Assembly (NCBI GenBank): GCA_022376465.1
Contig: JACDTU010000016.1
Coordinates: 124,001-188,000 of the forward strand
Direction of reading: 5' to 3'
From: Cubamyces lactineus
Taxonomy: Eukaryota > Basidiomycota > Agaricomycetes > Polyporales > Polyporaceae
DNA: 64,000 nt
Part shown: positions 1-64,000 of the stretch, piece after piece
Numbering within the stretch: the first letter of the stretch is position 1
Layout: each line of letters opens with the position of its first letter
Notes under the pieces: generated by a model
The model's database searches: none
What the model was told of the DNA's origin: nothing
What the model saw: the letters and a program-made list of their open reading frames with translations, nothing else
Program-made: the position numbers and the translations under genes

Positions 1-1437
1 TCGATGCCACGTTGGCATTGAGCGTAGAGATCCTGCGTATATGCACGCTCGACGTTGCTTTCGAACTTGCGTAGCTGTGGGCCGGGCTTGTTCTCATTCC
101 GCGCGAGCTCCGCCGCGATCGGGTGCCCTGAGAACTCCGCGGCGTTGACATGGTACTTCACGTGCAGGTCTCCCGTTGTGCGCTCGACATTGTAACGAGA
201 CGACGGCTGGAACGAGAAGCGCGGGTCGGGAGTAGGTGTTGAAACGAAGAGGTTCGGAAGGGCGTTGAGAAGCGAGAATGCGAAGAGCAGGAACAGCGGC
301 AGAAGTTGCACCCATATTGACCGAGGTTCGGCCGCTGGTCGCTCTTGTCGTGCATTTGTGCGCATGCGTGTGGTGCGGAAACCACCAGGTCCAAATGTCG
401 CCGTGAACACTATGATGGGACGATGAGTTGTATGACGTCGACGCATGGCGAAAAGCACTCACTAGGGCCGCCGAATGGTCCTCCACCAAACGATGCGCCG
501 TTCATGGGCATACCACCACCGCCGAAGAACATGTTGAACAAATCTTCGGGGCTCATCTCCCCGTCGAACCCACCGCCGCCAAACGAACCACGTGAGAATG
601 ATGGTGACGCACGGCCAGACGAGGACATGCCGCTGAAGCGTGATTCGGGGTCGGAGCCATGCTCGTCATATGCAGCTCGCTTGTTCGCGTCTAAGCAGAG
701 ATTGCACGCAGCCAGTGATTAGCTCTGCTTGTTACACGCCCGGAGATCGGAGGACACTAACCTGATAGCACTTGGAATGCCTTCGATACCACTTCACAGA
801 TGGCTGAGCCAAGTCCAGGGATGAGGCAAGTAGTAGTGGGACTCACGCTTGAACGCTTCATCAGCGCCGGGTGCGCCGTTCTTGTCGGGATGTAACGCGA
901 GAGCGAGCTGGTGAACACGTCGGTCAACACAGCTATCCTCGCACTTCGCATAAAGGTAGCAGTACTCACCCTGCGATAAGCCTTCTTGACATCTCCCTCG
1001 TCGCAGTCGCGCTTGAGCTCCAGGATCTCGTAGTACTCTGTGGCTTTGCAGTTGAGTACGCGCCTGACGACGGCAGCGTTCTCCGGGGTATAATCCCTCT
1101 TCTTCTGCGCCCCACTAGCATCCCCGTTCGCTTTCGCCTTCCCTTCCGCCTTGGTCGACTCCCCAGTGTGCCTTTGTCGGGCGCCCGCAGCAGACGGGTG
1201 TGCCTCTGCAGCCGAGGTGCGTCCCTCCGCGCCCGACGAGCCCGCCGCCGACGAACCAGACGCTTCCGACTTGCGCAACTCAACCTCAATGATCTCGAGC
1301 AGCTTCACGGCCTCGGACGTGGAGAAAAGCGTGAGTGACTTCTGGCAGAACCGCTTCGCGGAGGCGTAGTTCCCTGCGCTCCGGTGCTTTTGCGCAATCG
1401 CGAGGCACTTGAGAGCCTCGTCCTTGTTGCTCTCCAT
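1..1437 (-). CDS. ER-membrane J-domain protein, DNAJB12/DNAJB14-like (3' end outside window)
   Basis: This is a membrane-anchored Hsp40 of the ER surface, expected to recruit cytosolic Hsp70 for membrane protein quality control. The start is the ATG at 1437 (MESNKDEAL), which opens the N-terminal region usual in this family. A J-domain follows (EYYEILELKRDC) and continues after an intron with the diagnostic HPD in LALALHPDKNGAPG near 890. After two more introns comes a Gly/Phe-rich linker (FFGGGGMPMNG, about 500-570). A hydrophobic segment (WVQLLPLFLLFAFSLL) and a DUF1977-type lumenal region run to the left edge. Domain order J, G/F, one membrane span, DUF1977 is known for DNAJB12/14 and yeast Hlj1-like proteins. 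The C-terminus is cut by the window. At least four introns. The subfamily is certain; the substrate is not visible. Confidence 0.9.
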
Positions 1438-1768
1438 GTGTGCTAGACGGTTGTGTTGAAGGGAGAGGCCAAGCGGCCTGATGAGGAACGAGAGGTGGTG
1501 GTGGTGGGAGGGATTGGGAGCGGTTAGGTTGTCGTGGGTAGTGCAGTAGTGACGAGTGAGGTGATGTAAAAGGTAGGGATTAGCGGCTTGTAAGTGGTCA
1601 TTTAGGGGATACTGTAAACGTAGTAAAAGCGGACTAGACCTCATCATGGCGCTTTATATTAAAACTATCAAGCTCTATAAGTCCACGATAAGTGTATGCC
1701 TGTAGTAAGCCGGGCGCCTAACACCTCTTGAATACGTTCACTCATCTCTCGGACTCTGTACACTAGTC

Positions 1769-3421
1769 ATGTCCTCCGCGATCCCTCCAGCAACTGTCGC
1801 AGACGAGCCTGAAGAGCTCGTACGCTTCAGACAACAGTGGCTAGAGGAGGTGCGCAGCAAGAAGAAAGCGCCTCCGAGCCAGGCCCAGGACGCTAGCCCC
1901 GCCGCGCCCGTGGCCTCCTCGTCCGCCGAGGATCCGGAAGGCCTTGCTCACGCACATTCTCCTCCCGTTCACCACTCTACGCAACGCCGCCCCTCGCATG
2001 GCGCTCATACAACAGCGCCGACGGCAAAGCGACCGCCAGCGACAGTTGCGCCGGCACCAATCGGCCCCGCGCTGCAGAGAGCTGTAGAGGTGTACCGCAA
2101 GGCCGTACAACACGAACAGAGGGGCGAGCTCGACGACGCGCTGCGGCTTTACCGGACGGCGTTCCGGATGGACAACAATGTCGATCGCGCGTACCATTTG
2201 ATGGAAGAAGAGCTGCACAAGAAAGCCTCTTCCTCAGCACAGCCGAAAGTACACCACCGCAAGACCTCATCTGCATCTGGCGTCGTGGACGTGCTGTCAC
2301 AGAGCGTACAGAGCATGGATTTGACTCCTGGAACTGTTCCAGTTGTGCGAAACCGGGGAGAGGGCTTCGTGACTGGCTTGTTGGCTAACCTGATCTCTTC
2401 CTGGCCCGCGAACCTCTCATTTGAGCCCGAGAACGAGAAACAAGGGGTCCCGATCAACCTATTACCTGACGAACTGCTTATGATGATTCTCCGGCTTCTA
2501 AACCATACTGCCCTGGAACGGTTCGCCAGAGTGAACCGTAAAGCGCGCGTCATCAGCTTAGACGCATCTATCTGGAGGTGTGTCTCGGCTCCCTCGCACT
2601 GTGGCTCTCGCTCACGAGGGCTACTAGACCTTTAGTGACGAGGGTGCTGAAACCACCACAAATATCAACGGAGGAAGATTTCGATGCATTAGTGCTAAAG
2701 TACATGACCGATTACCGACGGATTTACATTGAGCATCCAAGGGTGCGCTACGATGGAGTTTATATTGCTGTCTGTCACTACGTGTACGTACTTTGACCAC
2801 CAATTGATGAATTGTGTTCATTGAGACTTATATCCTCGGTTGTACAGTCGCAACGGCTTGGGCGAGAATGCTTGGGTTAACGTGCGTGTACACGCACAGC
2901 TCTCGTAGATCAGCCGTTGACATCCACTACAGTACAGCCACTTGATCACATACTACCGTTATCTGTACGTGCGGACTATACTCGCATACATCATGAATTA
3001 CATTGAGCACGATCTAGACGGTTCCTACCTGATGGGCAAGTTCTGTCCCTGCTCGCGAACGAGGAGCACAAACCACAGGATGTCATCCCCCTCCTCAAAC
3101 CGACCCTACGGATGAAGGTGAGCCTCTACGCCCCCGAATGGGTCCCTTGAGAAGTAACGAGTTCCCAAGGGTTTCTTCATCGGCACATGGTACCTCGAAG
3201 GCACTGAGGTGCATATCGAAGACCTCCTCGACCCGGGGACTAGCAACACGCGGTACTCGTTCCAAATGGTCCTCGACCTCCGTTCACGCCCGCTCGGCCG
3301 GTGGAACCGTCTCGACTTCCGCGAGTACAACTCGGTTCACCTCGGGAGCGGAGAGGCGACGCCGCTTGCGCTCAAGAACGACCGGCCGTTTTGGTTCTCG
3401 AAGGTTAGGTCGTACGCGTAA
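1769..3421 (+). CDS. F-box protein, FBXO9/Hrt3-like
   Basis: This is a likely substrate receptor of an SCF ubiquitin ligase. The long first exon (1769-2577) starts at MSSAIPPATVADEP. It holds a TPR/MIT-like helical pair (about residues 105-145, RAVEVYRKAVQHEQRGELDD) and an F-box (NLLPDELLMMILRLLNH). The exon ends in SIWR. The next exon resumes at about 2619 in frame as RATRPLVTRVLKPPQ. Later short exons give RNGLGENAW, FLPDGQVLSLLANEE and the C-terminal sheet region (FFIGTWYLEGTEVHIEDLL ... WFSKVRSYA, stop at 3421). The order helical repeat, F-box, lipocalin-like C-terminus is known for FBXO9 and yeast Hrt3. Four to six introns, the first only about 41 nt. The target protein cannot be read from sequence. 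Confidence 0.88.
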
Positions 3422-4109
3422 CCGGCGTAGACAAGCTGGCGAGTTGTCGCTTTAGGGGTCGTGTATCGCTATACATGCCGCGACATATAGATATAAGCGG
3501 AACATAGGCTCGGACGTTCTGAGGATTCGGTGATGGACATTGGAATCACTCTCTAGAGCTCGCAAGCGTAGTGAATGCGAATTTCGCTCAAATTGGCACC
3601 CCTTGTTTGGTTCTATGGGTGTCAGCAGAAGCGCTCACACTCCGGCAAGACTCGGGGCCACAAGGACGAGGACTGCTCAGAGTCTGGTCCTGGATCGGCA
3701 GCAAGCCGCGCTAGTCGCGTAAGGATGCTGTATAGTAACGCCGATGAGCATCGAGTGGCATTGGTGATAGTACAATGCACCCGAAGAGACAGAGCTGCTA
3801 CACGGTACCCAGGAGCATGCATGCGCGGGACTAGAAGGAAAACAAGACAACAACAAGGATTGTGTGCTATGTGCCATGCGACAGTGTGCATCGTTATCTG
3901 AGTAGACGGTGCACGAGAAAACAACAGGAAAATCGGAAAGAGCGGGAGGAGACGGGGAGGGGGAGAGAATCGTCCGATTTGGCGCACAGTGCTGCGGAGG
4001 TGCACTGCCTGTGCGCCAAGTTGAGTAGAGGGGAGTCGAGGGTCGAGATTGGTAAGAAATACAGTGCGGGTGACTGAGGAAGTGTTGTAGAAGGAGGGCG
4101 TATCTTCGT
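3422..4109. other. Intergenic, convergent gene ends
   Basis: This stretch lies between the convergent F-box and DUF2015 genes. It holds no reading frame with recognisable motifs or a plausible intron chain. It probably contains the two 3' UTRs. Confidence 0.6.
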
Positions 4110-4804
4110 TCATAGGCGAGTCACGGCTTTGGCGTCGAGTGGCATACCTGAGATAGTGATGAGACGTAGGATCCATGACGGGCGGACCTATTGAGAGCCC
4201 GTAATCGATAGAAGGGGACAGAAGGGTTGACTGACCTGAAGGATCTATGCCATGCGCAGCGAGAATGCGGTTCTGCCGAATCAGCCTTGCTTGGTCGAAG
4301 CTGTAGATACAAACGCTAGTCAGCCTCTATCCTCCTACCCCGTTCCCGCATCTTCCCAATAACTCATATTGCCCTTTCACCTCGTCTCAGGAGCCGCAAG
4401 CATCACACAACACGGGAAATAGCATGAATGGGAACCGGTATGCACTCACTTTACGCGCTCCCGGCGCATGATGTCCAGCACCTCCTGGGTACCGCGCTCG
4501 TCGAGACCAGCCCGAGAGTCACCTTCGCGGATGTTCGCCTCGATGTCGAACGTCGAGGACGACAGGCCGGCGTCGACCTGCTCCGCGAATGTGGCGACGG
4601 GCTGGTAGTGCGCGGCGACGGGGCCACGGTGCCCGCCGAAGAGCGACCGCACGGGGTTGAAGAGCGCAGCTCGGTACCGGAACGTCACTATCCATGGTCG
4701 ATGCCGATAGTGATCAGTCTGAAAGCTAGTGCTGAGGATGGACGAGGCGACATACACATTACCAGTAATGTTGAGAGAGCGAACACGGACAACCAGAAGA
4801 ACAT
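4110..4804 (-). CDS. Small single-span fungal protein, DUF2015 family
   Basis: This matches the fungal DUF2015 family, whose function is unknown. Exon 1 begins at ATG 4804 with a membrane span, MFFWLSVFALSTLL. An intron joins it to TDHYRHRPWIVTFRY. The conserved core follows: TFAEQVDAGLSSSTFD, then NIREGDSRAGLD and EVLDIMRRERVK. The next exon gives FDQARLIRQNRILAAHGIDPSG, and a short last exon gives MPLDAKAVTRL and the stop at 4110. The last splice joins GATCCTTCAG to GTATGCC, so the terminal exon is only about 40 nt. Overall length (about 120 residues) and the N-terminal anchor fit the family. An upstream in-frame ATG at 4939 would add a charged leader; I prefer 4804 because it places the membrane span at the N-terminus. 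Confidence 0.85.
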
Positions 4805-5020
4805 CTTGAGCGGGAGGACTTTATGCGAATCGGTTGCGGGGGCGCGACGCGTATGGAGACCGGCGGCTCCCATTGGCCCAGACCAGATCATATACCCACC
4901 AGCCACGTGCGCCCCGCGCTGCGTCCGCAAGCCGTCCACACTGCTTTCCCCGTCTCTCCCTCCGTCTTTCGCCAGTATTCGCAGAGTCGAGCTAGAACGC
5001 GTGGCTGGAACGTCTCCGAA
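4805..5020. promoter_or_regulatory. Bidirectional promoter, DUF2015 gene / EMC5
   Basis: Only 216 bp separate the two start codons of this divergent pair, so both promoters must lie here or overlap. I see no convincing TATA box. Confidence 0.5.
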
Positions 5021-5580
5021 ATGCTAGGCCAACTCATGCTCATCGTCGCGACAATCGCGCTCCTGCACGGTTAGCATACACGCCTCTCCTCGTGCTTATT
5101 CCCGGTGTCAACCACTCGCTGACCTGCGAACGCGTGGCTTGCCGTTCTCAGCCGCCTATTCTACATATGAGCGTACGATCTCCGCGCTGCCTCATTTTGC
5201 CAGCCTAGGTTGACTGCTGTAACATAGATCTGTCCCACTTGAAGGCTCTAGGCAGGCCAGAGGGCACGCTACCTAACGACGTGAGTATCAGCATCTGTTC
5301 ATGCCTCTGTGAATGTTCATGATTATACGCCATGGTCTCGACAGATCCTATTGGAGGCATTCGCATCTCTATTCTTTGCTATCGTGGGCGCTACCTTTCA
5401 CAGCCCACCTCTGCGAGAAGTAACATGGAGGAGCGAGATGAAGCGTCGGTGCGTGCAACGATCTCAGCCATTATGCCTATGAACTCAATACACAAGAATA
5501 GAGCGCAGGAAGAGGACGAGGATCCTAGGTTATCTTTTGCAAGCTTTGCACAGAGAGCAGGGCTTTTATCAAAAGCATAG
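5021..5580 (+). CDS. EMC5: ER membrane complex subunit 5 (EMC5/MMGT1)
   Basis: This is a subunit of the ER membrane complex, which inserts tail-anchored and multi-span proteins; the family was once described as a magnesium transporter. Exon 1 encodes the first span (MLGQLMLIVATIALLH) from ATG 5021. Short exons follow: AYSTYE, then LSHLKALGRPEGTLPND, then the second span and loop (ILLEAFASLFFAIVGATFH, SPPLREVTWRSEMKRR). The last exon encodes AQEEDEDPRLSFASFAQRAG and LLSKA, with the stop at 5580. The two-span layout, the LKALGRPEGTLP motif and the conserved PLREVTWRSEM segment are known EMC5 hallmarks. Four introns within 560 bp. Confidence 0.93.
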
Positions 5581-6285
5581 TCCTGAACGCACACATCGCC
5601 TGTACCCCGACGCCTGTCAGCACTCGACTCACAAGCTGTTGCCACATAGTACTAGGTCTGCGAACTATGCAGCTCAAATCACATTCGACTTGCCCTTGAA
5701 CCAGTCCGCCACAGCCCGTTGTATGCATCTTCCCGCTGCTCCGGCAACGTTTCGGCACGGATGCTGCGCGGATGAACAAGTCATTTTAAATGCCAATGGG
5801 TGCCAAATGAGATGTTCCGATCGTTACCTATGGACGTACTGGGGTCACCCTGGGTATTGTACTCACAGTATATGGGGCCCGAGAGCGAGAGCAGGCGAGA
5901 GCTCGAGCCCGCCCTGACACAGCGTATTTGTCTGTGGAACAAGGCTGCTTTCACTACCTTCGTCTTGCGCTAAGCTGTGAATGTTGATCCGTCGAAAACG
6001 CCCATGCAATGTGACCCTTTTGAGTCTTTTGAGTGTGTTTGCGCTAGGTATTCTGGCGTCCGACGATTGCGACGCCTGAGGTCATCCGCCAGATGATCCT
6101 ACTTCAAGACTTGCAAGTATGGTACAGGCCTAACGAGTCGTGAGAATCGTTTGAGAACCACCGCTGGAGATTTCATAGTCATAATACACGGCATGGCGCA
6201 TTCATTAAAAGACACATACGACACAGTACAATTACAAATCCCAACAGGATACGAGAGAAAAGAGATAGAGCGAAAGAAGAGGCAT
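5581..6285. other. Intergenic between EMC5 and histone H2A 3' ends
   Basis: No supported gene. The adjacent genes converge, so this should hold their 3' UTRs. I see no polyadenylation landmark I would rely on. Confidence 0.55.
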
Positions 6286-6931
<646 letters not shown>

Positions 6932-7293
6932 CTGAGCTAGATATTGATGCGAAAAGGCGGGTAGGGCGTGCAGATAGTGGTGGGGAGGAAGAGGGACTTG
7001 GATTCGGCGGACGCGAAGGCAGCTGTGGCTTATATAGCGCGACTGGGGATTGGAACTCCGACGGAGAGTAAACAAAGGGCGCGTGTGCACGTGACGTACG
7101 CGTCTCGAACATGGGCGTCTGTTGACACGCGCAGAAAGCACTCGATGTGGCTGTGTGGCTGTGGCACTGGGCGCCTGCGAGGGAGCGACACTGTCTGGAG
7201 AAGGACTTGGACTGGATTCGACCACGCAGAGAACGCTACGGCCGTGCATGTTCTCGTCCAGGGCATTATAATATCGCCATCCGCCTCAAAACC
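6932..7293. promoter_or_regulatory. Bidirectional promoter, H2A / M50B protease
   Basis: This is the 362 bp spacer between divergent start codons. On the minus strand a TATA box (CTATATAAG) lies at about 7029-7037, roughly 100 bp upstream of the H2A start. A weaker AT-rich patch (cattataatat) at about 7264-7274 lies close to the plus-strand start. Confidence 0.55.
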
Positions 7294-8841
7294 ATGGCCA
7301 CCCTTCCTCCCTACATCCCTCGCCCGCCCATCGCTCCCCCTGCCCCGCATACGCACATGAGCCCCGTCGCGCCCACCCACGACCAGGCACGTACAGCTCG
7401 CTTCCATTCCTTTGCCCATACTCGCATCCTCACTGTCTTCCTAATCCGTACAGGTCCCAGTGCTTTATACTGTACGCCTTCAAACTCTCTGCGTGCTTCC
7501 TCTCGCTTCTCACTCCGACCCTGCAGATCGTTGTCTTTGCTGTCGTCATATTCGCCTTTTGGAATATTCCTGGCGCACGCACCCTCATAAACCCTCTCAA
7601 ATTATTTACCATCGGATGGCATGAGCTTTGCCATATAACATTGGTGCGTCATCTTTGCTCCTCAATTGTCAACAGGGTGCGGTCTCTCAAGATAACGCGC
7701 TACGAAGGCCATTCTCACTGGCGGTTCAGTCATGAAAGTTTGCATCGACCCAGACATGGGCGGAGCCACCATTGTCGCAGGCGGCCATCCGCCCACTATC
7801 CTCGCAGCAGGCTACATCGGTTCTACAATATTCGGCGGGCTATTTATTATGGCCGGCTTCGACACCCTCGTCTCCAAAATCATGAGCTTCGTACTCGGGG
7901 TAGGCCTCGTCGCGCCTCTCGCTCTCGTGCGGAACAAGCTGTGCGTACATCTCCCTTCCCTCTGCGTCTCTCGCCTGCTCACTCGCGCGCCCTGGCTTTC
8001 ACTGCTATGCGATACGTGTCGCCTCTGCCTGCTCTTGGGAAACTTGTCGTCCGCCTCGTGTTGAACCGCATCGATGGATGCGCCGATGATTACCTATTGT
8101 GGCGGCGTCACTTCCCGCGCGTCCATCTGCATTGCCAATGTCTCTGCAGAACGATCCTATTGACGATAATGTACGAAGGCCTGCTCATAGGCTTTTGGTT
8201 CATCGACCACGCGTGCGTGCGCTCCCCTTCGCTCTCACCTAGCCGGAGCTAAGGCGATCCCGCAAGTACAGACAAGCCCTACGATGGTACTGCCTCTTTG
8301 TCGGCGTCATGAAGTAAGCCGTGTCTCTCGCCTCCCACACGCCTATAATTACTCATGTCCGACGCCTCTTTTCTCACCTTCATTCAGCGCGTTATACGTC
8401 GTCTGTAAGTTGTCGTTTAACCTAGACAATGATACGAAGCGCGCGGGGCGTTCTAACGACTGTCCGCGCGCGCAGGGGACATCGCGGACGACAAGTACTT
8501 CCGCAAAGCGAACGACTCAGACGCGACCCAGTGGTCTGTGCTCTACCCTCGCATGGGTGCACACGGTAGGTCTCCTCCTCCCTCTCCTTGTCTCTCTTGC
8601 CTGCGCGTTGCGGACACCCGCTGAGCGAAACGTCTCGCATAGTATGGGCGACGATGTGGATCATATTCGAGATCGCGGTCCTGACGGGCTTCGTGCTCGT
8701 CGGCATCGCCGCGTTCAAGCGCACCCCAGAGGAGATGTACGCCGAAGCGGGTGAGTCGCACATCCTCTCGAACTTGGCGCTACGGTAGCTGCGAATGCAC
8801 TTACACCTGTCTACGTTGCAGCCCAGTTCCTCCCGACATAA
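7294..8841 (+). CDS. M50B-type peptidase-like integral membrane protein
   Basis: This is a predicted polytopic membrane zinc protease of the peptidase M50B-like family; its substrate is unknown. From ATG 7294 a Pro-rich cytosolic leader (MATLPPYIPRPP) precedes the first span, then INPLKLFTIGWHELCHI, which contains the HExxH zinc motif (HELCH). The next exon has AILTGGSVMKVCIDPDMGG and AGYIGSTIFGGLFIMAGFD, matching the family's second conserved block. Later exons give LTIMYEGLLIGFWFIDHA, ALRWYCLFVGVMN, DIADDKYFRKANDSD and a final span with FKRTPEEMYAEAAQFLPT, stop at 8841. About nine exons, some under 30 nt. The family call rests on HELCH plus the order of conserved blocks; catalytic activity is inferred. 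Confidence 0.87.
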
Positions 8842-9908
8842 CACCGCACAAGGCTAAATCAAAGTCAGATATCTCTAACGCCTATCTCGCTCGCATCGCA
8901 TTTTGCTCTCGCTTCTCTCTCGTCAAGTCGCATTGTAGGATATTATTGCTCACCATCCACTACCCCCCATCACTGTCCATTGTACTATCCCTCCCATCCT
9001 CTTATCTCATGTCACCTCATTTCCTGCCATCCATCACACCCTTCTTCGTCTACTCTCTCTGCCCCCACACCACACCCCCATCGCACATCCCGCCCAATTA
9101 AGTCATTCCTCTGGTAGAAGCGCACCTCTCCTCCCATATTTCCTCGGTCTCGCGTCCTTTTCCTCTCTCGGACCGATGGAAACGTGGAAAGCTCTTGGAT
9201 AACGGAACATCGGGTGGAAAGTGGAAAGGACACTTAACGCGGTTCGGTCGCCGCACACCATACTTTGCTCTCACAGGCTCTCAGGAAGCTTCCCATTTGC
9301 TCTCATCTACTCGTCTGTCGTTGTTGTACTGTGTGTACTGTAGAGTTCTCCCTCGTCTCGGCGCGCGCTGTGTATCGAAAGGAAAACGGATCTGGAATCT
9401 CTCCATAGCTGACTGATTGCCCCATCGACGCCTACCTCAATCCAAGAACGACCAACTGAAGAGGTTCAGATACACATTGCGAGCAATTGGACGGTCCTCA
9501 TGCGGACCTTACAGAAAGTCCCCGGGCCTGTCCATCGATGAGTGCAGCCAAAATCACGACAAGTGTCAGAAGAGCAGGGATGGGTGGGCGTGAACATTGA
9601 ACGATAATGGTAGTGACATGGACATGGACAGCGAGTTCGTGAAGATCGACAGGCAAGGCGGCGACAGTATGTGAGAGTGCTTATGTGCAGTCATGAACAT
9701 ATCATTAACAAGTGAGTCCGAGGGAGAGTCATCGTGGTCGCGTGCGAGGCCGCGGATGGATGAGAGGCAATAGGCCCGGGTGCGTGAGGTCGGGCGCGAG
9801 TTGGCGGGCGTTGCAGTGCAGCACGCACAAAGCAGAGAGGTCGATGAGGCGGTGAGATGGCGAGCCGGCGGATAGGCGGGAAAGGTCAGATGCCGCCGGG
9901 GCGTGCAG
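8842..9908. other. Intergenic, about 1.07 kb, convergent ends
   Basis: No gene recognised. The first 300 bases are C/T-rich with many ATC and CCT runs, as in a 3' UTR. It lies between convergent M50B and FIS1 genes. Confidence 0.55.
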
Positions 9909-10722
9909 TTATTTGCGAGAGGCTCGCCGTATGATGGTCGCGAGCGCGAGCGTGCTGAGCGCTGCGACGCCGCCGACGATCGCCATGCCTATGTATCCTT
10001 CTGCAAGACCAAATCCGCATATTCCAATGAGAGAACGTCATGGCGGGTGCAAATGTGAGCCCAGAGAGCAGATAAGACGGGGGAGAACGCACCTCGTGTG
10101 ACGCGCTGGTCGATTAGCGATGCGAGACTCTGCGCCTGGAGGTTCGAGGGCTCCTTGTCCAGGAGCAACGCTGCGGTGCCGAACGACGAGAGTTTGCGTG
10201 GAGGAAGGAGGAAGAGGGGAACCGAGTCAGATGCGTGCGAGCGGGCCGCAGCAGCGCAGGAAGGGACGCACCATTGAATCGCCGAGCCTCCTCGTAGTTG
10301 CCCATCTTGTAGTGCCCGAGCGCGAGGTAGTAGAGGCATTCGCGGCGCCGGGCAGGCTCGGCGCGGTATATCTCTGTGCGGCGCGGCAGTCAGCCACGAC
10401 GTTCGTTGCAAGGGCAGCAGGATTGGAGGGCCGCGAGACGCACCTTGTAGAAGCCGGACGCCCTCGACCTGGTGCTCGCGCATTGGGCTCTTCACGAGAC
10501 CCCAGGCATAGTTGAACTTTGTCTGCACCGTAACATGCGATTGGGAGAGCTCCTTCTGATACTGCAGCCTCAGAACCTTGGAGGGATGATGATCATGGTC
10601 AGGGCACACAGCCATGGATGCTCCGCGGAGGCGGAGAAGACAGAGGTGCTGTACGCTACCTCGAGCTCGTCAAAGGACAAGGACTCTTCTGCGTCCGCAG
10701 CGTATGGCAGTTCTGTTGGCAT
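9909..10722 (-). CDS. FIS1: Mitochondrial fission protein Fis1
   Basis: This is the tail-anchored receptor of the outer mitochondrial and peroxisomal membrane that recruits the Dnm1 fission machinery. From ATG 10722 the first exon is [20 protein letters not shown]. The TPR-like bundle follows over three exons: [38 protein letters not shown], then [20 protein letters not shown] and EARRFN. The next exon carries [20 protein letters not shown], the second TPR motif. The last exon encodes the tail anchor [20 protein letters not shown] followed by a basic end, RRASRK, stop at 9909. The short basic C-terminus after the span is known to specify mitochondrial and peroxisomal targeting. About five introns; length is normal for the family. 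Confidence 0.95.
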
Positions 10723-10983
10723 CTCTGTTCGTTCGTTCTACTTGAGCTTGAGGGCGTGAGGATGTAAGAGAGAGCGGGCAGTGAGGCGGCGGAAAGGAGG
10801 AGAGGAGGAAGACGAGAAACGGTAGGATCGGGATGGCTGCAAGACGCGGGGCAGACAAGCGCCCATAGCCTGGACTGCAGTCGTCCGCTCGAGGCGCCCA
10901 GGGAACTGCACCCTCTCTGTTGTCTCTCGCCACCACCTCCTCAACTGCTCGCTGGTGTCGTCCTCGCGGTACTTAGAGCGGAC
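10723..10983. promoter_or_regulatory. Bidirectional promoter, FIS1 / COX23
   Basis: A 261 bp spacer lies between divergent start codons of two mitochondrial genes. No clear TATA box; co-expression of the pair is possible but only inferred. Confidence 0.5.
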
Positions 10984-11469
10984 ATGTCATGTTCCCGGAC
11001 GACAGACGCTGGACTTGACAAGTCCAAGCTCGCGCCGCTGCCTGATCCCCAAGCGAACGTCGTTCCTGAGTCGTATACGAAGGAGTTCAAGGTTCGTACT
11101 CCGTCACAACGTCGCATCGAGCAAATGACAAAACAAACGTGCCCGCACAACTGTGCATGTATTGTGCGGCCATAGGGCAAACCTGTGTCCAAGTTTGTTG
11201 AGTGCGTAGACAAACCTTGGTCGTGTAGACAAGAGAGTACTCAGCCATGGATTGCAGTCCTTGTGCGGAGGCATCCAAAGCTTCGATGGACTGCATGAAT
11301 CACCACGACTATGATCGGGACAAATGTCTCGACTATTTTCAGGCATACCGGGATTGCAAGAAGGCCTGGGTAAGCTGACCGACTCCCGTACGGGGTCTTC
11401 TGATCGTGCACTCACATACTTGAGCAGCAAGCACAGCTTAAGGCTGACCGCCGAGCGGGGAAGCTGTGA
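10984..11469 (+). CDS. COX23: Twin CX9C protein Cox23 (cytochrome c oxidase assembly)
   Basis: This is an intermembrane-space protein needed for cytochrome c oxidase assembly and imported by the Mia40 relay. From ATG 10984, exon 1 encodes MSCSRTTDAGLDKSKLAPLP and ends in SYTKEFK. Short exons add GKPVSKFVD and then PCAEASKASMDCMNHHDYDR, followed by DKCLDYFQAYRDCKKAW. The spacing gives C-x9-C (CAEASKASMDC) and C-x9-C (CLDYFQAYRDC), the twin motif. The last exon reads QQAQLKADRRAGKL with the stop at 11469. Related CHCH proteins (Cmc1, Cox19) differ in the loop; the YFQAYRDCKKAW signature favours Cox23/CHCHD7. Three to four introns. Confidence 0.9.
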
Positions 11470-12397
11470 GCTCCGTCATTCGACGGATTACTACACAAGA
11501 TTATCCTCGAAGTCATCCTTGAATCCTGTCTCCTCGGGACAGGCGACTATCCAGCTGCACCCATGTGCGTCGCGCGTCAGTTACGCATGTATCTGCAAGC
11601 GAATCCCGTCGAAATCGGAGTGTGTTCGATAACGCCCCAGCTACATGCATGAACGGGCATACGGTGCTCGGTTTTTGTGTGAGCGTCGCTCCCTGGGACA
11701 CGGACTAACCTGGGGGTAACCGCACCTGTAAGAGCCGGGGCAGCCAAACAAGAACACTACGACAGTCCTACAAGAACAAGTATTTCTAAGGCGGCATCTG
11801 GCACAGTCATGAGAGCTGTCGCTTTAGGCGGTGTCCATAGGGCTATCGCTCTTCAAGTCGGAAAGCATCACTCCATCGAGCCGCGGGTATGTTGTGTGAC
11901 ATATCAGATGCATCAATCGTTGAAGGCACAACCCAGCCTCACCAAACAGCCTGTGCTCGTCAAATTTGGAGTCATGAGTATACACGTACTCTTCTACTCA
12001 TCATCACGGCATCCCGTGGGATGACCGGCGGAGGCAGTATCTAGTGCATTGCTCCAGTCAGAACGATGTCCCCCACATATCGCCGGACCAACACCGCAGC
12101 TTGATTTCATCAGTCCAGTCAATGCACCGAAGGCGACTGCGCGCCATTTGCGCCAGGTACATACAGTAATAGAAGTGCAGAAGATGTCGTCCAGGATCAA
12201 GGAGGTCGGTGGAGTATACATCACGTATACTTCTCTCCGGTGTTTGCGCAGGCGACATTCAATACTCGGGCCTGGCAGTCGATATCGGTGGGCTGCGGCA
12301 GGCGCGCCAGATGTTTCGGCCCAAGCGCACTAGGGCTCGTACAGGTATATACGAGCAGGCGGTGAGAGGGACGTTGTCCACCTTATCCTCGCTCACA
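11470..12397. other. Intergenic, about 0.93 kb
   Basis: No gene recognised; only short unsupported reading frames. It contains the COX23 3' UTR and the promoter of the DUF6533 gene. Confidence 0.5.
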
Positions 12398-14114
12398 ATG
12401 TCTACGCCAGCCGATTCCGCCATCATCTCGGAGCTCGCGACGCTGTGAGTATGGGGCCAAGTCTAGTTGAACGGCATACTGATTCAACTGCCGACGTAGC
12501 GCGACCCTCCAATACTGCAGCATTTCCGCAATAGGTATGACACTTCGTCGCCACCTGACGCCATTCGCTTGCTGATCGGAACCTCTCAGCGTTGTTGGTA
12601 TACTACTATGTCATAACATTGGGCGAAGAATTCAAACACTACTTGGACCGCAAAGTCACGCTCGCAACACTCCTCTACGTCGCCAATCGTTACATACCTC
12701 TGGCATTCATTCTTTACAATACATGGATGCCTTACACTTCCAAACATGTGCGTCCTGCATTGGATTGATGTTAGTCGTACATAACCCGGCTCCACAGACA
12801 CTGTACGTTTCTCCGAATTCATGATCGAGCTCCGTCATTTGAGCGCTTCGAAGTTGTGCAGCAGAAATAGGAATAGCCATTGGGTTGGAATACTTGCAAT
12901 ACTTTCCGTGGGCAAGTGAGTATTGTCCTCCGTTTGAGATCAGGGACACTTCGCCCTGATTACCTAGACCAGTATTCTCCGCATTGCGCGCCTATGCTCT
13001 TCAGAGACAGGTACACTGGGCAATCCTAATTCTAATCATGTCACTTTCTTCCGTCATTGTGAGCTCGGTGAGTTGCACTGTATCTCGCTGACTTGCAATG
13101 TACCCGCTGAGATCGAGGGCTCATGGCGTCGCCAGGTTACGGACCATTGGCTTATAATACCAGCCAATATTACTCCGGAGGATGGCTGCGTCGCTTCGGA
13201 TGACATACCCTTGAGATTCCAGCATAGGTGAGACACACTAGATGATCTTGGTCAATCTCACTTCTGACCGAGTCACAAGCGGTACGTACAGAGACATATC
13301 GATACGCATACGCAGCTTCCCTTATACGCCATGCATAGTCCCGGTCCTCGCGCGGGTCCCCATGATTATCGCGGACCTCGCACTCATCGTGATCACGTGG
13401 AAGACACAATACAAGACTTACAGCTTGGGCAGGAAATTGTCAACCCCCTCAGGGCTTTCCATGGTACTTCTACGTGATGGTAAGGGACAGACTGAAGCCC
13501 CATCCCAACGGCGATAGCTAACTTTAGTGTTCCTTAGGCACGGTATACTTTATGTAAGTCGAGTTCCTGCGAGGCTGGAGCGTACGTTCACGACAGTACA
13601 GGGCTCTCACTGTCCTCAACACTCTCCTCTTGATATTCGAGTACTTTGAGGTACCAGTACAAGCTTCTTTCGGCACGCTGTTCACTGACATCAACCCAAG
13701 ATATTGGGAGTGGGTACAGATGGCCACAATAGTGCCCTGGTGTCATTCATCGAGCCGTGAGATGTACCACATTCGAAACATAAGACCTCCCGCTAATTAG
13801 CTACCCATAGGCTCACCGCCATCCTCATCTCGGAGTTCTTAATCCATCTCCATGAGGCGGCGGACAGAGGCTCCGGTCTGGAGACACTCACCATGGCTCA
13901 AAGTACCCTCGAGTTCAGGATCGTTGGCTCCATCGGTGCTTCTCTGCATAGCCCAGCCGAGGAGGCACTGAACGAGACTGAGTGTAGCGATGGCTGTGAG
14001 GAACATGAGGACAGCCAGGAGTTCGCGAGTTCTGCCATGGAGGTGGAGAAGATGACCAGAGACCATGTAGAAACCCGAAACCACGGTGAAGCTGTTCGCT
14101 ATCCCGTAATCTGA
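12398..14114 (+). CDS. DUF6533-domain multi-span membrane protein
   Basis: This belongs to a large basidiomycete-specific family of about seven-span proteins of unknown function. From ATG 12398: MSTPADSAIISELATL, then the DUF6533 block (LQYCSISAIALLVYYYVI, LGEEFKHYLDRKVTLATLLY, NRYIPLAFIL). Later exons give the expected order of spans: LRAYALQRQVHWAILILIM, then LARVPMIIADLALIVITWK followed by a basic loop, then ALTVLNTLLLIFEYFEV. The C-terminus LTAILISEFLIHLHEAA is the usual last span, with a cytosolic acidic tail (EEALNETECSDGCEEHED) and the stop at 14114. Around nine introns. The family fit is good; no ligand or enzymatic motif is visible. Confidence 0.85.
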
Positions 14115-15590
14115 CAACAATGCTGAACTTTCCCTCGCAGTTCGACCTACATATGTTTGAATTCTATCACAATCCTCACTCGGCAGCATCCGAGTCGGCA
14201 GGCCCGAGTCCGCAACTCGACAACCAACTTCGAAGTCTGAACTCTACTCAACGCTCGGCGCGTCGCGTGATGGTCCCGGACGACATTGTGCATCGGTAGT
14301 TTCGCCCCCCATCCTAGAGCGCTTACAACTGTTCTCGATAACGGTTTGCTCGCGAGCGCAGGTCCTAGTGTAGACGTATAGCGCGCAGTGAAAACATTTG
14401 TGTATACAAGGGTATCAGGAAGATCAGAGTATTTATCTTCGCGTATCACAAATTGCTTACATGTCAGTGCGTACAGCAGAGCACGTAGAACCGCATATCC
14501 CTCGCTCGAGACTCGAGTCGTCCTCACGCCTAAAGTAAGCTCGAAGAGCACTCGTAATAGGAGTGAGGATGTCTCGAAAATAGTTTGATAGTTACTGGAG
14601 AACGAGTATCTCTACAGTGTGCCGGTGAGCACCCATCGGCGCTCATGGCGTGTGTGGAACCATATAAAATGCAAGGCATCGCGCTTGATAGTCTGAATCG
14701 GCATCCCGGCGCATGGCTCCCTATGACTCTAAGGCTCACTATCCGTACAGAACTTCCCCGTACAGAGCTTCCCTTAGAATAACGCGTAACCTGCCTTGAT
14801 CTGACTCAGAAGCGGGACCCATACGGACCTACACCAACAATGCATCTCGATGCGCGCTCCAGACGAGCCGAATTCGTCGTAGCGCCATGGGCAGCTACGT
14901 CTTGGTCTGCACTCTCGACGGCGCGCCGAAGGTAAGCATGTTGTCCGCACGCCTGACATCTACACCCAACATTCTACGTACGCCATGAGTCAGGGCACGC
15001 GGCTTACCCCAGGATCCAGCGACCACACTGCCCTACTATTGCCAGAGCATCTATTGCTACTATAGTATTAGATATGTGCTAATCTCAGCCTGACATAGCA
15101 ATCTAGGAGCACGCCGGAATCATGAGACACAAGGCCTCGATTGAAGGGGGCATACTTGGGTACATGCGCTAGACGAAAATCGGAGAACGGGAGGTATAGA
15201 CTGAGGAAGGTGATGGTGCTGTACAATCCCAATGCGTATGCGATATCAACGTGAGAGAAGTCAAGGGCGTACATACATATATACATACACTATAGGCATG
15301 TCGAGCCGGAGGCGATTATACACGTTCTTCATACAGTACTTAATGAGCATCTACTGCATATGAGTAGTGTGATTGTCCCATGTAACAATAGAAAGGGAAT
15401 GGGTACTGATGGAGATGGCGTGGGGGGATGAATAGATGGCAAGACGAAGATGGAAGAACGCATCGAGACTGGGAACTTACACCCAAGAACTTCGCGCATG
15501 CAAAAGAATACCCTGGCCTTTCAAAGGCAAATTACAGTCCATGAACTTGACTCCAAGTCGGTCCTGGGCTCGGGCGTGCGTTGACGCCGC
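14115..15590. other. Intergenic, about 1.5 kb, no gene recognised
   Basis: An unbroken 134-codon frame on the minus strand (14147-14551) has no motif and no intron-supported continuation, so I leave it uncalled. The segment lies between convergent DUF6533 and amidase genes and is less GC-rich than coding DNA nearby. Confidence 0.45.
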
Positions 15591-18500
15591 TCATTTTCCT
15601 TGCGCCTTCCAGCTGAGCGGCCCAAAGTCGCGAGGGCCCAGCGCACGGTCGACGACACGCATCATCTCCACGACCTTCTCGTCCTCCCAGCGCCGGCCGA
15701 CGACCTGCACGCCGACCGGGAGGCCCGCCATCTTCTCTGCATTGTAGAACCCGCTCCCCCCAGCAGTGGCTCCAGCCTTGCTGCCCTTCCCGCCGTCGCT
15801 CGGGCGCAGCGGGTTCAAGTTGCCGTAGAGGAGCCGCTCGACGAGCGGGGAGCCGTGCCCCCGCCCGACGCGGACGTCCGTCCACTCGGCGGTGAGCGCG
15901 TCTTCGGTGGGACGTACGTGGGTGACAGGGACAGTGCCGACCGGAGATTCGACGACGTTGTATAGGAGGTCGATGCAGGCGAGGCCTGAGAGATATTGCA
16001 CGGAGCTGTCGGCGGGCGAAGCAGGAACAAGAACGAGGACGCAGGCACATGCCGCCGGGAAGGAAGGGAGAAACAGAAGGATGACGATTAGCTTATGATA
16101 CATGCGATCCCCGCATGCGCGCGCCGCGGGGGACGGACGCGCCGGGAATAAAGGGAAGAATTCTCACCCGTGAGGAAGACCGGGCAGCGCAAGGGCAGGC
16201 GCGAGGATTCCGTCGAACTCGTATTTGTCCCAGACCTAGATGCGTGCACGGACATCCACATGCGAGCGGCGTTGAGTGGCATCGTGGCCGCAGTGCACGC
16301 AGCGCGTGATTTCGCGAGTCAACAGAGGACCAGTTTGAGAACAATACGAGGTCAGGGCCAGGGGGAGGGAAGGGAAGTAGGCGAGACGACCAAGTTGTGT
16401 GAATGCACGGAAGGTATATTGGCAGTCGACCAGCCGAGGTGCGGGACGGAGCGGAGGGAAGGATCGTCAGCGTCTGAGCAATGACAGGTACATGCAGTAG
16501 AGAGAATGTGATTGCCGGGCCACACCAGCCGCTCGAGAGAGGCCTCCCGATCCTGGGGACAACGGACCCATGCGAGGCAGCGAATACGCTCCAGGAGCGT
16601 GGTCCCCGACGGGCCGACCGGCGGCAGACAAAGAGACAGATAGACAGGAGGAATGGATGGACGCAAATTCGAAAACGCACCTCGCGGTAAAACATGCGCA
16701 CGAACTCGTCGCGCTGCTGCACCCAGCGGTGGTACTCCACCACGGGTTTCTCGCACGCCGCGCGCATCGTGCCCGGGAACACCTCGTCCTTGTACAGCTT
16801 ACCGAGCAGCCACGCCAGCGAGTTCCGGAACCAGCCTGTGATGTAAGAGGCGCGTCGCAGTCAGCGCTGAGATCCAAAGAAGCTAACCTGGCGGGCGGCG
16901 TTCGCGAGGTACAGGTACTACGGGAGAAGATCAAGGAAAGGGGAACAGACAGGTAGGGGTGCAGGATGGAGGCAGGATATGCGCGTGTGTGTGAATATAC
17001 CGTAACGGGGCGGGGCTCGGAACGGACGTCGGAGTGGGGTAGATGTGGGAAAGCAGGAGACGAAGGCGGGGGAGGTGAGGCAGGCGAGGTACGCACCTGG
17101 CAGCCGCGGGCCTACGACGAGAGGCGTCACGCCTGGTTCCTGTTCATTCGCGCGAACGGACGCGCGAACGAAGGTACAGTGCAGGAAAGAAGGAGCAAAG
17201 TCAGCCAGTGTTCACATCCAATGCCGTCATACAGGCAGGCAGCGGCCGCCACGAGACGCCGCGCAGCGCGGGGCGGACTCGTCAGGAGCCAAGAAGGCAA
17301 GAGCCACGCGCCGAGTTGGACGCGCAAGGTGCCGCTGCACTGCTGCACTGGGTGTACGTACCAGCGGGTCATTCCCGAGGTCCGCGGAGAGCGTCTTGTA
17401 CTTGTCAGCGGCCGTAATGCCGATGAAGATCTCCATGGCCCGTTTGGCTGACGTCGGCGTCGCCCAGCGCAGCACGTCGGCGCGGGGGACGGACGCGAGG
17501 AGGCGAGCAAGGAGCGGATCGCCGCGCACGCGTACGTGACCGTGGGCGTGGGTGTGGGTGCGGGTGTTGGGGATCATGCGCATGAGCGGTGGCCGTCGGG
17601 GGTTTGGATGATGCGAGGTGATACGACGATGTGGGCAGGACGTCAGCGGCGGTGGTCGACGTGTGAGGCACGACGGAGGAGCCGGCCAATCCAACAGGAA
17701 CAGGACCTACCTTGCGGGAGCTCAAACTCGACACACTCGTGTCCTGCCTTCCGGAGCGCTTCGACTGTCTCGAGGACGGCACGTTGACATGCTGGTGAGG
17801 GCTTCACGAAGTTATCTGCGAATATCGTCGTATCAGTGATGTCCGCTTTCTCTGCGCTTCTCTGCACCAACTCCTGGTGGTCGGCGATGCTGGATCATTG
17901 CTCACGCCAGTACAAATCAAGAGCAGTAGGAGAGAAATGGCGGACATAAGCCGCGGCCTCTCCACTCGCAGTCACATCGCGCTCACAAGCAGAAACAAAC
18001 GTAAAAAAATCGCAGCAGAAGCATCTCGAGAGCCGGGAAAAAGAAACCCCTACTCGGCCGAAGAGGAGGAGGATCACGAATACTCACCGGAGAGGTAAAA
18101 CCCAAACCGAAGCTTCTTGGGCATCTCGGGCTCGCGGTACGGAAGCGGTGCGGGGTCGTACTCGGTCCCCTGCTTCCCGAACACCAGACGCGCGGCAAGC
18201 TCGATGTCGTCCACAGTGCTGTTCGTTTGTCGTACGCCGTGCCCGCGAGAAGGGAAAGGAGGGTTTGCGGTGGGTTGCGGTAGGTGGGGAGGGAATCATC
18301 GAAACTCTCGTTAGTTACAAGCCACCCGTAGACAAATGGGGTAGGTAAACTGGGTGATAGGTGGCGGACGCGTGGAAGAGGGAGAGGGTGTGGAGTAGTA
18401 AGGTACATACCGTCCCATCGGTCCAGCCACGGTGCGGATGCCTTCGAAGCCGGGCCAGGTACCTGCGGAAGGACACGGGAGTTAGTGTCAGCGTTCTACC

Positions 18501-20260
18501 TGGCTTGCGGCTAGTGGATTGCGAGAAGGCGGCGTAGTGTGGACAAATTTCGGAGGCGAACGGACGACGATGACATGAGGAGGGTGGGGAAGGAGGTATA
18601 CTAGGAAAGGCAGATAGCCAAAGCAAGAGTCCAGAGACCAGAAGCCAGAGGGATGGGCGATCCGGGAAAAGATAGAGACGTGTTCGCACCTTGTACGCCA
18701 GTCATGCTGATCCGGCTCCAGCCAGGCTTGAGCGAATAGATACCGCAGAACGAGGCGGGTATCCTGACCGAAGGAAAACATACAGTGTCAGCAGATGTGC
18801 GATACGTGCCACTAGCGCGAGGGTAGCACCGGACTAGTACTGCTAGCATCAATCTGAGAGCCCGAAATGCTACGGAGAGACCCAACCGCGCGTCATACCG
18901 CGCTGCGGCGCAATGCACCCGCTTGACTGAACTGAATGTCGCAGGACATTGAACATGGACCGGGTCTCCTCACCTGAGCGAGCCGCCGATGTCGGTGCCC
19001 CATCCGAGGACGGCGCCATCCATGGCGAGAAGGGCAGCCTCGCCGCCGCTCGTGCCCCCGGAGCTGTACGACTTGCTGTAGGGGTTGAGCGTGCGGCCCC
19101 ATATTGGATTCGAGCACTCGAAGAAAAAGATGAGCTGGGAGAGGTTCGTCTTGCATATCGGGATCCCGCCCGCGTCACGCACGAGCGATACAACCTAGAG
19201 GTCAGGCGCGCACGCCGGTCAGTACTTGCACTAACGGTACAGAGAAGCCCGGGTCGTATAGCTATAGCTATATGCAAGGCACAAGAAGCAGGGGGGTGTC
19301 CAGCCCACAAGCCTGCGTGCTTCCCACAAAAGGAGCACGAGAAGCTCGTGGGCGTTGTGTCCAGTGACCCGAGTATTTCCCCCGAGCCACCGACGGTCAC
19401 GGCGGGCGCTCTCCCAGACTTCGACGTGACGCAATGGCCAAAGAAGACGAGAGAAAGAAAAACGAGGCCGCGGAGCAGAGGGCTCTCAAGCGTCCTCGGG
19501 CGTTGGCGAACACTGTCACTTACCAGTGCGTCTTCCGGGCGGGGGTCGTCCGCATGCGAAGAGAAACCGAGGGTCGTGTCGTGGCCCTTGATGTCGACTG
19601 TTAACCGAGTGCGGCGTTTACAGCATTCAGCATTCAAATTCGGGTTCGTGGGGGGATATGCCCGAAGGGAAGGGCAGTCTGCCGCAAGCACTCACAGGTG
19701 TCCTTGAACGTGACGGGAACGCCGTGCAGGGGACCACGAACCTTGCCCGTTTGGGCAAACTCGGCGTCAAGCGCCTTGGCCTGGGTCCGCGCTTCCGCGA
19801 AGAGCACTAGAAGTCCGGTTGCGAATCAGCCTCGTGCAACGCGAGTAGTGCGGGCGTGGATGCGCGTAGTACGCACCTTCGGTCAGACAGTTGGTGACGT
19901 CCTGGGCTTGGATAGCGCGGGAGATGTACGCGTCGAGGACCTCGGACGCAGTCCACTCGCCCTTTGAGATGCGCTCGACAATTTCCTGGGCTGCGATATG
20001 GAAGAAGAGAAGAAAAGAAGGACGGCGCGTGAGCGAGCGAAGATGGAACGGACGATCAGTGCGGACGCGCGTCGCGGCGCGTCGGTCATGATGCATGGAA
20101 GAAGATCGCGAGCTTTACCTGTTGCGCGCAAGTACGGCTCCGCGTGGGCGCCGAAACACTCTTGCGGAATGTCCGCGCGCGCGACGCGGATGGCGTCGTC
20201 GCGCTGGGTCTGTTTTCTGCGGGCGACGTCGAGATAGGAGTGGGAGGAGAAGGGCCACAT
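15591..20260 (-). CDS. Amidase-signature family amidase (fatty-acid amide hydrolase/acetamidase-like)
   Basis: This is an amidase-signature hydrolase that cleaves a C-N bond of an amide; the substrate is not predictable. From ATG 20260 (MWPFSSHSYLDVARR) about thirteen exons can be followed. They include EIVERISKGEWTASEVLDAY and GPLHGVPVTFKD (catalytic Lys). The signature block contains SSGGTSGGEAAL (cis-Ser region) and GWGTDIGGSLRIPASFCG (nucleophile Ser in GGS). Further exons give CVEFELPQG, FIGITAADKYKTLSADLGND, EVFPGTMRAACEKPVVEYHR, and the C-terminal LSGLACIDLLYNVVESP with AGLPVGVQVVGRRWEDEKVV, stop at 15591. The Ser-cisSer-Lys triad known for the family is present. Many introns are much longer than elsewhere in the window (up to about 300 nt). 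A weaker alternative is a general acetamidase. Confidence 0.9.
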
Positions 20261-23200
20261 AGCGATGATAGTTGTAGAGGGTGTGAGGTAGTATGTGGTG
20301 GTGACGACGGAAGATAATGCGGGGGTGCGTTGGGGTGGCTGAGGGCTGTCGGAGGGCGCGAGCGGGGAGAGGACAGACGCGGAGCTTATAAGAGAGGACG
20401 GAGGGAGACGCCGGAGAGGAAGATGTCCGCGGAGAGGAGCGGTCGGAGGGGACGTTGAGCTGAGTCGCACTAGCTGGTTGGGAGCCGACGAGGGAGAAGA
20501 AATGCCGGTTTGAGTTGGGTTGGGTTGAGTTGGAATTCGCGATGACCCTGGGTCGTCGGATGGACAACCTGAGCGAGAGCCTAACCGGATCCGTATCCCA
20601 GCCCAATTCCAATGTCTCCAATCTCCCAGCGCAGACCGCGACAACAACACAAGGGACGGAGAGGTGGGCCAAGCCGCGGATGCTAACCACACTCGTAGCT
20701 AATCCGCACACGGCCGGGGCGGGGATCGGGGAGGGTCTCTGTGATCTGCTCCTAATCCAGCAGCACTAGTGGCCTGCACGCGTACTTGCTAGCCCCAATA
20801 TTTCCCGCTGGCAGCGACTCCGAGAACGCGTTCCTTGAAATTCCTCCGAGCCCGAGCGCGAACCACTCGGCTTTGCCACTTTCTGCGCCCACGCTCGCCA
20901 AACACGCGACACAGTCGATCTCGCTCCCAGCGCTAGCGCTCTCCGCCGTAGACTGTACTGCGCGCGCGCGAACCACACAACAATGATCAATGCACCCCCC
21001 GGATCGCTCGCCCAGCAAATGACAAGATGCGCGATCTAAACCTTTTCCTAAATGAGCTCAAGACCACAGGCACGGCCGTACACCCGCACACGCACTGTAC
21101 AGCTCCAGATCCCAGATCCCAATATCTCACTCCCCAAATCCCAACCACACGGACAGACAGTCGATGGTAGACAGGCAGGCGGGCAGGCAGACAGACAGGC
21201 AGACAAGGCACCGCAGGCTCAGGCTGGATCCAACACCTCCGTCGACCTGACGCACACGCTCGCAGCATACGCCAGCCTTCGACGTTATATATCGCCTCCC
21301 CGGTCTCGCCGCCCTGCCAGCAGCCCTGCTGCTGCTCTGATGGCGCAGGCCGACGTACCGCTACGCCAGTCTCCGACATGAGCTTCTCCAGGTTCTCCTC
21401 GCAAAGTTCCACTCCGCATTGTCCTCGCGTCCGATGCCGCAGGATCAGCCACTGCGCAATTGCAACAGCCTGAGCCACCCTTCCCCTCCTCCCCGCCATA
21501 CCGCACGCCCAGAGCGGGATTCTCGTCTGACGCGCCGTGAATCATGCGCAGATGGCTAGTCAGCCATCCACGGCGATGACAACTGACAAGGCACACACAG
21601 AGACCTACATACCGCCGCAGTCTGAGCTAGAAGCCCGGGCCTGCTGATGATGGCAGCAGCGTATGCCATATCCAACCCCCCGGATTCTCGCTCTCCTTCT
21701 CGTCCTCAGGCCTCCCCTTCCCACCCTTTATCTCGCTCCTTTCCCCGTAAGGGCAGTCGCACGTACATACTGACTGGACCCGAACGCACCTCGCCTCTCG
21801 CAAGCCGCGCTCACCGAGCGCCACATCCCCCGATGACCAATTCCACTCGTGCTGACAACCCGCCTGAAACGCAGAAAGGATTGCCAGCATATGGCGCCAC
21901 GATGTCCACATCATTGCCACGCGCGAAAACGGGCATCCTTGTGTTCGGGCATGGGCAGAGAGAGCGCTTCCGCCGCGAGGCTTGCGCCCGGCCTCGAGCT
22001 CAGCCTGTCCGAGCCAGCCGCGCGCCCGTCGTCTGGGGCTCGGTGCTCGGTGCTAGGACGGTGGGAGACAATGAAGGTGAGGGCGGTGCTCGAGTGCTCC
22101 TCCGCGGCTTCCTTCCGTGACCTTCGCCACGACGCGCGTCTAGGCCCCACTGTAGGGTGGTCGCGCGTGCAGCGCGCGACAGCCGCGCGCTGGACGCACT
22201 GCAGCCGCCGCTCCTATTCCTAGTACACCTGCTCCTGCGGCCTGCGTGGCTCGAAGCCCACAGCTCTCGCACCGAGTCGAAGCCATGTCGGATGTCGGAG
22301 TAATACCTGCTCGTCTGGGGGGCCAGCAGCGTGGCGCCGTGGCCTGCATGATGCTCTCCTGGGAGAGAGCGTCCCGGGTACTTGGCCAGCCGGCCAATGG
22401 GCCATGCGCGTGTTCCCGGATATCTCCGTGGCGTGTGTGAGTGTACTTGTGCGTCTTCGAATATCCACCTCCATCTGGGGGGCCGGGATTCACGTTCGTG
22501 TTCGCTACCAGTTGGCAGATGCTTGCGTGCAATGCGTCTCCGCTCCGTGAAGGCCTGAAGTGGAGCTCCGTAACGTTACCCGACCCGCTCTACGTTCGCT
22601 TGGCTCTCCATGGAACGTTTAGCCCGAGCGGTCCGGGCGCAGGGACACCCCGAGCGGGGAAATGCGAGATGCAACTTGGGCGATACGGTGCAGAACGATA
22701 TGAGCGGGAAGAGGTAAGCGTTCGGAAAGACGCGGACGCGGACGTGGACGCCAGCCAGCCTACAGATGGAAGACGGAAGCCGGAGGACTGGACGCGCGGC
22801 CAGTCGGTGACGGAACGCAGAAGTTCGAAGACGGGCTTGGGAGCGGAAGAACGGCAGACGGAGTGGGGGCACTGTATCATCGCCTAGACGGTCGGTGGGC
22901 AGCAGGTGGTAGGCATGATGAGCGGGTCGGACTCGGAGGCTCGGAAGGCGGACTCGGAGGAAGCAGAGGAATTGCGCTGGGGCTGTACCGGCACGTTCTT
23001 GCGGGGGTTCGACATCATCATCGTCGGCGAGTGGGACCTGGAACGAGGTGTGCGTCAGGCCTCTGAGTGCCGCATCGAGCAGCACTAAATCGCAGGCCAC
23101 CAAGTCGACCTGGGATCTGCGAGAACGACGTGGCAAAACGATGGCCTTGTGAACCCCACAGACAGTCCAGTGAGAGACAACGCGTCATACTTCCATGAAC

Positions 23201-25540
23201 CAAGCGCTGTGGCTTGAAGCTTGTCGCCAGATCCAGTATTGCAGCGAGCGCAAGACTGGGAAAATGCGTAGCGTAAGGCCTCGGTCGCTGCGCACACGCG
23301 AGCCGCGTGTTGTCCATTTCGGGCTTCTTTCTTCCCTGGCGCATAATGACTGCACCCACATCGGCTACACCAGCACCTGTGTAGCTCATTACACCAATAC
23401 CAGTATCCCAGTGTACCAGCTGCCCAAGCGTCGAGGTGCCATCGATATCAGCCAAGGCGAGAGAAGCAGGATTAACAAGCCAGTACCGCTCCCGAGCGCG
23501 GCAGCGTCAGGCACGCACAGGCGTATGGCGTATAGTTAGGCTCGGCGCGAGGCCGACGGCAGGCAAACGGACACACGCATCGACAGCCTGCACCCTGTCG
23601 CGTCGAACGCGGCCGAAGGTGGTTAACGGATGGCCATGCAAATACGTGCAGGCAGACAGGTAGGGGCTGGAGAAGGGAGTCGGATGTGGGTGTGGGTGTG
23701 CGACTCGGGGGGAGGACGCGCGTTCTTTCCGACTCCGACTCTGCAGTTGGGCCTCGAGCCTGCGCGTTATGGTATTGCGTGAACTCTCCGCTGCTTCGCG
23801 GAACCTTGAGCTTGCTGGCCGGCTTCAGCTGCAGCGCGGGCGGACTTCCTTCCTTTAGGGCTGACGTTGAGACTCGAAGCTACAGGGTTTGCGCAGCATA
23901 CAGAAGCGGAGTCCGGGCCCGGGCTTACCGCGTCCTGTGTATATGCGGCACAGTAGAACGACAACGCAATATGACCATTGACGATATCGGATGATAGATA
24001 CTGACCTTCGTACTTCTGACGAGGCCGAGGCGCATGATGCACTGCGTTAACACCTCGACATACCGCCGCCTCGCGGATGGTACGGCAAACGCTAGATCTG
24101 GGGTACAGCGTATCTATCTGCGAGGGGACCGGACCACGACTGAATGACAATGAGAACCGCAGAGCGCTAGCGGGAAATCCAGATCCACAAGGACCTGCGA
24201 GCATGTTCAAGGCGCGCGGTGATACGGAGACCGGAGACCACTGGCACAGAGCAACGGTTCAACGGTTCACGGAGTGGAGGCACGGAGACACAATGTGGAC
24301 GAAATGGTCTGCCGGCCTGCGGTCTCGAGGCGCGGAGGACACAGTTGATGACGACGCGGTGCCGTGTGTCCGTGGGCCGTGACGCGCGCTCGAGGCATCT
24401 TGCGCCCGGGCTACGCGGACGACGTCGTCTAACTTGCCAGCCCGCTCTTCTAGCGCTGCGCGTCGCGGGATGGCTGGGCGCAGTTGACACAGTGTTCATC
24501 ACCCAGTGCGGCTCGACAACGTACATTCAAGAGTCGAGACAGCAAGAGGCGAAGCCTTCTTCCCGGACGACAATACTATCAGTCCAGGTTCCAGAGCTCG
24601 AGCAGCCAGCAAGCGAGAGAGCGTCCCAGCATGTCTGCGCGTAACGTCATACGCGTACGCGCGTACCGTGGTCTGTTGAACGTCGGCCGTTTGTGAGAAC
24701 CACAGATAATCTCCGGCCGGGGGCTGCGTGTGGGCCATGTGGTATGCTGGGGGAGTTAGAGCGCACCATGTAGAACACGGAAGACGGCCTGTGCAGCCCG
24801 GAGACGCGTACAGGGTCATGTTGCGTGCACGGCGTCCGATGAGAAAGAAGGGAGTTGGGAAGAGACGGGCTGTAAAAAGCTTTTGATGACGGAGGATTGC
24901 TGAGGCCGGACGTTAAGAGTTCGGGTGCGGGTCGGTCCTGTTGCGTACGCAAGTTTTGACGGGTGCACATTATTCAGAGCACAGACTGTATCATAGAGGA
25001 AGTTTAGATAGCACAAAGCGGAGAACGTACAGATTACAATGGTCGAATCATCGCACGGACGGTGTACGAACGCAGAGACGCACTGGGGATCGGGGATCGG
25101 ACGACTCGGAGGAGGGAGACAATACAGAGCTACAGCTAGCTAGACGCAGAAAGAGTAAAGGGGAGACCGTTCAGCATCCACGATCGCAGCACACAAGCAG
25201 ACAGGCAAGAACAGAGGCAAACGGGCAACCACACCGTCGTCGTCGAGGACGTCCCTCCCCGCACACCTTCGTTTCCACCGCCGACATCGACATCGACACG
25301 TCCATTCCGCCGTCCTCCTACAGGACCGAGCGATGCGAACATCACCGACAGCCCCTCCGCCTCCGATCAAGTAGCCGACGATCGACGCTAAGCCCGGTCT
25401 TCCACTGCTGCATCGCACGCCCAATAACCGATGGTTGTCCGCCGGTCATTTAGCACTCGGCGCCACCCCCAGCCAACCATGACAACCGTCTTCGAGTCCG
25501 ACCGCCACCACACCCCGAGCCCTCAGACGCGCAAGCCAGT
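20261..25540. other. 5.3 kb GC-rich stretch without a recognisable gene
   Basis: This is the longest gene-free interval of the window. No frame shows a known motif or a consistent exon chain, and the long open frames are Arg/Pro/Ser-rich as expected from GC-rich noncoding DNA. It contains short CAGACAGGCA-type repeats at about 21169-21210, with similar single motifs near 23650 and 25195, and a TATATA run near 21288. It may hold the amidase promoter, a noncoding RNA or a decayed element. I cannot decide. Confidence 0.5.
21169..21210. repeat. GGCAGACA-type simple repeat
   Basis: A short imperfect tandem array of GGCAGGC and GACAGGCA units, on a noncoding background. Confidence 0.7.
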
Positions 25541-28275
<2,735 letters not shown>

Positions 28276-28715
28276 TGCAGCTGCAGTCTGAGTCTCCGTG
28301 CGAGTCGAGGTTGGTGGACAAGGAACGCTGCCTCCTTTCAGCGCTAAACGCACGCCCACGCCATCCTACTTTCTCGTGGGAATTGCGCAGACAACCCCGG
28401 GATAACTGTTTTTCTTTGCTGCGGTATTTTCACTCAGGCACAGAGCTTCCCATAAGAGGCTAACTGATAACAATTTGTTGATGGGCGTTAGTCAAAGTGG
28501 CTGCTCGATCGTTTATCTCTCCTCTCCTTCTGCAAACGGAGGGCGGACTGCTTGACCTCTCTCCAGCAGCCCGCCCAGGCTCCTCGAGAGTTTCCTTAGC
28601 CTCCTGCGCTCTCGTAAACACCTCCCACTAGCCCCTCGCCACCGCCCCTGGCTTCCTTGCTGCTGCCGTACAAATTCGCCCGCAAGGCTTTCCCAGAAGC
28701 CACCTTTCTTGCACT
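28276..28715. promoter_or_regulatory. Bidirectional promoter, U2AF65 / SLC35F gene
   Basis: A 440 bp spacer between divergent start codons. C/T-rich stretches precede the plus-strand gene at about 28505-28690, as is common upstream of fungal transcription starts. Confidence 0.45.
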
Positions 28716-30399
28716 ATGTCGAGCGCATACCTAGAAGACACCAAGGACATCAAGGCCCTGCGCCCCGACAGCATCGAAGGCCCACCATCCCTTCCGAACT
28801 CCCCATCCGCCCCTCATGATGAAATTCATCTTCCAGTGCGCCCGCCGCTCGACTATTCGTCTGCGCCTGCGTTTGCGAGGAGCTTGTGGAGACGCTTCGC
28901 GAGCTTATGGACCAAGCGCTTCGTTCTCTCGCTGCTTGCGGGACAGCTGGTCTCGCTGTGCATAACCTGCACAAACGTTACGACCACTGAACTTGTCAAC
29001 CGTAACTGGGCACTGCCCACTACCCAGACGTTCTTCCTGTATGTGCTTGGCCTCACAGAATGGAATCGGAGATACTGACAGTCCTATCAGGTACTTTTCC
29101 CTCTTCGTGATTTACACACCCTACACAATATACAGATGTAAGCTACTCGTTACCCAGAGAGACCAAACACACACTCAACCTGGCACGCAGACACTTTCGT
29201 CGGATGGCTCAAAATGCTTTACAAGGACGGCTGGAAATGTACGTTTCCCAGGCTGTCATCGTATCGCACCTCGTGCTAATCGCGTGCGACCTCCACAGAC
29301 ATTATTCTGGCGGCCTGCGATGTCGAAGGCAACTTCCTCGTCGTCAAAGCGTACCAATACACAACGCTGCTCTCATGCATGCTTCTTGACGCATGGGCGA
29401 TCCCCGTCTGCCTCCTCTTCTGCTTCATCTACATGCGCCCCAAGTACCACTGGACGCAGCTCCTCGTTAGTGCTATCTATTGTTGTTTCGCTGCGATAGC
29501 TTGGCGCTGACCTATGTGTGCAACTTACAGGGCGTGCTCATATGCGTAGGCGGCCTGGGCATGCTTGTCGCCTCGGACGAGATCACGGACAAGGACTGGC
29601 CCGCGTCCAGCCGCGCCAAGGGTGATATATTCATGCTCGTCGGCGCGACGCTCTACGGCTTCAGTGCGTCACCCGCGAGCTCTTTTCTTCGCATGCATTG
29701 AGTGGATGCTGACGGAACGATATTGTTGTACAGCGAACGCGACGGAAGAGTTCTTCGTGCGCCGCTCGCCGCTGTACGAGGTCGTCGGGCAGCTCGGTAT
29801 GTGGGGCGTCCTCATCAACGGCATCCAGGCCGCGGGGCTCGAGCACAAGGACATGACTACCGCGAGCTGGAACGGTGCGACGAGTGAGTCTCCCCCCTCT
29901 TCGGGTTTCGGTATGGGGCGTGAGTGGACTTGGTACTGACACGCATCCGGGATAGTCGGGCTGCTCGTCGCGTACACGGCGGCGATGTTCATCCTGTACA
30001 CCGTCGCGCCGATCCTATACCGCATGGCGTCTTCGGCGTATTACAACCTCTCGCTGCTCTCAAGCGACTTCTACGGCCTCCTCTTCGGGCTCTTCCTCTT
30101 CGTAAGTGTTGGCGTCCCCCCTGGCTGTCTGCCATGTTGACCTAAATATTCTTCGGCACGACAGCACTACTCCGTGTACTGGCTGTACTTCCCCGCGTTC
30201 GCGGTTGTCATCCTCGGGCTCATCATCTACTTTTGGCACGCCACGCGTACGTCTCTCTCTCTTCTGCAACTTTGTCTTCACACTGATACTGATTGCATCT
30301 GTCGTGCTTGCAGCGGAGGAGCAAGGCAAGATCGAGCCCCGCGTGCCCGAGTACGTCAACGAGCGGGGCGGGACGGCGCTCGTCGTCGGCCAAGTCTAA
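28716..30399 (+). CDS. Solute carrier family 35 F-type transporter
   Basis: This is a predicted drug/metabolite-superfamily transporter of the SLC35F1/F2/F6 (DUF914) branch with about ten spans. From ATG 28716 a cytosolic leader (MSSAYLEDTKDIKAL) precedes the first span, FVLSLLAGQLVSLCITCTNV, and TTELVNRNWALPTTQTFFLY. Exons continue with FSLFVIYTPYTIYR, LLSCMLLDAWAIPVCLLFCF, GVLICVGGLGMLVASDEITD and GDIFMLVGATLYGF. These are followed by NATEEFFVRRSPLYEVVGQL, FILYTVAPILYRMASSAYYN, LLSSDFYGLLFGLFLFHYSV and VVILGLIIYFWHAT. The tail EPRVPEYVNERGG reaches the stop at 30399. The VGATLYGF-N-EEFFV block and LLSSDFYGLLFGLFLF are family hallmarks. About eight introns. Transported substrate unknown. Confidence 0.92.
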
Positions 30400-31214
30400 A
30401 TGCCCGTCCGTCTGTCCACACGAACACCCTCCTTTGGACGATTTTCTGTAACGACACGACACGACCGAAGACAAACACAAAAGTAATTAGGGAGAACCTC
30501 GAGCTTCGAGCCAGGGTACCTGACGAGGAGGCCCAGGGGGTTGTACGATACGTATCGTTTTCCGCACGCGCGTACGTGTGTATGTGAACAACGGGGTGCG
30601 GTTTCGCTGGTGCGGGTCTCTGCTCTGAATGTGGATCTACCGGAGTTTTTCTTGATTAATAGAAACTGAAGAAGGCGTTGAGCGTGTGGCGGCAACAAAT
30701 TGAGTACAATTATTGATCGTCAGACGGAATGCGGTTTTCGCGCGTTCCGCTGCAAGCGCAGTCTTCCTGCTATATATGTCGCGCTTCAGTTATATGTCTT
30801 CGGAGTTATGTAGATTTGATGTGGCGAGGGAGTTGGCTCGGCGTGACACAGAGGACACAGAGGACCCGGGGCGACTTAGCGGCTTCCAAATTGTCGGGAT
30901 GACCGCCAGGTGGAAAACGCGAAGCGCCGTGACTTGACGGAGGGCTGCGTCGAGCGTCACGCGTCATCTCCACGTTCAACCCGTACACATTCATGAAAAT
31001 CCGGTAGGAGTGTTCAGAAATCTATCTTGTACAACCTTCGTTGTGATACGAATGTACTGATCCTCCCGAAAGCCGGATGCGAGTACCTCCCACTATGTAG
31101 TACTCACGGGGCTCGAGAAGTGCATGCAGAGCATATGCGACCTCAAGCCGTTTCGAAGGCTCTGTCAGAGTCACCCTGGTGCAAACGGCGGAAAAAATAC
31201 ATCTTGGGATCCCG
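30400..31214. other. Intergenic, no gene recognised
   Basis: 3' UTR of the transporter followed by AT-richer sequence. No supported frame. Confidence 0.5.
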
Positions 31215-31427
31215 ATGTCCACGGTTGTGCATACAGTCGCGTTGGATCTAAGTAAGTCATCGCTGGCATCCGGATGAGCATTCTCAGAACTCGCTCTGAT
31301 ACTTGTCCTTACAGGTGCGCTTCCGGACCCCATCGCCGACATGCACGGCCTCAGGCGCAACGGCAATCGCGACCTGCTCTTGGACCTCTACACCTTCGAG
31401 GACGCAAGCCCCGGGGGTGGGATGTGA
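31215..31427 (+). CDS. Small unidentified reading frame, two exons, doubtful
   Basis: ATG 31215 opens MSTVVHTVALDLS. A canonical GTAAGT donor and a TTACAG acceptor join it to ALPDPIADMHGLRRNGNRD and a stop at 31427. The splice signals and codon-like composition make a real exon pair possible, but I do not recognise the product and it may be the remnant of a longer gene. A nearby plus-strand frame (about 31555-31774) has one hydrophobic stretch (LRLVLFVLFVLLELIVFATL) and could be another remnant. Confidence 0.25.
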
Positions 31428-32255
31428 CGCCAACGCGCCATCCTCGACGAACGCTCCCCTCTGCCAGATGCATCGCCGGTACGTTCGCTTTTGCTCGCCT
31501 CAGGTTGCTGCATAGTGAAATCTGGCTCACGCGGCCTGCGGCGCTACAGGACGCGATGGATCCGCAGCTGGAAAGCGCCTGTGTTGATGACTCACCTCGC
31601 CGCGCATCGACGTTGTCCCTCTCCTCGAACAATACGCCTCTCCGGCTCGTTCTCTTCGTTCTCTTCGTGCTCCTCGAGCTGATAGTCTTCGCGACCCTCC
31701 TATGGCTCATGCTTCCCGCCTTCGCATTCCTGCTGCGACGCCGCTCGTTCCTTGTCGAATACCTGCACTTTTAACACTGTAACCTCTCGTTCTGCGTGAG
31801 CTCTGTCATTACTGTGGACTCGGCCCGGTCTTCCTACGTCTCGATCTGGTAGCGCATCTCCTCACCCTCGCTTGGCACCCATCTGGCTTGCTCTTTACTC
31901 GTATACTACAGCAAGACTGGCTCTCTTCTATACTGTCCTTATGCTTCTCACTATTGCGCACCACTAAGCACCACATGGACCGCGTATATGGGCCTCTGAG
32001 ATTCGCCGCGGACTTCTCAGTGCAGGTCTAATGGACAAAAATTTCTCGGTCATTGGCTACGGAATCAGTACCTTCGCAGTTTCTTCATCACTCACCGCAA
32101 TGCACCGTGCCAGATACAACCATCGAACGCGGACGATTATTCTCCCAACCTCAGGCTCGCCGGATCCTGCTGATGTCACTGCATGGTCTCACGCACCAGG
32201 CGAGTCTTGTACAAAATATATACACGCCAAGACATCCTATTGATACAATGTTCGA
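31428..32255. other. Intergenic, downstream of the opsin relic
   Basis: Apart from the doubtful hydrophobic frame at about 31555-31774, nothing is recognisable. Confidence 0.4.
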
Positions 32256-32540
32256 CTACACGTTCCTGGAGGGACTGTTCGTACCAGTCGGTGTAGTAGC
32301 GTCCACTGCGGCGGCATCCGAGTCGGCCCTAGCGACTGCACCATTTACTCCACGGGCCCCGGCGCCGCTGGTACTTGTACTTTCCGCTCTGCAGACCAAA
32401 CGCAGCGTCTACCCCGCGCAGCTTCCACAGGAAGAACAGGAAGACCGCTCCAGCGAGGAGTGAGGACGTCGAGGATCCCGAACCAGATCATCTCGGATGT
32501 GGGTACCATTATGACGTTCGCGACGCGCGCCCTCGGAGAG
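32256..32540 (-). pseudogene. Opsin-like seven-span protein, C-terminal fragment with frameshifts
   Basis: Read on the minus strand, this segment gives ANVIMVPTSEMIWFGILDV, the turn into helix G of fungal opsin and opsin-related proteins. A single-base frame change then gives SLLAGAVFLFFLWKLRGVD and AAFGLQSGKYK. A second change gives a Gly/Ala/Thr-rich tail ending TPTGTNSPSRNV and a stop at 32256. Just upstream, LSEGA in another frame resembles the end of the preceding loop. No earlier helices are found. The helix G position where retinal-binding opsins carry Lys shows none, so this derives from an opsin-related, non-retinal type or the residue was lost. Two or more frame changes plus the missing 5' part argue for a relic. 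Confidence 0.6.
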
Positions 32541-33031
32541 CCTGGCGCTCAAGATTGAACGCTGTACCTTTGGTGCGCGGAAGGCCTAATGACGTTGCTC
32601 GTCGTTCACAAGTGCAGTATTGCTAGAGCAGTGCCGCTCGAGCCGAGATGAGTTTCATGTGATGAGATGTAAACATTACGACGATACATCAGGGTTCAAA
32701 CGAAAAAAAAGAAGCAACGAAGAGCGAGGGTGTGTACGCAGCCCGCGAGACGGCGAGCGTCCGCGGACGTGCGAATGAAGTGTGTGTGTACAGTGCTAAA
32801 ACGCCAGAAGAAAAGAAGAAGAAAAAACCTCGTCCTAAACCAAAGGACACGCTAGAAAATCTACTCATACATCCATAAATACTTTATCAACCGTTCTCCA
32901 TCCCTCCAACCCTCCAAATACTCTTCCAATCTTCCATCTTCCCCAGCTACACAGCAGAGGTGAGATTCGTTGAGATCCCCCCGCCTAGCATCGGAGACCG
33001 GGGAGCCGGCACGCGCATTACGCACCACGGC
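32541..33031. other. Intergenic
   Basis: AT-richer sequence with A-runs near 32704-32712 and 32810-32826. It replaces the region where the 5' part of the opsin-like gene should be. No gene seen. Confidence 0.5.
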
Positions 33032-33944
33032 CTATACGAGACGGCGTGCCGGCTCCGCGGCGGCCTTGGCGGCCTCCTCGCGCGCCTGCTGCTCCTGCAG
33101 CTGCCGCTGCCACTCCTCGAACTGCTTGAACTTGGCCTCGCGGAGCGCCTTGAGCTCGCGCTCCTGCTGTTCGCGCTGCGCGCGGTGCTCCGCCAGTTTC
33201 TGCGACGGACGCCATCCATCCACGTCAGTAAGCTTATTCGGGTCTCGCGAAGATGAAATGGGGAGATGGGGGATGGGGAGAGACTCACAGCTTTGAGGCT
33301 CTCAACGGTGACGAGCAGATTGTTGAGCGTCGCCTCGGACAGCTCGGTGATCTACACGCGGAACACGGATATGTCAGCATTAAGCACTTCAAGCCTGCGG
33401 ATGACGCATCCAGCCCGAGACGCACCGTGTCCGTCGCCTGCTGCACGATGTCTTTCTCGCCCTGCCCCGGCCGCTCGAACGTCCCCGGAACAGGCATCGG
33501 CGGGCCCCACGCGCCCTCTGGCCTGTTATCGCGCGCACCCCAGGCACCCCATCCTGGACGCCCGTGCGCATCCTGCTGCTGCTGTTGCTGCGCCCTCGCA
33601 TCGCGCCCCCACGGGCCCCATCCCCATCGCTCCCAAGTCCCCTGTCCCTGTCCGTGAGCCTGGGGCTGTGCCTGCGCTTGCGTCTGGTCCTGCATCTGCG
33701 CGGGCGTCGGTCCCGCAGCCTCGCCCGACGGAGGAGGGCCGTTCACAGGGCCGGGAAAGGCGGAGCCGGGCGCGGGGTACGCGTTCTGGGGGATGCGGTC
33801 CCGCCAGCACGCGCGGGCCTGCTGCCAGGCGTGCGCATCGTGGTGGCAGTGCCACCAGGTTGCGGTGCCGGCGCCGAGGATGAACCAGAAGATGCGGGCG
33901 GAGGCGCGGCCGCAGCGGTGAGGGTAGTGGAAGTGCGGGTGCAT
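33032..33944 (-). CDS. Uncharacterised membrane-anchored protein with C-terminal coiled coil
   Basis: I do not recognise this protein. From ATG 33944 it starts MHPHFHYPHRCGRASARIFW with a short hydrophobic stretch (IFWFILGAGTATWW). A Pro/Gly/Gln-rich linker follows (QDQTQAQAQPQAHGQGQG and a QQQQQQ run near 33585). After an intron comes ITELSEATLNNLLVTVESLK, then a charged heptad-rich helix (KLAEHRAQREQQERELKALR, QFEEWQRQLQEQQAREEAAK) ending RRLV at 33032. The last two exons join across GT-AG introns at about 33290 and 33225. The hydrophobic N-terminus plus coiled coil suggests an organelle-membrane tether, but that is inference only. Confidence 0.65.
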
Positions 33945-34994
33945 TTTGCGGTGGTAGCGATAGGTGTGGTGGCGGTGATTGTTTGTATAGCGGAGTGTGG
34001 AGTATGAATGAAGAAAGGCTCTGTGAGAGCGGGTGGTCGTGTGAGAGGTACTGGGTGTGTGTATGAGGATGCCGGATGTGTTTGGCTTACCGGAGGACGG
34101 GGTACGGAGGTTTATATGCTTACAGGGGAGGGTGCTGCCGCGCCGTCGGGATGCGTCAACCTTTGCTCGACCGACGGAGGGAGAGAGAAGAGAGGGTATG
34201 AAGACGTTCGGCGCGAGGAGCAGCTGCGAGCGGGCTGGAGTGGCGTAGACTTGCGGATGGAGAGGAAGCGCTAGAAAAGTGACAGCGGCCGAGGGGGTTG
34301 CGTATATTAGGGAGGGGTGGTGAGAGGCAGCTGCCGAGAGGACTGGTGAGGCCTAAGGAGGAGGCCAAGCATGGCGACGGATGCGGAAGGACGGCGTAAG
34401 TCAGACGGCACTAGCTGCTGTGGGCGAAGCAAGAGATGGCGTGCCGATGCGCTGACTGCTCCTCCGCTCGGCCTCCGCTCCGGCCACTTGACGCGTCTTG
34501 CCGGCCGCCGGCTTCTTATTCCACCGCGTCAGGTCACACCGTGACACATCGCGTCAGGTTCATCGCCTCCAACCTCGCGTCCACTTGCGTCTGGCATCGG
34601 ACTATCGACGCCACACCGTACGACAGGCTGCACGGCCCTTGTGGCGCAAGTGATAACGTCCATCCAGAGCAGCAATAGCCAATGGAGTCGGAGGAAACGC
34701 ATACAACTCACACAAACGATATGGCCCAGGATAGTCGCCGCGCATACATCCGCCGTAGGATCTTACACGATCACTTGCAAAGAGTTATTGATGAGACGCC
34801 CTTTAACCATGTCAGTATATCTCATAAAAACATACGGCTTGCCATGAGTAATAATAATTTGGCCCGGCCAGACACTCCCGCAGAGGCTCGCCTTGCTATC
34901 CACTCTTCAGTCACTGAACGTCTCAACAGCGGACGCCCAGGATACTCCCAAGGCTCATTTACCAGGTGGCTTGTCCCGCGATGATCTCACCGAC
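33945..34994. other. Intergenic or unresolved 5' exons
   Basis: A plus-strand frame at 34682-34984 could hold upstream coding exons of the next gene, but I found no splice pair that keeps frame with it. Otherwise nothing is recognised. Confidence 0.4.
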
Positions 34995-35982
34995 ATGGCA
35001 CCCGTTTCACTGGATCGTGTAGGCACGCATCCGACCCTTACTTCTCACAGTGTGCTGAATCCCTTAACATAGGAATTGAGCGACAGGGTATCGGCAGCAC
35101 TCGAGGATGAACTGCAGCGCACCCTGCTCTCCATCGCAGATTACTTTGTTGCGAACAATCCAGCGGGTGAGTACTGTACGCCCACTACCGTTGGTTATTC
35201 CGAAAACCGCTGATGAGTGATCGTAGAGGATGCAGACGACGAACGTCTTCAAGCCGCGTCCCAACTACCCCAAACCATCCACCAACGGAAAGAAGCACTC
35301 GCAGAACAACGCCGTTCTCTAACAAAATCCCGCGCCCGAGTCCTCGAACTCGTCCACCGCATCAACGACGTGAGCCCGCTACCGCACTCATACCCTCACC
35401 TGTTCGCATGATCGCATCGATACTAACTAGTCGTATTTGACGCAGGCCCATCCCGAGCTCGAAGCGGAGCTCACCCTCGCGCTCGAGACCATCCCGCCCC
35501 AGCTCCGCGCCGCACGCACCGCGCAGGCCGACGTCCTCGCCGCGACGATCGAGGCTGCGCTGCTCAAGCTATCTCTCCTCCGCGCCCGCGCACACCGCGC
35601 GTTGTACGGCTTCTCCGGATCGCGCGCCGCGCCAGACCACGTTGCTCGAACCAAGGACAAGACCGGGGCCGGGACCAAGCCGAGGACGAAGACGGAGACG
35701 AAGACGGAAACGGAAACACCACCCGGGCACAACGCGACCGTCGCACACGCCGTGGCCGCGGCGCACGAGGCGCTGCGTGCACGACAGCGCGCGCAGGAAG
35801 ACGAGATGCGGGAGCTCGACGGGCAGATCGCGGCGTATGAGGGCATGCTAAGCCTCGTGGACGGCGCGGGGAGCGGGAGGGAGGGCCCGTTCGCGCAGGT
35901 CGTGAGCGATATGGCGCGCGTGAAGCGGGAGACGGAGGAGTGTTTGCAGGAGCTGAAGAGGTTGGGCTGGACGGAGGGGTGA
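34995..35982 (+). CDS. Uncharacterised coiled-coil protein
   Basis: I do not recognise the family. Translation is clear from MAPVSLDR (ATG 34995, tentative), joined across a GT-AG intron to ELSDRVSAALEDELQRTLLS and IADYFVANNPA. The next exons give RKEALAEQRRSLTKSRARVL and AHPELEAELTLALETIPPQL. Mostly helical, charged, with heptad-like Leu spacing. A low-complexity Lys/Thr/Glu insert (TKPRTKTETKTETET, about 35675-35720) splits the helical part. The end is MARVKRETEECLQELKRLGW with the stop at 35982. Three exons joined by canonical introns support a real gene. The true start may lie upstream. A kinetochore or cytoskeletal subunit is possible but not shown. Confidence 0.6.
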
Positions 35983-36005
35983 GATGAGATGAGAGGACAA
36001 GAGGA

Positions 36006-36036
36006 ATGGGGGTGGGGGTGGGTGTGGGTGTGGGTG
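36006..36036. repeat. GGGTGT simple repeat
   Basis: G/T-rich microsatellite (GGGTGTGGGTGT) just after the stop codon of the coiled-coil gene. Confidence 0.75.
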
Positions 36037-36150
36037 TTGTATGATTGAGCTGTAGGATAGGTTGAGGTATCGCTTTCCGTGCGTGATGATTTAGTCTATT
36101 TGGTGTTTGTACGATCTGGAGCGGACGAAGTGTATTGCAGCATATACCCA

Positions 36151-38730
36151 TTACAGGTACTCGTCGCAGTTTAAAATGAACTTTGTGTAGAACCGTACGC
36201 CATCCAACCATCCTTCCGCCCTTATAGCTGTCCCAGACAGCATGGCGACGTTAGTCGTTAGTGAAATCCAGGTAGATTTCACCGTCCACTCACCTTCGTT
36301 CACGGTATGATAGCCATTGTACAAGTCACCTTCCCGCCTATGGGAGTACCGCACGATGTTCTGCGTCAAGTTCCAATACCGCGAAGTGTCTATCAAAACC
36401 CCCTCTCAGTCCTCGGCTCCTCATATGTAGACGTCCCCCTCTCGAAAAATATCTAGCTCACCAGTGTTCCCACGTTCGATCTGAGGCACCACCACGACAG
36501 CGCCCCCGTCGTACCCCCGCGCGCTCTGCTCGATCGCTCCCCTGATCGTCCCCGCGAGGACCTGGTACGCATCCTCGGAGCCCGTGGGGGTCACGGGCGA
36601 CGGATCCAGGGCATACCCGTAGGCGACGGCGAGCGAGAGGTGGGCTGGGCCAGAACCTACGCCCAGGACTGGGTGGCCCCAGGCGTCCATTGTGAGGTTG
36701 TATCGCTTCGCGAGCGGGAGGAGAAGGTCGGTTAGGCGCTCTTGGACGGCTGCCACGGAACTACATGCGCCAAGTCAGGACCCCGCGCGTACTCACATCA
36801 TCAAACTCGCATGAATGGAGTGTGGACGCACCTATGCTCAACGATACGGTGGTTCACGACCGCCCACGCGCGCTCCGGCAGCGCGTTCACCTTCACCCCG
36901 CCCGCGATGACGTCCGCCGCCTGCGTCGTGCGCAGCTGCGTGTCGTATTCGGCCCCGAACCTGTCCAACAGGGCGTCCTTGAGCTCCTCGAGCGCCGTAT
37001 CGTCGTGTACCGCCGCGAGCGCGAGCCGGCGGACGTCCTCGGGGTACTCGGGCGCGTATGCCGCGGCGCAGAGCGTCGCGTTGAACGCGCTGCTTTGGCG
37101 CGTGAGGATCGGCGGGTGGGGGTTGTCTTCCAACTTGACGAGCATCGCGGCGAGCATGCCGATGGCCTGGTGTTGATCGTGCGTGTATGCCGCGAGAATC
37201 AGTGCGGTCTGAAGGGAAGGAGGTGACAAAGATGGCTGACCGTGTGTCTTGGCGGAACGCTCGAGTGTCCGCCAGGCGCAGTGACTTCGATCTGGACATC
37301 GAGGTAGCCCTTCTCGGACAGTGCAGGAAAGGCAAAGATGACGTCTCCGCCGTACGCCTTTCCGTACGGAGATCCTGGGCGATTGCTCAGGCATCCCTCG
37401 GAGAGCGTAGTTCATCTCGGGGTGCACTCACCACCCTCATCCAGCAGTAATGCGAAGCCGTTCGTACCGTATCTTGCTTCGAGATAGGGAGAGAGGTGTC
37501 CGGCGCCCTATGCGATAGTCAGTCGCCTCCGAATCCCAGCACAAGGAGATGGGAACTATGATGGAACCATACCTGCGTTCCGGAGCTCTCCTCGTCGATT
37601 CCGAAAGCCCAGACGAACGTCCTGCGAGGCTCGAATCCGTGCTCGAGGAGCACGTCGATTGCCTGGCTGACTCGCAGCAGAAGGTCAATGGTGTAATCTT
37701 ACACTATGGCCGACGGGCGGTGGAGCGCGACCTACAAAGAAGCTACAAGGTCGGACTTGTCATCGCAAGAGCCGCGACCCCATATCCACGTTCCTGTATT
37801 CGACACATCAGAACCAACCCCCCATATGCAAGAATTCAGGCGTCACTCCACGTACGTACCATCGTAGAACCCGGAGTATGGTGGATGGACCCAGGCGTCG
37901 ATGGCAGCAGGGTCTGCTGCGACGACATCTATTGCAACGTTCACATTGAATCCCACACCAAACCACAAGTGCACGACAATTATACCTTGATGTGCCGTCA
38001 TCAGTACTGGCAGAGCGTCCTCGTCTGAGCCCTGCCAGTGCAGCACGAGGGCGTAGGTGTTAACTTTCGTCACATTCAAACTCTTGTACCTGTGGGCCGT
38101 GGTTCACACGTCCAGTCAGTACAGCACTGAAGGTCAAGCGTCCTATGATTGGACCGCTCACACCCTAGGGAACGTCTTCTCCAGGTACTCATGCAGCTCT
38201 CCAAAGACGTCCCAGCGGCTGTCTTCGCCTACCGGGGCGAGGTCCTCGTATGACACTGTCCTACGGCATCGGGTCAGGTTTGGCCTCGACAATCCAATGA
38301 TCGAGAGTCAACACCCACGGAATCTGTACAGCGCCGCCTAGCGCCTTGTAAGCCTCCAATTTGAACGTCTCGTCCGCAAAGCGCTTGCTCAAGCCCTCGT
38401 CGAGGGCACGATGCCTCGACGGAACGAGTGGCTTCGCCTGGGGACACACGGCCGATGCTTGACCCAAGAAATGTGGGGACGCGGTGTCATCGTGCGCATA
38501 CACGGATACCCCTTGTGGCAGGCCGAGTCCCGACGCAACGGGGAGAAAGTAAGACGACGAGCCCCTTGTCGCGAGTACGGAGAGTAGGGCGGAGCGAAAG
38601 AGGCTGTAGCTGAGCAGGATGCCAAACACGAAGACGGCCGCGATGTAGGGGGTGAGCTTGCCGCCCCTGCCGTTCTTCCCGCGGAATGTCGCACGTCTAT
38701 ATGAGCTAAGCGCAGTGATATAGAGGATGT
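36151..38730 (-). CDS. CPS1: Carboxypeptidase S-like M20 metallopeptidase (Gly-X carboxypeptidase)
   Basis: This is a vacuolar type II membrane zinc carboxypeptidase of family M20. An N-terminal span (LTPYIAAVFVFGILLSYSLF) is followed by a lumenal catalytic domain. VLMTAHQDVV carries the zinc-ligand HxD, GRGSCDDKSDL the bridging Asp, FGIDEESSGTQGAGHL the catalytic Glu pair. Then come the dimerisation lid (GYLDVQIEVTAPGGHSSVPP) and the C-terminal lobe (AAVQERLTDLLLPLAKRYNL and PVTPTGSEDAYQVLAGTIRG). The end is FYTKFILNCDEYL at 36151. About ten introns. The start is unresolved: the frame is open upstream of the span without a Met, and a possible first exon begins at ATG 38847 (MIAALNERQERQ), joining across a GT-AG intron. 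That exon could instead belong to the neighbouring fragment. Confidence 0.85.
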
Positions 38731-38763
38731 CAGCAATGCATTCCTGTTGCTAGACTCAGGGCA

Positions 38764-39072
38764 TCAGACGACGAGGCGGGGTTGAGCCTGAGGACGTCGG
38801 CCTGGTGGCACCTGCCTTTCTTGGCGCTCGTTCAGAGCGGCGATCATCCTGGGACCCACACGAGCCTCCATGTTCGCAGTATTGGCTAAGTGTGTCGTAA
38901 GCTTGACAAGATGTCTGCCTGCGAAGGGCGAGCATGGGGTGATGGCGGTCAAGAGCACGCATGCAGCCGCATACAAAGCTGCCGCCGTCAATATGTATAT
39001 GGTGTGACTAGCCGCCTTTCCCCGTATACGCCACAGTAAATTGATGGTTTCTTGTGTAACAAGTGTGGGCAA
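38764..39072 (-). CDS. Unidentified membrane protein fragment
   Basis: An open frame from ATG 39072 with one or two hydrophobic segments (HTIYILTAAALYAAACVLLT) and an amphipathic tail (MEARVGPRMIAALNERQERQ). It resembles the C-terminal span and cytosolic tail of basidiomycete seven-span proteins in general character, but I cannot assign a family. No convincing upstream exons are seen, so it may be a relic. It abuts the unresolved 5' end of the carboxypeptidase. Confidence 0.3.
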   Translation of the reverse strand: MPTLVTQETINLLWRIRGKAASHTIYILTAAALYAAACVLLTAITPCSPFAGRHLVKLTTHLANTANMEARVGPRMIAALNERQERQVPPGRRPQAQPRLVV

Positions 39073-40005
39073 CTCTACATACAGGATTGCTTGCTTGCCA
39101 AACGTTCTAGCAAACGGACGCTATGCAAGTACTTCGCGGGACGGAGGCAAATGTGTATTATGTAGGCATGGGATGGGTATGATGCTAACACACCAAGTAC
39201 TACACGTGAAGTACTAGCCCGGCAGTTTGGGCAGTAGTTGTAACTTGTATGCTGACACTGCTATCATCCAAGGACGCGAGGAAATATGCTGTCTTGGAAT
39301 AGTGATTTTGTATATAATGAGTGCCGATAAGGGTGGAGGTTGGACAGTTCAGTCACTAAACGTGATTGAGCAACCTGTGTTTCCTCCAGCACAGGTTTAT
39401 TCGAAGGCTTCTTATAAGTCAGTTGAGAACCCATCTTCAAGGCCTGAAGATAACCGAGGTAGTCTCATGATCGTTTGGATACGGGGGCTGAGATGAACCA
39501 CGCCCTGGGGATGCCGTGGTTCGCATGGGCGGGCCATTAGACCGTCAGGGCAAGTAAGAGCACTTCCCGTGCCTATGGGTGTTGAATGTCTCTCGTCGGG
39601 GTCCTCGAGGCGCGTCTGCTCATAAGCCCAAGGGAAGCCAGAGCAGGGGTAGCGGACGTCGTCCATGATTGTCTACAACCCGGATCAGCCAATATGTTCA
39701 TTTCGGCTGCATGGAAGACGTACAAGGACGAAATTGGGGTGATGGCGAGTGCGACCTCGTGGCGACAAGCAATAGCCACAAGCTGGGGACGGAAGACGCG
39801 GTGCCAGTGGTGGCGGAGGGGAAAGGAGCGCACGGGACCGCGTTCCGTACCCGGCTGTACGTCACTGGCGCCCATCTACATGCACGCAACCGCGCCTTGC
39901 ACGTCTTCCAACCACCTCCTCCTCTCGTTTCTCTTCGGATTCCTCCGCTGTATTGTACGGCAGCTTATCTTGCAGCTTCGCTCGTATCGCTACTCGCGCG
40001 ATAGC
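39073..40005. other. Intergenic, left flank of the mobile element
   Basis: No gene recognised. Open frames of about 100 codons on both strands at 39570-39890 lack motifs. This is pre-insertion flank DNA and would once have been continuous with the MAP kinase promoter at 46193. Confidence 0.45.
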
Positions 40006-40014
40006 GCCATTTCC
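40006..40014. repeat. Target-site duplication, left copy (GCCATTTCC)
   Basis: Nine bases, identical to 46184-46192, directly flanking the inverted repeats. Confidence 0.9.
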
Positions 40015-40293
40015 CAGGCTCCTACCCACCGTCACTGTCGAGTTGAGGGGCGAAATCCTAGAGGGAGGGTCGGGACTAGATACGAATAGGCGGGCTCGAT
40101 GCTGAGTAAATAACAAGCGCTTGTACAGTATATCGAGGTCACGTGTTCTATACTGTTAAGATGGGTTCCCCTCAACTCTTCAGGACGGCTGGCACCAAAC
40201 ATTGATAAACATCGGGGGCCCGGAGATTTGACGCTCAAATTCTCCTCCTTTTGGAAGGTGCCTGCCGTGGGCGCTTTGAATTATAGGAAAATG
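40015..40293 (+). repeat. Left terminal inverted repeat
   Basis: Pairs with 45904-46183. The outer 45 or so bases (40015-40060) are almost identical. The central 80 or so bases diverge with only islands such as TTGTACAGTAT. The inner block (about 40158-40293, from AAGATGGGTTCCCC to TTATAGGAAAATG) is again nearly identical. Confidence 0.9.
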
Positions 40294-40396
40294 TAGGTGT
40301 GTCGTTCGCTTACTTGTATCCCTATTAGGGAAGGTCTTGTAGTAGGCTGTATCGTACAGTAGGAATCTATGACTCCCTCGTATCCCGATTGTCATC

Positions 40397-43183
40397 ATGA
40401 CCAGCCGCTACGATGTCCTGCGTAACGTTGTACAATATCTGGAGCCATTCAATATGGGTTTGTCAGACCTGGTGATTCTTGTCCTTGTGCAGGGCGGCGC
40501 CGATGCTTTTTGGGCTGGAACTATCTCAGAACTCACTCATAATACCACTAGTCTCCTTGCCGCCCTGTATCACCATGAGGCTACTGGCAAGATCACTCGC
40601 GCGTGGATGCATCAGACGGTTCAGACGAATCTCTTGACCTCGATTCGCAAGGTCGCCACTATGGATGATGGATGGCACTTCAACGCCGCGCACGCTCATG
40701 CTGAGCAAATCAATAACTTCCGGATTGAAGACATGACCAAGCACGTCTGTAAGGAGGCGCCTGAGCTATGGTCCTTCGTCAATGGCTTATTATCTGCTGG
40801 TACTTATAAACACCAAGAAGCCGCCTCGAGCCCGGAGCCGGCACCGCGGCACTTAGGACTCTATGCAGATCAGCATTCAGCGGATGGGGATGACGATGAG
40901 GGATACTGGGATTCGGAGGATGTCGACGCGTTGGAGAACATGGAGCGCGAGACGGATCAGGCGGGGGCGCAGGGGCGGGGAGATAAGAAGGCGGAGGCAC
41001 ATTTGAAGCAGTTGCGTCTGCAGCAGGCACTCATACGTATTGTGCGTCGAATACCCCCTCAGCAGCAGTGCATACAACTCAGATTCTCTTAGAAAGCCAT
41101 TGTCGTAATAAGCGTGCTCCTGCACAACGAGGACCAGAATTGCAACCTCCTGCAAGCCACTATGGGCATATTCCTGCATTCATGTAGCGCGCCTGAGAAA
41201 CTGATCAAGACCCTTGGACGCATGGGCCTTTCGATCTCCCTCACCTCGATCCATCGTGCGATCAACTCGCTCTCCGAGAATAGCCATATTGAGATGGAGA
41301 CCCTTGGTCGTACATTGAGATCTGGAATCGGGTACGACAACTTCGACTTCAAGCTTGATATCGCTATCCCTACGATCGACAGCTTGAAGGATACTCTCTT
41401 CCATATGACCTCCGGCACACTGCTCCGCCTCGACCACGGTGTGACCCTCGACGACCTCCGCTGCTCACGGCTTCTATGGGATAGGTCTGAACTTAATCCC
41501 CTCGCTACCGACCCTCGGCCGTTTGATCCACGAAAGACATTGTCCCATCTCTATGCAATCCACCCCGAGCCAGACCGTCCGGGCACGCTAACCCGTCGGG
41601 GTCGCTTTCGTGCTTGGTTTCTCCAACACATGCTGTTCAAACATGGCCCCCCGGCTCTCAAGAAGCTGAAGGCAAATTTGCGTGATCCGGAGCCTATCGA
41701 GGGTATCCCCGTTGTCAAACTACATCAAGTACCCCTGCGCGCGATGGACATCAATCAATCTAAGGTGTCCGGAAATCTCGAGGCGCTCGGAGATATGTTA
41801 TCTCAGGCAGGACTAGGGGACCCGACCTCTCAGACAGGGACGCACAGTGGCAGACCGGTAACAGACATGTCAGAATATGTTGTCCTTGTCCACGGTGACC
41901 TAGGGACTTACGAGCGCGTCCTCACCGCCCAGCGCCGCCGCCAACAGGAGCTCACGCCACACAACCGCCTGCAATACATTGTCTTTGTCCCTGGTCTATT
42001 CCACCTCAAGATGGCAGCTGCTGACGCCATCTGGCGTGCTCTGGTGACTACGGCTGAGGCGCGCGTCGATCCCACATCCTTTGCGAAGCTGATGGCTAAA
42101 CTCCGCCCAAACGAAAGCTCGAGGCTCATCAATAATGCAAAGTACCGTCAACAACACGAGCTCATCGAGCATGTCAGCGCTCTCCTCATCATCGATGCGT
42201 GGCGGGCGGAGATAAAGCGAAGCACAGATGGCCGAGTTCAGAGTCTCGAGAAGTGGGCCGAATCAAAGCCTTCCATGCACGAAATCGGCGAGATTGCAGA
42301 ACGGATCGTACTCAACTATATTGAAGGGGACGGGCTCGACTTGTTTGACATGCAGTTCAATGAAGTGCGCGACGTTGCCCGCGAGAACACCATGCGCACG
42401 CTCAACTATCTGATGCTATATGAAGAACTCGCCTATGCGATGAACGCCGGTGACATCGGGCGGGTTGAAACACTCCTTGCGCCCTGGATTCAGCTCTTTC
42501 GGGCTACTGGCAAGCATAAGTACGGCAACCTTATGCTACGCTTCGCACATGCATTGTACTTTATTTATCCGGAAACGCTTCGGTGAGCTACTCGGTACGG
42601 TGCATGTAATTTACAGAGGACTTACGAACAGTCTCGCCAGACGCGCGATTCGTTACAACATGCTTGTAAACCCTCTGGGAAAAGCGCATCACTTCCGAGC
42701 CGTGGACTGGATCGTTGAGCTATTAAACCTGTACATCAAGGTCAGTATACGTGCTATGCAAGATCATAACAATTCCTTCACGCTGTATGTTAGACGATCT
42801 ACGGCGGTGGTGGGTCAAACTATACGAAAGCACGCATCCTACTTGAATCAGCACTAGTCCTCGTATTCCGCAACTGTCATGCCAACTTCGAGCGCAATTT
42901 CTTGCTTCCTGGACTTACGTATGCACACGCCATCAAGGATATGCGGAACACCATACAATCAATTATAGAGGACTACATTAAAGGCCAGAGTCCGAACGAG
43001 ACGAAGGGTGGGCGCTCCTCCGCATATCCCATACCTGATCTCCTCAACCGCGGAGCGGCAGCGGTCGATGCAGAAGGAGGCGCTAGGGGTCTGATGCCGG
43101 GGGAGGTTGAGCTGGATGGGTCGCTGCTAGAGGGCGAAGAGCCACCGACAGCGGAGGATCTTAGCGTTGATGGTATGATATGA
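40397..43183 (+). CDS. DUF6589-family protein, candidate transposase of the element
   Basis: This matches the DUF6589 family, abundant in basidiomycetes and of unstated function. Exon 1 runs from ATG 40397 (MTSRYDVLRNVVQYL) to about 41042. A GT-AG intron leads to KAIVVISVLLHNEDQ and a long exon with the conserved blocks: LRAMDINQSKVSGNLEAL, YVVLVHGDLGTYERVLTAQ, LQYIVFVPGLFHLKMAAADA. After the donor near 42585 come GLTNSLARRAIRYNMLVNPL, HHFRAVDWIVELLNLYIK, then TIYGGGGSNYTKARILLES and FLLPGLTYAHAIKDMRNTIQ, stop at 43183. The acidic residues in AMDI and HGDL are spaced as in an RNase H-like fold, which with the repeats and target duplication suggests a DDE-type transposase. That role is inference. 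Three introns; frame intact. Confidence 0.85.
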
Positions 43184-43184
43184 C

Positions 43185-45835
43185 CTATGAATCATACGTA
43201 CCTCGTTCAGCAACTATGTCAGATAGTGTTCGCACGCGACGGCGAGAATTATACGATGTGTCAGTAAACGAATTAAAAAAATCAGCGTAGGTATTAGGCT
43301 GCTGTGGAGCCTGTGGGGCAGGCGCGGGTGTAGGCGCACGGGCGACGGCCGTGGGCGTGGGGTCTAAGCGTGCAGGGGCAGGCGCAGAGATAGCTGCAGC
43401 CGGGGTGTTCTCCTTGTCTGTTCCAGTCCGTGGCTGGAACTTCGGACAATTGCGGTTTGTTCCTGCATGACACGAGTGTGAGTAGACCACACGTCATCAA
43501 AGGAACAAGAACGTACGTATGTGCCCAACCTCGCCGCATGCGCCGCATTTGCGCGGAGCTGTGGGGACGTTCGAACGCGAGCTACCTGCAGCTTGCAAGA
43601 CTTCCGGCGCAGGAGGGGCAGGATAGTGGCTGTAGTATCGCCATGTTGTGAGCTGCACATGGAGTAGAGCGTGTTCACGTACCTTTCGATTAGCTTGAGG
43701 ATGTCGTCGCCGTATTCTGCAGCGTGCGACCACTTGGTTTCCCGGGCCAAAGCCTCCGCTGTGTAGATCTTCCCCGCCCGCGCGCAGTCGGCGATGCGGG
43801 AAAGGATTTCATCCCCCATGATCATACCGGTCCCGTTGTTGTGTAGTTGGGCTTTACCGTGGATCGCGAGGGTCTTTGAGCGGCGAAAGGCGTGCAGGGC
43901 GCGACGAAAGTTACGGTCCACTGAATCCATGGCGTATTTCGTATCGACTTGTGATGCGCGAGAAGTGGTTGACTTGTTGGGGGCAGGCGTCGACGTGAGG
44001 ATGGCAAAGCCAGGGTAGGTAGGAGTGCAGAGGAAGCAGCAGATGGGAGAGGGAGTGAGCCGGCATCGCCTGCATCCATCGCCTTCGGGGTTACACGAAT
44101 GATTATCAGATTCTAGGCGTTTAAGTTCAGCGACATCCAGACTAGGAGATAACCACATAATACCTAGGGCGTCATTGCCATAATAGGCTGTAATCGGCGC
44201 TCGATAGCACTTGAAGGACCGTGTGGCTGCGTTCACCAAATGGTCCATCTCGCTACTCAGCTCACTGCCGCCATTCTTGCAAGTGCGCGCTGCTTTGTCA
44301 GAGCCCGCGGTGGATAAGACAACCGGCTGGGACTGCTCGTATGAGACGCGCAAACGCTCGAAAACTGTGAGCTCATCCACGACCATAGGGTGCTCCTCCG
44401 AGCTCCCCGCGGCTGCGTGAACTTGAGCAGTAGCCACGCCTGCTGACCGCAATTCTCCCTGCCCATTCGCGCCAAGACCATTCGTGCCAGGGCCATTCAA
44501 ACGCCTACGTTTGTTGACCTCTTTGTCAACAATCGCCTTGTCCGCGGCTCGTTTCCGCTTCTCTGTGCGCTTCACGGCCTCAGCTCTCTCCTCGTCGAAG
44601 TACTTCGATTCGGCGAGTAGAATCGCGACCGCACTTGTTCCGGGGCCGCGCGCGGCTCGGCCGAAGCGCTGCCATAGACTGTTCATGTCGCAAGACACCC
44701 GCCACTGAACCACAAGCTCAATATCCGGAATGTCCACACCCTGAAAGTAAGATCGGAATGTCAATCTGCATTGGACGGGCTACACGAGCGGTAAGCCTTA
44801 CTCACCATTCCAAACGAATCTGTACAGTAAAGTCCATATAATTGATGCTTCTGGAAGCCGGTAGTAGTGTACTCTCGAAACTCCGGGGTGTTATCGGAAT
44901 TGAACCAGACAATGTTCTTCCGGTAAGCAGGCGGCACTCTCTGATGTAATGCCTTTGCCGCCTTAACAGATTCCTCTATATTGTCGAAAAAGACGAGGAA
45001 ACGTGGGATTCTGATGCCCGGCTGCCAGTCGTCGGGCACCAGGAAATCCAAGTCCTTGAAACTGGAGAGTGAGTGAACAATCTTCTGCACGGCGATGTAG
45101 ACGTTCGGGCGATCATTTGATCGCTGTAACGTGCAGATAGAATCGCGCCGGAGCTGAAGTTTCTTCGTGACGTCAACAAGCACATGGCGGGGGAGGGTGG
45201 CGGAAGGGAGGAGATAGGTAACGTGCTTGGGGAGAACTGCTCGGAGCCGGCCAGCATCTCCGTAATCCGGTCGGAAAGAGCTCCAGGACGAAATACAGTG
45301 AGCCTCATCCCAAATGACGGCAATGATCTTGGATACGAAGGCTGCGTTTCTCCACAGCCGGCTGAAAGCCCCGTTGGGCTTGAAAGCGAGCTCAGGGCTC
45401 ACAATGACCACACGGAAGGCGGAAGAAGCGATGGCCTGAAGAGAACATTAGTAGCTGATATAATCTTATATCTGCAGGTAGTATGGTAAGCACCTGATAG
45501 TTCTCCGGCGTTGCTGTCTCTGATGATATAGCCACTGCACTAATACCAAACCTTTCGAGCTGAGTTCTATTCTGCCCACCCAAAATGTTGAGCGGCGTGA
45601 TTACGATCTGGACACCATCGGGACGGAACAGTAGAGGCATCCAGAAGCACAAGGTCTTGCCAGACCCCGTTCCTGAGATGCATATGATGTCCTCACAAGC
45701 CCGCAATTGGGCCAGAGCGCACTCGCATTGCCAAAGACACGGCCTCCTTCCGAAGCAGGCGAGGGTCCGCTGCCTAATCTCGTCTACAGAAGGAAGGTCG
45801 GGCCCTGGGGACGCCTCAGGCTCAGGCGTCGCCAT
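43185..45835 (-). CDS. RecQ-like DNA helicase with C-terminal TAF1-type zinc knuckle, carried by the element
   Basis: A superfamily 2 helicase. From ATG 45835 (MATPEPEASPGPDLPSVDEI) it has motif I GTGSGKT, motif Ia ITPLNIL, motif II with the RecQ loop (VIWDEAHCISSWSSFRPDY), motif III PSATLP, then VDIPDIELVVQWRVSCD and motif VI LWQRFGRAARG. The RecQ-type aromatic loop is known for this family; motif VI is a variant of GRAGR. Beyond the helicase core are a basic segment (KRTEKRKRAADKAIVDKEVN), a Cys-rich cluster (CNPEGDGCRRC, CCFLC), and, across an intron, CGACGEVGHIRTNRNCP, a C-x2-C-x4-H-x6-C knuckle like that of TAF1. The Pro/Ala-rich tail ends at 43185. At least four introns, no broken frame. 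It could unwind element ends or process the excision gap; unproven. Confidence 0.85.
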
Positions 45836-45903
45836 GCGATGATGATCTTGACGTTCTCAGCGCTCTTAAGAAGGCGCACTGAATATCTTGTTCTATGCGA
45901 GCG

Positions 45904-46183
45904 CATTTTCCTATAATTCAAAGCGCCCACGGCAGGCACCTTCCAAAAGGAGGAGAATTTGAGCGTCAAATCTCCGGGCCCCCGATGTTTATCAATGTTT
46001 GGTGCCAGCCGTCTTGAAGAGTTGAGGGGAACCCATCTTGACTAGTATGACACACGTGACCTCGCAAATACTGTACAGCGCTTATTCGCATTGAACCTGA
46101 ACTCTCGCCTCTAACATTCAACCTGTACTCCCCCCTTCAGGATTTCGCCCCTCAACTCGACAGTGACGGTGGGTAGGAGCCTG
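45904..46183 (-). repeat. Right terminal inverted repeat
   Basis: Inverted partner of 40015-40293. The helicase start codon is 69 bases inside its inner edge. Confidence 0.9.
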
Positions 46184-46192
46184 GCCATTTCC
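46184..46192. repeat. Target-site duplication, right copy (GCCATTTCC)
   Basis: Identical to 40006-40014. Confidence 0.9.
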
Positions 46193-46514
46193 TCGAAAGG
46201 ACGCCCAACCAGACGAGTCTGAACCGTCGGACACCGGCCGCAATCCGCGCTCCTGCTGCCGCGGAGATCCCCCATCTCGACTTCGGACTCTTCTCTTCGT
46301 CGTCGCTTGTTGTATGTAATCTTGTCGTACGCCGACATCGTTGACGTGTCTCCGCTCGATATAAAACGCACTCTCCTTGGTAAAACTTCCTGGCTTCTGC
46401 CGTCACCCGCTGCAGCTCTCGTCTCGTTCCGTTCCCTTCTTGCTCTGCGTCACTCGGTCCGGGCCTGCTCAGCTACTCTCTTGCCACGTCTCTTCGCACC
46501 TGTGATAAGCAACA
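46193..46514 (+). promoter_or_regulatory. Proximal promoter of the MAP kinase gene
   Basis: About 320 bp between the element and the kinase start codon. A TATA-like sequence (GATATAAAAC) lies at 46359-46368, about 150 bp before the start, followed by C/T-rich sequence. Anything further upstream has been displaced by 6.2 kb. Confidence 0.5.
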
Positions 46515-49386
<2,872 letters not shown>

Positions 49387-49643
49387 GTGGTGTCTTCGCT
49401 GGGTTCGAACGGCGGGCTTGGCGGGGTAGGCGGGGGTGGCTTGGTGACTCGGTAGCGCATAGAAGTGTCCCTTCCGATGTACTGATATTGTACTTGTGCA
49501 TATACGACCTCCGATAGATAGATACACATACATTGCCAATGGACTGGTTGCAGGTAGTACGTAGAACGGCCATTACATCTAGAGAATACAGTGCCCCCTG
49601 ATAGTACAAGTGAATGTGTGCGATACAGGTTCGTGCGATGCTT

Positions 49644-50788
49644 TCAGGCATCTCCCAGCTGCTTCTTGATTTCTACAACAGGCTATGAGTGAGCGTCCTC
49701 GACTTCAACCAAGAAGATGGGGCTTACTCTCGATGATATCTAGATATGCGATGCTTGCTGGGCTGTCCGGGTACTCGTCCAGGAAGCTCACGCCATAGTC
49801 GGCGCTCTTCCCTATTCGTGGATCGAGCGGGACGGCACCGAGAAACTCCACGTTCATATCCTGGGCCAGCCGCCTCCCTCCTCCCGTACTGGGCTTGAAG
49901 ATCTGCGACTCGTTCTTGCAGTTCGGGCACACGAACCCAGACATGTTCTCGACCAATCCGAGTACCCGGATCCCGACCTTGCGGCAGAAGTCGATCTCGC
50001 GCCGCACGTCCTGCAGCGCGACCTCCTGCGGGGTCGTGATCACGACCGCGCCGTCGATCCCGCTCTCCTTCAGGTACTGCACGACGCTGAGGTGCTCGTC
50101 GGACGTGCCCGGCGGGGTGTCGATGATGAGGTAGTCGAGATCGCCCCAGTCGACGTCCTTGAGGAATTGCGAGATGATGCCGTTCTTCTTGGGGCCTCGC
50201 CACATCACTGCGTCCTTTGAGGAGGGCAGCATGAAGCCGACGGACATGACGCCGAGGTTGTCTTGGACGTAGACGGGTGACCAGCCGGACGATGACGCGT
50301 GCACTGACTCTGAGGCAATTCCAAGGATGGTGGGTATTGACGGCCCGCAGATGTCAACGTCCATAATACCGGTCTAAGATACGGGTGAGCAGGAAGGTAT
50401 GGAAGCGAAACTGATGGGGAGACGAACCTGCAGCTGCTCATCCGCGGCAAATGCCCAGCCGAGTTGAGCGGTGAACGTAGACTTTCCGACTCCTCCCTTC
50501 CCGGACAGAACGAGAATCTTCCGCTTGACGGACGACATGCGCTCGCGGACGAGCGGAAGAGCAGGGTCGGGACCACGCGCCTGGCCCGACGCGCAGATTT
50601 CTTGGTTCGCGCACCCTGCACAGGCATCAGCTTTTCCTGCGAGCTCGGATTCCGTTCCCTTGGTAGATATTTGGTTAGTACTAGTTCGGGCGGGCGTCAT
50701 GCGGGGTACATACCGGACAGTGCTCGGGAGCGTTTGCGGGAACTGAGAGCGGATCGGGTGTAGGCGTTGCCTGCTGTAAGGCAATCAT
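49644..50788 (-). CDS. NBP35: Cytosolic Fe-S cluster assembly scaffold Nbp35/NUBP1
   Basis: A P-loop ATPase that with Cfd1 assembles 4Fe-4S clusters for cytosolic and nuclear proteins. From ATG 50788: [20 protein letters not shown] then EHCP. After an intron comes the rest of the N-terminal cluster motif ([11 protein letters not shown]), giving the four-Cys ferredoxin-like set specific to Nbp35. [20 protein letters not shown] is the deviant Walker [36 protein letters not shown] and the bridging CPNC ([13 protein letters not shown]) follow. The end [12 protein letters not shown] joins a short last exon to give IKKQLGDA, stop at 49644. All key Cys are present. Four introns. Length normal. Confidence 0.95.
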
Positions 50789-51161
50789 AGTGTCGTATGG
50801 TATATGCGCGTGTATGCGCTGTTTTCTCAAATCGTATGTGTTTCTAGAGGCTGCAGCTGAGTAGATGTAGAGGTACGAGTCAAGTCGCACCTTGCCACAA
50901 GAGTCGGAAGCCACAGAAAGCGATCGACTTTGTCATCATCCTCGGCTAGCTCAATCTTATCTTATCTCACCTTCCTTTGTGGCAAAGTATGTCGCACTTG
51001 TGTACGCCTTCATCCTGTTCGCCTGGGCCGTCAACTATATTCCACTCTTCTACCTGCGCTCACTGCACATCGTGGTACACGTACCTCGGAATCCCGTTGG
51101 CAACTGTCACGAAGGGCGTATCCACTGAAACCTCGGAGACACCGCTACTAGCCAGCTAGAC
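50789..51161. promoter_or_regulatory. Divergent spacer, NBP35 / WD40 gene
   Basis: A 373 bp spacer between divergent start codons. A short plus-strand hydrophobic frame (about 50950-51070) could be a 5' UTR frame; nothing supports it as a gene. Confidence 0.4.
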
Positions 51162-52663
51162 ATGAACGCGCAAGCCACCGTATTACCGATTTGTACCGTC
51201 CAGCACGACTTCCAGGCTGTTGTCCAAGACGTACTCGACGGCTCGGTGCCAGAAGACACCTTTTGGGTCTCCTGCTACAAGCAAGGAGAGCCGTCAGTAC
51301 ACGGGAAAGCTACCGCGGCTCTGGACGAGCGCGATCGTAATCTGGTACTCTACGAAGGACGGGATGGGGTCAAGTTCCGAAGCCACGGTCAGGTAGGTGG
51401 GTCTTTACAACTCACTACCATTCGCATCTTACTTACTGCTCTAGAAGGACCGGTACTCCGTCGCGTGCCCAGCTCTAGGCATAGATGAGACTTGCATCGC
51501 AACACCGGTTGCCTCCTACCAGATCTCTGCTGATCTCCGGAAGGCAAGTAGCTATGCGCAACTCCTTTTGGCAAATGACTCATATGATTGCTTAATAGCA
51601 AAGCCAAATCACTGCGTTTGACGTCGCCCCAGATGGTTCCCAGTTCGCAACTGGCTATCACGATGGCTCGGTATACATTCGCCCAACATCTAGCCCCTCT
51701 GCTGCGCCACCCTCAGCTACTAGCAAGGCGCATCTCAGCACGGTCACCTCACTGCGCTTCTTCCCCTCATCGCGTGTGCTTCTCACAGCGGGCGCGGACT
51801 TTTCCCTCTCCATATTGTCTGCGGACCCCCCGGAGTCCTCGTCATACACAACTACGAAGGTGAATCCAGCGCGTACTCTGCGCGGGCACACTCGCGCAGT
51901 CACCTCCACTGCCATCATCGCGCGGGGCCGCAACGTGCTCTCGGGCTCGAAGGATGGAACGGTTCGCCTTTGGGATATGCCTTCCGGCTCGCAGATACGC
52001 ACACTGGCCGCCGGGACTAACCACTTCGTTCCTGTCCTTGCGCTCAGCGCGGGCGAGCGCTGGGACACGTATGACTTGGGGCCAGAAGCGGAGTCTCAGA
52101 ACGCTCCTCCGGAAAGTCTTGATCCTAGGGAAGTTGACACCGCGGACAAGGTCGTGTTCTGCGCGTTGCAGGATGGATCATTCGAGTTGTTCGATCTTCG
52201 CACCAAACGTGCGGTCTTCCGATCCCCTACTGGCCCTTCTGGTGCGCGTTCGGCACTCCAAGCTCTCGCATATAGCCCAGAACGCCATGCGCTTGCGACC
52301 GGATCTGCGTCCGGTCTGACATCCATCTACGACGTCCGCTCCCTAGGGCAGGGACCTACCTCGGCGTTCCGGCGAAACGAGGCCCCCATTGAGGACATCA
52401 CTTTCGTCGATCTATCTGCAGCACATTTTGGCCTGCCATCGCCCAAGTCATCTTCCTCGCAGAGAACGTCTTCCGAATTTGGTCTCGCGATCGCCACCGA
52501 GGATGGATTGCCGTATATTGCCGACTTACATCCTTCTGGCCCCTGGGTGCGTGCCGAACTCGTTGGGACTGATTGTGATGCCGTACGGTTTGTCAAGACG
52601 GCGGGACACGGCGTCTGGAGCGCGGCGGATGATGGTGTTGTTCGGAGATACAAGTTACAATAG
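51162..52663 (+). CDS. WD40-repeat protein, PAAF1/Rpn14-like
   Basis: This is probably a chaperone of 19S proteasome base assembly or an inhibitor of 26S assembly, by similarity to PAAF1/Rpn14. From ATG 51162 a non-repeat N-terminal part (MNAQATVLPICTVQHDFQAV, DTFWVSCYKQGEPSVHGKAT) leads to repeats: ITAFDVAPDGSQFATGYHDG, VTSLRFFPSSRVLLTAGADF, then ARTLRGHTRAVTSTAIIARG with NVLSGSKDGTVRLWDMPSG, and DKVVFCALQDGSFELFDLRT. Two more degenerate repeats and the closing VWSAADDGVVRRYKLQ end at 52663. The N-terminal YKQGEPSVHG segment and the number of repeats fit PAAF1, but WD40 repeats are hard to place, so the assignment is tentative. Two introns. Confidence 0.72.
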
Positions 52664-52999
52664 CAGCTTCGTGCTCAGAGGCTGCCACAGGCTGGGTTTC
52701 GGTTTTCACAAGGGTGGCTCATTGTTTGCCAGGCAGCCTTCGCAACATTCCGACCCGAAATAACTGTCCCTGGTTGTCCCTGCAATCGCGTAAAATGTGA
52801 CGTAAATCAAGATCGCATTTCCAGTCGAGTCACAGTCGAGTCAGGGTTCCCGTTTGGGCATGTCAGGACAATATAAGTCAACGCCGCCACATCAACTGCA
52901 ACGCGCCACATTAGCGCATGTGTATATATACCCCATAGTCTGAGCTGTGTTCTTCCAAGCTACACACTCCCAGGACGCCTCTCGCTTGAACTCTCAATT
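52664..52999. promoter_or_regulatory. Promoter region of the first 2OG dioxygenase
   Basis: Contains a TATATATA run at 52923-52930, about 70 bp before the start codon, a normal TATA position. Confidence 0.55.
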
Positions 53000-54616
53000 A
53001 TGTCAGACCTTCCAGCTCCGTCGTCTACTGCGCCAGTCGGTGGCGTGTCTAGCAGGAAACGGCAGCGCGTCGAAGATGGCACAGAGGTATACGCTAGATG
53101 TTAGTGTCTCCCGTATGGAACACTGCTGACATGCATTCATACAGGACGCTAGGTCGACCGGCACTGGTGACACCACGAGCGCTACTCCAGCTGGGATAGT
53201 GCCGCCATTCGATGGTATTCCCGCCGCATTGAAGGTCATTCGTGCCATCGCAGAGGTGCGGGATCTCCCCGATCTTGGGGACTGTCCCACGATTTGGGCC
53301 GAGGAGGACGAGAAGATGCGCTCATATGGACCAAGCTCCAGTGACGATGAGGTCGAAGATGAAGACGACACTGACCGAACGGCCGAGGAACTGGAACGCA
53401 TACAACGAAATAAGGTATGCGACATACCCTTGCTGTCCACCTCCCTGGCTCTAAGCATCCCCGTCTCGCATAGGCCATCATCGCTCAGCTCAGCGCAATA
53501 CAAACGCGAAACTATGCTTCTGGTTGTCTCGCCGCGCCTTTCAGGTTACGTGTTTCCAGAGCAGGTTGCGAGTTCGAAGGTCCCATTGCGCCCTCCGTCC
53601 CGAGAATTGGACAAGGTGTTGATGAGGCAGTGAAGAGTCGTCTCCAGAAATGGTTTGACAATGCGGTCGTATCTGGCTACGGCGACGTGCAGGAGCAGGT
53701 CACCAAGATAGATGAAGGAGTCCGCGCGGCGCGCGAGATCAGCTCATCGCAGTTCGAAGTCGAGCCCGAGCTGCTCCGACGCATCGAAGAGCTCTGGTGC
53801 GAGCATTTTGTGCCTAGCTCTCACGTGCGCGCCGAGCCGTACAAGATCCATCTCTACGGAAAGAACGGGCATTTCAAGTTGCACCGAGACACGCCGGAAC
53901 ATGGGCTCGTCGGAACGTTCCTGCTCGGCCTAGGCGACACTACGTGTGGCGGGGGCTTGGTCGTCGAGGGCAAGGACTTGAGCGCGCATCCGGGCGAGTG
54001 GTGTGCCTTCTACCCTGACGTTCCGCACAAGGTGACACGTATTTGGGATGGACACCGAGCTGTGATCGCGTTCAAAATCTTCCGCACGCCCTCATCCACG
54101 GGAGAGACGGACAAGACTCGGCAGGTTCGTGCGCAAGTGCTCGAGGCCGTCAAGAAACTCGAGGCTCCCTACGGCATCCTCCTCGAGCACAAGTACGGCC
54201 TCGGGACGGAACAATTCAGCGGCTTTGACGCGATTGTGGCTGAATGCGTGCGTTCAGCGGTCCCCGCTGATTGCATGTATCAGCTGCCGGTTGTCGTCAA
54301 ATCAATTTCCTCGTGGGGTTCCAAGTCGCAATATGACTACTACGACGACTGGCGCCAGTCATGCAGCACCGCTGTCTACCCTTTCGCACGAGAGCACATC
54401 GACGCCCTGGTCTCCGGAGAGCGCAGATACAAGGAAGATCATGCGTACTATGGCCATCCTTGGCTCAGACGTGTGAAATTCACACGTCACGCAGTGTTGT
54501 ACCGGTCGCGCGACCAGTCGTGCGACCGACATAAAGTCGGGATGTCCGGACATATGGTCGGAAATGCGACCATGACTTTGCCCGATATGGCAAAGTCGGG
54601 TCCCTCAGGCGCTTAG
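53000..54616 (+). pseudogene. 2OG-Fe(II) dioxygenase paralog 1, split by a hAT insertion (5' part)
   Basis: The gene starts at ATG 53000 (MSDLPAPSSTAPVGGVSSRK). Two introns separate a disordered leader, PFDGIPAALKVIRAIAEVRD, and the catalytic part: YKIHLYGKNGHFKLHRDTP has the Fe ligands in HRD, and CAFYPDVPHKVTRIW carries the distal His. RAVIAFKIF has the Arg or Lys expected near the 2OG carboxylate. A C-terminal helical domain follows (LEHKYGLGTEQFSGFDAIVA). At 54471 the frame runs into the transposon after WLRRVK, adds about 40 foreign residues and stops at 54616. The catalytic core is intact, so a truncated enzyme may still be made. Family: prolyl-hydroxylase-like 2OG oxygenases common in basidiomycetes; substrate unknown. 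Compare the intact copy at 58919. Confidence 0.82.
54471..54478. repeat. hAT target duplication, left (GTGTGAAA)
   Basis: Eight bases, identical to 58342-58349. Confidence 0.85.
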
Positions 54617-57600
54617 TCCTGCGACCTACGTCTCCATACTGAACGCGACCTATAGGGCTGCAGATCACATTCAGTAGAAATAAAGATTATGATTGCATAA
54701 CATCGAGTGTCATCTCATCCAGTCCGAGGTCCCCATCCAGCCCATCCACGTTCTCATGACCCTCATCAACCACTTCTCCAGCGGCATCATAGTCCAGCAG
54801 TTCATAGAGCTCGAGCTCCTCGTCGAGGCCAAGGCTCGCAAAGCCTGCGATATGCTGCGCCCAGTGCGTTGAGTTAAAGTTGAATAGCGAGGCAATCGTT
54901 TTCTTGAATGGCTGCTCGAGGCCGTTGGCAACACGGTAGGCAGCGTGTGGGCGCAAATCGATGGGATCCATGTCATCGCGGTCTGCATTAGTGAGGGCTG
55001 CAGCGATAGCGTGAAGGTCACCAGTTGGTGAGCTGCCAGCGGTTGAATCAAAGGAGTACGCAAGAATGTCTTCCAATTCTTCATCCGACTCTGAAGCAGC
55101 TGACGGTGTTGGCGAGTCCACGGTCATGCTGGGGCCGGGGTCGGACTCGGAGGTGGTGGCTGTCGGCACGGCTGCAGCTGGCGGAGTGACTGATGAACCT
55201 TCAGCAGCTGGTTTGCCGCAGTGCCGCTTCAGGCGTTCCTTCACGTCGTGGGTGCGAACGTACTCGTCACGGAGATGCATCTTCAGTTCCGCCAGTGTTG
55301 TAAGTGTTGTTGTGCTCATGCGATTCCGAAGACGTGTCAGCAGTTGTCCGAAGACACTGAAGAGACGTTCACATGAAGCTGAGTTGGCGCAAACAGAGAG
55401 GAGACGGTGCGCGAGGATCGCGAGCGGTCGCATGGGCTTGTCGGGGCTGCTACTTCCCTTCCAAATGTCGAGCGGGTCAACCGCAGTCCTCTGCTATGTG
55501 TGAGCATAGAATGCTGTAGTTGATTGGCGATAGCTAAACGTACCTCAGATCTAGCGGTCTCAACCCATCGCTCCACATAGTTGTCAAGATGTTGAAACCG
55601 CCCTTGTCGCCGAAAATAGTCTTGTATGTCCTTCTTCAAGTCGACGGGTGCGTCGGACTGGAAGAACCGCTTCCATAGTCTGCTCAGTAGCATCTCGAGC
55701 TCGATCTCGCTGAATTCCGGGAGATCTGCAAATGGCTGGAGCTTGTACATGGGATTTAGTATGACCGCTGCAATAAAAACAACTTGGTCGGCTTTGGACC
55801 AACGCAGCTCGATGGACTTGAGCACCGCATCCACAGCAACCTCGTCGTGGACGTCAAGAGGGAGACTAGAGAAGCGGTGGTAGAGGAACCCAAAAATGAG
55901 GAGCACTTGGTCGAGGCGTGCATTAGATGCCTGAGCCACATTTGCAGCGATGGCAAGCGGTTCGAGATGGAGCTTGATGCTGTGAATAACAGAAGGTCAG
56001 CTACACATGGCTTGCAGCAGCAGTGTATTCACGTAGCGGACTGACCAGTTCAACGAATGCCAGAATGTACCATCTTGCATAAGAGCGATCATGCGCCTTG
56101 CCTTGATCTTTGACTCCTTCTTTTTGAGGCCAGCCATGAACGTTGAGACACCACGGAGTTCGTCCTCTGCAAGGATCGTCTTGAGCGCTGATTGGAGCTC
56201 TAAGAGCCGCTTGATGGCAAGGTAGTGGGACGTCCATCGAGTTTTGACTGCTCGAATCACGGTGACCGCTGTCTTGCCATGCTCGGCTTGGACAGCACGT
56301 AAGCGAGCGAGAGCGAATGTACGCATTCGCAGCCATGTGATAAGCTCCTCGGCGTTGTCAGTGAACTTCAGTAGGGTACTCTTGCTTTTGAGGTAGTCCC
56401 CGACGATGAGATTGATCTGTGGAGTTAAGATATTATAAATCGCAGTAAATGCCATCGGAGCGGATGAATACCTGATGGGCATAGCAATCTAACACAATTA
56501 GGTGGGGATACTTGGCGAGGAGGGCAAGGCGCGCTGCACGGGACTCTCCAGCTGCGTCCGATGTGAACGCAACAATTACAACCTTCCAGACGTCGCCAAG
56601 GGTCTTGAGTGTATCCTCGATATGCTTCAAGAAGTTCGCAGCTGTCTTGCGCTCATCGGATGTGTCGATGACCCGTATCGTGTGAACCTAAACAAAGGTA
56701 GTGTCAGTCGGGAGTACTTCAACTAGATGGCCCGGACGTACCTCACGCTTGGCCGTCATCATAAACGCGACGAGGTGATGATTGTTGATCCCCGTCCATC
56801 CGTCGCCTTGCACAGTCGCCTCAGCTCCTTCCGTCCGTGTAATCGCCTGGCCACGGAAGAACTTGACCTCATCGCGGAGAAGGCGTGAGGTTAGGACACG
56901 GCGAGAGGGCGGCTTTGCAGGAGAGATGAACTCGTCGCAGATTGACAGCCACGCGGGGTTCTGAACCCAAGAAAGTGGAAGGTTTGCAGATGCTGTAAGC
57001 CGGGCGACCAAAGATTCGAACCGATGCTGACGCTCAGCTGACCAGGGAGGTGCAGTAGAATATGGGGAGGGATAAGGGCGAAGACGACTTGCCGAACGTT
57101 CGTTTCGGAGGTTGCTGCTTGATCGTCGCACTAGGCCAGCCTGCGGGTGTCCAGAGGGGCCAAACGGGTGGTCCTGGGGCGGCAGTTGTGCGGAGCTAGA
57201 AGGACCCGGACTTGCAGAAGAGGACGCAGGTCGCGACCACGGGCTCGGTGCACGACTTGCAGAGGCAGGGCTAGGAGATGCTTGTGGTGAATACATCCAC
57301 CGGCCCGGGTTTGCAAAGTTCACAGATAAGGGGGTTAACGAAGGGGCTGTACCGGGGTGTGTGTGTTGCAACCCTGACGGACCAGCGCCAGGGGTTTGGA
57401 GATGCTCTCCACCAGCATACGACGGGACAGGTTGGTAGGGCCCTTGTGGTGCCATTTGAATAGAAGCGAGATCGTCGAGAGGGGGCGCAGTGAAGACGGT
57501 CTGGTCAGGGTCGGTCAGATTATCTGGGTCTGGATATTGGTCGCGAGCTTTCTGATTGCGTGCGCCGGATTCCTGCTTTGCCCGTTTACGAACGTCAGGG

Positions 57601-58341
57601 GGCTGGTGAGTGCAGTGCTTGAGATGAACCAGCAGGGTTGTGCTTCGACTACTGAGATAACCCCGATCCTTCTCCTTCTGCATGTTCAGGGTCCACACTG
57701 TGCAGCGGATCAGTTGGGCGGCGCGAGCATATCTGAGATTCACATACGGTATGCAACAATCGAATCTACCGTTCGAACGGACCCGCGTTCATTGCGTCCT
57801 ACTTCCGCTTCATCCTGCTTCTGGATCTCGGCGATGTTGGCGTTCATGCATTCTATGCAGTAAACCTTCGTCTTCTGGCCGGAAAGCTCCGAGTCCTGGG
57901 ACCTCGAGGCATGCCCGGGGTGGTCATGGAAGTGGCTTCTCCACCAGGACTTCTTTGCGCCGTTGTATCTTTGAGGCGGGTCGGGCGGCATTGACAGGGA
58001 AATTGGAGGGCGTGGAAGGTGAGGTGGAGGTGAGTACTAACAAAGCTCGCATTCCGCATCTAGAGGCTACTCTACATTGATACCAGTGGCTACTGACACG
58101 TTCCATCAGGATACACGAGCAAGAGTGGCTCGTGGTCGTAGGGCAAGCTGCTAAGGGCACACGTCCCGAGGTAGACTCGGAGAGATAACCGTTGGGCGCC
58201 CCCGGCCGGTCCGAACATATCCGGGTCGCATTGGGGCGTGGGTAAAGTCGGGTCGTTTCATGGTCGGCATGTCGGTCGCACGACTAGTCGCAAGGTCGTC
58301 CATGCGACCACACGACCAGGCCGCACGACCGTACAACACTG
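54479..58341. mobile_element. hAT-family DNA transposon
   Basis: About 3.86 kb. The terminal repeats read inward as CAGTGTTGTAC followed by GGTCG (left 54492-54508 with one extra C; right 58326-58341). Both ends have subterminal arrays of GGTCGCACGAC-like motifs, typical of transposase binding in hATs. An 8 bp duplication flanks it. The left terminus proper starts at 54492, and the 13 bases 54479-54491 between it and the duplication are an inverted copy of the flank plus ACG. A transposase lies on the minus strand. Inserted into the C-terminal coding part of a 2OG dioxygenase gene. Confidence 0.88.
54687..57991 (-). CDS. hAT transposase
   Basis: An RNase H-like cut-and-paste transposase. From ATG 57991 (MPPDPPQRYNGAKKSWW) a BED-type finger reads KVYCIEC and, after an intron, LLVHLKHC. 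A Pro/Ser-rich linker follows, then the catalytic domain: GDGWTGINNHHLVAFMM (first Asp), VLDCYAHQV (the CxxH region with the second Asp). The C-terminus has the hallmark dimerisation block NSASCERLFSVFGQLLTRLR with the catalytic Glu, ending ELKMHLRDEY and an acidic tail to 54687. About five introns at positions such as 57740, 56690, 56430 and 55990. All three acidic positions are visible and I see no frame break, so the element may be autonomous. Confidence 0.87.
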
Positions 58342-58349
58342 GTGTGAAA
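58342..58349. repeat. hAT target duplication, right (GTGTGAAA)
   Basis: Matches 54471-54478. Confidence 0.85.
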
Positions 58350-58544
58350 AACGTTCCCTTCTTTAGTCTCGATACCTCTCGAACCATGGCCACGGTTCAT
58401 AGCGAAGAGCATGAGACATGCAACTATGTCGGGAACGAGGCGCAGGAGTGGATGGCCGACAGTGTGTACTTGTCGTACGCATTGATCGTCGCGCAAGCGA
58501 TATCGGCCACAGGTGCTGCAGAGAAGGCGTCGAGTAGCGACTAG
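58350..58544 (+). pseudogene. 2OG dioxygenase paralog 1, displaced 3' part
   Basis: Starting after the right target duplication the frame reads NVPFFSLDTSRTMATVHSEE, then ETCNYVGNEAQEW and VYLSYALIVAQAIS, with a stop at 58544. It corresponds exactly to the last 65 or so residues of paralog 2 (PFFSLDLSRAA, ETCNYVGNEAQEW). It is the severed end of the gene at 53000. Confidence 0.85.
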
Positions 58545-58918
58545 GATTGAACTTGACATGTAATGATGGTTTGATATCGACGTTTGATCAATACCACCTT
58601 GTCCTAGAGGTATTGGCGTAGAGTGTTGAATACTCTGGATGAAACGTATCCGTCTTGGCCGCGTAACGGCACGCAGTTGAGCGTGATGTCTGAGCCTCAA
58701 GCGCCGAATTAGGTGTCTAGAGAGTCTAGGCTCCAGTCACATTGTACGTGCCTATATACGTACCATCATCATCGGAACCAACCATCTAGCATCGGAGTCT
58801 ACGCATGAACTTCCCCATCAAAACGTTTGCAGCTCGTTTGTATCTTGCGTGCATGCGTGTACGGCCCCAGTGAGCAGCTGAGCGAGCGACGCCTCTCGCT
58901 GGAACCTCCATCATCACT
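58545..58918. promoter_or_regulatory. Spacer and promoter of the second 2OG dioxygenase
   Basis: A 374 bp spacer. A TATA-like CTATATACG lies at about 58751-58759, some 160 bp before the start codon. Confidence 0.45.
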
Positions 58919-60651
58919 ATGACAGGCGAAATAACCCCGTCTACAACGACCCCTCTAGGGATTGTTTCTGAACTTCCCGACCCTCTCGCTGGGAATGCAA
59001 GTCAGCACAATGACGCTGGACGTCAACAGGTGAGTAATAGAGATCCGTCACGATCCTGCCTATGCACCACATAGCTAATTATAAGATAGGATAGAACTAG
59101 TGACATAGCGAATGCTGGCGCGATCCCGGAACCCACAATATTCGCCCCGCCACACGAGGATATCCCAGCTGCATTGCGTATCATACGAGCCATCGAGAAC
59201 GTATGGCGGCTGCCGGAAATAGGCGACTGCCCCACCATAGACGCTGAGCAAGATAAGAGGATGCGGCTCAGTCAACCCTACGAAGTTAGACGGCGGGTTC
59301 ACGAAGAAGAAGCGTTTGAAGAACATGATAGTCGAGGTAACTTCACGCCTGAGAACATCAAGCGGAGGAAGCACAACGCAGTACGTCAGACCACCTCGAT
59401 CCGATTGCACCGCTTACGATTGCAACCCCTCGTACTGTACCTCACATACAGGAACTTGTCGAGCAGCTCACCAAGATTGGGGCTGAGTTCCGCAACTATG
59501 CTTCAGGCCACCTCGATGCGCCATTTACCTTGCGTATCACCAGAGCAGGCTGCGAGTTCGATGGTTCCATTGCGCCCTCCGTCCCGAAATCCCGGTACGA
59601 TGTTGACGAAGCAGTGAAGAGTCGTTTGCAGAAATGGTTCGACAATGCGGCCGTATCTGGCTACGGCGACGTGCAGGAGCAGGTCACCAAGGTCGACGAA
59701 GAAGTTCGAGCGGCACGCGAGATCACCTCGACGGGGTTTCAAGTCGAACCTGAGCTCCTCCGCCGTGTCGAACAACTCTGGTGCGGGCACTTTGTCCCGG
59801 GTTCCAATGTCCGCGCCGAGCCGTACAAGATTCATCTCTACGGCCCAGACGGGCATTTCCGGTCGCATAGGGATACCCCACAGCACGGACTGGTTGGCAC
59901 GTTCCTCCTTGGCTTGGGGGACACTGCATTGGATGGCGGCCTTGTCATTGAGGACGAGGAAATGGGAGCCGATCCTGGTCAATGGTGTGCGTTCTACCCC
60001 GATGTGCCCCATGAAGTGAAGAGTCTGTACAATGGCTACCGGGCCACGATAGCGTTCAAGATCTTCCGCGAGCTGTCATCCACTGGAGAGACGACGAAGA
60101 CGCGCGAGGTCCGCGCACAGGTGTTGGAAATCATCAAGAAGCTCGAGGCATCCTATGCTATTCTTCTAGAGCACAAGTACGGCCTCAGCACGGAACAGTT
60201 CAACGGTTTCGACGCGATTGTGGCAGATTGTGTGCGCTCACTTGCCACAGTCCGCACGTACCATCTCCCCGTCGTCATCGAATCCCGCTCCTTCTGGGGG
60301 TCGAGCTCCCGGGGAGACCCTTCTGAGGACTGGCATATGGCATGCTCGACAACCGTCTATCCTTTTGCCCGCGGTTATATCGACGCATTGACCGACACTC
60401 AATCATCGCGACTTAGCGACGGTGCGAGTCATGCGCGTTGTGGCTGCCCGTGGCTGGACGGCGTGGAAGGCCTACCGTTCTTCAGTCTCGACCTCTCCCG
60501 CGCTGCAATTTCGATTCGCAATGAGGAACGAGAGACTTGCAACTACGTTGGGAACGAGGCCCAGGAGTGGGAGGAGGAAAGCGTGTACCTATCGCATGCT
60601 CTGATAGCTCTGCCTGCTCTTGCAGCGACTCGAGATGCGGACAAGGAGTGA
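58919..60651 (+). CDS. 2OG-Fe(II) dioxygenase paralog 2 (intact)
   Basis: The intact member of a tandem pair, about 530 residues. From ATG 58919: MTGEITPSTTTPLGIVSELP. Exon 2 gives HEDIPAALRIIRAIENVWRL and GDCPTIDAEQDKRMR. The long last exon starts ELVEQLTKIGAEFRNYASG and carries YKIHLYGPDGHFRSHRDTPQ (HxD ligands), GLVGTFLLGLGDTALDGGLV, CAFYPDVPHEVKSLYNGYRA (distal His, and Arg for 2OG). The C-terminal domain is LEHKYGLSTEQFNGFDAIVA, then DGVEGLPFFSLDLSR and CNYVGNEAQEW, stop at 60651. Two introns, with the same exon pattern as paralog 1, so the pair arose by duplication. The HxD...H core makes catalysis likely. The family is broader than prolyl hydroxylases, and the substrate (protein, small molecule or nucleic acid) is open. 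Confidence 0.85.
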
Positions 60652-61672
60652 GGTAGATGTACTATCGCGTTCAGCAGGGCTGATGCTGACTGGGCGCCCA
60701 AACGTATCGCAATGTTGAATGTTAAACTTTCGTAGGCTAGAATATGTAGGAATCAAGTCTCTCCCCCGACTCTGGACTTACAAGCGCGCTGGTGATCGTA
60801 CTACTGACCTCATTAGCCACATTGAACCGGCGAGTTATATCTCTTGTCCAAGATCGATACATACGTCACGTCGATCTCTACATGTTGTACATATAGTGGA
60901 TGGAATGCATAGATGTGGCCCAGACCATCACGCTCGTACAGAACACGACATACGATCGCGACGAGAGCCCATCGGCCAGCCAGACGAACGCTTCGAGGTC
61001 TCTCGAGGGCCGCGCGCGTCCGACACATCTCATTATATCAAGAACAGAAAACATTACTGCTGCATAGGACCATAGGTACTGGCATGCATCATCGAGGGCG
61101 TTCCCTCCCCGAGGCCCCATGGCCATCGACCGCGATTACAACCAAGAGAGTGAACGGAGTGGGGGGGAAGGAAACCGGGGGAAGGGTGGGGGAATACGGT
61201 AGTAGAAGTAGTAATAGTAAGTAGTACGTGGAGGACGTCCGAGTGGGAGGAGCGAAGGCGTGAAGTGCGTGGGTGTGTGAGTGTATGTGCGTACGTGCGT
61301 ACGACGGCCCACCGCGGGGACTTCCTTGTCCCACAGCTGCCGGTCCCGGAGTCCCAGTGGCGGCTAGCCGGGAGAGAGAAAGTCTTGCATGGTATCTCGA
61401 CCGCGTCCCCCTCCCCCCGTGATGCTGCCCTCTCTTCTCACCCTCGACACACCCTTTTGTTGATTAATAATTTTCTCTCTCTGGCTCCCCGGTACGCACG
61501 CATACATGCACGCACTCCACGCGATCTGAAGGCCGAACTGCGAAGTCCACCGTGTCGTGTCAACCACCAAACGAACCGCACCCTGTCCGCCCAAGAGGAC
61601 CGGGCAGGCGTTCGTCGATGTGTCGACACCGAGCACCTTGAATCATCCACCCGCCTTCTCCCTGCCCGCGCA
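60652..61672. other. Intergenic, about 1 kb
   Basis: No gene seen. It contains short GT-rich simple sequence near 61265-61305 (GTGCGTACGTGCGTACG) and AGTAGTA-type repeats near 61200-61225. It probably holds the 3' ends of both neighbours. Confidence 0.5.
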
Positions 61673-63141
61673 CTAATCTCGTATCGCAGCCTCTGCACAA
61701 CGCATAGTCCCAATCAGTCACCTTCGCGCGCGACAGCAAGATGCAAACAGCAGCAAACGACGTACTGAAGAACTCATACGAGAGCCAGCACAGCGCATTG
61801 CTCGGCATGAACGTGAGCACGCGCGGCGCCAAGCCACGGGCAAAGCCCTTGAGCCCATCCCGGGTCCATATTATCCGGAACGCGTCCGCGAGGCCCTTAC
61901 AATGCCTGATCTCCGGGTCGGCCGACGTCCCCCGCGTCTGCAAGATCGTCTTCGCCACGTCCAGTGGTGTGGTCACTGCGCCCGCGACGGCACCAGCGAG
62001 ACCACCCGCGACGATGTGCGTCGCGGGCGAATACACGCCGACAGGGTTGAGGAACGCCTTGAGCTGCTCGTATACGGTGAACTGCACCGCCGTGAACGGT
62101 ACCGTCATCGTGAGCGTCGTCGGATACGAGACGTAAAACGCGCTGAGGCCCTCATTCCGGTACACTGTCCGTGCGCACACGATCGCTGACCGGAACTCAG
62201 ACTTGTGTAGCTGCATTCGTTGCTTGATCACTATGCGGCAGGTAAGCGGATGCGGGCGTCGAGTTGAAGGCCGGTAGGGATTTCCGCGCGGTAAGGGAGA
62301 AAGGCAAAGGCGTCGGATGCACGGTTATTCGAGAGGGCAGCGGACATCTCACCGTCGAAGGGGTTCATGAGCGCGTCGCTCGCGATCGTGGCTGATGCTC
62401 CTGCCAATGCTAGATTTCATGCGTATTGCACATAGCGTATTTCGGTCCGTTTGAGCATATTTCGTCAGAGCAAATGCGTAAGAGATGCAGAGCTAGTCGT
62501 CAGGATACCACGGCTGGTAAGAACGCGAAGGACGGGAGTACGTACACGTCGCTATCCACTGATTGCTCGCGCCCTCGACGTTGCCACCCGCAAACTCCTT
62601 CACGAGTTCGTATGCGCCGAAGTGCACGGCGTGTGCGGGGCCGGCACCCATGATGACAGACGACACGCCGCGCCAGAGCGCGCGCATGCCCTCCGTCGAC
62701 GATATCCGTGTGAACGCGTTCCCGACACCGGTGTACACCGCTGCGGGCGACGTCGCGAACACTTGCATACGCGTCTGGCGGGTGAACGAGCGGGCGCGCG
62801 ATGGGACATGGCAAAGTGAGAGATGGTGCGCGTGTCAGTCTTGTGCAGAAACTCGCATGGAGCGACCGACAACGAGAGGAGGAAACGTACTTTGATGCTG
62901 TCTACTGGGAACATCACAGCGTGCTCTGTGATTCCAGCCTGTACGCGACGTCTTTCAGTCTCCTTTCTTGAGCTGTATGGCTGGCTCAGAACTTACAAGA
63001 GCACCTGCTGCCATGTTGACCTGCAGGACATCCGGTCAGCGATTCACGATACACGCCATCCACGCGCATGTGAAAGAAACGCACTCCAAGGCCCGCGTTG
63101 GGCGAAAGACCCTCGTACTCGATTTCCTCGATGACCTCCAT
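61673..63141 (-). CDS. Mitochondrial iron carrier, mitoferrin/MRS3-MRS4 type
   Basis: An inner-membrane solute carrier of three repeats, expected to import iron for Fe-S and haem synthesis. From ATG 63141: MEVIEEIEYEGLSPNAGLGV, then NMAAGALAGITEHAVMFPVD with motif PVDSIKTRMQ. Repeat 1 continues AMRALWRGVSSVIMGAGPAH and FGAYELVKEF. Repeat 2 has LMNPFDVIKQRMQLHKSEF formed across an intron, then NEGLSAFYVSYPTTLTMTVP. Repeat 3 has TTPLDVAKTILQTRG and GLKGFARGLAPRVLTFMPSN, ending SYEFFKAAIRD at 61673. The three Px[DE]xx[KR] motifs are complete. The GAGPAHAVHFGAYE block is typical of MRS3/4 and mitoferrin. Five or so introns. Confidence 0.93.
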
Positions 63142-63915
63142 CGCGGTCAAGACACAAAGTGGCGATTGAGCGGGCTCGCAAGATCGTCAATTGCAGATGT
63201 CTAGTGTGGCGTTGCTATCACCGTCGCCGCCGTGGTCGTGGTCGTGGAACACGAAAAGGGAGCGGTGTGTACGGGCGAGGGTGAGAACGATGTCCTGGCC
63301 TCGGATGCGAGCTTGGGAGGTGCTCGGGGCTATATAGGACGGCACTGGCGAGCGCTGGGCAGGGCAGCACACGGGGGGCCTGAGGGAGGGCTGAGGCTGA
63401 GAAAAGGACGGAGGTGCGTGGCAAGGGGAGGAGAGCCGACTGTCGCAGCTCGACCAGCGCCGGGCTTTTGGCCTCTGTCTGTCCTCGCTCTCAGCCACTC
63501 ATAGTCACACCCACTCCCCTCCCAGCCAATCCCAGCACGTCCTCTCTCCCGGCCAATCACCTTCGGCCGACGTCCCGGTTCAGTACACTCCTCCTATCGC
63601 TAAAACACACAAATCGTGCACGGGAAAAAAGAGGAACCATATCTAGGAGTCTCCAGGAATACCATGACTGGTCGTTTGTCTAGTCAAACACTCGCGTTTT
63701 ACCATTAGTACACTACTCATACTACCTGCCCTTCGAGCTCAGCCGTTCGACTCGAGCTCATGTGGCGTTCTACATCACGGCTTACTATACACGCAGCCTT
63801 TTGGGTCATGCTTCTCCTTCTCCACCACCATACCGCCCGCTGCGGCCGATATGACGCGCATTCCGTACGCCTCCGGCGAGGCAGCAAGGTTCAGCGGACA
63901 GCGACCAAGTCGGAT
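63142..63915. promoter_or_regulatory. Promoter of the iron carrier, and 3' flank of the next gene
   Basis: A palindromic TATA element (CTATATAG) at 63330-63337 lies about 190 bp upstream of the carrier start codon. No gene recognised. Confidence 0.5.
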
Positions 63916-64000
63916 TCAAGCTTGCTGTTGCGCAGCCTCGGCACGCTTCTTCGCCTTGGCCTCCTCAGCCAGGCGGTCGTGCTCCTCGATATCCCTGTCA
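63916..64000 (-). CDS. C-terminal end of an unidentified gene, cut by the right edge
   Basis: On the minus strand the last 27 codons read DIEEHDRLAEEAKAKKRAEA then AQQQA and the stop at 63916. The charged, Ala/Lys/Glu-rich helix resembles the tail of many cytosolic proteins and does not identify the gene. Confidence 0.5.
   Translation of the reverse strand, partial: DRDIEEHDRLAEEAKAKKRAEAAQQQA

What the first reader, a model, noticed from the sequence alone, without database searches (positions are those of the whole stretch)
40015..46183. Complete mobile element pairing a DUF6589 protein with a RecQ-like helicase
Seen directly: about 280 bp inverted repeats, CAGG...CCTG ends, perfect 9 bp flanking duplication (GCCATTTCC), and two apparently intact spliced genes filling the interior. 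DUF6589 is an uncharacterised family in basidiomycetes. Its place as the only non-helicase gene in an element with target duplications suggests it is a transposase with an RNase H-like fold (candidate acidic residues in AMDI and HGDL). A cut-and-paste element carrying its own RecQ helicase would be an unusual transposition system. I cannot exclude that this pairing is already catalogued under a repeat-database name.
Basis: partly seen in the sequence, partly recalled or inferred. Interest (0 to 1): 0.92.

Follow-up and report, generated by a model that had tools for sequence, protein, structure and literature searches.

The report
Fungal AcademH-type transposon carrying RecQ helicase
This is a complete-looking jumping gene in the wood-rot fungus Cubamyces lactineus that carries a probable cutting enzyme and a DNA-unwinding enzyme; the kind is already known (AcademH), but it suggests what the 'unknown function' DUF6589 proteins of mushrooms are.

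Summary
Observation confirmed. Window 40015-46183 is a 6,169-bp element with ~280-bp terminal inverted repeats, CAGG...CCTG ends, a perfect 9-bp target duplication and two intact, spliced, convergent genes: DUF6589 (874 aa) and a RecQ-like helicase (806 aa). Eleven elements of this genome pair up by these ends; 9 have a perfect 9-bp duplication, one 8 of 9, one none (cross-pair control 0 of 110). Three divergent DUF6589+RecQ loci have related ends and 9-bp duplications, one of them on weaker evidence. DUF6589 and RecQ share a contig in 35 species labels and co-diversify (Mantel r 0.86). A model of a DUF6589 relative matches Hermes, P element, Tn5 and RAG1, so DUF6589 is probably a DDE transposase; candidate acids are D297, D484, E738. 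HGDL is supported, AMDI less so. The pairing is not new: print describes AcademH (helicase, 9-10 bp duplications) and fungal Academ copies with recQ_fam helicases. No Academ transposase sequence could be compared, so membership rests on anatomy. Real, well preserved, new member of a known kind.

The parts
40006..40014 (.). left target-site duplication GCCATTTCC
   Evidence: identical to 46184-46192
40015..40293 (+). left terminal inverted repeat
   Evidence: alignment to right TIR
40040..40050 (+). outer subterminal motif GAGTTGAGGGG (left)
40168..40178 (-). inner inverted copy of the subterminal motif (left)
40397..43183 (+). DUF6589 gene, exons 40397-41041, 41093-42582, 42641-42740, 42794-43183; 874 aa
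   Evidence: PF20231 E 8.4e-95 (first gene model); corrected model
41336..41338 (+). codon of D297 (DNFD), candidate first catalytic acid, on the first core strand
   Evidence: 103 of 105 D; strand 77-87 of the exon-2 model
41897..41899 (+). codon of D484 (HGDL), candidate second catalytic acid
   Evidence: 106 of 107 D; directly after strand 264-268 of the exon-2 model
42717..42719 (+). codon of E738 (VDWIVE), candidate third catalytic acid, after a mostly helical insertion
   Evidence: E in 50 of 52 relatives; position in the window protein; helix 733-748 of the P0003 model, near the C-terminal end of the Hermes and P-element alignments
43185..45835 (-). RecQ-like helicase gene, exons 45835-45494, 45435-44806, 44740-43683, 43629-43517, 43462-43185; 806 aa, probable C-terminal zinc knuckle
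   Evidence: DEAD 1.6e-18, Helicase_C 5.2e-10, zf-CCHC_6 5.3e-4 at 20.3 bits against a cut-off of 22; recQ_fam best NCBIfam model for exon 2
45904..46183 (-). right terminal inverted repeat
46019..46029 (+). inner inverted copy of the subterminal motif (right)
46148..46158 (-). outer subterminal motif (right)
46184..46192 (.). right target-site duplication GCCATTTCC

Best explanation
The locus is an autonomous DNA transposon of the AcademH type. Shown here: TIRs, 9-bp duplications, recurrent pairing of the two genes, open reading frames after splicing. Inferred: the DUF6589 protein is a DDE transposase (RNase H core with a mostly helical insertion before the last acid) that binds the TIRs, cuts at the CAGG ends and joins them to staggered target cuts 9 bp apart; gap repair makes the duplication. 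Inferred: the RecQ helicase is an accessory protein that opens or helps resect DNA at the excised ends, at the target gaps or at the donor break. The short copies with the same ends are most simply non-autonomous copies moved by such a transposase.
Confidence: 0.87

Rival explanations
1. A DDE transposon with RecQ helicase that is not Academ: DUF6589 elements form their own superfamily and acquired a RecQ gene independently.
For: No sequence link between DUF6589 and an Academ transposase was available; DUF6589 is the only Pfam family matched by more than one of 61 relatives; no paper in the held library uses the name DUF6589.
Against: TSD length, helicase type, host kingdom and low copy number all agree with the printed descriptions of AcademH and of fungal Academ.
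Confidence: 0.1
2. KolobokH: a Kolobok transposon with RecQ, reported only from fungi.
For: RecQ helicase in a fungal DNA transposon.
Against: Kolobok makes TTAA 4-bp duplications; here duplications are 9 bp of varied sequence, and helicase and transposase are separate genes on opposite strands.
Confidence: 0.01
3. A MULE-type element (9-bp TSD, long TIRs) that captured a RecQ gene.
For: 9-bp duplications and ~280-bp TIRs resemble MULEs (recalled).
Against: No MULE transposase domain in the Pfam scans; RecQ is not a one-off capture, it co-diversifies with DUF6589.
Confidence: 0.01
4. The DUF6589 protein is an accessory and the true transposase acts from elsewhere (the element is a non-autonomous carrier).
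For: No biochemical evidence of DUF6589 catalysis. The two-gene elements were found through these genes, so their presence there carries no weight.
Against: Transposase-like fold and conserved acids; the only other gene of the window element is a helicase.
Confidence: 0.03

Closest known systems
AcademH (Kojima 2020, Mob DNA 11:15; paper not held, known here through passages of PMC10045372 and PMC10799480 and its title)
   Same: DNA transposon with a helicase, 9-10 bp TSD, in fungi including Basidiomycota, low copy
   Different: Nothing shown to differ; transposase sequence, end sequence and gene order of the published families could not be compared
Fungal Academ copies with recQ_fam and DEAD domains (Muszewska 2019, PMC6416283, passages seen)
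   Same: recQ_fam helicase and PF00270 inside the element
   Different: The passages do not name DUF6589, TSD or gene arrangement
KolobokH (PMC9587614, Background section and passages seen)
   Same: Fungal DNA transposon with RecQ
   Different: TTAA 4-bp TSD; [quoted passage not shown]
hAT (Hermes) and P element transposases
   Same: Best structural matches of the DUF6589 model
   Different: No shared Pfam family; 9-bp rather than 8-bp duplications (8 bp recalled); no helicase (recalled)

Membership tests
AcademH | 9 or 10 bp target-site duplication | tested here: met
   9 of 11 elements with shared ends exact at 9 bp, one 8 of 9, one none; three divergent ones exact at 9, one of them on weaker evidence
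AcademH | encodes a helicase (recQ_fam among those reported in fungal Academ, PMC6416283) | tested here: met
AcademH | terminal inverted repeats | tested here: met
AcademH | DDD/E transposase | tested here: inconclusive
   transposase-like fold by model and conserved acids; no catalysis shown
AcademH | sequence homology to the Academ transposase | not testable with these tools
   no Academ sequence at hand; no Academ-named family among the Pfam matches; source papers not held
KolobokH | TTAA 4-bp duplication | tested here: not met
MULE | MULE transposase domain | tested here: not met
   no match up to E 0.1 in the window protein; 0 of 61 relatives at 0.01
hAT | 8-bp duplication (recalled) and hAT Pfam domains | tested here: not met
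   9 bp; no hAT domain up to E 0.1
RecQ family helicase | DEAD and Helicase_C domains closest to RecQ | tested here: met
   recQ_fam is the best model, 2.2e-15 for window exon 2 and 1.6e-38 for relative P0123, both under the curated cut-off of 219.8 bits, i.e. a divergent relative; PDB best hits of P0123 are WRN, then RECQ5, RECQ1, RecQ, BLM

The most novel reading that the evidence does not exclude
A helicase-assisted DDE transposition pathway in which transposase binds two inverted copies of a short motif inside each TIR and the element's RecQ opens this paired end; the motif pair varies in step between subfamilies, so ends, transposase and helicase would evolve as one unit (inference). DUF6589 might then be a superfamily of its own.
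Probability: 0.1. Interest if true: 0.72.

Novelty: new member of a known kind. Interest (0 to 1): 0.36.

Why it matters
Pfam lists DUF6589 as 'unknown function', and NCBI records name its mushroom members hypothetical proteins. Linking it to a transposase and to a RecQ partner gives a rule for re-annotating both, and an intact-looking copy with defined ends makes the question of what a transposon does with a RecQ helicase directly testable.

Tried and rejected
Empty-site search with the window's joined flanks found only the two own flanks, so no empty allele; other fungal genomes cannot be searched as DNA with these tools. PDB sequence search with the DUF6589 profile: no match up to E 1. PHROGs: nothing useful. 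The second structure job (exon 2 of the window's own protein, pLDDT 89.4) gave weaker matches. First exon-3 boundary rejected after comparison with P0001. The third homolog search, with an alignment, brought again only relatives named from Basidiomycota or unnamed, so it did not test animals.

Ends of the divergent loci. One search scanned seven loci, the window and one shuffled sequence. C12 (13 of 15 end bases matching) and C1 (11 of 15) came out at 9 bp; but the window gave, beside its true pair, two overlapping pairs of 11 of 15 at 10 and 8 bp, which I take as chance, so the C1 score alone proves little. C1 is supported further by both genes lying inside, by eight identical terminal bases TAGTCTCG and by an inner 43-nt inverted repeat. 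With looser limits C39 came out at 9 bp and 11 of 15, with four weaker pairs, one of them also at 9 bp; other loci gave single 7-bp pairs. C14, C11, one C43 copy and C2 gave no convincing ends; single sites resembling the end pattern in L035 and L037 were not followed, and that pattern was drawn from C12 and C1. The second C43 copy was not fetched. C5 (11.4 kb) was not read. C42 (8.8 kb) holds ORFs that I read as a Ty3-like retrotransposon; searches list no match of either gene at C5 or C42.

Rows dropped. One search used 127 of the 172 distinct DUF rows listed (those with an NCBI name and a contig); those calls listed the best 120 of 167 and of 150 hits, and the best 120 of 251. For one search two DUF rows on contigs with two RecQ rows were dropped (37 of 39 used). 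One search used 25 of the 28 ends; three two-mismatch ends were left out. Of the 25, five gave no clear motif pair and C11b right gave another pair within its null range; C25 right scored under, and C17 right equal to, the highest of 200 shuffles.

Papers: no held paper names DUF6589. The string AcademH occurs in 7 held papers, one of them medical by title; passages of five were seen, two were not opened.

Full report
Where it is. The best protein match names the host as Cubamyces lactineus, on a contig of 977,050 bases, the length of the window's contig C8.

The element. Window 40015-46183 begins CAGGCTCCTACC and ends GGTAGGAGCCTG, between two copies of GCCATTTCC. The TIRs are about 280 nt: the inner 139 nt are 99% and the outer 55 nt 95% complementary, with a diverged middle. 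The left TIR is 88% identical to both TIRs of the copy at C11:36018, the right one only 76%; the right TIR is closest to a single end at C39 (86% over 159 nt). So the window element may be a recombinant of two subfamilies (inference).

The genes. DUF6589 (874 aa, four exons, +) and RecQ (806 aa, five exons, -) converge with one base between the stops. Pfam: DUF6589 E 8.4e-95, DEAD 1.6e-18, Helicase_C 5.2e-10, a zinc knuckle just under its cut-off (with the first gene model). A RecQ relative, P0123, is nearest in the PDB to WRN, RECQ5 and RECQ1.

Copies. A pattern search for the 17-nt end gave 28 places: 12 exact, 12 with one and 4 with two mismatches; the reversed control pattern gave 12 places with up to two mismatches. 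Eleven pairs form elements of 1.1 to 14.5 kb. Nine have exact 9-bp duplications, C3 has 8 of 9, C17 has none; no other length from 4 to 12 gives an exact repeat, and mismatched left-right pairs give 0 of 110. Of these, C8 (window) and C15 hold both genes; C15 is 14.5 kb and shows a stop inside the matched stretch of each gene, which may be a lesion or an intron. The other DUF6589 loci are divergent. For three of them, C12, C1 and C39, a scan for direct repeats flanking inverted ends found stretches of 7,532, 5,926 and 8,140 bp around both genes, with exact 9-bp repeats TGGCACGAT, GGAGCCCAT and GAGCAGACG and ends TAGNCTCG. One shuffled sequence gave none, but the window gave two chance pairs as good as C1's; C12 and C1 also have inner inverted repeats of 58 and 43 nt. 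Thus 5 of 10 DUF6589 loci have both genes between such ends. RecQ lies within 13 kb of 9 of 10 (none listed at C2), on the opposite strand each time, convergent in five (C8, C15, C1, two at C43) and divergent in four (C12, C14, C39, C11).

Across species. Among 127 named DUF6589 rows, 39 lie on a contig whose length equals that of a contig with a RecQ row, in 35 species labels; 41 of 120 RecQ rows match the other way. Identity of contig is inferred from exact length; in all 39 the organism names agree. Some have neighbouring gene numbers: BN946_scf184970.g97/g98, EIP86_004312/004313, NMY22_g13344/g13345, and a further pair TRAPUB_13660/13661, are consecutive; EW146_g2695/g2697 and NM688_g2636/g2638 are two apart. 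Over 37 unambiguous pairs the identity matrices correlate at r 0.86, 0 of 2000 permutations as high. Host phylogeny contributes to this; but of four cases with two pairs in one species, three are about as far apart as the overall mean (DUF 0.48-0.54 against 0.46, RecQ 0.44-0.49 against 0.43) and one is closer (0.72, 0.64).

The ends. In most TIRs an 11-14 nt motif (GAGTTGAGGGG in the window) recurs inverted about 100-130 bp further in. The pair was found in 19 of 25 ends, and its variants agree between the two sites in each of four subfamilies (GAGTTGAGGGG; GAGGTGAGGGGG; GAGGTGAGAGGGC/GAGGTGAAGGGC; GAGTTGAGGAGGGG/GAGTTGAGGTGGGG) (the grouping is mine, and ends of one subfamily are not independent). 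I read this as a pair of transposase-binding sites (inference).

What is known. PMC10045372 (passages) states that AcademH generates 9 or 10 bp TSDs and AcademX 3 or 4, and relates this to helicase and nuclease. PMC10799480 (passages) says AcademH is low copy in Basidiomycota, Ascomycota and Mucoromycota. PMC6416283 (passages) says 1,568 of 1,938 Academ copies in fungal genomes carry recognisable protein domains, for example PF00270 and recQ_fam, so that Academs are often annotated as host genes. PMC8290104 (passages) used a published Academ profile. PMC9587614 (passages and Background section) describes KolobokH. PMC10817607 (passages) reports RecQ genes near some telomeres of Ganoderma leucocontextum; whether those belong to such elements was not tested. 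The AcademH paper itself was not seen. The element fits AcademH on the features that I could test; homology of DUF6589 to the Academ transposase remains untested. No paper in the held library contains the word DUF6589, so the link may be unrecorded there; other sources were not searched.

Verdict. Observation confirmed; interpretation mostly right; kind already known.

Noticed in passing
L070 (C42:336900-345900): A TIR copy with its 9-bp duplication is inflated to 8.8 kb by ORFs that read as a Ty3-type retrotransposon.
   Followed up: partly
C43:683179-708254: Two DUF6589 copies with identical scores in opposite orientation, each with a RecQ hit on the same contig nearby, suggest an inverted duplication of one element.
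   Followed up: no
L055 (C4:1392790) and L060 (C20:213800): Two single TIR ends share the same 15-bp outer flank, so they probably lie in a duplicated stretch and are not independent insertions.
   Followed up: no
L058/L059 (C17:283031-284505): An element with well kept ends but no target duplication, perhaps a product of recombination between copies.
   Followed up: no
L033:2136-2623: A 488-bp inverted-repeat stretch lies directly against the outer left end of the C15 copy.
   Followed up: no
P0255 (Coprinellus aureogranulatus): A gene model joins DNA-ligase domains to DUF6589; it may be a mis-joined prediction or a host-transposon fusion.
   Followed up: no
P0003 residue 293: This Trametes cinnabarina relative has N where 103 of 105 aligned proteins have the first candidate catalytic D, so it may be a dead copy.
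   Followed up: partly
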